NCBI GenBank assembly: GCA_017962105.1
Contig: JAGCVY010000083.1
Location: forward strand, 29,404-93,403
DNA: 64,000 nucleotides
Direction: 5' to 3'
Source: Lachnospiraceae bacterium
GTDB lineage: Bacteria > Bacillota > Clostridia > Lachnospirales > Lachnospiraceae
The notes under the pieces were generated by a model. That model was not told where the DNA came from, did not search any database, and was given only the letters and a program-made list of their open reading frames with translations. How positions within the stretch are numbered: the first letter of the stretch is position 1; the number at the start of each line of letters is the position of its first letter. The position numbers and the translations under genes are program-made. Below, in pieces: positions 1 to 64,000 of the stretch.

Positions 1-483
1 CTCAAAGTCCTCGTAATCCATCGTGTAGCGGTCGTTTTCATCCCGCAGAAGCTCGGAAACCACGAGTCTGCGCCCGTTGGTTTTTATGATATCCGCGAAG
101 GGATAGTACACCGGCTCCTGGATGATCACGCCGTCCCCGGGCTCCGTCAGGCCGCGCACCGCTGCCCCGATGGCAAAGCACACGCCGGGCGTCTTCACGT
201 GCCACTCCGGCCTCACCTCCCAGCCATGGTGACGCTTCATCCAGCCGGCAACCGCCTCGAAGAACCCGTCGCCGTCCTGCACGTTCGTGTAGCCGTAGAT
301 GTTGTGGTGCGCAAGGTCCGTCAGCGCATCCTCAATGTAGGAGCTGGTCCGGAAATCCATATCCGCCACCCAAAGGGGAAGCACATCCTCCGGATATCCC
401 CGCTTCTTCGCAAAATCATACTTCAGACACTTCGTATTCCTGCGGTCGATCACCGCATCAAAATCAAGGTTTCTCTCTGCCAT
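1..483 (-). CDS. patB: PatB/MalY-type cystathionine beta-lyase (C-terminus outside the window)
   Basis: Pyridoxal-phosphate class I/II aminotransferase-fold enzyme of the PatB/MalY type. It should cleave cystathionine or cysteine S-conjugates to a thiol, pyruvate and ammonia in the cytoplasm. The visible 161 residues are the N-terminal part: they begin MAERNLDFDAVIDRR and carry the family hallmark LPLWVADMDF near residue 35, followed by the YGYT and PGV.FAIGAAVRGL segments. The PLP lysine lies beyond the left edge. The start at 483 follows an AGGAG site. It is the last visible gene of the sulfur cluster, 17 bases after the gamma-lyase gene, which fits a transsulfuration or S-conjugate role. 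A plain aminotransferase is possible but less likely given the WVADMDF motif. Confidence 0.85.
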   Translation of the reverse strand, partial: MAERNLDFDAVIDRRNTKCLKYDFAKKRGYPEDVLPLWVADMDFRTSSYIEDALTDLAHHNIYGYTNVQDGDGFFEAVAGWMKRHHGWEVRPEWHVKTPGVCFAIGAAVRGLTEPGDGVIIQEPVYYPFADIIKTNGRRLVVSELLRDENDRYTMDYEDFE

Positions 484-500
484 CGCTTATCTCCTGATTC

Positions 501-1598
501 TCACTCCGCCGTAAACGCCTGTTCCAGATCCCCGAGAATGTCCCGCGGATCCTCGATCCCCACGGACATCCGCAGCAGCCGGTCCGTGATTCCGAGGCGC
601 TCCTTCTGCTCCGCAGGCAAATCCGGGTGCGTCTGCAGAGACGGATATGTGAGAAGGCTCTCCGTCCCTCCCAGGCTTTCGGAAAATGTGATCAGCTTCA
701 CGTTGCGAAGGATCGACAGCGCCTTCTCCGCGGATTTTACGGAAAATGAGATCATCCCGCTGCCCGCATAATAGACTTCATCTACCTCCGAGCGGCCGCG
801 CAGCCAATCCCGTACGGTCTCGGCGTTACTCTTGTGGCGCTCCATCCGAAGCGCCAAAGTCTTCATTCCGCGAAGACACAACCAGCACTCAAAGGGCCCC
901 AGAGTCGCGCCCGTGGTCTTCGAGAGAAGCCGTATCCGGGCCGCTGCCGCAGGGTCCTTGCTGCACAGAAAGCCGCAGACCGTATCATTGTGACCGCTTA
1001 GGTACTTCGTCCCGGAGTGGATCACAAAATCCGCGCCCTCGGCCATGGGATGCTGCAGGTAGGGCGTCATAAAGGTGTTGTCCACCGCCAGCACCGCACC
1101 GTTTCGATGCGCGATCTCGGCGATCGCATGGATGTCGCTTACCCGCATCATCGGATTGGACGGCGTCTCCAGGTACACGGCCTTCGTGTCCGCACGGATC
1201 GCAGCTGCCACTTTAGCCGGATCGGTTGTGTCGACATACTCGATGCGGTACTCATTTTTCGTCTCAATCTGATCGATCAGGCGCACTACGCCGCCGTACA
1301 GATCCTCGCCGCACAGGATGTGGTCGCCGGGCCGGAAGCAATCAAAAAACGCCGAGATTGCAGCCATTCCCGATGCGAATGCCACCGTGTCATAAGCTCC
1401 CTCCAGGGAGCTTACGGTTTCCTCCAGAAACTTTCTGGTCGGATTGGATTCACGGGAATAGTCGAACCCCGACGGATTGTGTCCCGGCGTCAAATGGCTG
1501 AAACAGGCCGTCTGGTAGATGGGGAAGCTGACCGCACAGTTCGCGTCCGCGAGCGTGTGCCCTTCCCCGTGAATACATCGTGTCTCTATCGAATACAT
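501..1598 (-). CDS. Cys/Met-metabolism PLP enzyme, cystathionine gamma-lyase/gamma-synthase type
   Basis: A 365-residue PLP enzyme of the transsulfuration family. It probably forms or cleaves cystathionine or homocysteine. Family signatures visible are YSRESNPTR near residue 47, the phosphate-binding ASGMAA near 75, the PLP-ring aspartate in VDNTF (D173) and the Schiff-base lysine in HSGTKYLSGHND (K198). The protein is a little shorter than the usual 380-400 residues. It lies between an M20 peptidase and a PatB-type beta-lyase, so it probably works with them on cysteine, cystathionine or S-conjugates. Sequence alone does not separate gamma-lyase from gamma-synthase or homocysteine gamma-lyase. 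A separate metY-type enzyme is encoded at 41690. Confidence 0.85.
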   Translation of the reverse strand: MYSIETRCIHGEGHTLADANCAVSFPIYQTACFSHLTPGHNPSGFDYSRESNPTRKFLEETVSSLEGAYDTVAFASGMAAISAFFDCFRPGDHILCGEDLYGGVVRLIDQIETKNEYRIEYVDTTDPAKVAAAIRADTKAVYLETPSNPMMRVSDIHAIAEIAHRNGAVLAVDNTFMTPYLQHPMAEGADFVIHSGTKYLSGHNDTVCGFLCSKDPAAAARIRLLSKTTGATLGPFECWLCLRGMKTLALRMERHKSNAETVRDWLRGRSEVDEVYYAGSGMISFSVKSAEKALSILRNVKLITFSESLGGTESLLTYPSLQTHPDLPAEQKERLGITDRLLRMSVGIEDPRDILGDLEQAFTAE

Positions 1599-1634
1599 GG
1601 TTCCACCCTCATTTTCTGTATGAATTGCGTGAGA

Positions 1635-2765
1635 TTACGCGGTGATCAGAGCAACGGCAAGCTCCGCGGCTTTCGCCAGCTCGGAAAGCTCCGTGTACTC
1701 CTCCGTCGTGTGGGAATTTTCCATCGCGCAGGCGACCACGATCGCCGGCACGCCGTGCTCGTTCAGGCGGTTCGCATCGCTTCCGCCGTAGGTTGTGATC
1801 AACTCTGAACTGAGGCCCGCCGCCTTCGCAGCCTTCGTAAAATGCTGCACCACAGCCTCGGAAGCGTCCAGATGATATGCCCGGATGTGCTCGCGGCTTC
1901 GGCACTGCACGGTGCCGCCGAATGTTTTCGCCGTCTCTTCAAACCGTGTGAACACCTCGTTCACCAGCCGGAGCGCCTCCTCGTGGGAGAAGCTTCGCAC
2001 TTCCCCGGTGACAACCACCCGGTCCGGCACGATGTTGTCCGCCGTGCCCCCCGAGATGGTTCCGAAATTCACCGAGCTCTGCCCGTTTACACGCCCGGCG
2101 GACAATCCCGCGAGGGCATCCGCCGCGATGCTCACGGCATTGACGCCCAGCTCCGGCGCAAAACCGGCATGCGACGCCTTTCCGATGATCTCGACGGAAA
2201 ATGAAACAATCGACGGGGCCGCAACAGCAGTCGTTCCAACCGCTCCATTCAGGTCGAACACATACGCTTTCTTTGCGTGCACAAGGCGGAAGTCAAACGC
2301 CTCCGAACCCTCGCAGAAGCTCTCCTCCGCAGAGGTGATCAGTATTTCGATGTCCGGGTGAGGCAACCCCGATTCCTCAACAATTTGAATCGCCTCCAGA
2401 ATCACCGTCAACCCGGAAACATCATCTGCTCCAAGCACCGTGGACCCGTCGGATGTGATCGTGCCGTCCTCCCGCACGATCGCCTGTTTGCCCTTGCCCG
2501 GTCTCACGGTATCCAAATGTGCAGACAGCAGTATCGTCTCGCCCTCCGCGGTTCCCCGCAGGAAACCGTGGATGTTCGGAAAACTCCCGGGATGATCCGC
2601 AAGGAACGCCTCATCCGTAGTGTCCGTCCGCACGCTCACGCCGAGCCTTTGGAGATCGCGGACAATCTGATCTCCCAGTTCCCGCTCACTGTATGTCTCG
2701 CTGTCAATCGCAACATAATCCGAGAAGCGGCGCAAAAGCCGGTTTTTGTTGATTCGGTTTTCCAT
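1635..2765 (-). CDS. M20 family metallopeptidase, PepT-like
   Basis: Zinc-dependent exopeptidase or deacylase of the M20/PepT group, 376 residues. The metal-binding motifs are visible: SAHLDTVRPG (His and Asp near 83 and 85), LGADDVSG (Asp near 115) and TSAEES (catalytic Glu near 147), plus the dimerisation-domain segment GKASHAGFAPE. The start at 2765 was chosen because a strong AAGGAGG site sits 8 bases upstream. The frame stays open 10 codons further, but that would place translation across the ribosome site. In the operon it follows a tandem acetyltransferase and an amino-acid transporter. An M20 deacylase beside a GNAT and a cystine-type transporter resembles known cysteine-salvage operons (Bacillus yxe and ytm). 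The substrate, peptide or N-acyl amino acid, cannot be read from the sequence. Confidence 0.85.
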   Translation of the reverse strand: MENRINKNRLLRRFSDYVAIDSETYSERELGDQIVRDLQRLGVSVRTDTTDEAFLADHPGSFPNIHGFLRGTAEGETILLSAHLDTVRPGKGKQAIVREDGTITSDGSTVLGADDVSGLTVILEAIQIVEESGLPHPDIEILITSAEESFCEGSEAFDFRLVHAKKAYVFDLNGAVGTTAVAAPSIVSFSVEIIGKASHAGFAPELGVNAVSIAADALAGLSAGRVNGQSSVNFGTISGGTADNIVPDRVVVTGEVRSFSHEEALRLVNEVFTRFEETAKTFGGTVQCRSREHIRAYHLDASEAVVQHFTKAAKAAGLSSELITTYGGSDANRLNEHGVPAIVVACAMENSHTTEEYTELSELAKAAELAVALITA

Positions 2766-2814
2766 CGCTCGCTCCTCCTTTTCTTTATTTTCCAAAGGTC
2801 TCTCTTCTCAGCGG

Positions 2815-3843
2815 TCAGTATTCATCCGGAAACCGGTATCCGGCCGGCGTGAACATTTTTGCACGGAAATCCGAAGGACTTCCCTGCGGACGTTTTTCTC
2901 CGGATCCTCCGCTCTGCGGACGCTCCGGACGTTTCTCTTCCGGCCCGGCAATGTGTTTTTCAAACACGTATTTGTTTCTCCGGTACTCCGGAAAACGGTT
3001 ATAAAAGCCCACCGCGCCGGGGTGCGTGTTCAACACCACGATCTCCTCGCGGATCTGTTCGTCAAGTCTTCTGACAAGCCTCTTTCCTATGGACAGCCCC
3101 TGGTATTCCGGATCGACCGCGACATTTAAGATGGTGGCGTACAAGCCTCCGTCTGCCACGGCTCTGGCGATGCCCACGAGACGTTCCCCGTCAAAAGCCG
3201 TCACCACATAGGAACTGTTGGAAAATGCTTTTTCGGTCTTCGCCAGGTCGTGAGGTCTTCCGAAAAATGCCTTCGTCAACACCTCATTGACCTCGGGGTA
3301 CGAAGCCTGTGCAAGGCCGTCGGCGATCAGGACCTGCGCTCCGTCCGGGCGTATTTTCCGTCCGTTGTCCTGCGGGACGCCCTCTCCCGGAACCTTCGAA
3401 GGTTCCGCTCCGAACTCGCTCTCGAAGCGGTATCCCCAGGGAAGGAAATCGCTCTCCTTCATCCCCTCGCGGAACAGCGTCCACGCGTTTTTGCAGCGTC
3501 CGTACCCGGCCTTTTCATAGAGTTCCAGAAGTTCTCGCTGACCGTACACCATAACGCGGCGGCCTGTAAGGTCCTTCTCGATTTCCGTAAGGAGTCCCAG
3601 GAGTATTTCATCCCGTCCGGGGTCCCCGTCGGCGTACTCCGACGAAACCGCCAAATCTACCAGCAGCGCTGTCTCAACGCCCTCGCTGATCACGCGTACC
3701 GCTCCGACGAGCTTCCCGCGGTCATACGCGAGGCGGCTTACGAAGCTGTCGCGGAACCGCTCGTAACGGGAGGCGTCCCCGTAGAAAGTGTTTATGGCTT
3801 CCCGGTCCACGGGTGTGACATCGGATGTATAAAAGATTCCCAC
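2815..3843 (-). CDS. tandem GNAT-domain acetyltransferase
   Basis: A 342-residue protein that looks like two GNAT folds in one chain. The N-terminal copy (about 1-125) has LVGAVRVISEG and LVDLAVSSEYAD strands and an ELYEKAGYGRC end. The C-terminal copy (about 180-295) is better preserved, with LVGIARAVADGG, LNVAVDPEYQG and the acetyl-CoA loop LSIGKRLVRRL, ending in GFYNRFPEYRRNKY. A Gly/Pro/Lys/Arg-rich tail follows (about 300-330). GNAT enzymes transfer acetyl groups from acetyl-CoA to amines. Inside a sulfur-compound operon with an M20 deacylase, N-acetylation of a cysteine derivative is a reasonable inference but not shown. The N-terminal copy may be catalytically degenerate. Confidence 0.75.
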   Translation of the reverse strand: MGIFYTSDVTPVDREAINTFYGDASRYERFRDSFVSRLAYDRGKLVGAVRVISEGVETALLVDLAVSSEYADGDPGRDEILLGLLTEIEKDLTGRRVMVYGQRELLELYEKAGYGRCKNAWTLFREGMKESDFLPWGYRFESEFGAEPSKVPGEGVPQDNGRKIRPDGAQVLIADGLAQASYPEVNEVLTKAFFGRPHDLAKTEKAFSNSSYVVTAFDGERLVGIARAVADGGLYATILNVAVDPEYQGLSIGKRLVRRLDEQIREEIVVLNTHPGAVGFYNRFPEYRRNKYVFEKHIAGPEEKRPERPQSGGSGEKRPQGSPSDFRAKMFTPAGYRFPDEY

Positions 3844-3931
3844 GAGATTCCTCCTTTCCCGGCTTGCGCAGCAAACCTTTCTCTACGCGGTTCTGCAGGT
3901 CCCGAAGGGTTTCATCCGAGCCAAATGAGGC

Positions 3932-4702
3932 TCAGATGAAATAATCGGGCTCCTTCAGCTTGTTCATCTTCTCGAAAAATTCTTTTGCACGATCGCTCTT
4001 CGGATGGCGGAACACCTCGGACGGCGAGCCGTCCTCAATGATCTTTCCGCCGTCAAGGAAGATGACGCGCGTCGATATCTTGCTCACAAAATCCATCTCG
4101 TGGGAAACCAAAAGCATCGTGTAGCCCTGTTCCGCAATCTGTTTGATGGTCGTGAGCACCTCCGTCACCAGCTCCGGGTCAAGCGCCGAAGTCGGCTCAT
4201 CAAGGAGGACAATGTCCGGCCGCATGGCAAGCGTTCGTGCAATTGCGACGCGCTGTTGCTGCCCGCCGGACATATGTCGCGGGTAATGGTTTTGCCAGGC
4301 CTTCAGTCCGACATTTTCCAATGCCTCAAGGGCCAGTTTCTCAGCCTCCTGCCTGGACTTCTTCTGTACGGTGATCAACCCTTCCATCACGTTCTGAAGC
4401 GCTGTCTTATGCTCGAAGAGGTAAAACCGCTGGAACACCATTCCAATTCTCTTGCGGAGTTCCGTGACCTTCTTCCGGTCCTTGGACTTGAGCGGCAGCG
4501 GAATCGTGATGTCCTCGAATTGGATCTCGCCCTGTTCGGGACGTTCCAAAAGATTGATGGAGCGGAGGAGGGTGGATTTGCCGGTGCCCGAGGGCCCGAC
4601 GATTCCGATGATGTCGCCCTTGTTGACGGAAAGGTCGATTCCGTCGAGAACCACATTGTCCCGGAAGCTTTTATGAATATCTTTAAGCTCCAGAATAGCC
4701 AT
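3932..4702 (-). CDS. polar amino-acid ABC transporter ATPase
   Basis: A 256-residue ATPase of the GlnQ/TcyN group that should energise import of an amino acid through the adjacent permease. Walker A is GPSGTGKST near residue 36, the Q-loop is GMVFQ, the signature is MSGGQQQRVAIARTLA, Walker B is IVLLDEPTSALDPE, and the switch histidine lies in LVSHEMDF. It sits 4 bases after the permease gene and is co-transcribed with it. The sulfur-metabolism neighbours suggest cystine, methionine or an S-modified cysteine as substrate, which is inference. Confidence 0.93.
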   Translation of the reverse strand: MAILELKDIHKSFRDNVVLDGIDLSVNKGDIIGIVGPSGTGKSTLLRSINLLERPEQGEIQFEDITIPLPLKSKDRKKVTELRKRIGMVFQRFYLFEHKTALQNVMEGLITVQKKSRQEAEKLALEALENVGLKAWQNHYPRHMSGGQQQRVAIARTLAMRPDIVLLDEPTSALDPELVTEVLTTIKQIAEQGYTMLLVSHEMDFVSKISTRVIFLDGGKIIEDGSPSEVFRHPKSDRAKEFFEKMNKLKEPDYFI

Positions 4703-4706
4703 CGTT

Positions 4707-5450
4707 TTACACCTCCTTTGCTGCCTCGACCGCCTTCGGCTGTTCCGGAATGCGGAACCGCTTCTCGATCAGTTTGAAAATCTTCTCGAGGATGACCGTG
4801 ATCACCCAGTATATGATTGCCAGAGCCACGTAACCTTCCAGATAGCGGTAGTCGCGGCCGGCCAGAATGGAATTCTGATACGTGATCTCGATGATGCCGC
4901 AGGTGGACGCGAGCGACGTCCCCTTCACAAGGCCGATCACCGAGTTGCAGATGCCGGGAAGCGCATTTTCCAGCGCCTCCGGCACAATGATCCTTCGTAA
5001 AATCTGCGGATAGGTCATTCCCATGGCCGTCGCTGCCTCAATCTCACCCTTGTCGACGGACTCAAGTGCCGCGCGGAAAATCTCGCTGGTGAACGCCGCC
5101 TGGTACAGGCCGAGCGCCACGAAGGCATAAACCATTTTCGGAATGATGTTTACATCGATGTCAGCGCCCCAGGAATTGAAGATCCGAAGGATTGCCGGTA
5201 TGCCGTAGTAAGCGACATACAGCTGTATCAGCATCGGTGTGCCCCGCATCAGGGAGAGGAACGCCGAGGCGATCGGGCTCAGAATCTTCACTTTTTTATA
5301 GCGGATGATGGCGATCAGAAGGCCGATGATGATCGAGACCAGAAACGCCAGCCCCGCCAACTCCAGCGTGATCGGGATTTTCTTTACCAGATGAGGTACT
5401 CTCGACCACATGAGCTTCACGCTGAAATAGTCGGAAAATTTCGTGTCCAT
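4707..5450 (-). CDS. amino-acid ABC transporter permease (HisM/GlnP family)
   Basis: A 247-residue integral membrane permease. Hydrophobic segments are visible near residues 25-50, 60-85, 100-125 and 190-225. The binding-protein-dependent transport signature (EAA loop) is EAATAMGMTYPQILRRIIVPEA near 137-158, shown here in full only by its start and end residues E137 and A158. It contacts the ATPase encoded 4 bases downstream and receives substrate from the lipoprotein encoded upstream. Only one permease gene is present, so a homodimer is expected. Confidence 0.93.
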   Translation of the reverse strand: MDTKFSDYFSVKLMWSRVPHLVKKIPITLELAGLAFLVSIIIGLLIAIIRYKKVKILSPIASAFLSLMRGTPMLIQLYVAYYGIPAILRIFNSWGADIDVNIIPKMVYAFVALGLYQAAFTSEIFRAALESVDKGEIEAATAMGMTYPQILRRIIVPEALENALPGICNSVIGLVKGTSLASTCGIIEITYQNSILAGRDYRYLEGYVALAIIYWVITVILEKIFKLIEKRFRIPEQPKAVEAAKEV

Positions 5451-5481
5451 TTACGGGTTCCTCCAAAATCCTGTGTCAGTG

Positions 5482-6411
5482 TCAGTTGAGGTAGGTAAGA
5501 TCTGACTCCAGGGGAAGAACGCTCACGGAGTCATCTCCCAGCTTCTGTGCAATCCACTTCTTGCCAAGCTCTGCCAGTGTTCCGTTGTCATAGAGCGTCT
5601 TGATGCCCTCGGAAATCAGCTTCTGGTACTCCTTCGCGTGGGAACCGGTCTTGCCGAAGAGAATGTGGGACGTATTGTTGGCCGTGATGTTCGTCGCTGT
5701 CTCCTCATCAGAAAGAACCGTGATGTTCAGCTTCTCAAACTGTGCGGGATATGCCTGCTTGTACTTGAGGATAACCGGCTGGTCATGGATGAGCGCCACC
5801 TTGCCCTCAATAGCCTCCTCAAGCTGCACTGTAATGTCCGCGCTCGTGTACTCAAGAACAATCTTCTTTTCCCCTTTTTTGCGGGCATCATTCCAACGCT
5901 CGATGGCGTTGGTGGTGTTGCCGCCGGCGCTGCCGTAAATCTTCAATCCGGACTCCGCCAGTTCCTCAAAGGAGCTGATGCTCGTTCCCGCTGCGGAGGT
6001 GATCGTGTATCTCGACTTCGTGTACGGGAAGGAGAACAGGAAAGTCTCCGCGCGCTCCTTGTTGTAGCTCCAGTTGTTCACCGTTGCATCAATCACGCCC
6101 TGCTGGGTGTCCACAAGGGAGTTGGAGCTCACCGTGAGATCCAGCTCATAGTCGGCAAATTCAGGCAGTTTGAAGAGCTCTACAAGAACTGCGATGTCGT
6201 AGCCTGTAAGGTACACACCGTCCTTTGTGGTGTACAGTGCGTCTTCCTTATTTTCCACCGTCTCAATGAACGGGGCCGGGCGACCGCCGGTTTCAATCTT
6301 AATAATTTTCTTTCCGTTTTCGCCCTCTGCCTTGCTGCCGCAGCCGGTCAGAGCCGCCGCGGTCAGCACGAAGAGGATTGTGAGAATAAGTTTGGTAAGT
6401 TTCGTTTTCAT
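5482..6411 (-). CDS. substrate-binding lipoprotein of the amino-acid ABC transporter
   Basis: A 309-residue family 3 extracellular solute-binding protein. A lipoprotein signal with lipobox LTGC (Cys near 24) anchors it to the membrane. The mature part has the DIAVLVELFKLP-type segment, the ATVNNWSYNKERAETFLFSFPYTKSR block typical of family 3 proteins (read as residues of about 128-152), and a C-terminal helix ending in LGKKWIAQKLG. The start follows AAGGAGAC. The ligand is probably a sulfur-containing amino acid judged from the operon. The 121 bases between this gene and the upstream GST-like gene are A/T-rich; I see no convincing terminator there. Confidence 0.92.
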   Translation of the reverse strand: MKTKLTKLILTILFVLTAAALTGCGSKAEGENGKKIIKIETGGRPAPFIETVENKEDALYTTKDGVYLTGYDIAVLVELFKLPEFADYELDLTVSSNSLVDTQQGVIDATVNNWSYNKERAETFLFSFPYTKSRYTITSAAGTSISSFEELAESGLKIYGSAGGNTTNAIERWNDARKKGEKKIVLEYTSADITVQLEEAIEGKVALIHDQPVILKYKQAYPAQFEKLNITVLSDEETATNITANNTSHILFGKTGSHAKEYQKLISEGIKTLYDNGTLAELGKKWIAQKLGDDSVSVLPLESDLTYLN

Positions 6412-6532
6412 GGTATTGTCTCCTTATGATCAAATGGTTTGTTTTATTGTGTTTATTTTTTATCTTTTTATCTGAAATTCTTTTTATCTTAGGATCAGTC
6501 TCTCATTGTAAAAGCCTTTCGTCCGAAGTATC

Positions 6533-7786
6533 TCAGGCTTTCTTATTTTTCAAAAGTCCCTTCAGCGGATTGATGGAGGGATCCACTGATATCGAGACAT
6601 TTCTGGGCTGACGGTCATCCCACGACGGGCTGTTCCACTTGGAAACCGAGATCTCGCTCTGGTAGTCCTCGGGACTGATGTCCGTGTGGAGGAAGACATT
6701 TTCCGGATCCTCGGAAAGCTCGGCTCTCTTGCCGTCCGTCTTCCAAAGCTCGTCCCACGGCACCTGCGAAGCAATGCGCTCGAGGAAGGAACCGTTCCAG
6801 CCGCGGTTGCCCTTGAAGCGGTTCTTCGGGAATTCGAAGAATGTGTACTTCTTGAACTGCGGAATTGCGAAGAGATCTTTTACATAACCCCAGATGTTCG
6901 GGAACTCGGCGATACGCTTCTTCAGAGGTCCTACATTGTGATAGTAGTAGGTCTCCCAGCGTACCAGCGTCACGTACAGACGGACGTCGGAGTCGGTCAC
7001 GTAGTCGCCGAAGAGGAAGCGGTTGGTCGCAAGTCTCTCCTCGATCTTGTCGAGTGCGTTGAAGAAATCCTGATATCCTTCATCGTACGCAACCCAGGAC
7101 AGGCAGAAGTGCATGCGGTAGTGTGCGTTGTTGATGGTGGGGAAGAGCCAGTCGTTGAACTCGTCGATCTCCTTGCGATATGCCTTCGGATACAGGTCGA
7201 TGTCCGTCTTCTGGAACTTGCGGAACTGTACCTCGATGTAGTTGGAGAGGCGGTGGTAGTCGTTGTTGACTGCCTTCTTCTCCTTCACATCCACAAGGGT
7301 GGGCGTCGTTGCTCTTCCGGCAAATCCCGGTCTCGCGTTCTCATAGAACTCGGAGAGGAACACCGCTCCGGTGCTGGGATCCTGAAGATTCGGCTGATCG
7401 GTGAAGCCGTGGCCGTATTTTCCGATGCCGGAGGTGGCAAGCTCGTCGATCACGTCCTCAAGTCCGAGGATGTCGCGAACGATGACGGGGCGGTTGGACC
7501 AGTGGCATCCGTGTGCCCAGAAGATCTTGTAGCGGTTGGCCTCCGCCTTGAACTCTCCTTCCTTCTCACCGAAGGGAGTGATGAATGCGTTGGGCTGGCG
7601 GACGAACACGCCTCGCTCATCGATCTCGCTGATGGTCTCGTTCGGTCTCTCCCGAACTCCGCGCTCCTTGGCAAGGCGGTCAGCGGTCTCCTCATCGACT
7701 CTCGATGCCGGCCAGGGGCCTTCCTTTGCCTTATCGTTGTGTGCCTGCAGGCTGCATGCGTTTGCTATGTTTGTATTTTCACTCAT
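6533..7786 (-). CDS. glutathionyl-hydroquinone reductase-like (omega-GST fold) protein
   Basis: A 417-residue protein of the YqjG/ECM4 family. Known members reduce glutathionyl-hydroquinones using glutathione and a catalytic cysteine. The thioredoxin-like part carries RYKIFWAHGCHWSNRP with the candidate catalytic Cys94; the usual CPW is CHW here. The C-terminal GST helices include LFGDYVTDSDVRLYVTLVRW. It is longer than typical relatives (about 330) because of extra residues at both ends, including a Lys-rich C-terminus. Clostridia generally do not make glutathione, so the thiol partner is unclear. As the first gene after the attenuator of a cysteine/methionine operon, it may act on an S-conjugate. 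The start follows AAGGAG. Confidence 0.85.
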   Translation of the reverse strand: MSENTNIANACSLQAHNDKAKEGPWPASRVDEETADRLAKERGVRERPNETISEIDERGVFVRQPNAFITPFGEKEGEFKAEANRYKIFWAHGCHWSNRPVIVRDILGLEDVIDELATSGIGKYGHGFTDQPNLQDPSTGAVFLSEFYENARPGFAGRATTPTLVDVKEKKAVNNDYHRLSNYIEVQFRKFQKTDIDLYPKAYRKEIDEFNDWLFPTINNAHYRMHFCLSWVAYDEGYQDFFNALDKIEERLATNRFLFGDYVTDSDVRLYVTLVRWETYYYHNVGPLKKRIAEFPNIWGYVKDLFAIPQFKKYTFFEFPKNRFKGNRGWNGSFLERIASQVPWDELWKTDGKRAELSEDPENVFLHTDISPEDYQSEISVSKWNSPSWDDRQPRNVSISVDPSINPLKGLLKNKKA

Positions 7787-7834
7787 TTTAGTTATCTCCT
7801 TAATCTCAGTAATGATGTGTTCTTATCCGCATTC

Positions 7835-7996
7835 GCAAGCAAAGCTTGCTCATGTACGTGCGCTCGGCAATCCTTCCGCAGACTTCGTCTGCTTCCGTTC
7901 TTTCTATCGACACTCATTGAAAACGGCGTTTTCATGAGGTGTCGCTCGAAAGAACGCCGGCCGAACGCCGGATGATTGCTCTCGCTTAGCGCGCAT
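7835..7996. repeat. multi-hairpin repeat element, copy A
   Basis: Intergenic element of about 160 bases. Read on the plus strand, it has hairpins gcaagc-aaa-gcttgc (7835-7849), gcagac-ttc-gtctgc (7878-7892), a long arm gttctttc...gaaagaac enclosing tgaaaac-ggc-gttttca (about 7896-7952), and a short ccggc...gccgg arm. An outer stem pairs tgcgc (7859-7863) with gcgca near 7990-7994. Copy B at 38341 has the same plan with compensating base changes. On the minus strand the element starts exactly where the U-run of the attenuator terminator ends, and it lies in the leader of the sulfur operon. It could be a small mobile repeat or a structured leader RNA. Confidence 0.7.
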
Positions 7997-8031
7997 AAAA
8001 AAGCCGGAAGTTCTGGAAAACTCCCGGGCGA
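7996..8031 (-). terminator. attenuator terminator of the sulfur operon
   Basis: Intrinsic terminator on the minus strand: CCGGGAGTT (8027-8019), a six-base loop, AACTTCCGG (8012-8004), then CTTTTTTA. All nine pairs form in RNA, with one G-U. It lies 31 bases after the leader-ORF stop and before the first structural gene. Its 5' arm overlaps TCGCCCGGGAGT (8031-8020), which is perfectly complementary to 8117-8106 inside the leader ORF. Pairing of those segments would block the terminator. Confidence 0.85.
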
Positions 8032-8061
8032 TTCGGCATTAACGGTCAACAGACCGCAGTA

Positions 8062-8169
8062 TTACAATGTGTATGACAAACAAGCCATACACCGCACCGA
8101 TTGACTCGCCCGGGAGTACAACATTCGCATCATGTACATACACATACCGTTATTCAGAGTCTTTTTCAT
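8062..8169 (-). CDS. Met/Cys-rich leader peptide (attenuation)
   Basis: A 35-codon ORF that begins MKKTLNNG and then has MCMYMMRM at residues 9-16: five Met and one Cys in eight residues. It also has Cys27, Met28 and Cys30. The ribosome site is excellent (AAAGGAGG, 6 bases before ATG). The ORF is followed by a 7-bp hairpin (8069-8092), a small hairpin (8043-8056) and the terminator at 7996-8031. Segment 8117-8106, codons 18-22, just after the Met cluster, is perfectly complementary over 12 bases to the terminator 5' arm. The peptide is therefore probably a sensor of charged Met-tRNA and/or Cys-tRNA for the downstream sulfur operon. A functional small protein is the alternative. Confidence 0.8.
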   Translation of the reverse strand: MKKTLNNGMCMYMMRMLYSRASQSVRCMACLSYTL

Positions 8170-8235
8170 GTCGTTCCTCCTTTCGCGCAGGGCTTCCTGT
8201 TCGGTTGGTGCCTGCCTGTTTTTTTCGATGGGCCA

Positions 8236-8303
8236 ATCATAACACGGAAAATCGGATTTGAAAATTACAGGGAAGTAATCGTTAGCGATAAGCAATGGTT
8301 ATC
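8236..8303 (-). promoter_or_regulatory. putative promoter and LysR-type operator of the sulfur operon
   Basis: On the minus strand a TATGAT -10 (8241-8236) lies 17 bases from a weak TTTTCA -35 (8264-8259). Upstream is a palindrome GATAA-N7-TTATC (8287-8303) overlapping atcgttagcgat (8277-8288). These resemble paired LysR-regulator sites at -45 to -75. The LysR gene is directly upstream, so it probably controls this promoter. The weak -35 fits an activated promoter. Confidence 0.55.
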
Positions 8304-8312
8304 ACTCTTGGC

Positions 8313-8352
8313 TAAAGAAAAGGCAGCCGCACCTCCTGTCAGCGCGGCTGCC
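8313..8352 (-). terminator. terminator of the LysR gene
   Basis: Nine-base stem GGCAGCCGC (8352-8344) with GCGGCTGCC (8330-8322), followed by TTTTCTTT on the minus strand. It separates the regulator transcript from the attenuated operon. Confidence 0.85.
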
Positions 8353-8367
8353 CCGTCCATGCGGTTT

Positions 8368-9273
8368 CTACAGTGCTTTATACTTGAGAAGCTCCTCCAC
8401 ATACACGCTGCCGTACGCTGACAGCGGACTTCCCTGGCGTGTGATATAGCCGATGACCAGCGGATCATCCTCCTTGAGTTTGACGGCAACCAAACCTTTC
8501 AGGATCGCATCATCCCCCGAGAGCATGCCGGTGCCTATGGAATAACCCCCGAGATCCGCAATCAGCTCCATGGTGGTGGCGCGGTCGTCGGAGCGGATCA
8601 TCCGCTCGAATTCCCTGTCAGCCATGGCCTCCTCGGTGAGGTAGTAATCGCTGTCGTCGCTCTGATCAAACGTGATGCACGGATACTCCCGCAGGTCCTC
8701 CAAAGACACCTCCAATGCCGCAGCCAGCGGATGGTTCTCCCACACATAGATGTAAGTGTCGCGCTGCATCAGAGGAACGAACGTGAGCTGGTACTCGCGG
8801 AACAGTTTCTTCATCAGCGCCTCGCTTCCCTCGGAAAATGAGACCACTCCCACTTCACTGCGCAGCGTCCGCACATCCTCCAGCACATCTTTCGTCTTCG
8901 TCTCATGAATGGCGAAGAGATACTGCTCGGGCTTGCATCTTCGGATCGTCTCTGCGAATGCCTTCACCGCAAAATTGTAGTGCTGGGTAGATACGGAAAA
9001 TCTCTCGCGGTTTTTATTTTTCGAGAGATACCGATCCTCAAGGATTTCGTACTGCCCGACAGCTTTCTTGGCGTACTCGACGAACTCCCGCCCCTCGTCG
9101 GTCAGCGAGATTCCCTTGCTGTTCCTCTCGAAGATCAGGATGCCGAGCTCCTCCTCGAGCTCCCGGATGCTGACCGAGAGCGCGGGCTGCGACACGAACA
9201 GTTTCGCCGCCGCTTCACGCATCGACGAGGAGCCTGCCACCGCAAGCACATATTTAATCTGGTTGATATTCAT
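8368..9273 (-). CDS. LysR-family transcriptional regulator
   Basis: A 301-residue LysR regulator. The N-terminal winged helix-turn-helix (1-60) has AAAKLFVSQPALSVSIRELE (19 and following) and LFER-like IFERN. The substrate-binding domain follows from about 90, with GVVSFSEG and YSIGTGM-type segments. The gene is transcribed in the same direction as the sulfur operon that follows it, with its own promoter and terminator. LysR regulators of the CysB/CysL/YtlI type commonly activate sulfur-assimilation operons in response to cysteine precursors. That role is inferred from position and from the operator-like palindromes at 8277-8303. Confidence 0.92.
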   Translation of the reverse strand: MNINQIKYVLAVAGSSSMREAAAKLFVSQPALSVSIRELEEELGILIFERNSKGISLTDEGREFVEYAKKAVGQYEILEDRYLSKNKNRERFSVSTQHYNFAVKAFAETIRRCKPEQYLFAIHETKTKDVLEDVRTLRSEVGVVSFSEGSEALMKKLFREYQLTFVPLMQRDTYIYVWENHPLAAALEVSLEDLREYPCITFDQSDDSDYYLTEEAMADREFERMIRSDDRATTMELIADLGGYSIGTGMLSGDDAILKGLVAVKLKEDDPLVIGYITRQGSPLSAYGSVYVEELLKYKAL

Positions 9274-9344
9274 CCCTGTTTCCTGCTTTCGTCTCTGAAT
9301 AAGTCACGCCGGTTCGTTGACACACTACGCGTATTATGCTCGGA

Positions 9345-9373
9345 ATTATACCTTGATTCTGAGGGATGTGCAA
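9345..9373 (-). promoter_or_regulatory. sigma-A-type promoter of the LysR gene
   Basis: TTGCAC (9373-9368), 17-base spacer, TATAAT (9350-9345) on the minus strand, about 70 bases before the start codon. Confidence 0.75.
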
Positions 9374-9383
9374 TAACAAAATC

Positions 9384-9414
9384 GAAAAGACGCCTGTTCT
9401 CTCAAACAGGCGTC
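9384..9414 (-). terminator. terminator of the sigma/anti-sigma/PASTA operon
   Basis: Stem GACGCCTG (9414-9407) with CAGGCGTC (9396-9389), followed by TTTTCGATTTTG on the minus strand. It ends the transcript carrying the PASTA gene. Confidence 0.85.
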
Positions 9415-9456
9415 CTCCGTTATTTCAATCTCCCCTATTCGTATCGATAATCGCAA

Positions 9457-10098
9457 CTATTCAGGGTTAACTTCCCCCTTGGTATACCATTTGGCCGTAA
9501 TTGTTACGTCTTCCGCCGGCATGGTAAAAGAGTATTCCCAGTAATCACTGTCACTATGGGTTTTTTCCACCTCGTACCCGTTCGCGTACACATGGATATC
9601 CGCATCCATCAGGACTTCCGTCCGGATTTCCACGATATCCCCCCCGTAGGCGCCTTCAGGCATCAGTGCAAAACATTGCCGGATATCTTCGTCCAGCTCA
9701 TAGGAGATTTCATGGCTCATATAGGTGTACCAGCCCTCGCCGACGGTTATGGCAACAATGTCGCTATCCCCCTCGCGTACAATCGCTCCGGGTTTGGGAT
9801 CCTGCTCGGCAACCGCCATTTCATACCGATGAGAGTCAACCCAGGTTATGCTGAAATGGACAGAATATATACCGACTTTCTCGAACTCCGCACTGATCAG
9901 TTTTTCCGCCTCCAGGTAGGGCATCCCGATGACATCCGGCATAACGATCTCTCTGGATGCAGCTTTCTCTCCCGACGCTGAATCCCCGCCTTTTCGAAAT
10001 ACAAAATACCAAAGCAGGAAAAGTGCTAAGAGAACCGCGCCGCCCGCGCATAGGATCACTTTTATGTTTTTGAGGTTTCCTTTTAGTCTGGTTGACAT
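9457..10098 (-). CDS. single-pass membrane protein with one PASTA domain
   Basis: A 213-residue protein with a short basic N-terminus, one membrane segment (about 14-34, VILCAGGAVLLALFLLWYFV) and an external part. Residues about 50-122 match a PASTA domain: VMPDVIGMPYLEAEKLI, then AEQDPKPGAIVREGDSD and VAITVGEG. PASTA domains bind peptidoglycan fragments or beta-lactams in PknB kinases and PBPs; here no kinase is attached. The last 85 residues form a second domain I do not recognise. It follows an ECF-like sigma factor and its anti-sigma partner and precedes a terminator, so it may be a cell-envelope sensor or a target of that system. Confidence 0.75.
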   Translation of the reverse strand: MSTRLKGNLKNIKVILCAGGAVLLALFLLWYFVFRKGGDSASGEKAASREIVMPDVIGMPYLEAEKLISAEFEKVGIYSVHFSITWVDSHRYEMAVAEQDPKPGAIVREGDSDIVAITVGEGWYTYMSHEISYELDEDIRQCFALMPEGAYGGDIVEIRTEVLMDADIHVYANGYEVEKTHSDSDYWEYSFTMPAEDVTITAKWYTKGEVNPE

Positions 10099-10156
10099 AA
10101 TACACCTCCGTATACCCGATGGGGCCCGGGTGATATTTTCCGACCCGTTCGCAGTT

Positions 10157-11359
10157 TCAGTCGGTCAGGCCGTACTCGATCTCATACGTATCACTGTCCA
10201 CGTACCAGCCCGGGTAATAGATCGGCCAGGTTCCGTCTTCATTGCACGAGAAGCTTCCGAAGGTATAGTTGTAACATCCCTCTTCATCTCCGAAGGCTGC
10301 CAAAGCTTTCGCAAACTCAATCCCCCGGAACTCATAATCCAGAAGATAATCGCCGCTGACAACCCCGAGGGTTACATCCATCTTCCGGGGGAAGCAGTCC
10401 TTAACGGCCTTCGTCCGCAGTTTCAGAACCTTGTCACTTACTTCTGACGCATCCATGACCGGATGCTCCAGCGTAAGCCGCAAATCCGCCGGAATCGACG
10501 CATCGAGGGGCTGCGAGTACCTGGTAATATCATACCGCTCCGTCTCCGAAGCTTTTACTTTTCGGGCTTCCAGCTGCGGCACATCCTTCACATTCCGTAT
10601 GGTGAGATATACTTCCTCGTCATATTCGTACACCTCGTCCTCTTCCGTCAGATCCCAGTTAATCTTGATTCCATCCGGCGTGACGAGCCATTCGTTTGTC
10701 AGATGATTCCCGAAGCTTACCAGCCGAAGCAATGTGCACGGTCCGGACTCGTCCTCGTACGTATACGCATTTATGATTTCATAGAAATGGAACGTATCCT
10801 CCGGAATGCACGCATACCAGTCGCTCTGCTTAACCTCCGACAGCGGGATTTCCCGGGCTCTGTCCGGGATTTTCTTCTCCTGAAGTCCCATCGGAGTGGG
10901 CATAGGGTTCTGTCTCGGCGTTATCGTCGGTGTAGGCGTAGCGTCAGGCAGCGACGGTGTAGGTGTGGCTGCCGGCATCGTCGGTGTAGGCATAGCAATA
11001 GGCAGCGTCGGTGTCGGAGTTGCCACAGGCATCGTCGGCGTAGGTGTGTTCACTTGCGGTTCCTGCGTCGGCGTGGGCGTTGTCGGTAGCGGCGTCGCCG
11101 TACCGACCGGTGTCGGGTCCTGCCGGGACGGGACAATTTTCTTGAACCATCCGTTCTTCGCACCAACAAACCCGATAACAACAATAATGGCAGCTGCGGC
11201 AATGCCGCTCAACACGCGAAGTCTTGCAATTCTTCGCGCCGGTGTATTTTTAACCCCCATCCCTGCCGATACGGTTTCATTTTCCGTATACGGATTCGCT
11301 TCTTCGATCAACCGGTCATCCAGATCGGTAAGTCCGTGTATCAAATCTATCTTTTTCAT
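10157..11359 (-). CDS. probable membrane anti-sigma factor with Thr/Pro-rich stalk
   Basis: A 400-residue single-pass protein. Residues 1-45 should be cytoplasmic, a membrane helix lies near 50-66 (LSGIAAAAIIVVIGFVGA), and a TPTPT-rich repeat stalk spans about 80-165. An external domain of about 230 residues follows that I do not recognise. Its start codon overlaps the stop of the sigma-factor gene (ATGA), the classical arrangement of a sigma/anti-sigma pair. Role as anti-sigma factor is inferred from that coupling and topology; no zinc-binding anti-sigma motif is seen. The TP repeat is encoded by near-repeated DNA and could vary in length between strains. Confidence 0.65.
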   Translation of the reverse strand: MKKIDLIHGLTDLDDRLIEEANPYTENETVSAGMGVKNTPARRIARLRVLSGIAAAAIIVVIGFVGAKNGWFKKIVPSRQDPTPVGTATPLPTTPTPTQEPQVNTPTPTMPVATPTPTLPIAMPTPTMPAATPTPSLPDATPTPTITPRQNPMPTPMGLQEKKIPDRAREIPLSEVKQSDWYACIPEDTFHFYEIINAYTYEDESGPCTLLRLVSFGNHLTNEWLVTPDGIKINWDLTEEDEVYEYDEEVYLTIRNVKDVPQLEARKVKASETERYDITRYSQPLDASIPADLRLTLEHPVMDASEVSDKVLKLRTKAVKDCFPRKMDVTLGVVSGDYLLDYEFRGIEFAKALAAFGDEEGCYNYTFGSFSCNEDGTWPIYYPGWYVDSDTYEIEYGLTD

Positions 11360-11916
11360 ACAGTGTAGCCTTCCTTTCCCAGTTTGTCTTTCAGTCGAAG
11401 ACGCAGGCGGTGCAGGATGGAAAGCACCTTACTTTCGCTTATTCCGTTCCGCTCGGAAATCTGCCGAACCGTCAGGAAATACCAGTATTTCTGCACGAAA
11501 ACAATGCGGTAAAGCTTCTTCTGCCCAAAAAGGAACTCGTTGATGCTGTGCATCAGGGCATCCTCCCTCACACGGTCCTCCACCGAGTCGATCTGTGCGA
11601 CAAACTCCTCCACCTCATCAAAGCTCACCGTTGTCTGCCCTCCGCCCCGCTTCTTGCTCGTCAGCTCGCGGTAGCGGTCGATGGACAGGTTTCGAACAAT
11701 CTTCCCCAGATATACGCGCAGGTTGTCCGGTTTCTTCGGCGGAATCGTATCCCACACCCGCATCAGCGCATCGTTAACACACTCCTCCGCATCCTCCTTG
11801 GTACCGAGGATCCCGAGGGCAACTGAAAGTCCGTATTTTCCGTACTTTCTCTCAGTCTCCCGGATCGCGTCTTCCGAGCGGTTCCGATACAACTCAAGAA
11901 TTCCGACGTCTTCCAT
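11356..11916 (-). CDS. ECF-like RNA polymerase sigma factor
   Basis: A 186-residue sigma-70 family protein. Region 2 includes EDAEECVNDALMRVWDTIPP and LGKIVRNLSIDRYR (about 50-85). Region 4 lies near 130-175 with VFVQKYWYFLTVRQISE and SESKVLSILHRLR. The start at 11916 follows AAGGAG with ten bases between; the longer open frame upstream crosses a terminator region. The stop overlaps the start of the membrane partner gene. It probably directs transcription of envelope functions, perhaps including the PASTA gene two positions downstream. The proposed target regulon is inference. Confidence 0.85.
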   Translation of the reverse strand: MEDVGILELYRNRSEDAIRETERKYGKYGLSVALGILGTKEDAEECVNDALMRVWDTIPPKKPDNLRVYLGKIVRNLSIDRYRELTSKKRGGGQTTVSFDEVEEFVAQIDSVEDRVREDALMHSINEFLFGQKKLYRIVFVQKYWYFLTVRQISERNGISESKVLSILHRLRLRLKDKLGKEGYTV

Positions 11917-12017
11917 GAAAGTATTTCTCCTTTGTTTTTGAAGCTTCATCCATACAGACGGAAAATGAAACCGGCAGATTGCATTTTTCGAAAAAAATAT
12001 TTCTGTTATTTTATCAT

Positions 12018-12061
12018 CGAAAAAGGAGACTGTCACTACTTACTGTGAAAACGGTCTCCTT
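12018..12061 (-). terminator. terminator downstream of the cstA remnant
   Basis: Inverted repeat AAGGAGAC (12061-12054) with GTCTCCTT (12030-12023), followed by TTTTTCG on the minus strand, about 50 bases after the cstA remnant. Confidence 0.7.
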
Positions 12062-12111
12062 CACTCTCACTTCCTTGTTCTATTGTGTCTTGCAAACATT
12101 CGATGCAGTTT

Positions 12112-12798
12112 TCATGCAGTTATACTCTGCCCGGCCTCATCCGACTGAGGCTTCGTCCGCTTCAAAAGCACCAGATATACCACAAACAGTGCGACGGCAA
12201 ATCCCAGACCGATCGGGTACGCAATTCCCGAGGACAAGTCGAAGCCTTCCCCGGCCATCAGGATGTAGGTCAGGCTCACCGCCGACATAAACACCGCCGG
12301 GAACGCCGTGTCGCCGGAGGTGATGGGGCAGACCACAACGCCGATCACCGCGAGGACGCCGCCCACCGTGCCGAGCATCGTCTTGGAAATCTCATAGACC
12401 GTACCGGATTGACCGAGCCCCGCAATGGCGTTGCCGAGGAGCTGTGTGGTCCCGTAAAATGCCACGCCGGCCGCCGCCCAGATCAGAGCGATCACGGATT
12501 CAGCGATCATTTAGTCATGCACGGCTCCGCCTAAGATCGAGCCGAAGACGATCCACAGGAACACCACCGGTCCGAAGCATGCACCCATCAAAGCGCCGAA
12601 GATCGGCCCGGTTCCCGCGATGTTCAGAAGCTGCACCAGGAAGGCCTTCCACGGCTTCATGGGCACACAGTCCACGCCGGCGTTGATGGCAATCGCCGGC
12701 GTCTGCCGGTCATCAGGACCGAACACCCGCTCCGTGATCCGTCCGTACACAAGAAAACCGATCAGCAAAACTGCAAGAGCACAAAACAAGGAGATCAT
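12112..12798 (-). pseudogene. cstA: cstA remnant with internal deletion and in-frame stop
   Basis: The two halves belong to the CstA peptide/pyruvate-transporter family. Codons 1-95 give the N-terminus, with VDCVPMKPWKAFLVQLLNIAG and FGSILGGAVHD. A TAA follows, and the same frame resumes at 12510 with MIAESVIALIWAAAG, which in intact CstA lies well over 100 residues later. So a central block, including several membrane helices, is missing, and the junction created or preserved an in-frame stop. The 5' part still has a good ribosome site (AAGGAG). Two short membrane peptides could still be made, but a working transporter is unlikely. Confidence 0.8.
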
Positions 12799-12882
12799 AT
12801 GTCAGCTCCTTTCTTCCGGATCCAACCCGGGAAAACCGTCACACAACAATGTCTGTCTCACAGCATCCAACCGTTGTCACAC

Positions 12883-13956
12883 TCACATATTTGAAATCAC
12901 ACCGCCGCCGAGCACGCAGCCATTCTCATCGTACCAGACTGCCGACTGCCCCGGCGCTGCCGCACGGACCGGCTCGTCGAAATCGATCCGGAACAGTCCG
13001 TCGCCCATCCGGGTGACCACCGCTGCCTGCGGTGCGTGGTGGTACCTCACTTTTACAAAACTGCGAAGGCTCTCTCCCTCCGGGATGTCCTCTACACCCA
13101 TGAAATTTACATCCTCGCAGAGAATGCTGTCGCGGTAGACGGCGCTCTCGTCGCCGAGAACAACCTCATTTTCCGAGGGACGGATCTCCGTGACGTACGC
13201 AGGGAATCCCAGGGCGATGCCCAAGCCCTTGCGCTGCCCGACCGTATAGTTGATGATGCCCTTGTGACGGCCGAGAACGCGGCCCTCCGTATCGACGAAA
13301 TTGCCCTCACCGGGGATCTCGCTGCCCTCCGGGGCGTGGTCGCGGACATACTCCGCATAATGACCCTCCGGCACAAAGCAGATCTCCTGGGAATCGGGCT
13401 TGTCCGCAACGACAATCCCGGCCTGCCGCGCCAGTTCCCGCACCGTCTCCTTGGAGTAGGATCCAAGCGGCATCATGGTCCGCGCCAGCTGGTCCTGGGT
13501 AAGGCGGTAGAGCATGTACGTCTGGTCCTTCTCCGCGTGGTCCGCCGTCCGCACGGTGTAGCGGCCGTCCGGAAGCTGCACGACGTTGGCATAGTGTCCG
13601 GTGGCCACGGCGGCCGCCTGAAGGATGTCCGCGTACTCCAGCATCTTCGCCCATTTGACGGTGCGGTTGCAGCCCACGCAGGGGTTCGGCGTCCGTCCGC
13701 GCAGGTACTCCGCGACGAAGGGGGCGGTTACGTTTTCGCAAAATGAGGACACGCAGTTGACCACATGGAACGGAATCCCGATCAGCGCTGCGGTGTCTCT
13801 GGCGTCGTCAATCTCGCAGCAGCGGCTCATCTCGCCGCTCTCCGATTCCCATGTGCGCAGCGTGATGCCGATGACATCGTGTCCCTGCTCCTTGAGAAGC
13901 AGGGCAGCCACTGCGCTGTCCACGCCGCCGGACAATCCTACCAAAACCTTAGCCAT
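12883..13956 (-). CDS. mnmA: tRNA-specific 2-thiouridylase MnmA
   Basis: A 357-residue enzyme that puts the sulfur into 2-thiouridine at the wobble position of Glu, Gln and Lys tRNAs. The PP-loop SGGVDS is at residues about 9-14. The two catalytic cysteines lie in NPCVGCNRTVKW (first) and DSQEICFV (second), and VGQRKGLGIA is also present. The ATG at 13956 was chosen because GGAGG lies 5 bases upstream; an in-frame TTG further upstream overlaps that site. It follows metK after a terminator. Length is normal for the family. Confidence 0.95.
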   Translation of the reverse strand: MAKVLVGLSGGVDSAVAALLLKEQGHDVIGITLRTWESESGEMSRCCEIDDARDTAALIGIPFHVVNCVSSFCENVTAPFVAEYLRGRTPNPCVGCNRTVKWAKMLEYADILQAAAVATGHYANVVQLPDGRYTVRTADHAEKDQTYMLYRLTQDQLARTMMPLGSYSKETVRELARQAGIVVADKPDSQEICFVPEGHYAEYVRDHAPEGSEIPGEGNFVDTEGRVLGRHKGIINYTVGQRKGLGIALGFPAYVTEIRPSENEVVLGDESAVYRDSILCEDVNFMGVEDIPEGESLRSFVKVRYHHAPQAAVVTRMGDGLFRIDFDEPVRAAAPGQSAVWYDENGCVLGGGVISNM

Positions 13957-13965
13957 TCTATCCTC

Positions 13966-13997
13966 CAAAAAAGCGCAGAACCCTTCGGCTCTGCGCT
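13966..13997 (-). terminator. terminator of metK
   Basis: Stem AGCGCAGA (13997-13990) with TCTGCGCT (13979-13972), then TTTTTT on the minus strand, directly before the mnmA ribosome site. It may partly insulate mnmA. Confidence 0.85.
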
Positions 13998-14004
13998 TCC
14001 TCTT

Positions 14005-15216
14005 TTACAGGTATTTCCGCAACTCCTCGATGCGGTCCGTCCGCTCCCACGGAAGGTCGATATCGGTGCGGCCGAAATGGCCGTACGCCGCGGTCTGCTT
14101 GTAAATCGGCCGGCGCAGGTCGAGCATCTTGATGATGCCGCCCGGGCGAAGGTCGAAGACCTTGCGGACAATCTTCGTGAGCTCAACATCGGAAATCTTG
14201 CCGGTGCCGAAGGTATCCAGCATCACCGAGGTGGGCTCCGCAACGCCGATGGCGTAGGAAAGCTGAACCTCGCAGCGGTCTGCGAGTCCTGCCGCTACCA
14301 CGTTCTTCGCCACATAGCGGGCTGCATAGCTGGCGGAACGGTCCACCTTCGTGCAGTCCTTTCCGGAAAATGCCCCGCCGCCGTGGCGAGCATATCCGCC
14401 GTAGGTATCCACGATGATCTTGCGGCCCGTGAGGCCGGAGTCACCGTTCGGTCCGCCGATGACAAAGCGTCCCGTGGGGTTGATATAGAAGATCGTCTCG
14501 TCGTCCACCATCTCCGCCGGAAGAACCGGGTCGAGGACGAACTTTCGAATGTCTTCGTGAAGCTTTTCCTGGGTCACATCCGGGTCGTGCTGCGTCGAGA
14601 GAACCACCGCATGCAGATGCACGGGCTTGCCGTTCTCGTCGTACTCCACCGTCACCTGGGATTTGCCGTCCGGACGAAGATACGGAAGGGTTCCGTTCTT
14701 GCGGACCTCGGCAAGCTTTCTCGTGAGCTTGTGCGCAAGACTGATCGGATACGGCATCAGCTCCGGGGTCTCGTTCGTCGCGTAGCCGAACATCATACCC
14801 TGATCGCCGGCGCCGACGTTGAGTTCGTCAGCAACCGCACGGCTGCTCTCACCGCTGTCCGCCGCAGCGCCTTCCTTGAGTTCAAGGGCCTTATTCACGC
14901 CCATGGCAATGTCCGCGGACTGTTCGTCAAGCGCAACAATGACGCCGCAGGTATCGGCGTCAAATCCGTATTTGGCACGCGTGTAACCGATCTCGCGGAT
15001 CGTGTCTCGCACGGTCTTCTGAATATCCACGTAACCGTCAGTGGAAATCTCACCCATCACAAGCACAAGGCCGGTCGTGATCGCCGTCTCGCAGGCTACA
15101 CGGCTCATGGGGTCCTGCGCGATCAGCGCATCCAAAACCGCATCCGAAATCTGGTCGCAGATCTTATCGGGATGTCCCTCTGTAACCGATTCCGAAGTAA
15201 ACAGCCTTTTTTCCAA
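14005..15216 (-). CDS. metK: S-adenosylmethionine synthetase
   Basis: A 403-residue enzyme making S-adenosylmethionine from methionine and ATP. It begins [22 protein letters not shown] and shows [12 protein letters not shown] near 117 and the P-loop-like [16 protein letters not shown] near 265. These are all diagnostic. The start follows AGGAGGCG. Only 55 bases separate it from murA upstream, so there is no room for a SAM riboswitch and it is probably read through from murA or from a promoter in that gap. Confidence 0.97.
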
Positions 15217-15271
15217 CTTTTATCGCCTCCTTAATTAGTACGGGTTTGTTTGTCATATTTTCGGGCCGGAA

Positions 15272-16576
15272 TCACTCCGTTCCCAGATTGCTCCGGTCGT
15301 CCACTGTCTCCTTGACAATGTCCGCACCGATCCCGCGAAGCTTGCCGTCGAAATCCTCGTAGCCTCGCTCAATATAGTCAATCCAATCCAGCACCGTCTG
15401 TCCGCCAGCCGCAAGGGCTGCGATCGTGAGCGCTGCACCGGCGCGAAGGTCCGGGACCTCGATATGCGTTCCGGTCACCGACTCTACGCCGTGGATCTTC
15501 GCTGTTTTATTGTCCTTCACATCGATGTCGGCGCCCATTTTCCGAAGCTCTTCCACGTAGCGGAAGCGGTTCTCGAAAATGGTTTCCGTAACCGTGCTGT
15601 TGCCGCTGCCGAGCATCAGGACCGACGTGATCTGCGGCTGCATGTCCGTCGGGAATCCGGGATACACACGGGTGCGTACCGTCGAGCTGCCGAGCCTCGT
15701 GCCCTCCTCTGCCACGATGCGGACCTCGTCGCCGCTTGCGGACTCCTCAACCCGCACGCCGATCTCCTCAAGCTTGGAGGAAATGGCCTCCAGGTGGCGC
15801 GGGATGACGTTCTTCAGCGTCACATCGCCCTTCGCCGCAGCTACCGCACACATAAACGTTCCCGCCTCGATCTGGTCGGGAATGATGGAATACTCCGTGC
15901 CACGCAGGGATTCCACACCGTAGATACGGATCACATCCGTACCGGCGCCCTTGATCCGCGCGCCCATGCTGTTTAAGAAGTTGGCCACATCAACGATGTG
16001 CGGCTCCTTCGCGGCATTTTCCACCGTGGTCTGGCCCTTTGCAAGAACTGCCGCCAGCATGATGTTGATGGTGGCGCCGACGCTGGCAACATCGAGGAAA
16101 ATACCGTTGCCGCGCAGGTTCGTCACATTGGCATAAATGCAATTGTCTTTCTCATTCTCGTCGCAGTTGACGCCGAGAGCACGGAAACCTTTCAGATGCT
16201 GGTCGATCGGCCGTGAGCCGATGTCGCATCCGCCGGGCATCGCAACCTGTGCCTGCCCTTTCTTGCCAATCAGCGCACCGAGCAGATAGTACGATGCACG
16301 GATCTTCTGGATAACTTCCGACTTTACTACCACGGAATTGATGGTCTTGCCGCAGATCACGACCTTGTGCGGGTCGATCCGATCCACGGTTGCACCGATT
16401 CCCTTGATGGCGTCAAGCAGCACGTTGATGTCGCTGACATCCGGAAGATTCTCGATGGTAACCGGCTCGTCCGTCAGAATTGCACCCGCAATGATACCAA
16501 GCGCCGCGTTCTTCGCGCCGCCGATCACCACGTCACCGTGCAATGACTTGCCTCCGTTAATGATATACCGATTCAT
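15272..16576 (-). CDS. murA: UDP-N-acetylglucosamine 1-carboxyvinyltransferase
   Basis: A 434-residue EPSP-synthase-fold enzyme for the first committed step of peptidoglycan synthesis. It adds enolpyruvate to UDP-GlcNAc. The catalytic loop MPGGCDIGSRPIDQH (Cys near 116) holds the cysteine targeted by fosfomycin. The N-terminal GGAKNAAL is also typical. It lies 6 bases after the acidic TPR gene and 55 bases before metK. Other murA-type genes may exist outside the window, so whether this is the first or second paralogue cannot be said. Confidence 0.96.
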   Translation of the reverse strand: MNRYIINGGKSLHGDVVIGGAKNAALGIIAGAILTDEPVTIENLPDVSDINVLLDAIKGIGATVDRIDPHKVVICGKTINSVVVKSEVIQKIRASYYLLGALIGKKGQAQVAMPGGCDIGSRPIDQHLKGFRALGVNCDENEKDNCIYANVTNLRGNGIFLDVASVGATINIMLAAVLAKGQTTVENAAKEPHIVDVANFLNSMGARIKGAGTDVIRIYGVESLRGTEYSIIPDQIEAGTFMCAVAAAKGDVTLKNVIPRHLEAISSKLEEIGVRVEESASGDEVRIVAEEGTRLGSSTVRTRVYPGFPTDMQPQITSVLMLGSGNSTVTETIFENRFRYVEELRKMGADIDVKDNKTAKIHGVESVTGTHIEVPDLRAGAALTIAALAAGGQTVLDWIDYIERGYEDFDGKLRGIGADIVKETVDDRSNLGTE

Positions 16577-16582
16577 AATAGG

Positions 16583-18202
16583 TCACTCCGCGCTTCCTTT
16601 GTCGTCCTTACCGATGTCCTTGAGGAGGTTGTAGAGCATCTTCTCCATATCCTCATCGGGAATTTCCTTTTTCTCGCGAACACACGGCACAACCTGAGTG
16701 TCAGCCATCATCTTCGCATACTCGTCCTCGTTCGCGTCGGAGGGATTGCCCTTCGCCTCCTCCGTCGCGTTGCAGACCTCATTGCCGATCCTCTCGGCCA
16801 CTGCTTCCAGCTCCGCATCCGCATAATCGCGCTCCGCGATCACAACGTCACTGTCGTCGGCACCTTCGGATTCCTCCTCCGGAAAATTCTCCTCGTCGCA
16901 GTCCTCGTCGTCCTCATCGGATTCCTCGTCGCTGTCCTCATCCGTATCGTCAACATCGTCATCCTCAGGCTCATCGTCGTCGGCATCATCGATGTCTTCT
17001 TCATCATCGTCCTCGTCGTCCTCGTCGGACTCTTCGTCATCCGCCTCGTCGGAGTCGTCCTCCTCGGCATCATCTTCGTCGGAGTCGTCCTCATCTTCCT
17101 CGTCAGAGTCATCCTCAGCGGTCTCGCCGGACTCCTCCTCAGCGGCATCCTCCGAAGCCTCGTCGGTATCCTCTTCCGGATCGGACTCGTCATCCTCGTC
17201 CTCATCGTCGTCATCGTAATCATCGTCGAAATAGACGTGATCGATCTTTCCGGCAAGCTCCTCCGGCAGGACATACTCTGCGCCGTCGGCTGCTGCAGCT
17301 TCCGTTGCGCCCTCCGCCGCTTCGGCTTCCGCCTCGACAGCTGCGGGCTCTGCGTCAGCTTCCTCTGCCGCGGCCTCACCGGCATCCTCCGCGAAAACCG
17401 AACGATCCTCACCGGTAGGCTGGTGCAGCGACAGAAACTCCGGCGTGCGGAGATACGGCTCGGGATGAGCGGGCATCGCCTGTGCGATGGACTTCTCATC
17501 CACGGTCTCGTTGGCCACCGCCTCTGCGCGGGCATTTTCCTCCAGGAGGGCAGAGACATCATCCATCAGGGATTCTGCGGTGGTCTCAGCGTCAACTTCC
17601 TCCTCGGCAGCCGCGGCAATATCATCGGCGTCCGTATCCGTCTCGCAGGCGTCCAGAAGGACTTTCGCCTTCGCCGACACCTCGGAATCCGGAAAATACT
17701 TCATGATCTGGTGGCATTCCTTCGCGCACAGCTCACGGTCGTTATTCTTGTAATATGCCTTGGCAAGCTCCAGCGCCCAGACATCGGTATACTCTTCATT
17801 CTTCAGCTTCGCAAGGCTCTTGATCAAAAACTCGGGATCCTTGCCCAGCATGCAGTCCACACGGTAGCGGTACACAAGGCGCTCCGGGTTCTCCGGCTCC
17901 ATCCGGCGGAACTCGCGGAGATACTGCTCCGCTTCCCTCGGTTCCTTCTGTTTCAGGCAAATCTCAATCAAGCCGGTCATAACCTTATGGGTTTTGTTCC
18001 GGTTGTACATTTCAAGATAAATGTCCTTTGCGTCGTCGTAGCGTCCCTTCTTCGTGTACAGATCCGCAATGACGGAAAGGTTGTACTGCGAAGCCACCTT
18101 CTCGGGATTGATTCGGTCGGCGATCTCCACCGCCTCATCGTACGCCTTCTCTCGAACCAGTTTCTTTACTGCATTGACTTTGGCGGTCGTTGTCAGTAAC
18201 AT
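16583..18202 (-). CDS. TPR protein with a long acidic tail
   Basis: A 539-residue protein of unknown function. Residues 1-190 form TPR-like helical pairs (LVREKAYDEAVEIADRI, LYTKKGRYDDAKDIYLEMY, LRRMEPENPERL-type units). A linker rich in Ala and Glu follows. Residues about 310-460 are almost entirely Asp, Glu and Ser, extremely acidic. The last 80 residues resume a mixed composition. No signal peptide or membrane segment is seen, so it should be cytoplasmic. It is 6 bases upstream of murA, hinting at a link with cell-wall synthesis, but no enzymatic motif is visible. The acidic tract is low-complexity DNA and could change length. Confidence 0.7.
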   Translation of the reverse strand: MLLTTTAKVNAVKKLVREKAYDEAVEIADRINPEKVASQYNLSVIADLYTKKGRYDDAKDIYLEMYNRNKTHKVMTGLIEICLKQKEPREAEQYLREFRRMEPENPERLVYRYRVDCMLGKDPEFLIKSLAKLKNEEYTDVWALELAKAYYKNNDRELCAKECHQIMKYFPDSEVSAKAKVLLDACETDTDADDIAAAAEEEVDAETTAESLMDDVSALLEENARAEAVANETVDEKSIAQAMPAHPEPYLRTPEFLSLHQPTGEDRSVFAEDAGEAAAEEADAEPAAVEAEAEAAEGATEAAAADGAEYVLPEELAGKIDHVYFDDDYDDDDEDEDDESDPEEDTDEASEDAAEEESGETAEDDSDEEDEDDSDEDDAEEDDSDEADDEESDEDDEDDDEEDIDDADDDEPEDDDVDDTDEDSDEESDEDDEDCDEENFPEEESEGADDSDVVIAERDYADAELEAVAERIGNEVCNATEEAKGNPSDANEDEYAKMMADTQVVPCVREKKEIPDEDMEKMLYNLLKDIGKDDKGSAE

Positions 18203-18274
18203 GCTACTCTCCTCTCCTAAGAACCTGCGGATTCGAACCCGAATCCCATGGGAATTCCGTTAACCAATACAAAA

Positions 18275-18540
18275 GCCGTGCGAAGTGCGTCGAAACGCCT
18301 TTCCGGACGTTACCGCAGCAGTTGACTCGGCTCAGGTTTACTCGCGGCGCATGAGAGGGTTCGCTTAGTGCTGCTGTATTCCTACCCTGACACGGTTCAC
18401 AAATTCTCATCGCGCGAGGCCCAAGCTTCAACGTTACTTACTACGGGCAGCTCCAAATCGGACGCCCCTCGGCACATCATCACCCCTGCTGTAGCGGATT
18501 GCAGGTACAGGGCACCGCTATCTCCCCGGTTGCACGGCAC
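18275..18540 (-). ncRNA. ffs: signal recognition particle RNA (large Firmicutes type)
   Basis: About 266 bases, the size of Bacillus scRNA. The 5' part carries the Alu-domain sequence CCGGGGAG..TAGCGGTGCCCTG and AATCCGCTA. The S-domain tip reads GTGAACC, GTGTCAGG, GGAA and AGCAGCACTAAG in order, matching the conserved SRP54-binding loop region. The ends pair as GCCGTGC (5') with GCACGGC (3', 18281-18275), followed by TTTTGTATT. A perfect sigma-A promoter sits just upstream. It guides membrane proteins to the Sec machinery with Ffh. Confidence 0.93.
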
Positions 18541-18544
18541 AATA

Positions 18545-18573
18545 AGTATACTGTTTTTCTATATAATTGTCAA
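18545..18573 (-). promoter_or_regulatory. strong promoter of the SRP RNA
   Basis: TTGACA (18573-18568), 17-base spacer, TATACT (18550-18545) on the minus strand, 5-7 bases before the RNA start. Confidence 0.9.
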
Positions 18574-18611
18574 CCAGAATAACAAGGTAGAAAGGCTGCG
18601 GAAAATACTGT

Positions 18612-18690
18612 GAAAAAGCGCACTCAGTGAGAAGATTGCGCACAACACACTTCGCGAGCAAAGCTCGCTCAGCGCGCACTTCGAGATAAG
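18612..18690. repeat. reduced copy (C) of the multi-hairpin repeat element
   Basis: It contains the hairpin gcgagc-aaa-gctcgc (18654-18668), identical to the first hairpin of copy B, followed by agcgcgca and, on the minus strand, directly preceded by an intrinsic terminator. The other arms of copies A and B are missing or rearranged; a gcgcactcagtgag...gcgcac segment remains. It lies between the ftsH-side terminator and the SRP promoter. Confidence 0.5.
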
Positions 18691-18722
18691 AGAAAACCAC
18701 CCCTGCATTTCTGCAGGGGTGG
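18691..18722 (-). terminator. terminator downstream of the ftsH-side transcript
   Basis: Perfect 11-base stem CCACCCCTGCA (18722-18712) with TGCAGGGGTGG (18707-18697), then TTTTCTCTT on the minus strand. The 280 bases between it and the FeoB-associated gene at 19005 hold no gene I can support. Confidence 0.8.
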
Positions 18723-19004
18723 CTTCCGGAGAAGGTATTTTTGTTACTTTGGGGTGTAGCAAAAACTATATAATGTATTGGGGTTTACGCTCATTATAAT
18801 ACCACGGTGCAGTACGTTTGTGTGCACAAACATTACAAAAACCATAATTTCTTTTTGTGCAACCTGCCAAGGGCCTTTCGTCAATGTGTCTGATTGACAT
18901 CAAAATATCGGGTTCTCCAATGGACTTTTCCGTCATTTTGTACAATCAAGCCGTTTTTGGGCCTTTCGAGGCCGTCCCGATCCCGCCGAGCGCGCCCCCG
19001 TCGC

Positions 19005-19184
19005 TCACTTCCCCGGTTTCTCCCTCTGACACATCCCGCGGGAGGCGCATCCCTCACAGCCGCAGCTGCAGCTGTGCTTCCCCTGCCGGCGGTCGCGGAT
19101 CATTTTCCGAATGATCAGGGCGACGATCACGATCAGCACAAGGGAGACAAGTATTGTCCCGATGTTCTCCGCAAGCCATGCCAT
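19005..19184 (-). CDS. FeoB-associated Cys-rich membrane protein
   Basis: A 59-codon gene. The N-terminus is one membrane helix (about 8-25, IGTILVSLVLIVIVALII), then basic residues, then a cysteine-rich tail CSCGCEGCASRGMC. This is the pattern of the short FeoB-associated family that often accompanies the ferrous-iron transporter. The ribosome site AAGGAGG lies 8 bases before ATG. No feoA or feoB gene is present in the window; the neighbour is ftsH, 60 bases upstream. Its biochemical role is not established; metal binding by the Cys tail is an inference. Confidence 0.85.
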   Translation of the reverse strand: MAWLAENIGTILVSLVLIVIVALIIRKMIRDRRQGKHSCSCGCEGCASRGMCQREKPGK

Positions 19185-19244
19185 GGGCTTTCCTCCTTCG
19201 CAAAACCGCCCGGAGAATCTGACGACCTCCGGGCGGGTGATATT

Positions 19245-21136
<1,892 letters not shown>

Positions 21137-21140
<4 letters not shown>

Positions 21141-21688
21141 TCAACCTCCACATCTTCGGTGATGCTCAGCTTGCCGATGTACGGCAGCGCGCGGTACTTC
21201 TGCGCATAGTCGAGCCCGAAGCCTACAACAAATTCATCCGGGATTTCAAACCCCGTGTATTGTACCTTCACATCCGTCACGCGCCGGGACGGCTTGTCGA
21301 GAAGCGTACACAATGCAAGAGACTCCGGCTGACGGCTCTTTAACATTTCCAGAAGGAACGCTAACGTCCGTCCCGAGTCCACGATATCCTCCACCACGAT
21401 CACATGCTGGCCGCGGATGGTCTCGTCCAGATCCTTGACGATCCGCACACGGCCGGAGCTCTCCACGTCGTCGCCGTAGCTCGACACCGACATGAAGTCC
21501 AGTTTAATCGGAAGGTCAATCCGCTTCGCAAGCTCTGTCGTGAAGAACACGCTCCCCTTGAGGATACAGATGAGCTTTAACTCCTCACAGCCCGCATAGT
21601 CCGAGGTAATCTCCTCCGCCAATTCACGCACACGCGCCAAAAGACGCTCTTCCGGAATCATCACGCTGACCGTTTCGACCATTTCCAT
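21137..21688 (-). CDS. hpt: hypoxanthine phosphoribosyltransferase
   Basis: A 183-residue purine-salvage enzyme converting hypoxanthine or guanine with PRPP to IMP or GMP. The PRPP motif is [14 protein letters not shown] (near 104), with GSVFF for pyrophosphate binding and [12 protein letters not shown] near the C-terminus. I chose the ATG at 21688 because GGAGG precedes it by 5 bases; a start at 21706 overlapping the tilS stop (ATGA) is also possible and would add six residues. It ends overlapping ftsH. Confidence 0.95.
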
Positions 21689-21702
21689 AGTTGCCTCCGT
21701 CT

Positions 21703-23127
21703 TCATTCTTCCGTCAGCCGGACCACCAGCACGCGCTTTGTGCCCTCGCTGACACGGAACCGCTCGCTCCCGCGCACGCCGGGAATCCACAAGGTCTCCG
21801 ATTCATCCGCCGTCATCACGAGAGGAATCTCGTCGCGGCGCTCCCTCGGAACCTTCTTGTTGACGAACACATCCTGTACCAGGGCTGTCTTTCCGTCCCG
21901 GGAGATGGTGATGCGGTCTCCGGGGCGTCTTGCGCGCACCACGCAAGCCTTGCCCATTGTATCATAATCAAACCATTTCGTATACGGATCGGGCGAAAAA
22001 TCCTCACAATTTTCACGGTCTGTCACGGAAAATGAGAGCTTCATCCGCCGTTCCCCGAAAAATGTCACCGTCACGCCGCGCTCGATCTCCCGCCGCGCGA
22101 TCTCATGCCTTCCGCCGAAGGCCTCCACGATGTCCACCGCCGGCTCAATGTCGCGGTAGCCCCGCCGAAGCGTCACCCCGTGCGGAAAATCGGCCTGCGC
22201 CGATACTCTTCCCTCACACAACTTAAGAAGCATCGCGATGTGGGCGTCCGAAAGGTCCTTCCGGTGTCCGCACACAAGCTCAAGGTAGCGAAGCGCAGCC
22301 TCCGCCCGGAACACCTCGGGGATCTCCGCCATCGCGTCGCAGTGCATCTTCCGCTCCGCCTCATCCACGACCGTCCCGTAGACCTTGTCCGTCTCGGCGT
22401 CAAAATACTCCCTGACAGCCTCGAGACGCTCGCCCGCCTTGGCGATGTTGCGGGCAGCCCCGGCGTTCCGCCCGGCAAGGAGCGGCATCACCCGGTTCCT
22501 CAGGAAATTCCGGTCCCCGTCGTCCTCGCGGTTCGTGGCGTCGATGCAGTACTCCTCGCCCCGAAGCGCCAACTCCGCAAGGATCTCCGCCTTGTGAAGC
22601 GAAAGAAGCGGCCGGATCAGACGCAGGTTCCCGTCCTCAAAGGGCCGGCTGTCCGCCGAGATCCCCGTGAGGCCGCGAAGCCCGCTGCCGCGCATGAGAT
22701 GCAGCAGAACCGTCTCCGCCCTGTCGTCCGCATGATGGGCAACCGCAACGCAGTTCGCGCCGGTCTCCGCGGCCACCCGCGCAAATTCGCGGTACCGCAC
22801 GGTCCGGCCGGCCTCCTCGATGCCGATGCCCTGCTCCTTCGCGAACGCAGGCACATCCACCGATACAACCACAAGCGGAATCTTTTTCTTTTCGCAAAAT
22901 GCCCTGCAGAACGCCTCGTCGCGCTCCGCCTCCGCGCCGCGGATCTTATGGTTGACGTGCACCGCGGTAAGCCGCAGCGACAACTCCTCCGCAAGCTCGT
23001 GAAGCATCACAAGAAGGCACAGCGAGTCGCTTCCGCCGGAAAATCCGGCCACAACGCCGTCTCCGGTTGACAGCAACCGCTTCCGCTCAATCATTTCCCG
23101 TACTCTGCGCAGCGCTTCCGTCTCCAT
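21703..23127 (-). CDS. tilS: tRNA(Ile)-lysidine synthetase
   Basis: A 474-residue enzyme that converts the wobble C34 of tRNA-Ile2 to lysidine, needed to read AUA. The PP-loop SGGSDS lies near 30; HHADDRAETVLLHLMRGSGLRGL near 130-150 (first and last residues H and L) is the family core. The C-terminal domain carries the WIPGVRGSERF segment. The ATG at 23127 has a GAGAGG-type site; a much longer open frame upstream is not coding. It follows divIC by 13 bases and overlaps or abuts hpt. Confidence 0.94.
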   Translation of the reverse strand: METEALRRVREMIERKRLLSTGDGVVAGFSGGSDSLCLLVMLHELAEELSLRLTAVHVNHKIRGAEAERDEAFCRAFCEKKKIPLVVVSVDVPAFAKEQGIGIEEAGRTVRYREFARVAAETGANCVAVAHHADDRAETVLLHLMRGSGLRGLTGISADSRPFEDGNLRLIRPLLSLHKAEILAELALRGEEYCIDATNREDDGDRNFLRNRVMPLLAGRNAGAARNIAKAGERLEAVREYFDAETDKVYGTVVDEAERKMHCDAMAEIPEVFRAEAALRYLELVCGHRKDLSDAHIAMLLKLCEGRVSAQADFPHGVTLRRGYRDIEPAVDIVEAFGGRHEIARREIERGVTVTFFGERRMKLSFSVTDRENCEDFSPDPYTKWFDYDTMGKACVVRARRPGDRITISRDGKTALVQDVFVNKKVPRERRDEIPLVMTADESETLWIPGVRGSERFRVSEGTKRVLVVRLTEE

Positions 23128-23140
23128 ACAGCACCTCTCG

Positions 23141-23497
23141 TCACTTGCCCGCCTTCGTGGGCTCCGGCGTCGGCGTTGCCGGCAAATCGTCCTCCACATG
23201 GAACAGGATCTCATCCTTGTACACAAGGCCGAGCACCTCGCGGGCAACCTCTTCCATATAACCGCGCGTCTTTACGTAGGCGCGGTACTGTTCGATCTCC
23301 TCCGTGCGCTCCATCTCCTGCGCTTTCAGGCGGATCAACCGCTCCTTTTCCTCCAGCTTCCTGTCGTAGTCATCCTGCGCTCCGTGCAGCAGGATGACAA
23401 AGGCCGCCCCGATCAGGCAGACCAAAAGGCCCAGGATGAAAAAGGAGACAAGCCGCTTTGTCAGCATGTGTTTTTTCGGAACTATTCCTTTCTTCAT
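23141..23497 (-). CDS. divIC: septum formation initiator, DivIC/FtsB family
   Basis: A 118-residue bitopic membrane protein: a basic N-terminus, a membrane helix near 17-38 (FFILGLLVCLIGAAFVILL), then a coiled coil rich in Glu, Lys and Arg (about 45-75), and YMEEVAREVLGLVYKDEI, which is typical of DivIC/FtsB. It acts in the FtsQLB-type divisome subcomplex. A Pro/Thr tail (PATPTPEPT) ends it. It sits between rqcP and tilS as in Bacillus. Confidence 0.88.
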   Translation of the reverse strand: MKKGIVPKKHMLTKRLVSFFILGLLVCLIGAAFVILLHGAQDDYDRKLEEKERLIRLKAQEMERTEEIEQYRAYVKTRGYMEEVAREVLGLVYKDEILFHVEDDLPATPTPEPTKAGK

Positions 23498-23542
23498 ATC
23501 GTCCTCATTCCTTCGAAAGTAAGTAAAACCCCTGTGTTTGCA

Positions 23543-23782
23543 CTACAGATAACGGAACAATTCCTTCGCCTCGTCCTTGCGGACCGTCTCGGTGACCGAG
23601 GTCACCTCCACCTTTACTTCCTTATTCCCGAAACCGATCTCGATCACGTCGCCGACCTTCACCTCCAGGGAAGCCCTCGCGACCTTACCGTTCACCGAGA
23701 CGCGCCCTGCATCGCAGGCCTCGTTGGCGACGGTTCTCCGCTTGATCAGCCGGGAAACCTTCAAATACTTGTCCAGTCTCAT
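23543..23782 (-). CDS. rqcP: S4-domain RNA-binding protein RqcP
   Basis: A 79-residue protein that is nearly all S4 RNA-binding domain: MRLDKYLKVSRLIKRRTVANE, then RVSVNGKVARASLEVKVGDVIEI. The Bacillus homologue assists ribosome-associated quality control by stabilising P-site tRNA during C-terminal tailing. The start at 23782 gives the standard N-terminus; its ribosome site is weak, and an in-frame ATG 4 codons upstream is possible. It lies between hup and divIC, as in other Firmicutes. Confidence 0.88.
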   Translation of the reverse strand: MRLDKYLKVSRLIKRRTVANEACDAGRVSVNGKVARASLEVKVGDVIEIGFGNKEVKVEVTSVTETVRKDEAKELFRYL

Positions 23783-23808
23783 ACGATAATCCATCCATTG
23801 ATGAACAA

Positions 23809-23834
23809 TGGGCCGGTCAAAAACCGACCGGCCC
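23809..23834 (-). terminator. strong hairpin after hup, terminator-like
   Basis: Perfect 10-base stem TGGGCCGGTC (23834-23825) with GACCGGCCCA (23818-23809). The following U-run is poor on the minus strand, so termination may be partial and rqcP may be read through. Confidence 0.55.
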
Positions 23835-23872
23835 ATGATGTCTTCTTTATGCAACAAGGCATCCGTTAACAA

Positions 23873-24160
23873 TTATTTCTTCTTTTTCTTGTTAACAGCA
23901 TCCTTCAGAGCGCTGCCGGCTTTGAACTTCGGCTGCTTGGAAGCCTTGATCGTGATCGTCTCCTTGGTAAGAGGATTGCGACCCTTGCGAGCAGGTCTCT
24001 TGTTTACTTCGAAGGTACCGAAACCAACAAGGACAACCTTCTTCTCAGCTACGAGCGTCTCGGTAACGGTTCCGATGAACGCATCAACCATCTTCTTAGC
24101 GTCTTCTTTCTTAACGCCGGCCTTCTCAGCAATAGCAGCAACCAATTCTGTCTTATTCAT
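23873..24160 (-). CDS. hup: HU family DNA-binding protein
   Basis: A 95-residue histone-like protein. It starts MNKTELVAAIAEKAG and has the core GFGTFEVNKRPARKGRNP (near 46-63) that forms the DNA-embracing arms, ending in a poly-lysine tail. It compacts and bends DNA as a dimer. A clear promoter precedes it. It heads the conserved block leading to ftsH. Confidence 0.97.
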   Translation of the reverse strand: MNKTELVAAIAEKAGVKKEDAKKMVDAFIGTVTETLVAEKKVVLVGFGTFEVNKRPARKGRNPLTKETITIKASKQPKFKAGSALKDAVNKKKKK

Positions 24161-24249
24161 TACGTGATTCCTCCTGTGATATTATTGGTATCTCCTTGAT
24201 TTTCGCGGTTCCGCAATATGCTCCGCGCAAAAATCATACTCACAGTTAA

Positions 24250-24278
24250 GTTATAAACGGATTCGCCCGTAAAGTCAA
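24250..24278 (-). promoter_or_regulatory. promoter of hup
   Basis: TTGACT (24278-24273), 17-base spacer, TATAAC (24255-24250) on the minus strand, about 90 bases before the hup start. Confidence 0.75.
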
Positions 24279-24294
24279 GTGAAAAAGTGTCAAA

Positions 24295-24330
24295 ACCCGC
24301 GGAAAATCAAGGAAAATCGCGGTTTTCAGG
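24295..24330 (-). terminator. possible terminator after the 24383 gene
   Basis: On the minus strand AAAACCGCG pairs with CGCGGGTTTT around a loop holding two direct copies of the ATTTTCC word; a short U-run follows. Modest support only. Confidence 0.4.
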
Positions 24331-24382
24331 CATTTTTCGGAGAATCCTCCGTCATTTCCCGGACGTGGCCGCAAAATCCCTT

Positions 24383-24976
24383 TCACTCCGCATCTTCCAT
24401 GAGATTCGGGGCAACGTACCATTTGCCGTCGATGCGGATGCACCAGCTGACGTCCGTGTCCTCTTCCGTCTGCTTGTCGCCGTTCTCGTCACAGTATGTC
24501 ACCTTGTAGCGGATGACGGCCATGGCAGCCTTCTCGATCCTGCCCTCGTAGACGTCAAAGTACTCCGAGCGGAGCAGATCGACGCAGTGCTTGAAGCCCT
24601 CATCCCCGGGCTCATACTCCTCGATCTTCGTGCCGGTGCGGCGGTAGGACATGCCGTTTTCCTCAATGATCTGCTTCGCCTCCGTAAAATACGGCTGGAT
24701 CTGGCCGTACAGCTCGCCGGAAAGCGACAGGCCGAGGTTTACCATGCAGTCCGGATTGTAGATGGTGACCTCGACAAAGTCGTCGAAGTCGCAGCCGTAG
24801 ATCGCATCGAACGCGCGGTTGCTGGCGTTCTTCGCGCTGGCGTGCGGTGCGAGGACGGTCTTGTAGAGGATAAACACGACAACCGCTCCCAGCAGCGCGA
24901 TCGCACCGAGAACGATCAGGAAAATGCTCGTCGGGGACAGTTTCTTCTTTTTCTTTTGACTTTCGTTGTTTCCCAT
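24383..24976 (-). CDS. single-pass membrane protein of unknown function
   Basis: A 197-residue protein with a Lys-rich N-terminus (KKKKK near 8-12), a membrane helix near 17-42 (SIFLIVLGAIALLGAVVVFILY) and an external domain of about 150 residues that ends DGKWYVAPNLMEDAE. The GKWYV-type ending resembles the external domain of the next upstream gene at 25075 (GNWYVLTSL), so both may belong to a family of extracellular stress or lipid-attached sensors. I do not recognise an enzymatic motif. It has its own ribosome site (GGAG) and lies between terminators. Confidence 0.65.
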   Translation of the reverse strand: MGNNESQKKKKKLSPTSIFLIVLGAIALLGAVVVFILYKTVLAPHASAKNASNRAFDAIYGCDFDDFVEVTIYNPDCMVNLGLSLSGELYGQIQPYFTEAKQIIEENGMSYRRTGTKIEEYEPGDEGFKHCVDLLRSEYFDVYEGRIEKAAMAVIRYKVTYCDENGDKQTEEDTDVSWCIRIDGKWYVAPNLMEDAE

Positions 24977-24991
24977 GTAAAACTCCGTGAC

Positions 24992-25032
24992 AGGAAAAGG
25001 ATTCCCCCGGACCGCACCGCGACCCGGGGGAA
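24992..25032 (-). terminator. terminator of the zinc-ribbon membrane gene
   Basis: Stem TTCCCCCGG (25032-25024) with CCGGGGGAA (25010-25002), then TCCTTTTCC on the minus strand. Confidence 0.7.
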
Positions 25033-25074
25033 CACATTAGCTTTTCTCTGTGAAATTATAGAGCAGGCTTAGGA

Positions 25075-25791
25075 TCAGTCTTTGTCCTTCTTACCATACT
25101 TAGCCCACTTGTTTGCGACATCTTTGATGTTGTCGCCGGTCATGTAGCTGCCCAACTCCATATCAAGGGAAGTAAGAACATACCAGTTTCCGGAAACCTT
25201 AACACAGGTAAAGAACATGCTATCACTGTCTTTGCCCTTCTTGATCTTAACCTCAACGATGGCCATCTTGGAAACCTTCTTGGTCTCACCCTTCATCTTG
25301 TCCTCGATGTAGTTGCAAAGGCCCTCAAACTCATCATCCTTGCCGCTGTAGGTTTTGCTGCCCTTTACGGACCAGGAATAATCGTCGTCGTCATCATCGT
25401 CATCGTCGTCAAGCAGGTCAAGTGCCTTCAGCGCCTTCTCGCTACGTTTAAGAAGGAACTTGCCCTCCTGCTCTTCAGCCTTTTCCTGATAGTTCAAATA
25501 ATCCTTAACAACAGCCTTGGCGCCGTCACGAAGGATAAGGATAAGAGCGATAGCGATCACAGCAACAGCTGCGATAGCGCCGATAATGATAGGCAGCTTG
25601 TTGCCGCCTGCCTTCTTAGCCTTGGGAGCTGCTGCAGGCTGAACCGGTGCATACTGAGGAGCTGCCGGTGCCGGCTGAGGTGCTGCCTGAGGAGCTACAG
25701 GTGCTGCCTGAGGAGCTGCAAACTGTGCGCCGCAAATCGGGCAAACAGCAGAGCCGTCAGGGATCTGATTACCACATTTTGTACAGAACAT
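25075..25791 (-). CDS. zinc-ribbon membrane protein
   Basis: A 238-residue protein. The N-terminal zinc ribbon MFCTKCGNQIPDGSAVCPICG (Cys at 3, 6, 17, 20) is cytoplasmic. A Pro/Ala/Gln-rich linker follows (about 25-65), then a membrane helix (about 72-93) and an external domain that contains a run of ten aspartates and ends with a GNWYVLTSL motif. This design of zinc ribbon, linker and membrane helix is common in Firmicutes proteins of unknown role. The start at 25791 follows AAGGAAG; the longer open frame starts upstream of the promoter's transcription start and is excluded. Confidence 0.75.
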   Translation of the reverse strand: MFCTKCGNQIPDGSAVCPICGAQFAAPQAAPVAPQAAPQPAPAAPQYAPVQPAAAPKAKKAGGNKLPIIIGAIAAVAVIAIALILILRDGAKAVVKDYLNYQEKAEEQEGKFLLKRSEKALKALDLLDDDDDDDDDDYSWSVKGSKTYSGKDDEFEGLCNYIEDKMKGETKKVSKMAIVEVKIKKGKDSDSMFFTCVKVSGNWYVLTSLDMELGSYMTGDNIKDVANKWAKYGKKDKD

Positions 25792-25888
25792 AACATTTCT
25801 TCCTTTCTCATTATTATATTTCGCTTTCTTTTGCGGAAGATCTGACGCGGATGCAAATCCGAAGCCTTCCCTCCCCGCATACATCTTG

Positions 25889-25917
25889 ACTATACCTTAT
25901 TTTTCATGGATTTGCAA
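25889..25917 (-). promoter_or_regulatory. promoter of the zinc-ribbon membrane gene
   Basis: TTGCAA (25917-25912), 17-base spacer, TATAGT (25894-25889) on the minus strand. Confidence 0.7.
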
Positions 25918-26034
25918 GTGTTTTCGCAGGGTTTTACCCTCCCTGTGTGCAGAAATCACGGAAGGACGCCCATTTTCCGAAACAGGACCTTTTGACACGG
26001 CGCTTCCGCCCGCCCCTGAGTTGGGCTCCGACTA

Positions 26035-26063
26035 TTGACTTTCCCCGTCCAAATGGGTATGAT
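26035..26063 (+). promoter_or_regulatory. promoter of the metal ABC ATPase gene
   Basis: TTGACT (26035-26040), 17-base spacer, TATGAT (26058-26063). The 336 bases between the divergent genes hold these two promoters and two copies of the CATTTTCCG/CGGAAAATG word (25971-25979, 26070-26077). No clear Zur box was found. Confidence 0.75.
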
Positions 26064-26127
26064 ATTTCACGGAAAATGTACCCGTTGCAGCAGGTCTGCA
26101 CGGGTTTTCTGAGAATCGGAGGTTTCT

Positions 26128-26862
26128 ATGCAGGACTCCTGTTGTTGCGACAAGCATTCCCCTATCGTCAGCTGCGAACACGCCACTCTGGGATACGACA
26201 ATCAGGTCGTGGTCACGGACCTTAATTTTGAGATTTATCCGGGCGATTACGTCAGCATCGTCGGCGAGAACGGATCGGGCAAATCAACCCTTATGAAGAC
26301 GATGTTAGGCCTCATCCGGCCACTGAAAGGAGACATCCGTATCAATTGCAGCAAAGGCAGCGGATGTATCGGCTATCTTCCCCAGATGAGCGAGATGCAG
26401 CGGGATTTTCCGGCGACGGTCCGCGAGGTCGTCATGACCGGTCTGTTGGGGCGGAAAGGCTGGTGGCCGTTCTTCACAAAAAAGGAAAAGCAGCAGGGTG
26501 CCGAGGTCCTCGCCAAGCTCCACATTGAGGATCTGGCAGGCCGGAGCTACCGCGAGCTCTCCGGCGGACAGCAGCAGCGCGTGCTTCTCGCGAGAAGCCT
26601 TCTGGCTGCCCACGAGATCCTGATGCTTGACGAGCCTGTCACGGGCCTCGATCCCGCCGCAGCAGCCGAGCTTTACGAGACGCTCCGCGAGCTGAACCGG
26701 AACGACGGGATGACCATCATCATGGTTACCCACGACATCAACAGCGCGGTGGTCAACTCCTCAAAGATCCTCCACGTCGACAGCGAGAGCGTATTTTTCG
26801 GCACGACAGCGCAGTACATGGCCAGCGAGGAGTCCAAGCTCTTCTTCCCGCCGGACGAGTAA
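26128..26862 (+). CDS. metal-type ABC transporter ATPase (ZnuC/TroB group), without a permease
   Basis: A 244-residue ATPase of the manganese/zinc importer type. Walker A is GENGSGKSTLM near 50, the Q-loop is IGYLPQ, the signature is ELSGGQQQRVLLARSL, Walker B is ILMLDEPVTGLDP, and the switch is MVTHDIN. The N-terminus carries an unusual CCCDKH cluster at residues 5-10 that could bind metal. The start follows GGAGG. No permease or binding-protein gene adjoins it; the next gene is araD. It is therefore an orphan ATPase that may serve a distant permease, or the permease may have been lost. Confidence 0.88.
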   Translation: MQDSCCCDKHSPIVSCEHATLGYDNQVVVTDLNFEIYPGDYVSIVGENGSGKSTLMKTMLGLIRPLKGDIRINCSKGSGCIGYLPQMSEMQRDFPATVREVVMTGLLGRKGWWPFFTKKEKQQGAEVLAKLHIEDLAGRSYRELSGGQQQRVLLARSLLAAHEILMLDEPVTGLDPAAAAELYETLRELNRNDGMTIIMVTHDINSAVVNSSKILHVDSESVFFGTTAQYMASEESKLFFPPDE

Positions 26863-26918
26863 TCCGCCGCGAAAGAACGAACGAATGATATTTTACGAAT
26901 CCAACGGAGGTTTTCCAT

Positions 26919-27611
26919 ATGTTAGAGCAGCTCAAAAAAGATGTGCTCGAGGCCAATCTCGAGCTTCCGAAATACGGTCTTGTCACCTTTACCTGGGGCA
27001 ACGTTTCCGGCTACGACCCGGAGTCCGGCCTCGTGGTCATCAAGCCCTCGGGCGTTTCCTACGACGGCATGACCGCGGAGGACATGGTTGTGGTCGACCT
27101 TGAGGGAAAGGTCGTGGAGGGGACGAAGAAGCCGTCCTCGGACACTCCTACCCACCTCGCCCTGTACCGCGCATGGCCCGGCGTCCGCGGCGTCGTGCAC
27201 ACCCACAGCCGCAACGCAACGACCTACGCCCAGGCATGCCTCGACATCGTCGCAGGCGGCACGACCCACGGTGACTATTTCTACGGTGACATCCCGTGCA
27301 CCCGCTACATGACCCCCGAGGAGATTGCCGGCGACTACGAGCTCGAGACCGGCAACGTCATCATCGAGACGTTCCAAAAGCGCGGCATCGAACCGCTGCA
27401 GATCCCCGCGGTGCTGGTGCGCTCCCACGGTCCGTTCACCTGGGGTACCTCCCCTGCCGAGGCCGTACACAACGCCGTTGTGCTGGAGGAGCTTGCCTAC
27501 ATGGCAATGCACAGCCAGCTCCTGATCGGCGACGCGCCCTGCATGCAGCAGGAGCTTCTCGACAAGCATTTCCTTCGCAAGCACGGTCCGAACGCATACT
27601 ACGGACAGTAA
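26919..27611 (+). CDS. araD: L-ribulose-5-phosphate 4-epimerase
   Basis: A 230-residue class II aldolase/epimerase. It has TWGNVSGYD near 26-34, [10 protein letters not shown], and the zinc ligands in HTHSRNAT (near 95) and RSHGPFTWG (near 170), ending [10 protein letters not shown], which is typical of AraD. It interconverts L-ribulose-5-phosphate and D-xylulose-5-phosphate, feeding the pentose phosphate pathway. A good GGAGG site precedes it. No other arabinose genes are next to it. The related SgaE/UlaF ascorbate-pathway epimerase cannot be excluded. Confidence 0.88.
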
Positions 27612-27620
27612 TTGATACGT

Positions 27621-29333
27621 ATGATTGGAGGCGGCTTGAAACGATTTCGTCACAATCGAACCACAGTAAGCCTTCTCACGGCGGTCCTTCTTTTGATTGG
27701 TACCGCCGTTTTCGGCATGGTTTCGGTTCTCGGAACTGCCTCCGCTGCCGTAAACCTTCCGGTTCCCGCGGGCTTTGCATCCGAAGGATCCGGCCTTACC
27801 GGCCTGTCCTCACTGCAGCGCCGCGACGAGGGTGACCCGGAGGGCGGGACCACCGTGAAGACCGGCGTGGCCGACCCTGTTTTGGAAGGCGGTCCCCAGA
27901 TCGGCGCCAAGCAGGCCATCGTCATGGAAGTGGGTTCCGGCGCCGTCCTGTACTCCAAGAACGCCACAGAGAGCTGCTCGCCCATGAGCCTGACCAAGCT
28001 GCTCACCGCGCTTTTGGCCCTCGAGAACCTGTCCACCTCGGACAACCTGACCTTTTCCTATCAGGCCATCCACGGCATCGGCACCTCGGTAACCCGTGTC
28101 GGTATTGTGGAAAATGAGCGCATCACCGTTCTGGACGGCCTCTACGCCATGCTGATCGCATCCGCCGACGAGGTTGCCTACGCCTTCGGGGAAAAGATCG
28201 GCGGCAAGATCAAGGATTTCTATACGATGATGAACTCCCGCGTGAAAGATCTCGGCGGGATCAACTCCGATTTCTCCAGCGCTACGGGCACCGGCGGTTC
28301 CAAGCAGACGTCCTGCGCCTACGACCTCGGTCTGGTGGCGTGTGAGCTCACCCATTTTCCGCTGTTTTATAAGATTGCGTCCTCAAGCTGGTACGAGATT
28401 CCCGTGACCAACTTAAAGGAGAGCCGCGTGCTCGCCCAGACCCACGCCTTCATCCGCAAGACCAAGAAATACGAATACGCCCTGGCCGGCAAATCCGGCG
28501 GCCAGGCGGCGGACAAGACCTACTCCCTCTGCACCTACGCAGAGCGGGAGGGAATGACCGTCGTGGCCATCGTGCTGGGCGCCGCCAACTCCGACGCCTC
28601 CTACGACGACACCGTCTCCATCATCAACTATGCCTTCGAGAACTACAAGGCCCACGCGATGAAGGAGATCGAGAACACCGTCAACGAGGACTATTCGGGT
28701 CTGTTCGACTACTGCCCGATGTTCACCGACGGAACCAAGGATCTCGTGTACATCGACCGCAACTCCACCGTGGTCCTTCCCAGAAATGCCGACCCCTCGA
28801 CGCTCACGAAATCCGTCGAGTACAAGCTCCCCTCCGAGTACGTTCACGGGGAAAATATCATCGGCCGCGTGGTGTACCAGTACCACGGCCACCGCGTGGG
28901 CAACGCGGGGATCATCTACTATAATCAGGAGTACCCGATGTCCCAGGAGGAATTTGACGCGGTATGGCCCTTCTTCCTGATCCCGCCCTCCATGATCCCG
29001 TCTCTCGGCGGCACGGGCGTCAACATCGACAACTCCTACCTGATCCCGAGCATCACGCCCACACCGGAAGCAACGCCCACACCCAGGGGAGGCACGGGAA
29101 CCCCCATCGGCGAACTGACGCCCACGCCGGTTCCGACACCGCTCCCGACGCCGCAGATCCGGACCGAGCGGGAACCCGGCACCGGCTTCCTCGGCTCCTG
29201 GTCCATCCGCGCCAAGGCAAGGCTTCTCGGGGCGGCAATCTTCGCCGCACTGTTCCTTCCCTGCGTGATCGTCATTTTCGTCGTGATACCGCGAAAGCGC
29301 CGCAAGAAAAACCGCGTGACCAAGCGGTTGTAA
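27621..29333 (+). CDS. DacA-type D-alanyl-D-alanine carboxypeptidase
   Basis: Penicillin-binding serine peptidase (S11 family) of about 570 residues that trims peptidoglycan stem peptides. A signal sequence lies near the start. The SxxK motif is SLTK within SPMSLTKLLTALLALE. The second motif, normally SxN, reads SAD in MLIASADEVAYAF. The third reads KSG (AGKSGGQ) in place of KTG. A Pro/Thr stalk (about 485-520) and a C-terminal membrane helix (VIVIFVVIP) with a KRRKKNR tail anchor it. Start choice is uncertain: ATG at 27621 has no good site, while TTG at 27636 follows GGAGG closely. It trails araD by a few bases. Confidence 0.85.
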   Translation: MIGGGLKRFRHNRTTVSLLTAVLLLIGTAVFGMVSVLGTASAAVNLPVPAGFASEGSGLTGLSSLQRRDEGDPEGGTTVKTGVADPVLEGGPQIGAKQAIVMEVGSGAVLYSKNATESCSPMSLTKLLTALLALENLSTSDNLTFSYQAIHGIGTSVTRVGIVENERITVLDGLYAMLIASADEVAYAFGEKIGGKIKDFYTMMNSRVKDLGGINSDFSSATGTGGSKQTSCAYDLGLVACELTHFPLFYKIASSSWYEIPVTNLKESRVLAQTHAFIRKTKKYEYALAGKSGGQAADKTYSLCTYAEREGMTVVAIVLGAANSDASYDDTVSIINYAFENYKAHAMKEIENTVNEDYSGLFDYCPMFTDGTKDLVYIDRNSTVVLPRNADPSTLTKSVEYKLPSEYVHGENIIGRVVYQYHGHRVGNAGIIYYNQEYPMSQEEFDAVWPFFLIPPSMIPSLGGTGVNIDNSYLIPSITPTPEATPTPRGGTGTPIGELTPTPVPTPLPTPQIRTEREPGTGFLGSWSIRAKARLLGAAIFAALFLPCVIVIFVVIPRKRRKKNRVTKRL

Positions 29334-29352
29334 CCCCGAAGGAGGTCCGCCC

Positions 29353-29856
29353 TTGAAAACGACACTTCGACGACTCTCCGTTTTTGTCTTTACCGCCTTT
29401 GCGGTCACCGGCAGCGCCGCCATCGTCTACGGCCTGCGGTGTATCTCGATGCTGATCCGGATGATCCGGGATCTCGGAGGCGACGTCTCCGACCGGGGAC
29501 TCGGTGCCCTCACGAAACTGCTCGGAGCGCCGGCACTCATTTTCCTTATCCTGTTCGTTGCTTTTGTCATCATGCTTCTCATTTTCGAAGCCGTGATCCT
29601 TCGGAAGAAGCTGCAGAACACCCTGCGGAAGGAAACCTATGCGTTGTTCTGGAACTACTCCGTTTTCGAGCTTATAACGCTTCTCGTCAACAGCGTTCTG
29701 TTCTTTGCGATCACCTCCATGGGCTACATGTTTGACGGCGTTACCGAAGAACGCGTCACCGTGGAATTCCTCATATGGTTTATCATCTACCTGATCTCCG
29801 CGATCTGCGCGATCATCGCGCTGATCATCTCCTTCCGGGAAAAACGATATGAATAA
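29353..29856 (+). CDS. four-helix membrane protein of unknown function
   Basis: A 167-residue protein with hydrophobic segments near 8-28, 60-82, 100-122 and 138-160. I recognise no family. It starts with TTG at 29353 preceded by a near-perfect GAAGGAGG site, and it follows the carboxypeptidase gene by 19 bases, so both are probably co-transcribed. A terminator follows immediately. Confidence 0.7.
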   Translation: MKTTLRRLSVFVFTAFAVTGSAAIVYGLRCISMLIRMIRDLGGDVSDRGLGALTKLLGAPALIFLILFVAFVIMLLIFEAVILRKKLQNTLRKETYALFWNYSVFELITLLVNSVLFFAITSMGYMFDGVTEERVTVEFLIWFIIYLISAICAIIALIISFREKRYE

Positions 29857-29861
29857 AACAA

Positions 29862-29906
29862 GGCCTGCCGCCGGGATGCAGCTCCCGCAACGGCAGGCCG
29901 TTTTTA
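29862..29906 (+). terminator. terminator of the dacA-type operon
   Basis: Stem GGCCTGCCG (29862-29870) with CGGCAGGCC (29891-29899), then GTTTTTATT. Confidence 0.85.
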
Positions 29907-29928
29907 TTCGGAAAATGCTATTCTTTCA

Positions 29929-29957
29929 CCGGGTGCTTTCCCGCACCCGGTTTTTTC
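29929..29957 (+). terminator. second tandem terminator
   Basis: Stem CCGGGTGC (29929-29936) with GCACCCGG (29943-29950), then TTTTTTC. A CGGAAAATG word lies between the two terminators. They face the convergent FAD gene. Confidence 0.8.
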
Positions 29958-29973
29958 TGCGCCGAGCGCACCT

Positions 29974-31359
29974 CTACACCAGCTTCCGCCCCATCAGAAC
30001 GCCCATGGAGGACGCCATCATAAGGCCTCTGGTCCAGCCGGAGGAATCGCCCAGGCAGTAGAGTCCCGCCACGTTGGTGGTGAGATCGGGCTCCATCTTT
30101 ACCTTGTTGCTGTAGAACTTCAGCTCCGGCGAGTACAGAAGCGTCTCGTAGCTTGCGAAGCCCGGGACAACCATGTCCACCGCCTGAATGAAATTGATGA
30201 TGTTCGTCATCGCACGGTACGGCATCGCCGCCGTGATATCGCCCGCCACCGCGTCGGGCAGCGTCGGACGCACGTTGGACTGCGCCAGCTCCTTGGCCCA
30301 GGTGCGCTTTCCGGAGAGGATATCGCCGTAGCGCTGCACCAGGATCTGGCCGTTGGCAAGCATGTTGGTGAGCTCGCCCACCTTCTGGGCGTACTCGATG
30401 GGCTTGTTGAACGGCACCGAGAAATTGTGCGAGCACAGGATCGAAAGGTTCGTGTTGTTGCTCTTCAGCTCCTTGTAGGAGTGGCCGTTCACCACCGCAA
30501 GGTTGTTGTCGTAGTTCTCCTGGGAGACAAATCCGCCCGGGTTCTGGCAGAAGGTGCGCACCTTGTTCTTGAACGGCGCCGGATAACCCACCAGTTTGGA
30601 TTCGTAAAGGACCTCGTTGACTTCCTCCATGACCTCGTTGCGAACCTCGACGCGCACGCCGATGTCAACGGTGCCGGGCTTGTGAGCAATATCGTAGCGT
30701 GCACACAGCTTCTCCAGCCACTCCGCGCCGCGGCGTCCCGTAGCCACAACCACACTATCCGCCTCATACTCCGTGCGTCCGCCGGGCAGGTTGATGACCA
30801 CGCCCTTGCACACGCCGTCGTTGATGATCAGGTCCTCACAGGAGCAGCCGAAGATCATCTCAACGCCGTGCTCCTGCAGAAAATGCTCTAATTTCTTATA
30901 AAGCTCCTGCGCCTTCTCCGTTCCGAGATGCCGGATCGGGCAGTCCACGAGCTTCAGACCCGCCTGGATCGCGCGTCTGCGGATTTCCTTCACCTTGTCG
31001 GGCTCGCTGACGCCCTCCACGTGGGTGTCGGCACCGAACTGAAGGTACACGGAATCTGTGTAATCGATCAGCGCCTGCGCCGCATCTGCCCCGATCAGCT
31101 CCGGAAAATCCCCGCCGACCTCGTAGCTCAGCGAAAGCTTCCCGTCTGAGAACGCACCTGCACCCGAGAATCCCGTGGTGATATTGCAGGGCTTGCAGCC
31201 CACGCAGTGTCCGGTCTTCGCCTTCGGGCAGCTTCTCTTCTCGATGGGCTGGCCCTTCTCGATCATCAATATCTTCTTTGTGGATCCACGGGTGATCATC
31301 TCATACGCCGTGAAGATCCCCGCCGGCCCCGCGCCGACGATCACAACATCATATTTCAT
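29974..31359 (-). CDS. FAD-dependent dehydrogenase of unknown substrate
   Basis: A 461-residue flavoprotein of the family often named uncharacterised FAD-dependent dehydrogenases. The dinucleotide site VGAGPAGIFTAYE lies at 7-19. A Cys-rich segment KTGHCVGCKPCNITTG (near 48-63) is family-typical and could bind metal or act in redox chemistry. The second FAD motif ATGRRGAEWLEKL lies near 205, and CLGDSSGWTRGLM ends the chain. It stands alone between malQ and the convergent operon. Its substrate is unknown. Confidence 0.85.
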   Translation of the reverse strand: MKYDVVIVGAGPAGIFTAYEMITRGSTKKILMIEKGQPIEKRSCPKAKTGHCVGCKPCNITTGFSGAGAFSDGKLSLSYEVGGDFPELIGADAAQALIDYTDSVYLQFGADTHVEGVSEPDKVKEIRRRAIQAGLKLVDCPIRHLGTEKAQELYKKLEHFLQEHGVEMIFGCSCEDLIINDGVCKGVVINLPGGRTEYEADSVVVATGRRGAEWLEKLCARYDIAHKPGTVDIGVRVEVRNEVMEEVNEVLYESKLVGYPAPFKNKVRTFCQNPGGFVSQENYDNNLAVVNGHSYKELKSNNTNLSILCSHNFSVPFNKPIEYAQKVGELTNMLANGQILVQRYGDILSGKRTWAKELAQSNVRPTLPDAVAGDITAAMPYRAMTNIINFIQAVDMVVPGFASYETLLYSPELKFYSNKVKMEPDLTTNVAGLYCLGDSSGWTRGLMMASSMGVLMGRKLV

Positions 31360-31498
31360 AGAAAACCCCTTCTCCTGCTCTGTTTATGGCCATGGTCAAT
31401 CCTTCTGTTACAGTCCCGTACCATGTTTTTACGGGAATTCATCATTTCCATGGTACAAACTGTACTTCGGCCGATATCACATGCCTTTCAAGCCGGTA

Positions 31499-33046
31499 TC
31501 ATGCATTCTTCTCCTGCTCTTTTCCCTTCGGCGGCTCCGCGGCCCGCCCGAACATCTCACAGAGCCACGCACGGTAGCCGATATCGATCTTGCCGAGTTC
31601 ACCCGGGAGCAGACGCCACCGCCAGTTGCTGCCGAGGGTCGATGGATGGTTGATGCGGGCCGAGTTGTCCAGATGCAGGAGGTCCTGGATCTGGATGATC
31701 ACGGTGTCCGCCACAGACTCGTAGAGTCTGCGGATCATCTGGTCGTGGAGCTCCTCGCGCTTCAGAATCCCGAAGTAGCCCATCATCCAGTTAATCTGCC
31801 ACTCGGGGCAGCCTGCGAGGAAGCCCGCAAGGGTCTCGTTGTCGTGGGTTCCGATGTAGGCGACGCAGTTGGAATTCGTGTAGTTGTGCGGAAGGTAAGG
31901 ATTGGTCGGGTCGCCGCCGACGCCGAACTCGATAACCTTCATTCCCGGGTATCCGCAGGAGGCGATCAGATCCTTCACCGGCTTGGTGAGAACACCGAGG
32001 TCCTCGGCAATGATCTTCGCGCCCTTCGCCGACTCCGCAAAGATGTCGGTGAGCTTCTTTCCGGGGCCCTTCATCCATTTGCCGCCCTTTGCGCTCTTGC
32101 ACTTCGACGGGATGGACCAGTAGTTCACAATGCCGATGAAGTGGTCGATGCGGATGACGTCATACAGCTCTGCGTTGGCCTTCATGCGCTCGCGCCACCA
32201 CTTGAAGTTCTTCTGTTCCATCACATCCCAGCGGTACAGCGGGTTGCCCCAGCGCTGTCCGTCGTCGGAAAATGCATCCGGCGGGACTCCCGCAATGTTC
32301 GTCGCATTGCGATCGATGTCAAGCTCAAAGAGCTCGCTGTGCGCCCAGGTGTCGGCGCTGTCCATGGCGACGTACAGCGGGATATCGCCGATGATCTCCA
32401 CGCCGTTCTCCGCCGCGTATGCACGCAGAGCGTGCCATTGTGCGTAAAATGTAAACTGCAGAAACTCCTGGAATGCCACTTCCTCCGTCAGTTTCTCTTC
32501 CGCAGCGGAAAGAGCGCTCTTCTTGTGCAGCTTCAGATCCTTGTCACTCCACTCCTGCCACGGCTTGAAGCCCTCGTTCTCCTTGATGGCCATGAAGAGC
32601 GCATAGTCGCGGAGCCAGTACTCTTCCTTCTTCGCGAACGCCGCAAACTCCGGCGTCTCGCGGAAGTTGCTGCGGGCAAAGGCCTTCCGAAGGACCGCGA
32701 AACGGCTTCCGAACTGCGCACCGTAGTCAACGTAGCGCGGCTCTGTGCCGAAGTATCCCTCGCGGATCTCCTCCTGTGTGAGGAGTCCCTGCTCCACCAG
32801 AAGGTCCAGATCGATAAAATACGGGTTTCCGGCGAACGCCGAATACGACTGATAGGGGCTGTCGCCGTAGCCGGTGGGTCCCACCGGCAGCACCTGCCAA
32901 TAACGGTGCTTCATCTTCGCAAGGAAGTCGACAAACTCCTTCGCCGCCTTCCCCAGAGTACCGATCCCGTAAGGGCTCGGCAGTGAAAATACCGGCATTA
33001 AAATGCCGGCACTTCGTGTTTGTTGTTCCGTTGTGTTCCTCTTCAT
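31499..33046 (-). CDS. malQ: 4-alpha-glucanotransferase
   Basis: A 515-residue glycoside hydrolase family 77 enzyme (amylomaltase). It starts with ILMPVFSLPSPYGIGTLG and WQVLPVGPTGYGDSPYQSYSAF. The catalytic Asp lies in VIRIDHFIG, the acid in IIAEDLGVLT, and the stabiliser in YIGTHDNETL. It transfers maltodextrin segments and recycles glycogen or starch fragments in the cytoplasm. It lies 42 bases after an ABC ATPase gene and may share its transcript; no other glucan genes are next to it. Confidence 0.96.
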   Translation of the reverse strand: MKRNTTEQQTRSAGILMPVFSLPSPYGIGTLGKAAKEFVDFLAKMKHRYWQVLPVGPTGYGDSPYQSYSAFAGNPYFIDLDLLVEQGLLTQEEIREGYFGTEPRYVDYGAQFGSRFAVLRKAFARSNFRETPEFAAFAKKEEYWLRDYALFMAIKENEGFKPWQEWSDKDLKLHKKSALSAAEEKLTEEVAFQEFLQFTFYAQWHALRAYAAENGVEIIGDIPLYVAMDSADTWAHSELFELDIDRNATNIAGVPPDAFSDDGQRWGNPLYRWDVMEQKNFKWWRERMKANAELYDVIRIDHFIGIVNYWSIPSKCKSAKGGKWMKGPGKKLTDIFAESAKGAKIIAEDLGVLTKPVKDLIASCGYPGMKVIEFGVGGDPTNPYLPHNYTNSNCVAYIGTHDNETLAGFLAGCPEWQINWMMGYFGILKREELHDQMIRRLYESVADTVIIQIQDLLHLDNSARINHPSTLGSNWRWRLLPGELGKIDIGYRAWLCEMFGRAAEPPKGKEQEKNA

Positions 33047-33088
33047 AACATTCGTCCTCGCAAGACAAATCTTTATCGTTTTTGCGGA

Positions 33089-34066
33089 TTATTGTCTGGA
33101 GTAATCTTCGTCCGCTTCGTCGTCATCGTCTTCGTCAGCGTCGTCAGCGTACTCCGCCTCATCGTCGTCATCGGACTCCGCATATTCCGCCTCATCGTCT
33201 GCGCCTTCCGACTCATCGTATCCTTCCTCATCCTCCGACGGAACGTAGCCGTCGTCCTCTGCGGAATCCGTATCCTCGTCCTCATCGGAAACCGTCTCGT
33301 ACTCCGAGGTTGCGGAAACCGTAGGCGTCACGGCTGTCTCGGCGGGAACGCCGGACTTCCTGCGCGGCTTTTCCTCTTCCTCCTCGCTCTCTTCCTCGTC
33401 ACGCAGCGAGGTTCTCGGCTGTGCGATGGGGATCAGGCGCTCACAATGGCTGGCAACCCTGCGGGAGTGCGTGAGCACGATGATCGTAAAGCCGCTGCTG
33501 CGGAGAATCTCCACGATCTCCATAAACCGGTCAACATCTGCGGACTGCAGGTTTCCGGTGGGCTCATCCAGGATCAGATATTTCGGGTTGGTCATGATCG
33601 CCCGCGCAAGGCAGACCTTCTGGATCTCAAAGTCTTCCAGATCGGCGGGGTAGTATTTGCCGAAGCCCTTCAGGCCGACGGCGCGGAGAACTTCCTTGGC
33701 GCGGCGCATTTTCCGCTTGGAAGTCATAAACTTGTGGCCCATCGGCACGAGAAGGTTCTCGTAAACCGTCATATCGGGGATCAACAGCGCGTCTCTGGGA
33801 ACCACGCCCACGCGCTTCGAACGGATCATCGCCATCTGGAACGGATTCCAGTAGTAAATCTTGCGGCCGTCGATGGTGATGGTGCCGCTGTCCGGACGGA
33901 GCATACCGCTGAGCATGCTCATGAGGGTGCTCTTGCCGCTGCCCTTCTTGCCGACAATCGCAACCATCTCGTTGTCCTGGACCTTCATCGTAAAATTCCG
34001 TACGACTCTGCGGCGAGCGCCGCCGATGCCGAACGCTTTGTTGAGTTTTTTCACCTCAAATGCCAT
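33089..34066 (-). CDS. ABC transporter ATPase with acidic C-terminal tail and altered signature
   Basis: A 325-residue ATPase related to the FtsE/LolD/MacB group. Walker A is GKKGSGKST (near 39-47) and Walker B YLILDEPTGNLQ. The signature motif, normally LSGGQ, is replaced by the segment ADLEDFEIQKVCLARAI, so LSGGQ appears lost. From residue 230 a long Glu/Asp/Ser-rich tail of nearly 100 residues follows with no known counterpart. It lies 30 bases after the membrane gene at 34097 and forms a two-gene exporter or envelope-remodelling unit. Activity may be unusual because of the signature change. Confidence 0.8.
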   Translation of the reverse strand: MAFEVKKLNKAFGIGGARRRVVRNFTMKVQDNEMVAIVGKKGSGKSTLMSMLSGMLRPDSGTITIDGRKIYYWNPFQMAMIRSKRVGVVPRDALLIPDMTVYENLLVPMGHKFMTSKRKMRRAKEVLRAVGLKGFGKYYPADLEDFEIQKVCLARAIMTNPKYLILDEPTGNLQSADVDRFMEIVEILRSSGFTIIVLTHSRRVASHCERLIPIAQPRTSLRDEEESEEEEEKPRRKSGVPAETAVTPTVSATSEYETVSDEDEDTDSAEDDGYVPSEDEEGYDESEGADDEAEYAESDDDDEAEYADDADEDDDDEADEDYSRQ

Positions 34067-34096
34067 AATCGGTATCCTCCTAAGCCCTCACACGCA

Positions 34097-35932
34097 TTAT
34101 CTCCTTCGGAAAATCTTTCCGAAATCCTTGGCGATCACCAACCCTGCAACGACAACGAACGGGATGGCAATGATGCGGAGATTCTTCGAAATGATCGGCT
34201 GGACCGCAACCTCACGGAGTCCGAGGAGCTTGCAGACCGCCCACGACAGGCCGAAAGCAAGACCGCAGGCGAACACGAAGAGAACCAGGAGTTCCGCCAG
34301 GAACAGGAGGATGATCTCAAACTTCGTGTCACCGGTCAGCACCAGAGTCGTATAGTAATCCGAGCCCTTCAGGAACTTGTAAACCAGATACAGGAGAAGA
34401 AGACCGACGCATACGATGTAACCGATAGTATCGTACTTCTTCATCTTGCCGGGGATATCGCGGATCTTATCGCGGTAAATAACGCTGCCCGGCTTGTCCG
34501 CCTCGCGGATCACGTAGGACGACGTGCGCTCCAGATCGGGATTGTCCTTCTGATAGTTCTCCCAGGAGCTTTCCAGGATCGACTGAAACTTCTGCTGTGC
34601 TTCATCCGCCGTATATTTCGTTGCGATCAATCCGCTGTTCTTCTTCACCAAAAGCCGGAAGAGAAGCGTCCGCTGCTCCACCTGGAGCCCGCTCTCCGTC
34701 TCGTCCTCGCCGTCTCCCTCCTTGCCGTCCTTCTTGTTATCTCCGGAGGAAGCGGTCTCTTTCTTTTTAATTCCGACGACAATGTATTCATCCAGATTAA
34801 TGGTCTTATCACCGATCTGGAAGGTCTCGCCCTCCGGAACATATCCGTTACAAACAACGATCGCCTTGGAGACGCTCGACATCATAACATTAAAATTGCT
34901 GCCCTTTCGAACACCGCTGTTCTCATTCTCATAGTTGTGTCCGAACCATGCGGGCATGCTCGTACCGGATGCCGTTATCTTGCGGAGCGACTGAAGCCAG
35001 CTCGGAATCTCGCCAAGGGCATCGATATCCTCATCGGTGAGCCAGAGACATTTGGCCGCCGTATAGTGAGCCTTCTCATAGTCGATTGCGGGCACCGAGG
35101 CCTCGGTATCCTTATTTCCAAGCTCATCCTTGATCAGGGAGTCCGGAAGATAGACGGAATCCGTGTTGGACGGAAGCGCATCCAGAACCGCGTTCGGATC
35201 GTAGAGGTTCGAGAGATCCAGCAGCGGGCATACAACATAGAAATCCAGGCACACCGGATTGTTTCCGACGAGAAGCGTCGTGCCGGGTTCAAAGAAACCG
35301 ATGAGCGTTGCCTTTACCTTCACGCCCTCCACACGAAGGGTCAGCTCCGTGCCGGGTTCGTATTTGCCGGTCTGCATTCCGGCACCCATCATCACGTACA
35401 GGTTGTCCGTATAAGTACTGCTCTTGGCAAACATGCGGGCGGTGAGCTCCGACAGATCCGCCTTCTGGAAAATCTCCGGTGAAAGCCATGCGGAATGCAC
35501 CTTGCCGTACTTGCCCTTGTCCATCTCCACGGCCTTGTTGGCGGCGGATTTATCTTTCTCCTCATCCGGATCGTATCCGATGACCGCCTCATTCGGTCCG
35601 GTATAGTCCTTAACGTACAATTCGTAGAGGAAGCCTTCCTCGTAATCCATCCAGGCTGCCTCGTGCAGCGAACGGTTGATGGTCAGCTCGGCCTGGATGT
35701 CCACATCCTTCGCGGTTGCATGCTCCGCATAGGAGCCTTCGATGTGCAGCGCGCGGACCTTCGACTCCGTGACTATCCCGTACTCGTTCGGGAACGCCTT
35801 CTCCAGAGAGCTCTGCAGGCTCTCCCGGAACAGATAAACAGCGGAAACAAGCCCCATGATCACCATCAAGAGGAAGAAAATGTGTTTCCGCATCCGAAGC
35901 GAGTATTTAAACTCTTTCCAAAATCGTGCCAT
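34097..35932 (-). CDS. MacB/FtsX-like ABC permease
   Basis: A 611-residue membrane protein. One helix lies near 18-38 (IFFLLMVIMGLVSAVYLF), a very large external domain spans about 45-480, and three helices sit near the C-terminus (about 500-600). This topology is that of MacB-type permeases, which act with a cytoplasmic ATPase on substrates outside the membrane. The start at 35932 follows GGAGG; the longer open frame upstream lacks a site. The cognate ATPase is the next gene. Confidence 0.75.
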   Translation of the reverse strand: MARFWKEFKYSLRMRKHIFFLLMVIMGLVSAVYLFRESLQSSLEKAFPNEYGIVTESKVRALHIEGSYAEHATAKDVDIQAELTINRSLHEAAWMDYEEGFLYELYVKDYTGPNEAVIGYDPDEEKDKSAANKAVEMDKGKYGKVHSAWLSPEIFQKADLSELTARMFAKSSTYTDNLYVMMGAGMQTGKYEPGTELTLRVEGVKVKATLIGFFEPGTTLLVGNNPVCLDFYVVCPLLDLSNLYDPNAVLDALPSNTDSVYLPDSLIKDELGNKDTEASVPAIDYEKAHYTAAKCLWLTDEDIDALGEIPSWLQSLRKITASGTSMPAWFGHNYENENSGVRKGSNFNVMMSSVSKAIVVCNGYVPEGETFQIGDKTINLDEYIVVGIKKKETASSGDNKKDGKEGDGEDETESGLQVEQRTLLFRLLVKKNSGLIATKYTADEAQQKFQSILESSWENYQKDNPDLERTSSYVIREADKPGSVIYRDKIRDIPGKMKKYDTIGYIVCVGLLLLYLVYKFLKGSDYYTTLVLTGDTKFEIILLFLAELLVLFVFACGLAFGLSWAVCKLLGLREVAVQPIISKNLRIIAIPFVVVAGLVIAKDFGKIFRRR

Positions 35933-36022
35933 AACAACCTCCGCACCGCACAATGCAGTAGTATTCCCGTGCCCCACGACGGGTAGTTATCTCTTTCTTA
36001 CAGCGACAATAAGACGCTTGCA

Positions 36023-36051
36023 ATTATAAGTCAAACATATGCAAAAAACAA
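36023..36051 (-). promoter_or_regulatory. promoter of the ABC permease/ATPase pair
   Basis: TTGTTT (36051-36046), 17-base spacer, TATAAT (36028-36023) on the minus strand. Confidence 0.65.
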
Positions 36052-36092
36052 GAAAACAGGTGTAATCGTAACACAAACTTAACAAATAAACA

Positions 36093-36114
36093 GGGCGGAA
36101 CCGCGATTCCGCCC
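36093..36114 (-). terminator. terminator-like hairpin after metG
   Basis: Stem GGGCGGAA (36093-36100) with TTCCGCCC (36107-36114). The plus-strand side has GTTTTCATCTTTTTTT; the minus side has TGTTTATTTGTT. A perfect tattttccgcggaaaatg palindrome lies at 36154-36171. Confidence 0.6.
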
Positions 36115-36200
36115 CGTTTTCATCTTTTTTTCTTACCGTTTTCCGCCGATCGGGTATTTTCCGCGGAAAATGCCCCGCCCCGCAGGGGTACCGGCCGGAA

Positions 36201-38291
36201 TTACAGGATCTCTGAACCTGCCGGCATATCCTTCTCGGGCTTCATCAACGCGAGGTTCCCCTCCGCGTCCTCAGCGCAGAGAAGCATACCCTCGGACACG
36301 ATCCCCGCAAGCTTCGCAGGCTTCAGGTTCACAAGAACCATCACCTTCTTGCCGGGCATCTCCGCAGCGCTGTAGTACTGCTTGATCCCGGATACGATCT
36401 GCAGCACACGGTTTCCGACCTTGACCTGCGAGCACAGAAGTTTCTTCGACTTCGGCACCTCCTCGCAGGAGAGGATCTCGCCCACGGCGAACTGCAGCTT
36501 CGCAAAATCATCGTAGGAAATCTCGGGCTTCAGCACAAGCTCCGTCTCCGCTCCGGCTGTTTCTGCGGTCTCTGCGACAGGTGTCGCATTTTCCGTCGCA
36601 TTCGTCTCTTTCTTCGGCTCTGCAGCGGCTGCAGGAGTCCCCTGAGGCGTCAGGCCGTGCTTCGCGTAAACCGCTGCCACGCGGGCCTGCTCCTCCTCGA
36701 ATTCCGCCTTCTGGGCGGTGCGGATCTCCGCCACCTTCGGCTCAATCTCCTTCCAGTCGAGACGGGCAAACAGGATCTCGGGCGTCTCCGTCACCTTTGT
36801 TCCGTCCGCAAGAAGACCGAAGGTTCCGGTCTCTTCGCAGGCGCGGAGCGTCGTGTTCAGCTGCTTCGCGATCTTCGCCGCCGTCTCGGGCAGGAAGCTC
36901 TCAAGAAGCGAAACCCCGATGACGATGGACTCGGTCAGGTTGTAGAGCACCTCGGACAGGCGGTCCTGCTTGCTCTCGTCCTTTGCAAGGGCCCACGGCG
37001 TCGTCTCGTCGATGTATTTGTTGCAGCGCTTGAACAGCGCAAAGATCTCGGTGAGTGCATCCGCCACGCGGAGGTTGTCCATCTTCGCAGCCACGCGTGC
37101 CCCGGTGGAGGTGACAACCGCCTTCAGATCCTCGTCCACGGCCTCCGTCGCTCCGGTGCGCTTCACCACGCCGCCGAAGTATTTGTTGCTCATGGAGATG
37201 GTGCGGTTCACAAGGTTGCCGAGGGTGTTCGCAAGGTCGCTGTTGGTGCGCTCCGTCACAAGCTCCCAGGTGATCACGCCGTCGTTGTCGAACGGCATCT
37301 CATGAAGCACGAAATACCGCACCGCGTCAACGCCGAAGAGGTCCACAAGGTCGTCGGCATAAATGACGTTGCCCTTCGACTTGCTCATCTTGTCGCCGCC
37401 CTGCAGAAGCCACGGGTGTCCGAACACCTGCTTCGGAAGCGGCAGATCCAGAGACATCAGGAAGATCGGCCAGTAGATCGTATGGAAGCGGATGATATCC
37501 TTGCCGATCAGATGGAGATCCGCCGGCCAGAACTTGCCAAACTGCTCCGTGCTGTTGCCGTCCGCATCATACCCAATGCCGGTGATATAGTTCGAAAGCG
37601 CGTCAAGCCAGACATACACGACATGTTTGCTGTCGAAATCCACGGGAATGCCCCACTTGAAGGATGTTCTCGACACGCACAGGTCCTGAAGGCCCGGCAG
37701 CAGGAAGTTGTTCATCATCTCGTTCTTGCGGCTCTCGGGCTGGATGAACTCGGGATGGGTGTTGATATAGTCGATCAAGCGGTCGGCGTACTTGCTCATA
37801 CGGAAGAAGTAGGCCTCCTCCTGCGCCTTCTTAACCGGCCGTCCGCAGTCCGGACAGCATCCGTCCTTCAGCTGCGACTCCGTCCAGAATGACTCGCAGG
37901 GCGTGCAGTACAAACCTTCGTAGCTGCCCTTGTAGATGTCGCCCTTTTCGTACATTTTCCGGAAAATCTTCTGGATCTGAAGCTCATGATCCGCGTCGGT
38001 GGTGCGGATGAACTTGTCGTACGAGGTGTTGACGCGGTCCCAGATCCGGCGGATTTCGCCTGCTGTGGCGTCGACAAATTCCTTCGGTGTCTGCTCCGCC
38101 TCGAAGGCCTTGATCTCGTTCTTCTGCCCGTGCTCGTCGGTTCCGGTCTGGAAGAACACATCGTAGCCCTGATAGCGCTTGAACCGTGCGATGGCGTCCG
38201 CGAGGATTGCCTCGTAGGTGTTGCCGATGTGCGGCTTGCCCGACGCGTACGCGATCGCCGTGGTGATGTAATACGGCTTCTTCTCTGACAT
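36201..38291 (-). CDS. metG: methionyl-tRNA synthetase
   Basis: A 696-residue class I synthetase that charges tRNA-Met. The HIGH-type motif is PHIGNTYE near 20, the zinc site CTPC...CCPDC near 125-147, and the KMSKS loop DKMSKSKGN near 300. A C-terminal OB-fold tRNA-binding domain (about 590-696) is joined by an Ala/Glu-rich linker. The start at 38291 follows AAGGAGG. Expression is controlled by the T-box at 38501-38785; repeat element B lies between the T-box terminator and the gene. Confidence 0.97.
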   Translation of the reverse strand: MSEKKPYYITTAIAYASGKPHIGNTYEAILADAIARFKRYQGYDVFFQTGTDEHGQKNEIKAFEAEQTPKEFVDATAGEIRRIWDRVNTSYDKFIRTTDADHELQIQKIFRKMYEKGDIYKGSYEGLYCTPCESFWTESQLKDGCCPDCGRPVKKAQEEAYFFRMSKYADRLIDYINTHPEFIQPESRKNEMMNNFLLPGLQDLCVSRTSFKWGIPVDFDSKHVVYVWLDALSNYITGIGYDADGNSTEQFGKFWPADLHLIGKDIIRFHTIYWPIFLMSLDLPLPKQVFGHPWLLQGGDKMSKSKGNVIYADDLVDLFGVDAVRYFVLHEMPFDNDGVITWELVTERTNSDLANTLGNLVNRTISMSNKYFGGVVKRTGATEAVDEDLKAVVTSTGARVAAKMDNLRVADALTEIFALFKRCNKYIDETTPWALAKDESKQDRLSEVLYNLTESIVIGVSLLESFLPETAAKIAKQLNTTLRACEETGTFGLLADGTKVTETPEILFARLDWKEIEPKVAEIRTAQKAEFEEEQARVAAVYAKHGLTPQGTPAAAAEPKKETNATENATPVAETAETAGAETELVLKPEISYDDFAKLQFAVGEILSCEEVPKSKKLLCSQVKVGNRVLQIVSGIKQYYSAAEMPGKKVMVLVNLKPAKLAGIVSEGMLLCAEDAEGNLALMKPEKDMPAGSEIL

Positions 38292-38340
38292 AATTTTGTC
38301 CTCCTTGTTCTGACGGAGCGGTCCCGTCTGTGATAACCTC

Positions 38341-38500
38341 GCGAGCAAAGCTCGCTCGGTGTACGCGCGCTCGGCAATCCCGTCGCGTACTTCGTACGCT
38401 CTCGATGCTGCTCATCCGTCTCACTGAAAGCATTGCTTTCGTGAGGCCGTATTCGCATCATCGCCGCCCCCGGCGGCAGGATTGCTCTCGCTTACCGCGC
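38341..38500. repeat. multi-hairpin repeat element, copy B
   Basis: Same plan as copy A at 7835. Hairpins: gcgagc-aaa-gctcgc (38341-38355), gcgtac-ttc-gtacgc (38385-38399), ctcac-tgaaagc-att-gctttc-gtgag (about 38420-38445) and gccgcc-ccc-ggcggc (38463-38477). Flanking cgcgcgctcggcaat and attgctctcgcttaccgcgc pair as an outer stem. Loops aaa and ttc are conserved while stems differ by paired changes. On the minus strand it begins right after the U-run of the metG T-box terminator. Confidence 0.7.
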
Positions 38501-38785
38501 AAAAAAAGGCCCTCGACTTTACGGAATTGTAAAGACGAGAGTCCGAGACTTCGTGGTACCACTTTACTTCGCATATTTCTATGCCTCTGCAGCTGCGGAT
38601 AAAAATCGACAGCCTTGCGCTCTAACGGGCGCACCCGGCGGAACCTAAGCGCCCAAGCGCCTCGCCCCCGCAGCTCCGGGACCATGTTCCCGACATCGTT
38701 CCCCGTATCCGTTCTCAGCTGCCCGGATTCTCTGTAGCGGATTCGTATCGGTACTCTTCCCTTCTTCGCTAAGCTTATGAAGTTG
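38501..38785 (-). promoter_or_regulatory. T-box riboswitch of metG
   Basis: Leader RNA upstream of a tRNA synthetase with the T-box sequence AAGTGGTACCACGA (38564-38551), followed by terminator arms CTCGTCTTTAC and GTAAAGTCGAG (38539-38529 with 38522-38512) and a TTTTTTT run (38507-38501). The 5' part has the AGAGA and GCTGAGAACGGATAC segments of stem I and ATG triplets near 38690 that could be the Met specifier. Uncharged tRNA-Met should stabilise the antiterminator. The T-box core has ACCACG rather than the usual ACCGCG. Confidence 0.88.
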
Positions 38786-38790
38786 TTGCA

Positions 38791-38820
38791 ACTATACACC
38801 TAAAGCGCGGGGGCTGTCAA
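38791..38820 (-). promoter_or_regulatory. promoter of the metG leader
   Basis: TTGACA (38820-38815), 18-base spacer, TATAGT (38796-38791) on the minus strand. A cattttccgaaaaatg inverted pair lies just upstream (38824-38839). Confidence 0.8.
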
Positions 38821-38896
38821 CCTCATTTTCCGAAAAATGCTGTGCAAAAAACCGTTTCATCATGTATAATAGGGACGCACAAGGAGACCAAACGCC

Positions 38897-39670
38897 ATGC
38901 AGCCAACCCGTTACTACCCGCAGCAGAAGCTTCGCGCGGGCATCTACCCAAAATTGATCTGCTACGGTTCCTACACCATGCTCGGCAGCGTCCGGGCAGA
39001 CTATATGTCTCTCACAGGAACCCTGGACGGACAGTACGCTCTCACCGCCGGAAGCCTTCGGGCTACCGGTGCAATTCGTGTGCCTACGCTCGGCGGAAAC
39101 AATATTTTCTTCTACGGGACGTCAAGCATGCGCGGCATTCTGCAGGTAAATAAAAGTGTGACGCTCCTCGGATGTTATATCGGGGACGGCCCCATCGTCT
39201 GCCCGATTGTCAACATCGAAGGGACCGCCACGATCAGCGGGCGCATCACCGCGGCACAGATTACCGCCAAAGGAGTTCTGTCCCTTGGGATGCTGAACGC
39301 GGAAACTATCCGGGTGGAATTTGCCGATCAGAGCCACTGCACCGGGCTCCTCGGAAAGAAGATCATCATCTCCCGCAAGCCGATGCCCACCCTGTTGAGA
39401 CTCTTCGCCCCGGTCCGCAGTAATCAGGACCCTAAATTTCACGTGAACAGCAGCATCACAGGCGAGTATGTGAGCCTCGAGCATGTGACCGTTGACACCG
39501 TGAAGGGCGTCGACGTGAATATCGGCCCCGGCTGCCACGTCAACAAGGTGTTTTATCGCGAACATTTATATATTGATGAAGAGGCTTACGTCGACTGGTA
39601 CGAACCCTATGATGATCCGGAAAATACGCCGCCGAACGCCGGAAGCAGCAGTGGCGGAAATGTCGTTTAA
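38897..39670 (+). CDS. bactofilin-like polymer-forming protein
   Basis: A 257-residue protein made of short repeated beta-strand units such as GTLDGQYALTAGSLRATGAIRV, VNIEGTATISGRITAAQITAKG and YVSLEHVTVDTVKGVDVNIGPG. This is the right-handed beta-helix pattern of polymer-forming cytoskeletal (bactofilin) proteins. It has a central insertion with LLGKKIIIS and a disordered Pro/Gly/Ser tail. AAGGAG precedes the ATG by ten bases and a TATAAT -10 lies at 38865. It is next to flotillin, and both may organise the membrane or envelope. No membrane segment is seen. Confidence 0.75.
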   Translation: MQPTRYYPQQKLRAGIYPKLICYGSYTMLGSVRADYMSLTGTLDGQYALTAGSLRATGAIRVPTLGGNNIFFYGTSSMRGILQVNKSVTLLGCYIGDGPIVCPIVNIEGTATISGRITAAQITAKGVLSLGMLNAETIRVEFADQSHCTGLLGKKIIISRKPMPTLLRLFAPVRSNQDPKFHVNSSITGEYVSLEHVTVDTVKGVDVNIGPGCHVNKVFYREHLYIDEEAYVDWYEPYDDPENTPPNAGSSSGGNVV

Positions 39671-39790
39671 CAAATGTTAAATAATATTTAACAATTTTAC
39701 CCTTTATTTTCCCCCTCCCGTGGTATATAATTGTGAAAACGCCGAGCGAACGGGGTGTTTCGCCCGGACCACCACGAAAGGGGGATACTT

Positions 39791-41353
39791 ATGTTATCTT
39801 TTCTGTTAGAACTGGATTCACCGGTCATTATCGGACTGGTACTCCTGGCAATCGCATTGATCCTGCTCTTTGTCGCAGGATACGTCAAGGCTCCGCCGGA
39901 TATGGCATACATCATCTCCGGTATGAAGCACAAGTCCAAGGTCGTCATCGGACGTGCATCCTTCCGCTTCCCGTTCTTTGAGCGTTTGGATAAGCTGAAT
40001 CTCCGTTTGATCCCCATCGACGTTAAGACCAGCAACGCCGTTCCGACCGCCGATTACATCAATATCAATGTTGATGCAACGGTCAACGTAAAGATCAGTA
40101 ACGAGCCGGATCGTCTCCGTCTTGCCGCTGAGAACTTCCTGAACAAACCCACCGATTACGTCGCAGCCGTAGCCCGCGAGGTGCTCGAGGGTAACGTCCG
40201 TGAGATCGTCGGTAAGATGAAGCTCGAGGAAATGGTTTCCGACCGTCAGAAGTTCGCGAACCTTGTTAAGGAAAATGCTGAGCCCGACCTTGCGGCCATG
40301 GGTCTCGACATCATCTCCTTCAACGTCCAGAACTTCGTGGATGGAAACGAAGTCATTGAGAACCTCGGTATTGATAATATCGTAAAGATCAAGAAGGCCG
40401 CAGCGATCGCGCGTGCCGAGTCCGAGAGAGATATCAAGGTTGCGCAGGCTTCCGCGGACAAAGAGTCCAACGATGCAGCTGTTCTTGCGCAGACCGAGAT
40501 CGCAAAGAAGCAGAACGAGCTCGCCATCAAGAAGTCCGAGCTCCAGCTGGATGCCGACACCAAGAAGGCTATGGCCGACGCGGCGTACGAAATCCAGAAG
40601 GAAGAGCAGCGTAAGACGATCGAGATCACGACGGCCAATGCAAACATTGCCCGCCAGGAGCGCGAGATCGAGTTGCAGGAGAAGGCCGTTCAGGTTAAAG
40701 AGCGCGCCCTCGAAGCAGAGATCAAAAAGCAGGCTGAGGCCGACAAATACGCTGCACAGCAGAAGGCCGACGCCATCCTGTATCAGCGCCAGAAGGATGC
40801 TGAAGCGAAGCAGTTCGAGGCACAGCGTGAAGCAGAGGCCCGCAAGGCGCAGGCAGCTGCCGACCGTTTCGCCAAGGAGCAGGAGGCTGAAGGTATCCGT
40901 GCCGTAGGTGAGGCTGAGGCTAAGGCAATCGAGGCCAAGGGTCTTGCAGAGGCACAGGCGATGGAGAAGAAGGCCGAGGCGTACGCGAAGTACAACAAGG
41001 CTGCTGTCGCTGAGATGATGATTCGGGTTCTTCCCGAGATCGCCGCTCAGGTGGCCGCTCCTCTCCAGCAGATCGACAAGATCACGATCATCGGCGGCGG
41101 CGAAGGCGGCGCCAACGGTGTGGATGCCGTTGCCGGCAACGTGCCCGTAGTCATGGCCAAGGTGTTCGAATCCATGAAGCAGGCTACCGGAATCGACCTC
41201 GCCAACATCATCAACGCGGAGTCCTATGACGCGAAGGTGAACCGCAACATCAACGTGACCGGACTTGAGAACGCGACGACCATCGTCACGGACGGCAAGA
41301 CCATCACGGGAGCTGCGGACAGTGCAGAGCCGATCGTTCCTCCGACCAACTGA
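39791..41353 (+). CDS. floT: flotillin-like membrane scaffold protein
   Basis: A 520-residue SPFH-domain protein. An N-terminal membrane hairpin (about 6-28), an SPFH domain (about 30-190, with TADYININVDATVNVKI) and a long Ala/Glu/Lys-rich coiled coil (about 200-410) are visible. Flotillins scaffold membrane microdomains. The start at 39791 follows AAAGGGGG. A TATAAT -10 lies at 39726. An NfeD-type partner, usual in other bacteria, is not adjacent. A terminator follows at 41390. Confidence 0.92.
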   Translation: MLSFLLELDSPVIIGLVLLAIALILLFVAGYVKAPPDMAYIISGMKHKSKVVIGRASFRFPFFERLDKLNLRLIPIDVKTSNAVPTADYININVDATVNVKISNEPDRLRLAAENFLNKPTDYVAAVAREVLEGNVREIVGKMKLEEMVSDRQKFANLVKENAEPDLAAMGLDIISFNVQNFVDGNEVIENLGIDNIVKIKKAAAIARAESERDIKVAQASADKESNDAAVLAQTEIAKKQNELAIKKSELQLDADTKKAMADAAYEIQKEEQRKTIEITTANANIARQEREIELQEKAVQVKERALEAEIKKQAEADKYAAQQKADAILYQRQKDAEAKQFEAQREAEARKAQAAADRFAKEQEAEGIRAVGEAEAKAIEAKGLAEAQAMEKKAEAYAKYNKAAVAEMMIRVLPEIAAQVAAPLQQIDKITIIGGGEGGANGVDAVAGNVPVVMAKVFESMKQATGIDLANIINAESYDAKVNRNINVTGLENATTIVTDGKTITGAADSAEPIVPPTN

Positions 41354-41389
41354 TCGGAGCGATACCGACAAGTAAATGAATAACCGAGG

Positions 41390-41420
41390 AGGCTGTCGCA
41401 CCAAGCGGCAGCCTTCTTTT
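41390..41420 (+). terminator. terminator of the flotillin gene
   Basis: Stem AGGCTGTCGC (41390-41399) with GCGGCAGCCT (41405-41414), then TCTTTTTG. The remaining 270 bases before metY contain two same-direction CATTTTCCGAA words (41468, 41493) and a TTGTAA-17-TATTTT promoter candidate around 41600-41632; no SAM riboswitch was recognised. Confidence 0.85.
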
Positions 41421-41689
41421 TGATGATCACCGGGCGGAAAGGGCCTTTGTTCCCGGGCGGAAGCGGCATTTTCCGAAGGATGATCGTGTGGCGGGGACAT
41501 TTTCCGAAAGATAGTTTTCGGCGAAGGTTTCTTCAGTCTCGATAGGTTGAATCTATGGCATTCCCACGAAAAAAGGAATTGCGGCACCCGTGAAAAACAG
41601 TTGTAAAACCATGCTTGTTATGGTATTTTAGTAAATCATGGGTTTAGCCCTACAAACCGCCGCGGGAATGCGGCCAAGGAGGAATTTCA

Positions 41690-42961
41690 ATGTCCAAGAT
41701 CGAGACAAAATGTATTCACGAAGGCTGGAAGCCCTCGCAGGGGGAACCGAGACAGCTGCCGATTTACCAGAGCACAACGTTTAAATATGATTCCAGCGAC
41801 GCCATGGGCGCGCTGTTTGACCTGGAGGCTTCGGGCTACTTCTACACCCGGCTTCAGAACCCTACCAACGACGCAGTAGCCGCTAAGATCACCGCGATGG
41901 AAGGCGGTTACGCCGGAATGCTGACCTCCTCAGGCCAGGCTGCGAACTTCTACGCCGTGTTCAACATCTGCGAGTGCGGTGACAGCTTCCTTGCATCCAC
42001 GGCAATCTACGGCGGAACCTACAACCTCTTCGGCGTGACGATGAAGAAGATGGGCATCGAGTGCATTTTCTACGATCAGGACATGACCGACGAGCAGATC
42101 GAGGCGCTGATCAAGCCCAACACCAAGTGCATTTTCGGTGAGACCATCACCAACCCGACGGTGCAGATCTACGACATCGAGCGTTTTGCGAAGCTTGCCC
42201 ACAAGCACGGAATGCCGCTCATCATCGACAACACCTTCGCAACGCCTGTGAACTGCCGCCCGATCGAGTGGGGCTGCGACATCGTGACCCACTCCACCAC
42301 GAAGTACATGGACGGCCACGCAGTGTGCGTCGGCGGCGCCATCGTGGACAGCGGTAACTTCGACTGGGAAGCCAACGCAGAGCGTTTCCCGGGCCTCACC
42401 ACTCCGGACGAGTCCTACCACGGCCTCACCTACACGAAGAAATTCGGCAAGGCCGCATACATCACCAAGGCAACGAGCCAGCTGATGCGCGACTTCGGTT
42501 CCATCCAGTCCCCGCAGAACGCATTCTACCTCAACCTCGGCCTTGAGAGCCTGCCGCTTCGCATGGAGCGCCACTGCAGCAACGCCCTCGCGGTCGCAAA
42601 ATACCTCGAGAGCAACGACAAGGTAGCATGGGTTCACTACGCAGGCCTTGAGAGTGATCCGAACCACGCCCTCGCCGAAAAATACTGCCCGAAGGGCACC
42701 TGCGGCGTCATCGCCTTCGGAATCAAGGGCGGCCGCCAGGCATCCATCGACTTCATGGACAGCCTGAAGTTCATCACCATCGTCACCCATGTAGCGGACG
42801 CAAAGACCTGCCTCCTTCATCCGGCAAGCCATACGCACCGCCAGCTCACCGACGAGCAGCTTGAGGAAGCCGGCGTAGCACCGGATCTCATCCGCCTCTC
42901 CGTGGGCCTCGAGAACATCGACGATATCCTTGCCGACCTCAAGCAGGCATTTGGCGAGTAA
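41690..42961 (+). CDS. metY: O-acetylhomoserine sulfhydrylase (MetY type)
   Basis: A 423-residue PLP enzyme that makes homocysteine from O-acetylhomoserine and sulfide. Family features are QSTTFKYDSS, YTRLQNPTND, TSSGQAANFY, the PLP aspartate in IIDNTFATP and the lysine in HSTTKYMDGH (near 205). The long insertion with NAERFPGLTTPDESYHG is typical of MetY, as opposed to MetB. The start follows AAGGAGG. It stands alone as one transcript ended by the terminator at 42989. Confidence 0.93.
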   Translation: MSKIETKCIHEGWKPSQGEPRQLPIYQSTTFKYDSSDAMGALFDLEASGYFYTRLQNPTNDAVAAKITAMEGGYAGMLTSSGQAANFYAVFNICECGDSFLASTAIYGGTYNLFGVTMKKMGIECIFYDQDMTDEQIEALIKPNTKCIFGETITNPTVQIYDIERFAKLAHKHGMPLIIDNTFATPVNCRPIEWGCDIVTHSTTKYMDGHAVCVGGAIVDSGNFDWEANAERFPGLTTPDESYHGLTYTKKFGKAAYITKATSQLMRDFGSIQSPQNAFYLNLGLESLPLRMERHCSNALAVAKYLESNDKVAWVHYAGLESDPNHALAEKYCPKGTCGVIAFGIKGGRQASIDFMDSLKFITIVTHVADAKTCLLHPASHTHRQLTDEQLEEAGVAPDLIRLSVGLENIDDILADLKQAFGE

Positions 42962-42988
42962 TACTCAAAAAACAGAAACACAAACGCA

Positions 42989-43021
42989 AGAGAGACAACT
43001 ACCCTGTTGTCTCTCTTTTTC
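42989..43021 (+). terminator. terminator of metY
   Basis: Stem AGAGAGACAAC (42989-42999) with GTTGTCTCTCT (43006-43016), then TTTTC. Confidence 0.9.
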
Positions 43022-43047
43022 TTATGTCATGTCTCCATAAGTGGGCA

Positions 43048-43415
43048 AAGTTCCTAAATCAAAGCACAGGCAGGCGTGCCAATCGGAAAATGCGTGGGCG
43101 TTGGGGCGGCCGAAGAACATTCGTGGCGAGGACTGAGAGTAAGGCCGGCGGAGGGCATGTGGTATTCTCGGTGAGCTGCGCTCACCGAGAAGTCGACTTG
43201 GCAAACACAAGCTCGATTAGGGCATTTCGAGGACTGTTTGAGCGAAGCGAGTTCCGCAGAAATGCCCTGCCTATGAGAGCGCCGGGTTTCCCTAGTCGAC
43301 TGGAACCGTCCTCCGTCCGGCCCTACTCTCAGTTCCACCAGATTCCCGGCCGCCACCCAGCCCCCGCATTTTCCGATTGACACGGCACGCCGCCTGTGCT
43401 AAGATTTAGGAACTT
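43048..43415. mobile_element. MITE-like imperfect palindrome
   Basis: About 368 bases with long imperfect terminal inverted repeats. The left end, aagttcctaaatc then agcacaggcaggcgtgcc then caatcggaaaatgcg, is matched on the other strand at the right end (cgcattttccgattg, ggcacgccgcctgtgct, gatttaggaactt). Inner pairs include actgagagtaaggcc (43131) with ggccctactctcagt (43333), a perfect ttctcggtgagc-tgc-gctcaccgagaa hairpin, and agggcatttc with gaaatgccct. No ORF with a recognisable product lies inside. The right arm holds the marR promoter. Target-site duplication was not identified. Confidence 0.65.
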
Positions 43416-43430
43416 AATTAGAAGTCTAAT
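43377..43430 (+). promoter_or_regulatory. marR promoter with MarR-type operator
   Basis: TTGACA (43377-43382), 17-base spacer, TAAGAT (43400-43405). A perfect palindrome ATTAGA-AG-TCTAAT (43417-43430) covers the probable start of transcription, a typical site for autorepression by the MarR protein. The promoter lies in the right arm of the MITE-like element. Confidence 0.75.
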
Positions 43431-43446
43431 CAAGGAGGTTGCAAAG

Positions 43447-43917
43447 ATGCCGGAAAATACCGATCAATTCTTTCGGGAAATGCTTTCGCTGTACTATGCC
43501 CACCGCTCGTACAACACGCGGTATTACGCGTCGCTCGGCCTGTCCAGCGGGCAGCCGAAGGTTCTGAACGTGCTCTTTGAGGAAGAGGGATACCTGCAGA
43601 AGGACCTCGCCGCAAGATGCCGTGTGGAACCCGCAACGATGACCTCACTGCTTTCAAAGATGGAAAAGCAGAACATGATCAAGAAGGAGACCGTCTACGT
43701 CTCCGGCGGCAAGCGCGCCTACGCGATCTACCTGACGGACCACGGCCGCAAGCTCGCCCATCAGGTATCCGAGAAGGCGGCGCAGGCCGATCGGATCGCC
43801 CTCGCGGGAATGACTTCGGAGGAATCAGAAAAGCTGATCAGCCTCATGCGCAAAGCCCGCACAAACATCGAAAAAGAACTGGATGGAACCTGGGAGGAAC
43901 ACTGGAAATCATTATGA
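43447..43917 (+). CDS. MarR-family transcriptional regulator
   Basis: A 156-residue winged-helix repressor. The DNA-binding part runs from LSSGQPKVLNVLFEEEG through LQKDLAARCRVEPATMTSLLSKME and the wing VYVSGGKRAYAIYLTDHGRK. The start at 43447 follows AAGGAGG. The stop overlaps the start of the esterase gene (ATGA). It probably represses its own promoter and the esterase through the palindrome at 43417. The inducing ligand is unknown. Confidence 0.9.
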   Translation: MPENTDQFFREMLSLYYAHRSYNTRYYASLGLSSGQPKVLNVLFEEEGYLQKDLAARCRVEPATMTSLLSKMEKQNMIKKETVYVSGGKRAYAIYLTDHGRKLAHQVSEKAAQADRIALAGMTSEESEKLISLMRKARTNIEKELDGTWEEHWKSL

Positions 43918-44963
43918 GACGATTGACTCTTTTGCTGTTAACTATTGCGCTTTGCGCATTTTTCGTCGGATGCACTTCATCCGACAACAAGACAAACGGG
44001 GACGGACAGACAACCCCGACGCCGACGGCTGCGCCCACGGAAAATGCGGCTACGCCGACGGAGGCACCCGCCACGAGCACCCCGACGCCGCAGGATGATC
44101 CCACCCCGACGCCGACGGTCGGACCTCACGCCAAGATCGACAATCACGTGCCTACCGACTATTCCCAATACCGTTTGAAAAATGTCGGCTCGATCGTGGA
44201 GATCACATATGAGAGCCGGGATTATCTGAACAACCCAGACGCAGTTGTCGTAAAGCCCGCCTTCGTCTATCTTCCGCCGAACTACGACGAGACGAAGCAG
44301 TATAACGTGCTCTACCTGATGCACGGCATCGGCGGCAACGAGAGCGAGTGGGGAATGACCGGGCTGACGTCCATTGTCAAGGCCATCATGGACAACCTGA
44401 TCCGCTACGGCGACATCGAGCCCTTCATCGTGGTCACGCCGAACGGCCGTTCCTATGCCGACTTTGCAAACACCTCCGGCGACAGCCGTTCCTTCTACGT
44501 GTTCGGACAGGAGCTTCGCAACGATCTGATCCCGTATATGGAAAGCCATTTTGCGGTGTACCATGACGATGACATGACGGCGGTGCGCGACCACCGCGCA
44601 ATGGCCGGTCTCTCCATGGGCGGCATGCAGACCATCAACATCGGTATGTGTGAATGTCTGGATATCCTCAGCTGGTTCGGAACATTTTCCGCTGCGCCGA
44701 CCTCCTATCCCGCAAACCAGATTGCCGAGATCATCGGCAGCGACAAGTTCAAGGATTACAAGATCAACTACATGTACAACATCTGCGGTCTGCAGGACAA
44801 AACCGCATACTGGAGCGCCTCCGCTGCCGCGAAGGACCTTCCGAGCTACACGGACAAACTCAAAGTCGATGAAAACTTCATGTGGCAGGAGCTGAACGGC
44901 GTACACGACTTCGGAATCTGGTATCTCGGTTTCTACAATTTCGCGCAGCTGGTATTCAAGTAA
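43914..44963 (+). CDS. esterase lipoprotein of the esterase-D/feruloyl-esterase type
   Basis: A 349-residue lipoprotein. The lipobox FVGC lies near 17-20, then a Thr/Pro linker (about 30-75) and an alpha/beta hydrolase domain. The domain has LYLMHGIGG (oxyanion region), the nucleophile in AMAGLSMGGMQT (Ser near 230), and the likely His in NGVHDFGIW near the end. This resembles XynZ-type carbohydrate esterases that release ferulic or acetyl groups from plant xylan at the cell surface. The substrate is inferred only. It is translationally coupled to marR by an ATGA overlap. Confidence 0.82.
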   Translation: MRRLTLLLLTIALCAFFVGCTSSDNKTNGDGQTTPTPTAAPTENAATPTEAPATSTPTPQDDPTPTPTVGPHAKIDNHVPTDYSQYRLKNVGSIVEITYESRDYLNNPDAVVVKPAFVYLPPNYDETKQYNVLYLMHGIGGNESEWGMTGLTSIVKAIMDNLIRYGDIEPFIVVTPNGRSYADFANTSGDSRSFYVFGQELRNDLIPYMESHFAVYHDDDMTAVRDHRAMAGLSMGGMQTINIGMCECLDILSWFGTFSAAPTSYPANQIAEIIGSDKFKDYKINYMYNICGLQDKTAYWSASAAAKDLPSYTDKLKVDENFMWQELNGVHDFGIWYLGFYNFAQLVFK

Positions 44964-44997
44964 ACAATTCAAAAACAATTCAGGAAGACAAAGAAAG

Positions 44998-45027
44998 GCC
45001 GGGGCGATTGACCCCGGCCGTTTTTTC
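44998..45027. terminator. bidirectional terminator between convergent genes
   Basis: Stem GGCCGGGG (44998-45005) with CCCCGGCC (45013-45020). GTTTTTT follows on the plus strand and TTTCTTTG on the minus strand, serving the esterase and the convergent gene at 45040. Confidence 0.88.
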
Positions 45028-45039
45028 TGCTATGCCTGA

Positions 45040-45789
45040 TTACTTGCTGTTGCTGGACTTTGTGCTGATCCCGTTCGTGAACTCGATGTACTGGGGCGTC
45101 TTGGAGCTTGTTTCCAGGCTCGCCCTGTATTTGTACTGGCCGCGCTCACCGAAAATGCCGGTAGTACCGCCGGTTCCAAACTTTCCGAGGTCCTTGTCGG
45201 AGAACGGATACTTTGCAGCCTTAAACGCCTCTACCCACTTCTTCCCGTCAAGCTCCGTGAAATCCTGTCCGTTGAATTTCACCGAGCCGCCGGTCTTGTC
45301 ATGTCCCGGCCAATAGCTTACGGAATACACCTGGCAATTCTTTACGCCCTTGGCGTTGGTGGCGGTGTTCATGACCTTGAAGTAAATACCGGTCTCTGTA
45401 GCGTAGTTTCCGGTGATAGGAATCCCGATCTGGTACTCGGTCGACGGTACCGTCTTCGGAAGAACGCTGTCGCCGGTGAGATCAACGATCTTGCCGCTCT
45501 TATCGCAGATCACAAGTCCTGCATTTAAGAAATCCTGAGGCGTGCTCTTCATCGTAAACTTAGTGCCGTCCACCTCAAATTCCGGCTTCGGCGCCAAGAT
45601 GTACTGGTATCCCAGATAACCTGCTGCAGCGAGGGCCGCCAAAACGATGAGAAGCGCAAAAAAGTTGAACTTCTTCTTCGGCGGCTGCGGAAGCGGCTGC
45701 GGTGTAATCTGCGGTGCGGTTCCTTCCGGCATCACGCCTGCCGGATCGGCTTGTGCGGGCACCTGGCCCTGGGGGTATTCCTCTGCCAT
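45040..45789 (-). CDS. single-pass membrane protein of unknown function
   Basis: A 249-residue protein with a Pro/Gln-rich cytoplasmic N-terminus (1-40), one membrane helix (about 44-65, FFALLIVLAALAAAGYLGYQY) and an external domain of about 180 residues. The external part, with GTKFTMKSTPQDFLNAGL, reads like small DUF-type secreted domains, but I cannot name it. The ribosome site is AAGGGA. A well-placed operator-like palindrome overlaps its promoter, so it is probably regulated by a dedicated repressor or response regulator. Confidence 0.65.
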   Translation of the reverse strand: MAEEYPQGQVPAQADPAGVMPEGTAPQITPQPLPQPPKKKFNFFALLIVLAALAAAGYLGYQYILAPKPEFEVDGTKFTMKSTPQDFLNAGLVICDKSGKIVDLTGDSVLPKTVPSTEYQIGIPITGNYATETGIYFKVMNTATNAKGVKNCQVYSVSYWPGHDKTGGSVKFNGQDFTELDGKKWVEAFKAAKYPFSDKDLGKFGTGGTTGIFGERGQYKYRASLETSSKTPQYIEFTNGISTKSSNSK

Positions 45790-45893
45790 GATCATTTCCC
45801 TTTCTCAATTAAAATTTTGAATCCGGGTCTCTCTCCCGGGTTTCGGAAAATGCCCTCCCATCGCTTCCGGCGGTTGATTTTCCGAACAATTAC

Positions 45894-45928
45894 AGGGGAA
45901 GTATAACAGAACTTCCCCTGCGCGTCAA
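45894..45928 (-). promoter_or_regulatory. promoter with overlapping operator palindrome
   Basis: TTGACG (45928-45923), 17-base spacer, TATACT (45905-45900) on the minus strand. A perfect nine-base inverted repeat AGGGGAAGT...ACTTCCCCT (45894-45902 and 45911-45919) spans the spacer and the -10 element. Just downstream, cggaaaatg (45844) and attttccg (45878) form an inverted pair. Confidence 0.7.
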
Positions 45929-45971
45929 TAGTTTTTACCTTTTCTGTGTGACAGATTCACAATTAATTGTC

Positions 45972-47000
45972 TTACAACTTCTCCGCCAGCTGCAGGATCA
46001 GCTGTTCCGTCTTCTCCCACCCAAGGCACGGGTCGGTGATGGACTGTCCGAAGACGTGTCCGCCCACATCCTGACGGCCGTCCACCAGGTAGCTCTCGAT
46101 CATCAGACCCTTCACAAGGCGCTTGATGTCGCCGTTTAAATTGCGGTTATCAACAACCTCGTTGGCGATGCGGATCTGCTCCAAGTACCGCTTTCCGGAG
46201 TTGTTGTGGTTCGTGTCGATGATGACCGCGGGGTTCACAAGCCCTGCGTCCGCATAGGCGTCGCAGAGGCGGAGCACATCCTCGTAGTGGTAGTTCGAGA
46301 CGCTCTTGCCCGCGAAATCGAGATAGCCGCGGAGGATCGCGTGAGCGTAGGGATTGCCCTGGCTCTTAACCTCCCAGCCGCGATAGATAAAGGTGTGCCC
46401 GTGCTGTGCGGCGTGGATCGCGTTGATCATGACGCCTATGTCGCCGCCTGTGGGGTTCTTCATTCCCACAGGGATGTTGAGACCGCTGGCGGTCAGGCGG
46501 TGCTGCTGGTTCTCCACCGAGCGCGCTCCCACTGCAACATAGGCCAGAAGGTCGGAGAGGTAGCGGTGATTTTCCGGATAGAGCATCTCGTCCGCGCAGG
46601 TAAAGCCGTAGTCGGAAAGCGCCGCACGGTGCAGCTCGCGGATCGCAACGAGACCCTTGTACAGGTCCGGCTTCTCCTCCGGCTCGGGCTGGTGCAGCAT
46701 GCCCTTGTACCCGTCGCCTGTGGTTCTGGGTTTGTTCGTGTAGATGCGGGGGATGATGAGGATTTTGTCCGCCACCTTGTCCTGCACCTCGCGAAGCTTC
46801 TCAATGTACGCAAGCACCGGGTCGCGGTGGTCCGCCGAGCACGGTCCGATGACCAAAAGGAACTTCTCGCTCTCGCCGGAAAATATGGCCTTGATCTCCT
46901 CGTCGCGCGCCCTCTTCACCTGCGCCATGGCATCGGAAACCGGGTACTCCTCCTTCACCTCCTGCGGGATCGGGAGTTTTCTGAAAAATTGCATGTTCAT
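45972..47000 (-). CDS. aroF: 3-deoxy-7-phosphoheptulonate synthase (AroF/G/H class)
   Basis: A 342-residue type I DAHP synthase that joins phosphoenolpyruvate and erythrose-4-phosphate, the first step of aromatic amino-acid synthesis. Signatures are LLVIGPCSADHRDP near 50, PRIYTNKPRTTGDGYKG, ASGLNIPVGMKNPTGG, and IDTNHNNSGK. The start at 47000 is the ATG 11 bases after GGAGG. Class I enzymes of this type are usually inhibited by Phe, Tyr or Trp; which one applies here is not clear. It is last in a run of aromatic genes on this strand. Confidence 0.95.
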   Translation of the reverse strand: MNMQFFRKLPIPQEVKEEYPVSDAMAQVKRARDEEIKAIFSGESEKFLLVIGPCSADHRDPVLAYIEKLREVQDKVADKILIIPRIYTNKPRTTGDGYKGMLHQPEPEEKPDLYKGLVAIRELHRAALSDYGFTCADEMLYPENHRYLSDLLAYVAVGARSVENQQHRLTASGLNIPVGMKNPTGGDIGVMINAIHAAQHGHTFIYRGWEVKSQGNPYAHAILRGYLDFAGKSVSNYHYEDVLRLCDAYADAGLVNPAVIIDTNHNNSGKRYLEQIRIANEVVDNRNLNGDIKRLVKGLMIESYLVDGRQDVGGHVFGQSITDPCLGWEKTEQLILQLAEKL

Positions 47001-47059
47001 AAAAAGTATATCCTCCAACGTGTACTTTCAAAAGGCCTTTCCGGCCCTGCTTTGCTCAA

Positions 47060-47920
47060 TCACACTTTCTTGTCAAAACGCTTGCGCCGCTTGGTGGAGA
47101 GGCGCATCATTTCCCGCATCTTCTCGCGGTCGCCGCTTGCGATGGTCTCCCGGAGCTCGTCAAATGCCGCGCGGTACGCGTCCATTTCCCGAAGAAGCGC
47201 ATCCTTGTTGGCAAGGAACAGCTCGCTCCACATCTCATCGTTGATGTTGGCGATCCGGGTCAGATCCCGGAAGGAGTCGCCGGTGTAGCGCTCCAGATCC
47301 GGCGCGTCGCAGGCGCACATCAAAGACACCGCGATGCAGTGCGTCAGCTGCGAGAGGAACGCGATCATGCGGTCGTGACTCGCCACATCCAATACCGAAA
47401 TGTCCTTGCAGCCCAGGGTCTCGCCGAGGGCCTTGCAGAGGTTGATCGCACGCTCGCTGTTGGCCTCGGTGGGCACCACGATGTAGTTCGCGCCCCGGAA
47501 TATGCGGTCATCGCTGTACTCGATACCGCTGGACTCGCGGCCCGCCATGGGGTGTGCCGCGATAAACTCAACGCCCTTCGGAAGACTCTTCTGGATCTCA
47601 TAGACCACGCAGCCCTTCACGCCGGTCACGTCCGTGATGACGGTTCCCGGGCGAAGCTTACCGCCGTTTTCATGGATCCAGTCGATGAACACGTGGGGGT
47701 AGAGGGAGAATACGATCAGGTCCGCCTCCGCGAGAAGCTCCTCGTCCACAAACGCGCTTCCCCGCTCGATCATCCCATGCGCCAACGCGTAGTCGACGCT
47801 CTCCTGCCGCCTCGCGATACCGGTCACATGATACCCCTGACGCGAGAGCGCCGAGGCGTAGCTGCCTCCGAGAAGGCCGAGGCCGACAATACAGATTCTC
47901 GTGTTCTTATCCAACAACAT
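47060..47920 (-). CDS. tyrA: prephenate dehydrogenase
   Basis: A 286-residue enzyme making 4-hydroxyphenylpyruvate, the tyrosine branch. The NAD site ICIVGLGLLGGSYA lies at 8-21, and AAHPMAGRESSG near 125 is the catalytic region with the conserved His. No ACT domain is visible. The start at 47920 follows GGGAGG and comes 20 bases after the GNAT stop. It precedes aroF by 59 bases. Confidence 0.92.
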   Translation of the reverse strand: MLLDKNTRICIVGLGLLGGSYASALSRQGYHVTGIARRQESVDYALAHGMIERGSAFVDEELLAEADLIVFSLYPHVFIDWIHENGGKLRPGTVITDVTGVKGCVVYEIQKSLPKGVEFIAAHPMAGRESSGIEYSDDRIFRGANYIVVPTEANSERAINLCKALGETLGCKDISVLDVASHDRMIAFLSQLTHCIAVSLMCACDAPDLERYTGDSFRDLTRIANINDEMWSELFLANKDALLREMDAYRAAFDELRETIASGDREKMREMMRLSTKRRKRFDKKV

Positions 47921-47940
47921 TGTTTCAATTCCTCCCGGGG

Positions 47941-48444
47941 TTACAATACTTCTTCCATGGTAATTCTCTGGGACTTCATTCCCATCGCCTCGTAGAAGCT
48001 CATGGCTACGGGATTGCAGTTCCATACATTGAGGGTGACGCTGTCGCAGTTCTGTTCCTTCGCAAACGCCCTGACATGCTCATACAGAGCCCGCCCGACG
48101 CCCTGCCCGCGGGCCGCCTCATCGACGCAGATGTCGTCGATATACAAAGTCCGTACGTCCTGCAGAATCTTATGGTCCTTAAGCTCCTTGATCTGGCAGA
48201 ACGCGTGCCCCAGCACCGTTTCCTCCGGATCGACGCACACAAACACCGGCGTCGTATCATCTGCAAAAATCCCGGCAAGCTCATTTTCCGTATACTTCGT
48301 CACCGGTCCCCGGAAAATGTCCGGTCTTCCGTTGTGATGTACCATATCCACCTGTACCAGCAGGTCCATGATCTTCGGGATATCCCTCTGCTCCGCTCTC
48401 CGGATTTTGTTTACGGGTTCTCCCTGTGATGCTGTCGTGCCCAT
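47941..48444 (-). CDS. GNAT-family N-acetyltransferase
   Basis: A 167-residue single-domain GNAT protein. IRRAEQRDIPKIMDLL opens the fold, DDICVDEAARGQGVGRALYEHV (near 105-126) is the acetyl-CoA site, and NPVAMSFYEAMGMKSQ closes it. The substrate is unknown; similarity to RimI-type or small-molecule acetyltransferases cannot be resolved. It sits between the phosphatase and tyrA with short spacing, so it is probably carried in the same transcript. The ribosome site is GGAGG. Confidence 0.85.
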   Translation of the reverse strand: MGTTASQGEPVNKIRRAEQRDIPKIMDLLVQVDMVHHNGRPDIFRGPVTKYTENELAGIFADDTTPVFVCVDPEETVLGHAFCQIKELKDHKILQDVRTLYIDDICVDEAARGQGVGRALYEHVRAFAKEQNCDSVTLNVWNCNPVAMSFYEAMGMKSQRITMEEVL

Positions 48445-48511
48445 TTTTTTTACTTCCTCCGCTCTCGCTATTACTTTTTCCTTCCGGGAATCGTCGTCGA
48501 TATGCAGCGAA

Positions 48512-50653
48512 CTACAGTTTCTTCCGAAGGGTCAGAATGTTCTGTCCGTCCTTGTACTCATAGGAAACGTCATCCATCAGCTTCTTGGTCATGAAAATCC
48601 CGAGGCCGCCGAGCTCGCGCTGCTCCGCGGACAGCGTGACGTCGGGATCCTCCTTGGCCAGCGGATCGTAAGGCACGCCGTGATCGATGAAGGTGATGGT
48701 CACCGTGAGGGGTTCCTCCGAAACCTCCACCCGGACCGTCGCCATCCCGATCTCGGGGGCGTACGCATAGCCGGCGATGTTGACAAAGATCTCCTCCACC
48801 GCCACATCAATCTGCATCTGCGCCTTCATCGGACAATCCGCTGCCTCCAGGCGGGCATCCACAAACGCCGTCACCTGCGGAAGATTTTCCGTCAGGGCTT
48901 CAACCACCAATTCATCCCGTTTTTCCTGATTATCCATTCCCCGGTACTCCATGCAAAGCATCGTAAGATCATCAAACTGTTCAGCGTCCTTCACAAAGCG
49001 GTCAACTGCCGCCCGGACGTTTCCGAGGATCGTCACCGTATCGCCCTCCGGGTTCTCGTTCAGCGCATCCAGCATGTGCGCGGTCCCGAACAGGGCATTG
49101 TCCGCATCCATCGCCTCGGTCACGCCGTCGGTGTAGACAAACAACCGGGCTCCGGGCGTCATCGTAAACTCGTATTCCTTATATTTGATCCCTTCCATTC
49201 CGCCGATCACCAGACCGTGTTTGTCCTTGAACAGCTCAAACCGGCCGTCGGGCATCCGGATCGCGGGATACTCATGGCCCGCGTTGGCGGCAACCACCCT
49301 GCCCGTGGAAATCTCCAGGATTCCGAGCCAGACTGTCACGAACATCTCCTCACGGTTGTGGGAGCAGATGGCCGCGTTGGTGTCCGTGAGGATCTTCGCC
49401 GGGGATTTGCCCATCATGGCGTTGTTTGCAAGGATGATCTTGGTGGCCATCATAAACAAAGCCGCGGGAACGCCCTTGCCCGAAACGTCTGCCATGACCA
49501 TGCACAGGTGATCCGCATCCACAAGGAAGAAGTCGTAGAAATCGCCGCCGACCTCCTTGGCCGGATCCATCGTCGCATAAATGTCGAACTCCGGACGGTC
49601 GGGAAACGCAGGGTAGATGCTCGGAAGCATATCCGCCTGGATGCGTGTTGCAAGGGAAAGCTCCGTGCCGATCCGCTCCTTCTCCGCCGTGATGGCCAGA
49701 AGGTTTTCCTCGTGCTCCTCCAGATCCCGCTCCATGTCCGCCATGGTCAGGTACAGGTTCTCGATCTCATCTCCGGTCCGGATATTCAGGGACGAAAAAT
49801 GTTCCCCGCCCCGGATGCCGGCCCGCCGATCCTCCACATATTTCTGTGCGGCCCCGGCGATGGCGTTGATGGGCTCAACCAGTTTTTTCTTCATGATCCG
49901 CACATACAGGCAGCCCACAATGATCATGATGGCCAGTGTCACGATGCTGTACTGGAACACAAAGATTTTCATTGCCTTTCCGATATCCAGAAGCGACAAG
50001 TCCGAAACGACGAAGGCAATGGTGTTGCCGGCGTTATCCTTCACCGGCACGCCGCTGGTGCACATCCATCCGTTGTCCTTGGTCTTCTCGATGTAATAGA
50101 GCTTGCCCGACCCGTTCCAGGAGAGGAACCGGGAAATCTCCTTGTCCGCAGCCGTCTCCCAGTTTCCCGGAAGTTTGGCGGTCTCCGGTTTCTCATCCGG
50201 GTCCACAAGGTAAACCATGGACGACGTCTTCTCGTCATACATGACAAGATACACCGCGTCGATGCCGTAAGAAGTACGGAAGAAGCCAAGAACACGCTTG
50301 ATCTTCTGATAATCCTCTCTCCCGATATAGGAAGCAAACCGGCCGCGGTAGTCCTGAGAGTTTTGTTCCCTGCGCTGCTCATCCGTCTGCGCACGGTATG
50401 TCCCCATGATCTCCTGTACCAACTCCGCAGGATCCGCAACCTCCTCCATCGCCGCTGCCGCGCTTTTGGAGAGACTCGACACCTCGGAGATGTACTGATC
50501 CACAAGCGCATAGGTGTAGAAGCCCAATCCGATGACGAGAGCCGCCAGGCCAAGCAAAAGCGAACCGATCAACACACTGCGAAACGTCTTTGCCTCGATG
50601 GATTTGTGTCTCCGCTCAAGGCTGCTCATTTCTCTGACAGATTTTTCCGGCAT
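48512..50653 (-). CDS. membrane SpoIIE-type PP2C phosphatase fused to a HATPase (anti-sigma kinase) domain
   Basis: A 713-residue signalling protein. It has a membrane helix near 26-48, an external sensor (about 55-240), a second helix (near 245-265) and a HAMP-like linker. A PP2C/SpoIIE phosphatase domain follows (about 345-570, with MVMADVSGKGVPAALFM and FVYTDGVTEAMD). A C-terminal HATPase_c domain carries VAVEEIFVNIAGYAY and GGLGIFMTKKLMD. This fuses the RsbU-type phosphatase and RsbW-type kinase of partner-switching stress systems. The expected partner, a STAS protein, survives only as a fragment directly upstream at 50671-50763. GGAGGAGG precedes the start. Confidence 0.9.
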   Translation of the reverse strand: MPEKSVREMSSLERRHKSIEAKTFRSVLIGSLLLGLAALVIGLGFYTYALVDQYISEVSSLSKSAAAAMEEVADPAELVQEIMGTYRAQTDEQRREQNSQDYRGRFASYIGREDYQKIKRVLGFFRTSYGIDAVYLVMYDEKTSSMVYLVDPDEKPETAKLPGNWETAADKEISRFLSWNGSGKLYYIEKTKDNGWMCTSGVPVKDNAGNTIAFVVSDLSLLDIGKAMKIFVFQYSIVTLAIMIIVGCLYVRIMKKKLVEPINAIAGAAQKYVEDRRAGIRGGEHFSSLNIRTGDEIENLYLTMADMERDLEEHEENLLAITAEKERIGTELSLATRIQADMLPSIYPAFPDRPEFDIYATMDPAKEVGGDFYDFFLVDADHLCMVMADVSGKGVPAALFMMATKIILANNAMMGKSPAKILTDTNAAICSHNREEMFVTVWLGILEISTGRVVAANAGHEYPAIRMPDGRFELFKDKHGLVIGGMEGIKYKEYEFTMTPGARLFVYTDGVTEAMDADNALFGTAHMLDALNENPEGDTVTILGNVRAAVDRFVKDAEQFDDLTMLCMEYRGMDNQEKRDELVVEALTENLPQVTAFVDARLEAADCPMKAQMQIDVAVEEIFVNIAGYAYAPEIGMATVRVEVSEEPLTVTITFIDHGVPYDPLAKEDPDVTLSAEQRELGGLGIFMTKKLMDDVSYEYKDGQNILTLRKKL

Positions 50654-50670
50654 ACTGCCTCCTCCGCGGG

Positions 50671-50763
50671 TCATTCAATCGTCAAATTGTCCGCAAATCC
50701 GGTAATCTCGAATAGTTCCATGATCGTCCCGTTGACGTTGGTGATCTCCAGTCCACCCTCAAA
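50671..50763 (-). pseudogene. truncated STAS (anti-sigma antagonist) gene, C-terminal remnant
   Basis: In one frame the sequence encodes FEGGLEITNVNG, then TIMELFEITGFADNLTIE and a stop. This is the C-terminal strand-helix end of SpoIIAA/RsbV-type STAS proteins. The 5' part, with the phosphorylated serine, is missing: upstream of codon 1 of the remnant the DNA is the 3' end of aroA, whose stop overlaps it in another frame. No ribosome site or start is available. It looks like a recombination scar that joined the aro genes to a former STAS-phosphatase operon. Confidence 0.7.
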
Positions 50764-52087
50764 GGCGAAGGCAGATACCCGCCTTTGCAAGCACCGGGAA
50801 GAAGTCCGGATAGCTCTTTTTGACAGCCTCTGCGCCGTCGATGGTGCCGCCGGTCACCGTGCACAAAAGAGACAATGCCATGACAATGCGGTGATCGTTG
50901 TGGCCGGAGAGGTTTTCCGTAGGAACGTGAAGGCCGCTGCCGGGGGCATCTGCCGCGTCGCTGCAGGCGACGGTCACATCATTTTCCCCCACCGTCACGG
51001 TGACGCCGAACTTCGCAAGCTCCTCGGCCATTGCCTTCGCCCGGTCGCTCTCCTTGATCGCCAGCCGCGCCGTCCCCGTAAAATGCGCCCCGCCGTAGTA
51101 CGCTGCCATGGCAAACAGACACGGCGCAAGATCGGGACAATCCGACAGGTCAAATTCGCGGCACAACCCGTCCGCAAGGCTGTGAAGCATCCCATAGTAC
51201 ACCCGGTCACCCTGGGCGGTTTCCGCGGGGACGCCGAGGACCGTAAGGCCTGTGCCGCTCTGCAACCCGGCCGGGAACCCGCCGCCCGGCTGCCCGGACA
51301 GGAACTCATCGTCCGGCCGCGCCGAGAGAAGGGCCAATGCCTCGAGAAACGCCGCGTTGGAGCAGTCGCCCTCGACGTTATACGGCCTTTTTTGATATGC
51401 TGCATTGCCGGCCAGAACGAAGGTGTTGCCCTCGCACTGCACGGTCACCCCGAAATCCCGCATCACCGCAACCGTGATGTCGGTATAGGACCGGCTCTCG
51501 AAAGGCTCCGTCACACGGATCCGGCTCTCGCCGCCCGCAAGGGACAAAGCGATCAAAAGTCCCGTGATAAACTGGCTTGAGATGTTGCCGGGAATCGCGT
51601 AATCCCCCGCACACAATCCTCCGCGGACCGTGAGCGTTCCGTCCTTTTGTTCAAAGAGCCCGCCGTTCTTCGCGGCGATCTCCTGATATATGCCAAGGGG
51701 CCGCTGCATAAGCCGCTCACTTCCCGTAAATGTCACCGTCCGCCCGGAGAGCATCGCCAGAGGAAGCAGAAATCGCAGCGTGCTTCCGCTCTCGCGGCAG
51801 GGAAGGATTGCCCCCTCGGCTACCGCGGAAAATCGTCCGCTGCCCGGGATGGACAGTCTTCTGCACCCGATCAGCACTGAATCCGGCTTGTCGTCCGACT
51901 GATAGATCGCCGCACCCATAGCCCGAAGGCAGTCGCGGGTCGCAAGAATGTCCTCCGACCACGCAAGTCCGCTTACGGACGAAAAATCGGTCAGCGCCCC
52001 ACAGATCAGCGCCCGGTGTGCCACGCTCTTCGATGGCGGCGCCGTCACGCTTCCGCGGGCTCTCGATGGTTGAATCGTAACTCTCAT
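50759..52087 (-). CDS. aroA: 3-phosphoshikimate 1-carboxyvinyltransferase
   Basis: A 442-residue EPSP synthase, the glyphosate-target step of the shikimate pathway. N-terminal PPSKSVAHRALICGAL, GESGSTLRFLLPL-like RESGSTLRFLLPLA near 95, and the C-terminal HNDHRIVMALSL region are diagnostic. The start at 52087 follows AGGAG at short spacing. Its stop codon overlaps the STAS remnant. It follows the aroE-aroK gene by 96 bases. Confidence 0.95.
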   Translation of the reverse strand: MRVTIQPSRARGSVTAPPSKSVAHRALICGALTDFSSVSGLAWSEDILATRDCLRAMGAAIYQSDDKPDSVLIGCRRLSIPGSGRFSAVAEGAILPCRESGSTLRFLLPLAMLSGRTVTFTGSERLMQRPLGIYQEIAAKNGGLFEQKDGTLTVRGGLCAGDYAIPGNISSQFITGLLIALSLAGGESRIRVTEPFESRSYTDITVAVMRDFGVTVQCEGNTFVLAGNAAYQKRPYNVEGDCSNAAFLEALALLSARPDDEFLSGQPGGGFPAGLQSGTGLTVLGVPAETAQGDRVYYGMLHSLADGLCREFDLSDCPDLAPCLFAMAAYYGGAHFTGTARLAIKESDRAKAMAEELAKFGVTVTVGENDVTVACSDAADAPGSGLHVPTENLSGHNDHRIVMALSLLCTVTGGTIDGAEAVKKSYPDFFPVLAKAGICLRL

Positions 52088-52183
52088 ATGGCTCCTGTAG
52101 ATAATCGACCGAGGTCGATAGGTTCTTCAATATTCTCAATCGATGCCGGCCCGGCTCATTCAGTCAATGCCGTTCGTCCCGCT

Positions 52184-53422
52184 TCAGTCTGCGAACGCTT
52201 TCAACACCGCATCCGCCGTCTCTCCGACAGTGCCGTCCGTCTCCACGTGAGCATCGCAGGCCGTGCAGTAGATCGGGTACCGCTCCCGGTAGCGGGCCTC
52301 CAACGCCTCGCGGTTTGCGGAAAGAGGTCTTCCTTCCGTCGCCGTGATGGAGGAAAGGGGCCGGTCAAGGAAAATGATCCTGCCGTTTGCGCGGAGAGAG
52401 GCAACATTTTCCTCCCGAAGAACGGCTCCGCCGCCCGGGGCGATCACCTTGCCACCGGTTGCGGACAGCTCCCGGATCACTTCGGTCTCCAGATCCCGGA
52501 AGGCTTTTTCGCCCCGGGTTGCAAAGATCGTCGGAATGTCACATCCCGCCTTCTCCGTGATCACATCGTCGCAATCGACAAAGTCCCTTCCGAGGCGCTT
52601 TGCAAGAATTTTCCCGATGGTGGTCTTGCCGACGCCCGGCATCCCCGTGAGGATGAGATTTTCCTTCTGCAAAAGAAGCTCTTTATACACGCGCTCCGTG
52701 TCCGCCGGATCGCCCTTCTCCCCCGTAAAATGCTCCGCCGCTGCCGCCGCCTGACCGACCAGCATATACAGTCCGCCGGCCGCCTTTATGCCCCGGGCCT
52801 GCGCCGCCAGCACAAGCTTCGTGCGGAGGGGATTGTAGATGGCGTCCACCACTCCCGTGAGCTTCGGAAACGCCTCAAAGTCGATGGGGCACCCATCCCC
52901 GTTCGGATACATTCCGACCGGCGTAGCGTTGATGATAATCTGTGCATCGGCGTGGATCTCACGCGCCTCTTCATATGTGATACAGTTGTCTCGTTTCGTT
53001 CTGGATACACGCAGAACAGTCTCTGCGCCGAGGGATCCGGCGACGGTCATCGCCGTCTTCGAGGTTCCGCCGGAACCGAGGACAAGGACCTTCTTTCCGG
53101 CCGGATCGATACCCTCCCGGAGGATCAGATCCCGCATTCCGGTGTAGTCGGTGTTGTACCCGAAAAGCTTCCCGTCACGGTTCACGACCGTGTTCACCGC
53201 GCCGATCTCCCGGGCCGCCTCATCGATCTCATCGAGGTACGGGATCACGGTTTCCTTGTACGGGATCGTCACGTTAATGCCGCGGAACTCCCGCTTCGCA
53301 AGAAACTCCCGAACCTCGTCGGGACGGAGTTCCCGAAGCTCATAGTCGTACCCGCGAAGGCTTTTGTGGATCTCCCGCGAGAAGCTGTGACCTAATTTTT
53401 CGCCGATCAATCCGAATTCCAT
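52184..53422 (-). CDS. aroEK: fused shikimate dehydrogenase-shikimate kinase
   Basis: A 412-residue two-domain enzyme catalysing two successive shikimate steps. Residues 1-250 are AroE: GEKLGHSFS near 7, NVTIPYKE with the catalytic Lys, and VLGSGGTSKTA for NADP. Residues about 255-412 are AroK: LTGMPGVGKTTIGK (Walker A), DCDDVI, and IAPGGGAVLRE. No internal start or stop separates them, so this is a true fusion. Fusions of these two domains are uncommon in bacteria but known in some Clostridia. It lies 12 bases after aroC. Confidence 0.94.
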   Translation of the reverse strand: MEFGLIGEKLGHSFSREIHKSLRGYDYELRELRPDEVREFLAKREFRGINVTIPYKETVIPYLDEIDEAAREIGAVNTVVNRDGKLFGYNTDYTGMRDLILREGIDPAGKKVLVLGSGGTSKTAMTVAGSLGAETVLRVSRTKRDNCITYEEAREIHADAQIIINATPVGMYPNGDGCPIDFEAFPKLTGVVDAIYNPLRTKLVLAAQARGIKAAGGLYMLVGQAAAAAEHFTGEKGDPADTERVYKELLLQKENLILTGMPGVGKTTIGKILAKRLGRDFVDCDDVITEKAGCDIPTIFATRGEKAFRDLETEVIRELSATGGKVIAPGGGAVLREENVASLRANGRIIFLDRPLSSITATEGRPLSANREALEARYRERYPIYCTACDAHVETDGTVGETADAVLKAFAD

Positions 53423-53434
53423 CTCGTCCTCCGA

Positions 53435-54523
53435 TCACTGCAGTTTCCCGGCTTGCGCCAGAAGGTCCGCAGCCACGATCGCCGTCATGGCGTCCACGAC
53501 CGCGCGCACGCGGTGGACGATGCAGGGGTCATGCCGGCCCGAAGCCGCAAGGGTTGTCTCCGTATTTTCCCGGAAATTAACGGTCTCCTGCTCCCTGCCG
53601 ATGGTGGGCGTCGGCCGCACCGCACAGCGGAACAGGATCGGCATTCCGTTGGTGAGACCGCCGTTGATGCCGCCCGCATTGTTCGAGGTCGTCACGACAC
53701 GGCCGCCCGCATAGCGGAACGGATCGTTGGCCTCGCTTCCGCGCATCTTCGCAAGCCCGAAGCCCGCGCCGAACTCGATCCCCTTGATTCCGGGAATTGC
53801 AAACAGGGCGTGAGAGAGAAGACCCTCCACGCTGTCGAAAAACGGTTCTCCGATCCCCGCGGGAAGTCCTGTCACAGCCGTCTCGAGAATTCCTCCGACG
53901 CTGTCGGCGTCGGCTTTCGCAGCCATAATAGCCTCCTGCATATGCATTCCGGCGTCCGCATCCAAAACCGCAAAATCAAGTCCCGCCAGCAGTTCCAGAT
54001 CGCACGTAAGCTCCTCGCCGCAGCCGAGGTTCCGGTCCGTGATACCGGCGATCTCCGCGATGTGGGTCCCGATGAGGACTCCCTTCGCCCTCAGCGCCGG
54101 CATGAGGAGCGCGCCGGCAGCCACAACCGCCGCCGTGATCCGGCCGCTGAAATGTCCGCCTCCGCGGGTGTCATTGGCGCCGTTGTAACGGACAAACGCC
54201 GCGTAATCCGCGTGGGAAGGGCGTGCGATCGACGCCATCTTCTCGTAATCCGCGGAGCGGGTATCCTCGTTGGGAATACGGATGCATACCGGCGTCCCCG
54301 TGGTGTGTCCGTCCCGCACGCCGCTCTCAATGACGTACGGATCCGGCTCGCGCCGGGCCGTCGAGATGGCGCCCTGGGGCCGCCGCATCTCCAGATACCG
54401 GTCGATCACCGCCGTGTCAACCGGCAGCCCTGCCGGAAGACCGTCCACGACGCACCCAATGGAGGGGCCGTGGCTCTCGCCGAATATTGTCACCGAAATC
54501 GTATTTCCGAAGGTATTTTTCAT
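53435..54523 (-). CDS. aroC: chorismate synthase
   Basis: A 362-residue enzyme making chorismate from EPSP with reduced flavin. MKNTFGNTISVTIFGESHGP at the start, RPSHADYAAFVRYN, and the RGGGHFSGRITA signature near 130 identify it. The ATG at 54523 follows AAGGAG; the open frame extends upstream but without a site. It follows aroB by 28 bases. Confidence 0.96.
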   Translation of the reverse strand: MKNTFGNTISVTIFGESHGPSIGCVVDGLPAGLPVDTAVIDRYLEMRRPQGAISTARREPDPYVIESGVRDGHTTGTPVCIRIPNEDTRSADYEKMASIARPSHADYAAFVRYNGANDTRGGGHFSGRITAAVVAAGALLMPALRAKGVLIGTHIAEIAGITDRNLGCGEELTCDLELLAGLDFAVLDADAGMHMQEAIMAAKADADSVGGILETAVTGLPAGIGEPFFDSVEGLLSHALFAIPGIKGIEFGAGFGLAKMRGSEANDPFRYAGGRVVTTSNNAGGINGGLTNGMPILFRCAVRPTPTIGREQETVNFRENTETTLAASGRHDPCIVHRVRAVVDAMTAIVAADLLAQAGKLQ

Positions 54524-54551
54524 GGACAAACTCCTTTCGTCCGCCGTAAGA

Positions 54552-55580
54552 TCATCCTCGTACAACTGTGGCAATCCGTCTCCGGAGCTGCTCCGGATCC
54601 ATCCGATGAAAATCAAAGGTTCCCGGTTCCCTGCAAAGCACCGTCATAACGGCGATTCCCTCCGACTTTTTATCGTGGGCGCACAGCGCAAGCACCTCGT
54701 CGGGGTCGCACTCCGCCTCGTGGGGCAGCCCGAGCTTATCAAGCACCGGAACAAGCCGCTCCCGAAGCCTGTCGGAACACAGGGCCGTCATGCCAATCGC
54801 CACGCACTCGCCATGGAGAAGCGTTCCGCCGCAGGCAAGCTCGATCCCGTGGCCGATGGTATGTCCGAAGTTGAGCACGCGGCGAAGTCCGCTCTCGCGC
54901 TCATCCTCCTCCACAACCGCTTTCTTGATCCGGATCGCACGCTCACAGATCTCATCGAGATGCATAAACGGATCCTCTTTTTCAAACAGTTCAAACAGCT
55001 TCGCATCGCTTGTCAGCGACATTTTCAAAGCCTCCGAAAGACCGTTGACCACATGGCGCTTCGGAAGCGTCGCCAGAGTATCGTGGTCGATGATGACCAT
55101 GGCAGGCGGGTAAAATGCCCCGACCGCGTTCTTCACGCCCGCAAAATCAATCGCGGTCTTTCCGCCGACGGAGGAATCCACCTGAGACAGCACCGTCGTG
55201 GGTACATTGATCCACTCGATGCCGCGCATGTACAGTGCCGCTGCCAGGCCGGTCATGTCGCCGACCACTCCGCCGCCCACCGCGATCACGCGGTCCCTGC
55301 GGGTCGCACGGAGCTCCACGAGCTTCTCGAGGATCATCGTGAGCGACTCCATGTTCTTGTGCTCCTCGCCCTGGGGGAGCGTCAGGATCTCCGCCCTGCC
55401 GTTCGCCCTGCAGGCCGCTGCCACGGTCTCCGCATACTGCGCAGGAACGCCGTCGTCCGTCACGATCAGGGAAAGTTTCCCTGCGCCGCTCTCGCCGATC
55501 AGCTCGCCGACTCTCGCAAGAGCGCCTCGCTCCATTATGATGTCGTACCCGCCGTCGCGGGTTTTCACCGGGATTACCAT
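54552..55580 (-). CDS. aroB: 3-dehydroquinate synthase
   Basis: A 342-residue enzyme converting DAHP to 3-dehydroquinate with NAD and a metal. GGGVVGDMTGLAAALYMRGIEW near 100 (first and last G and W) and the metal ligands in EALKMSL and RRVLNFGHTIGHGIE are visible. AAGGAG precedes the start. It is the second gene after the attenuator of the aromatic operon. Confidence 0.95.
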   Translation of the reverse strand: MVIPVKTRDGGYDIIMERGALARVGELIGESGAGKLSLIVTDDGVPAQYAETVAAACRANGRAEILTLPQGEEHKNMESLTMILEKLVELRATRRDRVIAVGGGVVGDMTGLAAALYMRGIEWINVPTTVLSQVDSSVGGKTAIDFAGVKNAVGAFYPPAMVIIDHDTLATLPKRHVVNGLSEALKMSLTSDAKLFELFEKEDPFMHLDEICERAIRIKKAVVEEDERESGLRRVLNFGHTIGHGIELACGGTLLHGECVAIGMTALCSDRLRERLVPVLDKLGLPHEAECDPDEVLALCAHDKKSEGIAVMTVLCREPGTFDFHRMDPEQLRRRIATVVRG

Positions 55581-55633
55581 AGTGACTCCTTTTCCTCCGA
55601 ATCCGACGACCTGCCGGATGGTTTCCGCCCTGA

Positions 55634-56722
55634 CTACAGCCTTACTTCCTGCTCATAGCTTCCGAGCACCTTCAGGTCGTGGCAACACTCCTTCAGTGCC
55701 GTTACCATCGCCTGTCCCGCAGGGCTTGCGATGTTGCCCTCGCTCTCCGCGTAGAAGTAGTACTCCCACGCCAGCTCCTTGCGCGGGCGGCTCTTGAGGG
55801 CCCGCAGGTTAAACCCGTGCTCGCCGATGACGTTGATGGCCCGGCCGAGGGATCCGGCCGCGTTGTTGACCGAGAAGAGCATCAGGAATCGCCCGTCATC
55901 CGCGCTGGGCTCACGCTTCTCGCGGGTAAACACCGCAAAGCGCGTCGTGTTGTTGCTGTTGTCGTTGATGTGGCTCTCCAAAACCTTCAGCCCGAACTTG
56001 GCCGCTGCCTCGGCGCTTCCGATGGCCGTCAGGTCATGCCGTCCGGCAGCCGCTACCATCTTCGCCGCAACCGCCGTGTTGACCGCCTCCTCCGTGGTAA
56101 ACCCGTGCTTCTCCAGATAGTTTGCGCACTGTCCGAGAGCCTGCTCGTGGCTTACGACCGTCCGCACCTCATCCATCGTGGTCCCCTTGACCGCGAGGAG
56201 GTTGTGGACAATCTCAACCTCGTACACACCGGAGACGTATAATTTGCCGAAATACGCGAGATCCAAAACCCGCCCGACATCGCCGTTCTGGCTGTTCTCA
56301 ATGGGGAGCACCGCGCAGTCGCAGGTTCCGTCCTCCACGGCTTTGTACGCCGCCGCAAAATCCGCGTGCGGAACCGCCGTCGCATCGGGGAAGATCTTCT
56401 CCGCCGCGATGTTGGCAAATGCCCCTTCCACGCCGCTGTACGCCACGCGCATTCCGTCCAGAAGCCGATGCTGGTAGCTCTTGGAAATCCCGATGGTCTC
56501 CCGCAGGAAACTCACATAGAACGGCCGCAGCGACTCATCCCCGATGAGTCCCGCCTCCTCGCGAAGGATCTCCTCCTCCCGGGACCGGTCCGTGATCGGA
56601 AGGCCGTGGGCCTTCTTGTACGCCGCCACCGTGCGCACCGCCGCCATGCGTTTTTCAAACACCTTAGCAAGCTCACGGTCCGCCTCGCTGATAATTGCTC
56701 TTGCCTGTTCCAGTTCTGTCAT
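55634..56722 (-). CDS. pheA: bifunctional chorismate mutase/prephenate dehydratase
   Basis: A 362-residue P-protein for phenylalanine synthesis. Residues 1-90 are an AroQ chorismate mutase helix bundle (RAIISEADRELAKVFEKRMA). Residues about 95-270 are prephenate dehydratase, with VAYSGVEGAFAN, IENSQNGDVG and TTRFAVF. The C-terminal ACT domain (about 280-360, LMLFSVNNAAGSLGRAINV) should bind Phe for feedback inhibition. The start at 56722 follows AAGGAAGG. It is directly downstream of a Phe/Tyr leader peptide and terminator. Confidence 0.96.
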   Translation of the reverse strand: MTELEQARAIISEADRELAKVFEKRMAAVRTVAAYKKAHGLPITDRSREEEILREEAGLIGDESLRPFYVSFLRETIGISKSYQHRLLDGMRVAYSGVEGAFANIAAEKIFPDATAVPHADFAAAYKAVEDGTCDCAVLPIENSQNGDVGRVLDLAYFGKLYVSGVYEVEIVHNLLAVKGTTMDEVRTVVSHEQALGQCANYLEKHGFTTEEAVNTAVAAKMVAAAGRHDLTAIGSAEAAAKFGLKVLESHINDNSNNTTRFAVFTREKREPSADDGRFLMLFSVNNAAGSLGRAINVIGEHGFNLRALKSRPRKELAWEYYFYAESEGNIASPAGQAMVTALKECCHDLKVLGSYEQEVRL

Positions 56723-56751
56723 GGAAACCACCTTCCTTCGGCCCAAATAAT

Positions 56752-56796
56752 AGAAAAATCCGCAAAATTCCGAAAACACATTCGGAACACGCGGAT
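56752..56796 (-). terminator. attenuator terminator of the aromatic operon
   Basis: On the minus strand ATCCGC (56796-56791) pairs with GCGGAT (56763-56758) and TTCCGAA (56787-56781) with TTCGGAA (56774-56768), then TTTTTCTATTATT. It lies between the leader peptide and pheA. Just upstream, GGACTGC inside the leader ORF can pair with GCAGTCC adjoining the terminator arm, and TTTGCTT pairs with AAGCAAA inside that hairpin. Confidence 0.85.
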
Positions 56797-56825
56797 CAGG
56801 ACTGCTTATTTGCTTGAATCACTCT

Positions 56826-56885
56826 TCACGAAGCAAACCGGCAGTCCACTGTAAAATAATAAAAGTAAAAGCTCTTCGTAAACAT
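56826..56885 (-). CDS. Phe/Tyr leader peptide of the aromatic operon
   Basis: A 19-codon ORF, MFTKSFYFYYFTVDCRFAS, with five Phe and three Tyr, six of them in residues 6-11. GAAAGGGG precedes the ATG. It is transcribed from a strong promoter at 56968-56940 and is followed by a hairpin overlapping its end and by the terminator at 56752. This is the textbook plan of ribosome-mediated attenuation of pheA by charged Phe-tRNA (and perhaps Tyr-tRNA). A clear antiterminator pairing was not resolved by eye. Confidence 0.85.
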   Translation of the reverse strand: MFTKSFYFYYFTVDCRFAS

Positions 56886-56939
56886 ACCGCTTTGCCCCTT
56901 TCTGCCGTCCTTTTCGTCAGTGACGGCTATCTGCGACAC

Positions 56940-56968
56940 ATAATACCCTTGCACAGGGCATTTGTCAA
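56940..56968 (-). promoter_or_regulatory. promoter of the aromatic operon
   Basis: TTGACA (56968-56963), 17-base spacer, TATTAT (56945-56940) on the minus strand. A perfect 13-base inverted repeat flanks it: gtttacgaagagc at 56978-56990 and gctcttcgtaaac at 56871-56883. Confidence 0.88.
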
Positions 56969-56979
56969 GCATTTTCCGT

Positions 56980-58362
56980 TTACGAAGAGCCTTCTTTTCC
57001 GTTTTCCGAAGGGCTTCCCTTTATGATAATTCCGCCGCAGTTCCTGCAGTACTTGTCGCCGGGAGCATTCTCGTATCCGCAGTCGCAGACCGTCCTCAAC
57101 AGCTTCCCGCAGCTTCTGCAGTAGTTCACACTCTCAAAGTTCTCACAGCCGCAGTCACATCTCGTTAACAGCCTTCCGCCGCAGGTACTGCAAAATGTCG
57201 CATGCGGCGGGTTGGCGGAACCGCAGGTGCACCGTTTCTTTAGGAGCACGCCGCAGTTTCGGCAGAAGGAAGCGAACAACGGATTGGCCGTCCCGCAGGC
57301 GCATTTTCTCCGGAGGATCCCTCCGCATTTACGGCAGAACAGCGCATCCGGAGCGTTATCGGATCCGCAGGTGCAGCCGCCCCGAAGGATCACGCCGCAG
57401 TTTTTGCAATATGTAGCGTGCAGGTTGTTCAGGGCCCCGCAGGAGCATTCCTTCAAGAGACGCCCTCCGCAGCTTTTGCAATATACCGCATCGGGATCGT
57501 TCTCAAACCCGCACGCGCAATGGCGGCGGTGCTCGATCATCGCTCTGCGGATTTTCTTCCCGCCCGGAACCTTCGAAACCCCGGACATGACGACGCCCTT
57601 TGCGGAATCGAATTTCTCGCCGACTGCGTCGCCCAGTTCATTCCAGGCCTGACGGCGGAGTTCCCTGCGATACGCGCGGTCCTCTTTCCGGCGGGTTGCC
57701 TCTTCATTGATCTCTTTGACATGATCCGCAAAATGTTCATACATCCGGTCGTCCGAAGCGATGTCCATCAGCCATTTTCCGCAATGGAAGCAGGAAAAGG
57801 AATCCTTCGGAACATCGTTGCGGCAGCGCGGGCAGCGGATCATTCCCTCGGGGACAGGAGCCACCACCGGGATCTCAGCGGGCGGGACGTTCGGCGCAGG
57901 CTCTTCGGTTCCGGTCTGAAGGATTCTCCGAAATGTCTCGAAATCTTCCTCGTCCTCCGCCACCAATCTCTTTCCGCATCGGTCGCAAAATACGGAAGTA
58001 TCCGGATTGTCGCTCCGACAACCCCTGCAGCGGATCATCCCCGGCGGCACCGGAGCCGCGATCGGGTTCTCGTTGGGCTCCACTTTCGGAAGCAGGTCCT
58101 CCCGCTTCACCAGATCGGCGTAATCCCCCTCCGCCTCCGGATACGGAACGTACCGAAGCGGCATCCCGCAGACTTCACAGATCGTGCCCTCAGCGGGATT
58201 CGAATGCCAGCAGTAGGAGCAGCGGATCTTCTTCTCTCCCTTCGGGTCCAGCACAGGCTCCGTGCCCATGGAGAGGACGTCTTCCTTGGGAAGAAACTCG
58301 CCGCAGAACTCACATACAACGGCATAATCCGGATTGTCACAATTACAAAAGATACAGCGCAT
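56980..58362 (-). CDS. protein with eleven zinc ribbons
   Basis: A 460-residue protein of unknown function. I count eleven Cys4 zinc-ribbon units of the form CxxC (or CxC) ... CxxC. Four are spaced along the first 215 residues (for example CIFCNCDNPDYAVVCEFC) and seven are tandem in the last 180 (CTCGSDNAPDALFCRKC and similar). A charged helical segment with EEATRRKEDRAYRRELRRQ separates the two groups. No membrane segment or catalytic motif is seen. Such arrays bind zinc and probably scaffold proteins or nucleic acids. The start at 58362 follows AAAGG; a structured leader and promoter lie upstream. Confidence 0.8.
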   Translation of the reverse strand: MRCIFCNCDNPDYAVVCEFCGEFLPKEDVLSMGTEPVLDPKGEKKIRCSYCWHSNPAEGTICEVCGMPLRYVPYPEAEGDYADLVKREDLLPKVEPNENPIAAPVPPGMIRCRGCRSDNPDTSVFCDRCGKRLVAEDEEDFETFRRILQTGTEEPAPNVPPAEIPVVAPVPEGMIRCPRCRNDVPKDSFSCFHCGKWLMDIASDDRMYEHFADHVKEINEEATRRKEDRAYRRELRRQAWNELGDAVGEKFDSAKGVVMSGVSKVPGGKKIRRAMIEHRRHCACGFENDPDAVYCKSCGGRLLKECSCGALNNLHATYCKNCGVILRGGCTCGSDNAPDALFCRKCGGILRRKCACGTANPLFASFCRNCGVLLKKRCTCGSANPPHATFCSTCGGRLLTRCDCGCENFESVNYCRSCGKLLRTVCDCGYENAPGDKYCRNCGGIIIKGSPSENGKEGSS

Positions 58363-58413
58363 TGTTACCTTTCTCCAAAACACCGGTATCGTGTTGATCA
58401 CAGCCGCTTCAAT

Positions 58414-58524
58414 CAAGAACGCCATCGGCGTTCTTGCCGCGGCGTGTGCAGTGCGAAGCACCTTCCTTTGCACACGCCTGCGATCCCGCCGGAGGCTTTG
58501 TTACGGCCGGGGGCCGTAACAAAG
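58414..58524 (-). other. three strong hairpins in the leader of the zinc-ribbon gene
   Basis: Between the promoter at 58573-58545 and the gene lie caagaacgcc-atc-ggcgttcttg (58414-58436), ggcgtgtgca...tgcacacgcc (58441-58478) with an inner gtgc-gaa-gcac hairpin, and ctttgttacggcc-ggg-ggccgtaacaaag (58496-58524). No U-run follows them, so they are not ordinary terminators. They could be a structured leader RNA or a repeat. Confidence 0.6.
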
Positions 58525-58544
58525 CGGCCGCCCGGTTTCGAAAT

Positions 58545-58573
58545 AGAATACCACGGCGGCCGCAAAATGTCAA
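58545..58573 (-). promoter_or_regulatory. promoter of the zinc-ribbon gene
   Basis: TTGACA (58573-58568), 17-base spacer, TATTCT (58550-58545) on the minus strand. Confidence 0.8.
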
Positions 58574-58600
58574 TAGCATTTACCTTCTCGGAGCGCAGGA

Positions 58601-59032
58601 TTATTTTCCTTCGACCTTACGGATAAACTGAATCTGCGGGCTCTTCTCGTCGATCTGCATCAGCTCGATCTTAATCCCGTCGGGATCGTGGGTCCAGCAC
58701 TGCCAGTTGTAGTCCGCGCCCTGCTTCGGAGCGTCATCCTGCGGCGCGCCGGTCTCGACGATTTTCCGCCAGGCCTCTTCTATGTCATCCACCGCGACAC
58801 AGATGTGGAAGAAGCCGATGTTCTCATCCCGGTACGGATTTTCCTTCGTCGCGCCGTAGAACAGCTCGATGAACTGGCCTCCGCCGCCGTAGAGATACAC
58901 GATCCACGGCTCTCCGTTCTCCGGCCTGGGGATGTCGAAGGCGCGGCGGAATCCGAGGGTCTCCTCGTAAAATGCCACCGTCTTATCCATGTCCTTAACG
59001 TTAAATGCTGCGTGTCCGATTCCTGTTACCAT
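58601..59032 (-). CDS. VOC-family (glyoxalase-like) protein
   Basis: A 143-residue vicinal-oxygen-chelate protein with two beta-alpha-beta-beta-beta modules. GIGHAAFNVKDMDKTVAFYEETLGF opens the first (residues 4-28, seen as G4 to F28), and IGFFHICVAVDDIEEAWRKI opens the second; the metal ligands are likely His7, Glu near 60, His near 75 and Glu near 127. It may act as glyoxalase I or on another small substrate such as a lactoylthiol. The start at 59032 follows AGGAGG. It stands alone between the zinc-ribbon gene and a membrane protein. Confidence 0.82.
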   Translation of the reverse strand: MVTGIGHAAFNVKDMDKTVAFYEETLGFRRAFDIPRPENGEPWIVYLYGGGGQFIELFYGATKENPYRDENIGFFHICVAVDDIEEAWRKIVETGAPQDDAPKQGADYNWQCWTHDPDGIKIELMQIDEKSPQIQFIRKVEGK

Positions 59033-59173
59033 AGCTATTCCTCCTTGTGCCTGTACGGTTCTTCGAAAAATAACGGCTCTGTACCCGTACTTTTTCTGAA
59101 TCATAGCATTGATCTCAAGCGCAAAGAATGGAGAATGTCAGCCTGCACACGCAGTATTGGATACAATTCCCGG

Positions 59174-59830
59174 TCAGACGTACTCCGACGGGGACAGCAG
59201 ATAGACCGCTCCCAAAAGGAGCAGAAGCGTCACCTCGATCTGCACCGCCGCCAGGAACGCGTATCCGCCCTGATTCCTGATCAGGAACGCCCCGATCCCG
59301 GTAACCGGATCCGACCAGAGTCCGTACGGCTCAACGACAATCTCGGTTTCACTGCTCCGGGATTCATCAATCTTCCCGTAAATCTCAATCGCCTCTTCAC
59401 GACCCTCGGTTTTGTCCCAATACGACGCACCGGCCGGGATCAGGATATCCGGGACCGGAGCGCCGGCTTCCCCGGCCTTCACATCGGAACGATAACGGTC
59501 ATAGGTTATTACATAGCCCTCGCCATCATCAATATAACCGTGACTGATGAAATCCACATAACGATACGGTCCGTACTCGATGTGCTCATATCCGGCGATA
59601 AAGGCCTCATTTTCCAACTCCCGAAGGACTGTTCTTGCCGCATTTTCCCGTTTTTGCAGCACCTCCCGTCCGTAGAGAACGATTGCAAAAAACGCGATTA
59701 CGGGAAATGCGATGACACAGCCGCGCATGAACTTCCACAGCCTGCCGAGGCGTTTCTGCTTCTTCGGGATGTAGCCGTCCTCCCAGGTCTTTTTCACGGA
59801 TGGCATCTGCTTCTGTTTCTGTTTCTTCAT
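59174..59830 (-). CDS. membrane protein of unknown function
   Basis: A 218-residue protein with a Lys/Gln-rich N-terminus, a membrane helix near 38-55 (CVIAFPVIAFFAIVLYG), an external middle region and a second helix near 190-210 (FLAAVQIEVTLLLLLGAVYLL). I recognise no family. It begins two bases after the MATE stop codon, so the two are co-transcribed. Confidence 0.65.
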   Translation of the reverse strand: MKKQKQKQMPSVKKTWEDGYIPKKQKRLGRLWKFMRGCVIAFPVIAFFAIVLYGREVLQKRENAARTVLRELENEAFIAGYEHIEYGPYRYVDFISHGYIDDGEGYVITYDRYRSDVKAGEAGAPVPDILIPAGASYWDKTEGREEAIEIYGKIDESRSSETEIVVEPYGLWSDPVTGIGAFLIRNQGGYAFLAAVQIEVTLLLLLGAVYLLSPSEYV

Positions 59831-59831
59831 C

Positions 59832-61217
59832 TTACTGCTCTTCCTTCACGAGGTTCTGGATCCAGACCCCCTTCTTCACAAGCGTAAATCCGATTGCGCA
59901 CTTGATCAGGTCGATGGACTGCATGCACAGGTAGAACGGCAACACCGGAAGGCCGGTGTAGCGGCTGATGATCCATGCCAACGGGACGCTCAGGCACCAC
60001 AGGAATGCGCTGTCGAACAGGAAGGTGATAAAGGTCTTGCCGCCCGTCCGAAGCGTAAAATAGCAGCAGTGCAAAAATGCGTAAACCGGCATGCACACCG
60101 CGCAGATCCGCATGAAGCCGGTGGCGAGCCGCTTGACCGAGTCGGTGGTGTTGTACAGTTCCGGGAACAACGGGGCAAGCACAAAGAGGATAACCCCGAG
60201 CGCAGCGGAGGAAACCACGGATGCAAACAGAAGCTTCGTGTCCGTATCCCTCGCCTCCTCGAGTTTTCCGGCTCCCAGGAGCTGGCCGACCATGATGGCG
60301 ACCGCTGAGCCCATGGCGATAAATACAATATTGAACAGATTGTTGATGGTGGAGGCGATATTCATCCCCGCCAGCACATCGAGTCCGCGTTTGGAATAAC
60401 ACTGGTTCAGAATGGCCATACCGACGGACCAGAGGATCTCGTTGGCCATCAGCGGAAATCCCTTGACGGCAATCCGTCGAACGAGACGGATCGGTATCCG
60501 GAATGCCCGGTACGCTCCCTTGGCCCAGCGCATGATCACGGTGTGGGCGTGGGTCCAGATGACCACGATCGCCGCCTGAACAAAACGGCTGATGACCGTG
60601 GCAATTGCGGCGCCGGCTACCTCCAGACGGGGGAAGCCGAATTTTCCGAAAATCAAAACGTAATTGAGTCCGAGGTTGACAAATACTGCCACGAGACCCG
60701 CCACCATGGGCACCCGCGTCTCCCCGCACTCGCGGAGGGTGCTTGCGTACACTTCCTCGATGCCGAAGGGGATCAGTCCGATCAGCATGATCGCAAGATA
60801 GTCGCGGCCGTACTGCATCACAAGCTCCGGCGACTGTGTGGAATCGATATCGTGAAGATACAGTTTCATCAGGGGATCTCCCTGCAGAAGCATGACTGCC
60901 ACGCCTGCAAAAACAATCGCAATCCCTATATACAGCTTAAAACGAAACGTGTGTCTCACTCCGTCGTGATCGCCCTTGCCGTAGAACTGCGCGGTGAAAA
61001 TTCCGGGGCCCGACAGGGCACCGAACAGCGCGAGGTACAGCACGAACAGAAGCTGGTTCACGATGCCGACGCCCGACATCGGCTCCGTGCCGACACGTCC
61101 GATCATGATATTATCAAGAAGGCTGACGAAGTTGGAGATGCCGTTTTGAACTACGATTGGCACCGCCACCGTCAGCACTTTCTTATAAAACGATTTGTCA
61201 CCGATAAACTTTCTCAC
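59832..61217 (-). CDS. MATE-family efflux transporter
   Basis: A 461-residue multidrug/toxin exporter of the NorM/DinF type with twelve predicted helices. MIGRVGTEPMSGVGIVNQL near the start, the FAQFYGKGD-like FTAQFYGKGD, and in the second half AMGSAVAIMVGQLLGAGKLEEARD are typical. It should exchange cationic compounds for Na+ or H+. A GTG start at 61217 was chosen because a GTAGGTG site precedes it; the frame is open further upstream but inside the previous gene. It overlaps that gene by a few bases less than its ribosome site. Confidence 0.88.
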   Translation of the reverse strand: MRKFIGDKSFYKKVLTVAVPIVVQNGISNFVSLLDNIMIGRVGTEPMSGVGIVNQLLFVLYLALFGALSGPGIFTAQFYGKGDHDGVRHTFRFKLYIGIAIVFAGVAVMLLQGDPLMKLYLHDIDSTQSPELVMQYGRDYLAIMLIGLIPFGIEEVYASTLRECGETRVPMVAGLVAVFVNLGLNYVLIFGKFGFPRLEVAGAAIATVISRFVQAAIVVIWTHAHTVIMRWAKGAYRAFRIPIRLVRRIAVKGFPLMANEILWSVGMAILNQCYSKRGLDVLAGMNIASTINNLFNIVFIAMGSAVAIMVGQLLGAGKLEEARDTDTKLLFASVVSSAALGVILFVLAPLFPELYNTTDSVKRLATGFMRICAVCMPVYAFLHCCYFTLRTGGKTFITFLFDSAFLWCLSVPLAWIISRYTGLPVLPFYLCMQSIDLIKCAIGFTLVKKGVWIQNLVKEEQ

Positions 61218-61230
61218 AAAACACCTACTC

Positions 61231-62925
61231 TCACACAATTCCGTAAATCTTCTTGCCTCTCGTGCCGACAACGATGGTGTTGCCGAACACCGCAGGCGAA
61301 GCCTCGATATTCTTTCCGAGATTGATGGTTGACTTCAAAACACCGGTGCGTCCGTCCAGAAGGAACATGTTTCCGTCGGAATCGCAGAGGATAATGTAGC
61401 CGTCGCCCTTCGCGTCGTAAACCGCAACGGGGCTCGACCAGCTGTAATACTTCATCTCAACGCTCCACACCTCGCCGCCGGTCTTCTTGTCGATGGCCAC
61501 CAGCTTGCCGTGCTTCTTGCCGCCGGTGCGGGCAACGTTGAAGTACACAAGGTCGGAGATATTGTTCTGTCCGAGGCAGGCCGTCGCCTGAACGCCGCCG
61601 GAGACGCCGTCCACGGTCTTGCACTCGTAGGTGCGCTTCCAGATGATCTCGCCGGTAGCCGCATTGACCTTCATCACCGGGATCTCACCGCTGTCCTTCT
61701 TGTCCTTCGTCCAGTGCAGCGAGGTGGAAACGTACAGGTACGCCGTGCCGTCCGCCGCATCAATCTCCAGAACCGGGGACGCATTGCTGTCGTCCACCGT
61801 ATCCTGCACCCAGACCAGCTCCATGGTGTTGATGTCGATGCAGATCAGATCGCCGCTGTTGTCGCAGGCGTAAAGGTAATGATCGTACATGCAGGCCGAC
61901 GACTCGATGCCGAGCCAGTAGGTCTTCTCTCCGGTGCGGGCGGTCTCGTAGTTCCATTTGACGACGTCGGAAGGGTTGATCGTCACCTGTTTGCCGTCGT
62001 AGGAAGTGTTGAGCTTCGTCGTGTAAAGGATCCCGTTCTCGCCGGGTTGGATCAGCGTGTCCGTCGCAACGTCGAAGAGAGCCGAGGAGTCAAAGGCGCA
62101 GAAGTTGCCGTTGTCCTTCCGAAGCGAAAAATCATCGTCATTGCCGTACTCGTAGATCACTTTGCCGCGGATCAGGTCGACGATAAAGGTTCTCGCCGAC
62201 TCGTCACCCATGTCATCGCCGGCACCGACCACATACAGCGGCGTTCCGTCGGGATACAGCGACCCCGTTCCCTTGATGGGGAATCCCAGGTTGATCTCGT
62301 CCCGCGTCGCCGAGCCGTCCTCCAGGTCGAGGAAGTAGATGTGTCCGTCCATGGTTGCGTAGATGACCTCGACCAGCTCGCTCTTGCTCTTCTTGCTGTC
62401 GTAGAGGTTCATGATCTGCTTGGTCGCCTCATCCCACTGTACCAGAAGGGGCTGTCCGGTCCAGCCGCTGCCGGTCCACTCGCCCTTCTTGACGCTCTTC
62501 TTGAGCTCGCCCGTGGTGACGTCCCACGCCTTGCGCAGCTTGTACTCCGTCATCACGGCGGTGCCGTAGGCTGCACTGCTGCGGTAGTTATCCCCGCGGA
62601 ACGTGATAACGCCCTTCACCTGCGAATAATTATTGTTCGTAAAATGAATCTCGTCCTGACGGCGGTACCCGTCCACATCGATCCCGCCGACGTTCAATCC
62701 GGTCTTATACCCGAACACGGACGGCTTTGTGGAATCCACGGGCACGCACACTCCCGTCTCCAGCAGCTTCTGCGACGTCGTCAGCTCCGTCGTATTCAGA
62801 TACGGCGCGACCGAATCACCCTTCTGCGGCTCCCCCAGAGGATCCCCGCAGCTGGTCAGCCCGATGACGACGCCGATGATCACGACGACAAATGCCGCTG
62901 CCGCGATAAGATACGATTTTTTCAT
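61231..62925 (-). CDS. PQQ-type beta-propeller lipoprotein
   Basis: A 564-residue lipoprotein. A signal peptide ends in lipobox GLTSC near 27. The rest has repeated blades such as GHIYFLDLEDGSATRDE, LYACDNSGDLICIDINTMELVW, LVAIDKKTGGEVWSVEM and GNMFLLDGRTGVLKSTI, the WD/PQQ-like pattern of BamB-type propellers. In Gram-positive bacteria such proteins are surface-attached and of unknown role; no dehydrogenase site is seen. The start at 62925 follows GGAG. It precedes the MATE gene closely. Confidence 0.82.
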   Translation of the reverse strand: MKKSYLIAAAAFVVVIIGVVIGLTSCGDPLGEPQKGDSVAPYLNTTELTTSQKLLETGVCVPVDSTKPSVFGYKTGLNVGGIDVDGYRRQDEIHFTNNNYSQVKGVITFRGDNYRSSAAYGTAVMTEYKLRKAWDVTTGELKKSVKKGEWTGSGWTGQPLLVQWDEATKQIMNLYDSKKSKSELVEVIYATMDGHIYFLDLEDGSATRDEINLGFPIKGTGSLYPDGTPLYVVGAGDDMGDESARTFIVDLIRGKVIYEYGNDDDFSLRKDNGNFCAFDSSALFDVATDTLIQPGENGILYTTKLNTSYDGKQVTINPSDVVKWNYETARTGEKTYWLGIESSACMYDHYLYACDNSGDLICIDINTMELVWVQDTVDDSNASPVLEIDAADGTAYLYVSTSLHWTKDKKDSGEIPVMKVNAATGEIIWKRTYECKTVDGVSGGVQATACLGQNNISDLVYFNVARTGGKKHGKLVAIDKKTGGEVWSVEMKYYSWSSPVAVYDAKGDGYIILCDSDGNMFLLDGRTGVLKSTINLGKNIEASPAVFGNTIVVGTRGKKIYGIV

Positions 62926-62971
62926 ACGAAACGCTCCATCCTTTCCCGCATTACGCGCCCCCACAAAATCC

Positions 62972-63008
62972 ATAAAACGAGCCGGGGCAGGTTCTCCGCC
63001 CCGACTCG
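62972..63008 (-). terminator. terminator of the transketolase gene
   Basis: Stem CGAGTCGGGGC (63008-62998) with GCCCCGGCTCG (62988-62978), then TTTTATGG on the minus strand. Confidence 0.85.
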
Positions 63009-63055
63009 CTGATTCCTGCTGTCATTGCAGCCGCACACGGCCGCTCATTTCCGAA

Positions 63056-64000
63056 TTACAGCACGCTCTTTACGGTTGCCACAACATTTTCCGCCGTGAT
63101 ACCGAACTTCTTGAAGAGAACCGAAGCCGGTGCGCTGGCGCCGAAGCCGTGCATCGTTACATAACCGCCGTCGAGGCCGACATACTTGCCCCAACCGAAG
63201 TCGCTGAGAGCCTCAACCGCAACACGCGCGCGGACAGCCTTCGGAAGAACGCTCTCCTTGTACGCATCGCTCTGCTCCTCGAAGATATCCATGCAAGGCA
63301 TGCTGACAACGCGGGCGTCGATACCCTCTGCCGCAAGAGCTGCCTTAGCCTCAAGGGAGATGCTCACCTCGGAACCGCTGGCGATAATGATCGCATCCGG
63401 AGTAGCCTTCGTGGAATCCTCGATGATGTAACCGCCCTTGAGAGCATCCTTGGAGGAGCCTGCAAGCTGCGGAAGATTCTGTCTGGTGAGAACGAGCGCC
63501 GTAGGCGTCTCCTTGCTCGTCACCGCGCTGTACCATGCTGCCAAAGTCTCGGTCGCATCTGCCGGACGGAACACATGGAAGTTCGGCAGGGAGCGAAGCA
63601 TTGCAAGCTGCTCGATGGGCTCATGGGTAGGTCCGTCCTCGCCGACACCGATGGAGTCGTGGGTCAGAACGAAGGTGGTCGGGATGCGCATCAGAGCGGA
63701 AAGTCTTGCCATGGGCTTTACGTAATCGCTGAATACGAAGAACGTTGCGCAGTAAGCGCGAAGTCCGTGGAGGGTAAGACCGTTGCTGATGGCTGCCATT
63801 GCGAACTCACGAACACCGAAGTGAAGGTTACGTCCGCTGTAATCGTCCTTGCTGAAGTCTGCGATCTCCTTCATCGCCGTCTTGTTGGACGGAGCGAGGT
63901 CTGCGGAACCGCCGATCAGGTTCGGAACCTTATTCTTAAGCTTGTTGAGAGCCCAGCCGCCGAGGTTTCTCGTAGCGTCTGCCTTCTCCTCATATGCCCA
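63056..64000 (-). CDS. tkt: transketolase, C-terminal part (runs off the right edge)
   Basis: The visible 314 residues are the pyrimidine-binding and C-terminal domains of a thiamine-diphosphate transketolase of the pentose phosphate pathway. NLIGGSADLAPSNKT, RNLHFGVREFAMAAISNG (with the catalytic Glu), HDSIGVGEDGPTHEPIEQ and the ending FGASAPASVLFKKFGIT are diagnostic. The N-terminal, diphosphate-binding half lies outside the window. The frame is open to the last base. It supplies erythrose-4-phosphate for the aromatic pathway encoded nearby. Confidence 0.95.
   Translation of the reverse strand, partial: WAYEEKADATRNLGGWALNKLKNKVPNLIGGSADLAPSNKTAMKEIADFSKDDYSGRNLHFGVREFAMAAISNGLTLHGLRAYCATFFVFSDYVKPMARLSALMRIPTTFVLTHDSIGVGEDGPTHEPIEQLAMLRSLPNFHVFRPADATETLAAWYSAVTSKETPTALVLTRQNLPQLAGSSKDALKGGYIIEDSTKATPDAIIIASGSEVSISLEAKAALAAEGIDARVVSMPCMDIFEEQSDAYKESVLPKAVRARVAVEALSDFGWGKYVGLDGGYVTMHGFGASAPASVLFKKFGITAENVVATVKSVL

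Follow-up and report, generated by a model that had tools for sequence, protein, structure and literature searches.

Attenuators of the trp and his type combine a leader ORF that carries control codons with an antiterminator and an intrinsic terminator that are mutually exclusive, ahead of genes for the matching amino acid. In leaders of the TnaC and Erm type, a ligand causes the nascent peptide to arrest the ribosome. Cysteine sensing in Clostridia is usually credited to T-boxes, SAM riboswitches and CymR-type regulators. The Bacillus subtilis ytmI operon, which serves the use of S-modified cysteine, is under LysR and CymR control and is not known to be governed by a leader peptide. A ribosome-mediated case has reportedly been found in Listeria, and a 2020 study by Canestrari is said to deal with polycysteine ORFs of mycobacteria that are, going by its title, leaderless. 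Several published descriptions are close to what we report here. In the accessible text on it, the uORFC-8-2 motif is a predicted Cys-codon leader before cysS of Rhodobacterales, with the Cys codons in the first stem and a terminator at the 3' end (PMC8632094). Mycobacterial leader peptides with Cys codons precede cys operons, with no conserved terminator hairpin according to the accessible part of the account (Seliverstov 2005, PMC1262725). His leader peptides of Bacilli, before hisZ and hisS*, exemplify leader-peptide attenuation that replaces T-boxes in Firmicutes (accessible text of PMC2965389). As far as these excerpts go, Actinobacteria and Rhodobacterales already offer known or predicted cases of Cys-codon attenuation. 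Our literature search, which covered few subscription papers or preprints, found no Cys leader peptide in Clostridia.

We analysed a stretch of 64,000 nucleotides from a Lachnospiraceae bacterium, called the window below, and consider a leader in it, upstream of a gene for a glutathione S-transferase-like (GST) protein, to be a ribosome-mediated transcription attenuator that senses the supply of Cys-tRNA and, in the window's branch of the family, possibly that of Met-tRNA too (probability about 0.84). This reading is backed by comparison of relatives, namely by the ORF, its Cys codons, a CGA-AUG motif, covariation of the antiterminator (B:B'), the terminators and the sulfur genes downstream; from these we infer ribosome stalling, the order of folding and the response to starvation. 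We hold the attenuator reading firmly and the exact switch loosely. The leader comprises the following elements, in the order of transcription:

8264-8236, minus strand: promoter-like site TTTTCA-17-TATGAT with TG before the -10 element (consensus scan; by itself no evidence of function)
8183-8176, minus strand: Shine-Dalgarno (SD) sequence of the leader ORF, AAAGGAGG, read from the sequence
8169-8062, minus strand: leader peptide ORF of 35 codons, peptide MKKTLNNGMCMYMMRMLYSRASQSVRCMACLSYTL, kept in relatives
8145-8122, minus strand: control region, formed by codons 9-16 (MCMYMMRM), with the near-invariant CGA-AUG (8127-8122) at its end
8145-8137, minus strand: segment A, AUGUGUAUG (M9 C10 M11), which would form the 5' arm of a sequestering pairing, A:A'
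8117-8106, minus strand: segment B1, ACUCCCGGGCGA, antiterminator 5' arm within the ORF (codons 18-22), covarying with B1'
8092-8069, minus strand: local hairpin P1, GUGUAUGGC-uuguuu-GUCAUACAC, nested within the antiterminator
8075-8067, minus strand: segment A', CAUACACAU, partner of A, overlapping the P1 3' arm and the end of the ORF
8031-8020, minus strand: segment B1', UCGCCCGGGAGU, antiterminator 3' arm, overlapping the terminator 5' arm
7997-8027, minus strand: intrinsic terminator (consensus scan) with stem 8027-8004 (10 pairs, loop of 4), then CTTTTTT, U tract at 8002-7997

The transcription start of the leader RNA is a presumed one. The genes around the leader are as follows:

8368-9273, minus strand: LysR-type regulator, upstream of the leader (family matches)
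6533-7786, minus strand: first structural gene, GST-like protein of 417 aa (Pfam GST_C_2, 1.5e-11; no NCBIfam match)
5482-6411, minus strand: ABC substrate-binding protein, SBP_bac_3 (family match)
4707-5450, minus strand: ABC permease (best model a cystine permease, below its cut-off)
3932-4702, minus strand: ABC ATPase (best model L-cystine TcyN, below its cut-off)
2815-3843, minus strand: GNAT acetyltransferase (family match)
1635-2795, minus strand: PepT-like M20 protein (TIGR01883, above cut-off)
501-1598, minus strand: PLP enzyme of the cystathionine lyase/synthase kind (none of the best models reaching its cut-off)

An earlier note, made from this sequence alone, had proposed a leader peptide and transcription attenuator before a sulfur operon. 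Its 35-codon ORF with a good ribosome site and MCMYMMRM at residues 9-16 was confirmed by our reading, and the terminator and the 12-base antiterminator pairing of 8106-8117 with 8020-8031 are present, including the overlap with the terminator 5' arm. The two arms are complementary at 12/12 positions, and an inverted-repeat search extends the match to 15 bases at 93%. Conservation of the ORF, the Cys codons, the terminator and a covarying antiterminator now upholds the proposal as a whole. The label "cysteine/methionine operon" is plausible from the family matches, several of whose best models lie under their cut-offs. A LysR gene precedes the GST gene also in four relatives (L040, L041, L048 and L050; L numbers are our locus labels), and the upstream regulator may contribute promoter control. 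Folding of the leader RNA, which the note had suggested as a check, gave a leader only slightly more stable than its shuffles (z -1.67, 11/200). Because single-sequence folding is weak evidence, the case above chance rests on comparison, from which support did come.

Elsewhere in the window we observed a bacterial large SRP RNA (18276-18537, minus strand, 174 bits) and a T-box-like RNA (38528-38775, minus strand, 83.4 bits, under Rfam's 93), the latter apparently, as judged by eye, before a methionyl-tRNA synthetase-like frame. An imperfect 30-base inverted repeat lies between the terminator and the GST gene (7896-7956). The sequence GCGCTAAGCGAG at 7981-7992 has one-mismatch copies at 18664 and 38487; three or more copies occur in 1/100 shuffles, and it may be a small repeat of the genome.

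The GST gene was found in 9/99 genomes (E <= 0.001) and in 21/397 genomes of the family (E <= 1e-40), the window's own genome being counted in both. We fetched the best 80 of 108 GST loci and looked for short, Cys-rich, SD-led ORFs at most 500 bases before a long ORF. The operon strand held 38 of them, in 31/80 loci, versus 0 on the opposite strand; three of the 38 (L106, L113 and L119) look like chance. When a terminator was additionally demanded, in an earlier form of the test, the counts were 23 and 1. A script found terminators for 30/37 leaders, the window's own being among the 7 missed. Eleven loci have GST identity of at least 78%. One of these (L047) begins inside the GST gene, and all 10 with upstream DNA (L040-L046 and L048-L050, with near-duplicates L043/L044 and L045/L046) have a Cys/Met-rich leader. 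Pairing of the 8106/8020 type was seen in 9 of these 10; at L049 no terminator was found. The earlier note had staked its proposal on relatives keeping the ORF and the pairing wherever they keep the operon. The search of relatives bore this out for the closest loci, and the antiterminator covaries across the family (below), whereas farther GST loci often lack a leader: the short-ORF test found no Cys-rich leader at 49/80, six of which (L051, L055, L059, L063, L067 and L078) match our covariance model R1.

Leader peptides within the genus are nearly identical (L002/L040) or varied (L003/L041; L010 has MKKLLNLGMCMYMMRMLYSRASQSVRCMT). Those of other genera include MCMHRMLYSR (L004/L050), MCMCQMMCRMLYSR (L013/L044), MCYMCMMKRMQYFR (L015/L045), MCMCRMLCSR (L024) and MCSMCSRMLNF (L048), and elsewhere poly-Cys leaders occur, such as MEMCCCCCC of Fusicatenibacter saccharivorans (L103), MMMCCCCC, LMCCCMCMM and others. 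The residue common to all these peptides is Cys. A strict DNA pattern for MCM...MLYS matched in 3/397 genomes and was too strict. The poly-Cys leaders, with up to 6 Cys in a row (L103 at 8766, L094 at 8813, L088 at 8794, L076 at 8804, L100 at 7935), precede GST genes of Fusicatenibacter and Butyrivibrio kin, have a different terminator and show no clear antiterminator within the ORF; they are perhaps a second architecture. In these class II leaders (Butyrivibrio, Fusicatenibacter and kin), no significant pairing was found (mean z -0.65, n=12), and an antiterminator arm may lie 6-17 bases beyond the stop codon. We therefore counted class II only as evidence for Cys leaders.

Model R1 (E <= 0.01) has matches in 50/397 genomes of the family and in 18/22 of the genus, including the window's own genome, which carries three copies: the window's leader, a second ahead of MetY (L177) and a third ahead of a further Cys/Met PLP enzyme (L179). 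We catalogued and read 86 R1 places, many of them related to each other. A script test detected an in-frame start with an SD-like sequence at each of the 86. In 86/86, too, the 8 codons preceding the CGA-AUG position include Cys, a count that is biased because the control region was included in the training of R1. Exact CGAATG occurs in 81/86, with Cys at -1 in 69/86 and at -2 in 60/86, and Met at -4 in 54/86.

Because R1 had seen the control region, we built a second model, R2, solely from DNA after CGA-AUG. At E <= 0.001, R2 has matches in 21/334 genomes of the order and 12/331 of the class, the own genome included in both, and the matches span families f8, f17, f53, f66, f82 and f83 besides the window's own. 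We read 26 of the 29 order places (the other 3 belong to the own genome) and 10 of the 17 class places (3 others being of the own genome, 1 already read and 3 lacking a fetched locus). A Cys codon lies at most 8 codons upstream in 26/26 and 10/10 of these, respectively, and in 31/31 places of newly searched genomes. CGAATG, which R2 had not seen either, was present on manual reading in 31/36. An ORF with a strong SD (score of at least 5) was found at 22/26 order places and was lacking at 4/26; at two R2 places the reading frame differs from that of the match start. On the strength of these alignments and counts, the leader and its RNA switch appear to belong to a widespread and apparently unrecorded family in Clostridia.

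Covariation was assessed in several alignments, the relatedness of the sequences persisting in shuffles and being removed by versions in which the helix is slid. In A2, consisting of 18 window-type leaders chosen by hand from 37, the 12-bp antiterminator helix is paired in 85.4% of cells (20-50% in slid versions), with 16 doubly changed cells versus 7.2 in shuffles, a value reached by 0/500. A set of 79 matches has 50 doubly changed cells versus 25.5 (0/500 shuffles), in an alignment that was itself fitted to the helix. Alignment A4, made with MAFFT, holds 57 rows from the 86-place catalogue, after removal of 29 that were near-duplicates or weak, and two helices, B2 (AUGGC with GCCAU) and P1, were added to it by inspection. 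Here 86.2% of cells are paired versus 25-45% in slid versions, and 67 cells are doubly changed versus 26.2 in shuffles (0/500). Examples are G-C to A-U changes at columns 14/144 in 9 sequences and at 16/142 in 6. For P1 (helix 3), three core pairs were counted in the 57 sequences, 82.1% of them paired. MAFFT aligns terminator loops poorly, and terminator pairs were therefore left out of the count. The mutually exclusive antiterminator B:B' is thus conserved by covariation. At L230, a match on the reversed strand, the ORF ends right after Arg-Met-Arg, ahead of the antiterminator arm, and the arm is kept, which argues that it is conserved as RNA.

Genes adjoining the 86 places were assigned by sequence signatures to MetY (35), an amino acid binding protein that we take to be of the cystine type (11), GST (10), PepT-like M20 proteins (10), the cystathionine lyase/synthase kind (6) and single cases (12), with no ORF in reach at 2. 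The single cases include CysK, MetQ, MetN and some lacking an assignment. L137, a GST leader whose next-ORF call took a false ORF, was placed in the class "other". Ten representatives were run against NCBIfam. Scores above cut-off were obtained for TIGR01326 (MetY, L177), TIGR01139 (CysK, L187), TIGR01883 (PepT-like, L080) and (2S)-3-sulfopropanediol dehydratase (L188); best models fell below cut-off for L179, L135 and L156 (MetQ-like), L158 (MetN-like) and L175 (cystathionine kind), and the gene at L142 had no NCBIfam match. Most nameable downstream genes concern sulfur amino acids or sulfonates, although taken alone the PepT-like genes, L142 and some of the single cases give no sign of this. 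The control codons (Cys) match the downstream genes (sulfur). At L188, the attenuator (552-707) precedes the (2S)-3-sulfopropanediol dehydratase gene, an arrangement suggesting that Cys shortage may open sulfonate use.

The 8 codons before CGA contain 168 UGU and 23 UGC, versus 37 and 83 in 84 downstream genes; for comparison, Cys accounts for 30/2993 codons in nine window genes. CGA is a minority codon also, with 50/1286 Arg codons in downstream genes. Minority control codons suit stalling, and the codon choice could also serve pairing. Cys, mostly as UGU, is the constant codon, and Met richness is mainly a trait of the window's branch. The earlier note's Met/Cys-rich leader peptide stands with respect to Cys, but its Met abundance is largely confined to that branch.

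The RNA is ordered as control codons (A), B within the ORF, P1 and A', B' (the terminator 5' arm), terminator 3' arm and U tract. When Cys is plentiful, the ribosome would run through the ORF, and either A:A' or the passing or terminating ribosome would separate B from B', such that the terminator forms and the operon is off. When Cys, or here perhaps the neighbouring Met, is short, a ribosome waiting at the control codons would cover A; P1 and B:B' would then form during RNA synthesis, the terminator would be blocked and the operon would be read. How the antiterminator arm is sequestered was left unclear by the earlier note. A candidate for the missing hairpin is A:A', which an inverted-repeat search found complementary at 9/9 positions (8145-8137 with 8075-8067) and which crosses B:B', so that the two are mutually exclusive in a nested model (a pseudoknot lies outside this model). 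Across the family, A, taken as the Cys codons and CGA-AUG, pairs with the stretch after B more strongly than with shuffled versions of that stretch, at a mean z of -1.14 (s.e. 0.16; n=80 of 86 places; p <= 0.05 in 26), and a YRUUCG partner occurs in 35 of 80 places versus 6.15 expected. For the GST group, z averages -1.22 (n=11, all negative, none with p < 0.01). The trend is thus one of groups: in the window alone, A:A' is no better than chance (z -0.75, p 0.23).

In the nested fold of the window's leader, B:B' wins without any ribosome, and the off state must therefore be kinetic or driven by the ribosome. As long as B' is still missing from the transcript, A takes part in the folds, and B often does too; masking of the first 32 bases lets P1 form in the window type and leaves B freer. 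With a ribosome mask that places the last Cys codon in the A site, the cost of opening B falls in 14/18 leaders (mean 7.1 to 5.5 kcal/mol). The exceptions are the window and three congeners, which show no fall at C10 and do show one at M13-M14. A stall at Cys10 as the event that opens B in the window failed this test, as the cost rises from 7.3 to 9.4 kcal/mol. Masks for stalls at early codons lower the cost in 12/18 leaders and those at the stop codon in 11/18; because this is almost as often, the mask test separates the states poorly.

The constancy of CGAATG (81/86) and of Cys at -1 (69/86), together with the rarity of CGA among Arg codons (50/1286), would also fit a nascent peptide whose Cys-Arg-Met motif itself stalls the ribosome on a ligand, independently of codon starvation. 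However, the peptides ahead of the motif differ in sequence and length, poly-Cys leaders (L103, L100 and L070 at 8704) do without Cys-Arg-Met, the window's Cys lies five codons ahead of the Arg, and constancy at the level of codons better suits RNA pairing or slow decoding than peptide chemistry; we judge such arrest improbable. A metabolite riboswitch or T-box-like RNA with an incidentally overlapping ORF would account for a conserved structured RNA with antiterminator and terminator. Yet the leader matched none of the covariance models of Rfam 15, including T-box (RF00230), SAM and other riboswitches, 20 relative loci searched against Rfam gave one tRNA only, and Cys codons recur under R2, a model blind to them. 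The genome does have T-boxes, with 11 matches, 4 of them over cut-off, seen by eye before valS, proS, trpE, tyrS, ileS, thrS, trpB and others; there is none at the leader, and this explanation is very unlikely. (T-boxes as the Cys regulator of this genome were considered separately and set aside, as by eye none of the 11 precedes an obvious Cys gene.) Less credible still is the idea that the ORF encodes a small Cys-rich protein with a function of its own and that the terminator after it is an ordinary one: the ORF has a good SD and a conserved peptide core, but B:B' covaries, L230 keeps B and its partner although its ORF ends before B, and genes lie closely downstream of the terminator.

The remaining alternative concerns which codons are read. 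Met codons (M13, M14 and M16) could be the ones that exert control in the window's branch, with Cys secondary, making the leader a Met-retuned Cys attenuator. Over the 8 codons that precede CGA, Met and Cys average 3.3 and 1.8 in GST-type leaders versus 1.2 and 2.0 in MetY-type leaders, and the catalogue's sole MetN-type leader contains 4 Met and 1 Cys. Moreover, placing M13 or M14 in the A site cuts the cost of opening B in the window from 7.3 to about 2 kcal/mol, and C10 in that position raises it, as noted. However, Cys is present in all 10 leaders classed as GST-type, whose counts come from related sequences, and Met at -4 is common throughout the family (54/86), so the role of Met may lie in RNA pairing and not in sensing. 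We regard retuning as possible but rather doubtful. A broader and equally tentative proposal is that one scaffold (A-B-A'-B'-terminator with a near-invariant UGU-CGA-AUG core) could serve Clostridia generally for sensing sulfur amino acids. In it, minority UGU codons and a slow CGA would form the Cys stall site, the same codons would double as the sequestering arm, and some branches, the window's among them, would be retuned to Met through Met codons moved to the decisive positions.

If the attenuator reading is true, a codon-reading Cys attenuator across several families of Clostridia would define a Cys regulon missed by annotation, one that would include MetY, CysK, enzymes of the cystathionine lyase types, importers of amino acids and a glycyl radical enzyme that uses sulfonates. 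Our analysis supplies covariance models for finding further members of the family, and Fusicatenibacter saccharivorans (L103) is a named, cultured host of a poly-Cys relative.

Compared with known systems, the window's leader resembles attenuators of the trp and his type in its leader ORF with control codons, its exclusive antiterminator and terminator and its matching genes. Unlike them, it has the antiterminator 5' arm inside the ORF, past the control codons, its stop codon lies 14 codons further on (more than 20 in some MetY leaders), and a near-invariant CGA-AUG stands behind the control codons. The operon resembles the ytmI operon in its GNAT protein, cystine-type ABC transporter, M20 deacylase and LysR regulator. 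The His leaders of Bacilli concern another amino acid and another class, and the accessible text names no Cys leader (PMC2965389). The uORFC-8-2 motif, compared here by its description in the accessible text, belongs to Alphaproteobacteria and occurs only before cysS (PMC8632094), whereas the window's first gene is GST-like; no model of the motif turned up among our Rfam matches. In contrast to the polycysteine leaders of mycobacteria, as far as the available sources describe them, the window's leader is led by an SD sequence (8183-8176) and has both a terminator (8027-8004) and a covarying antiterminator.
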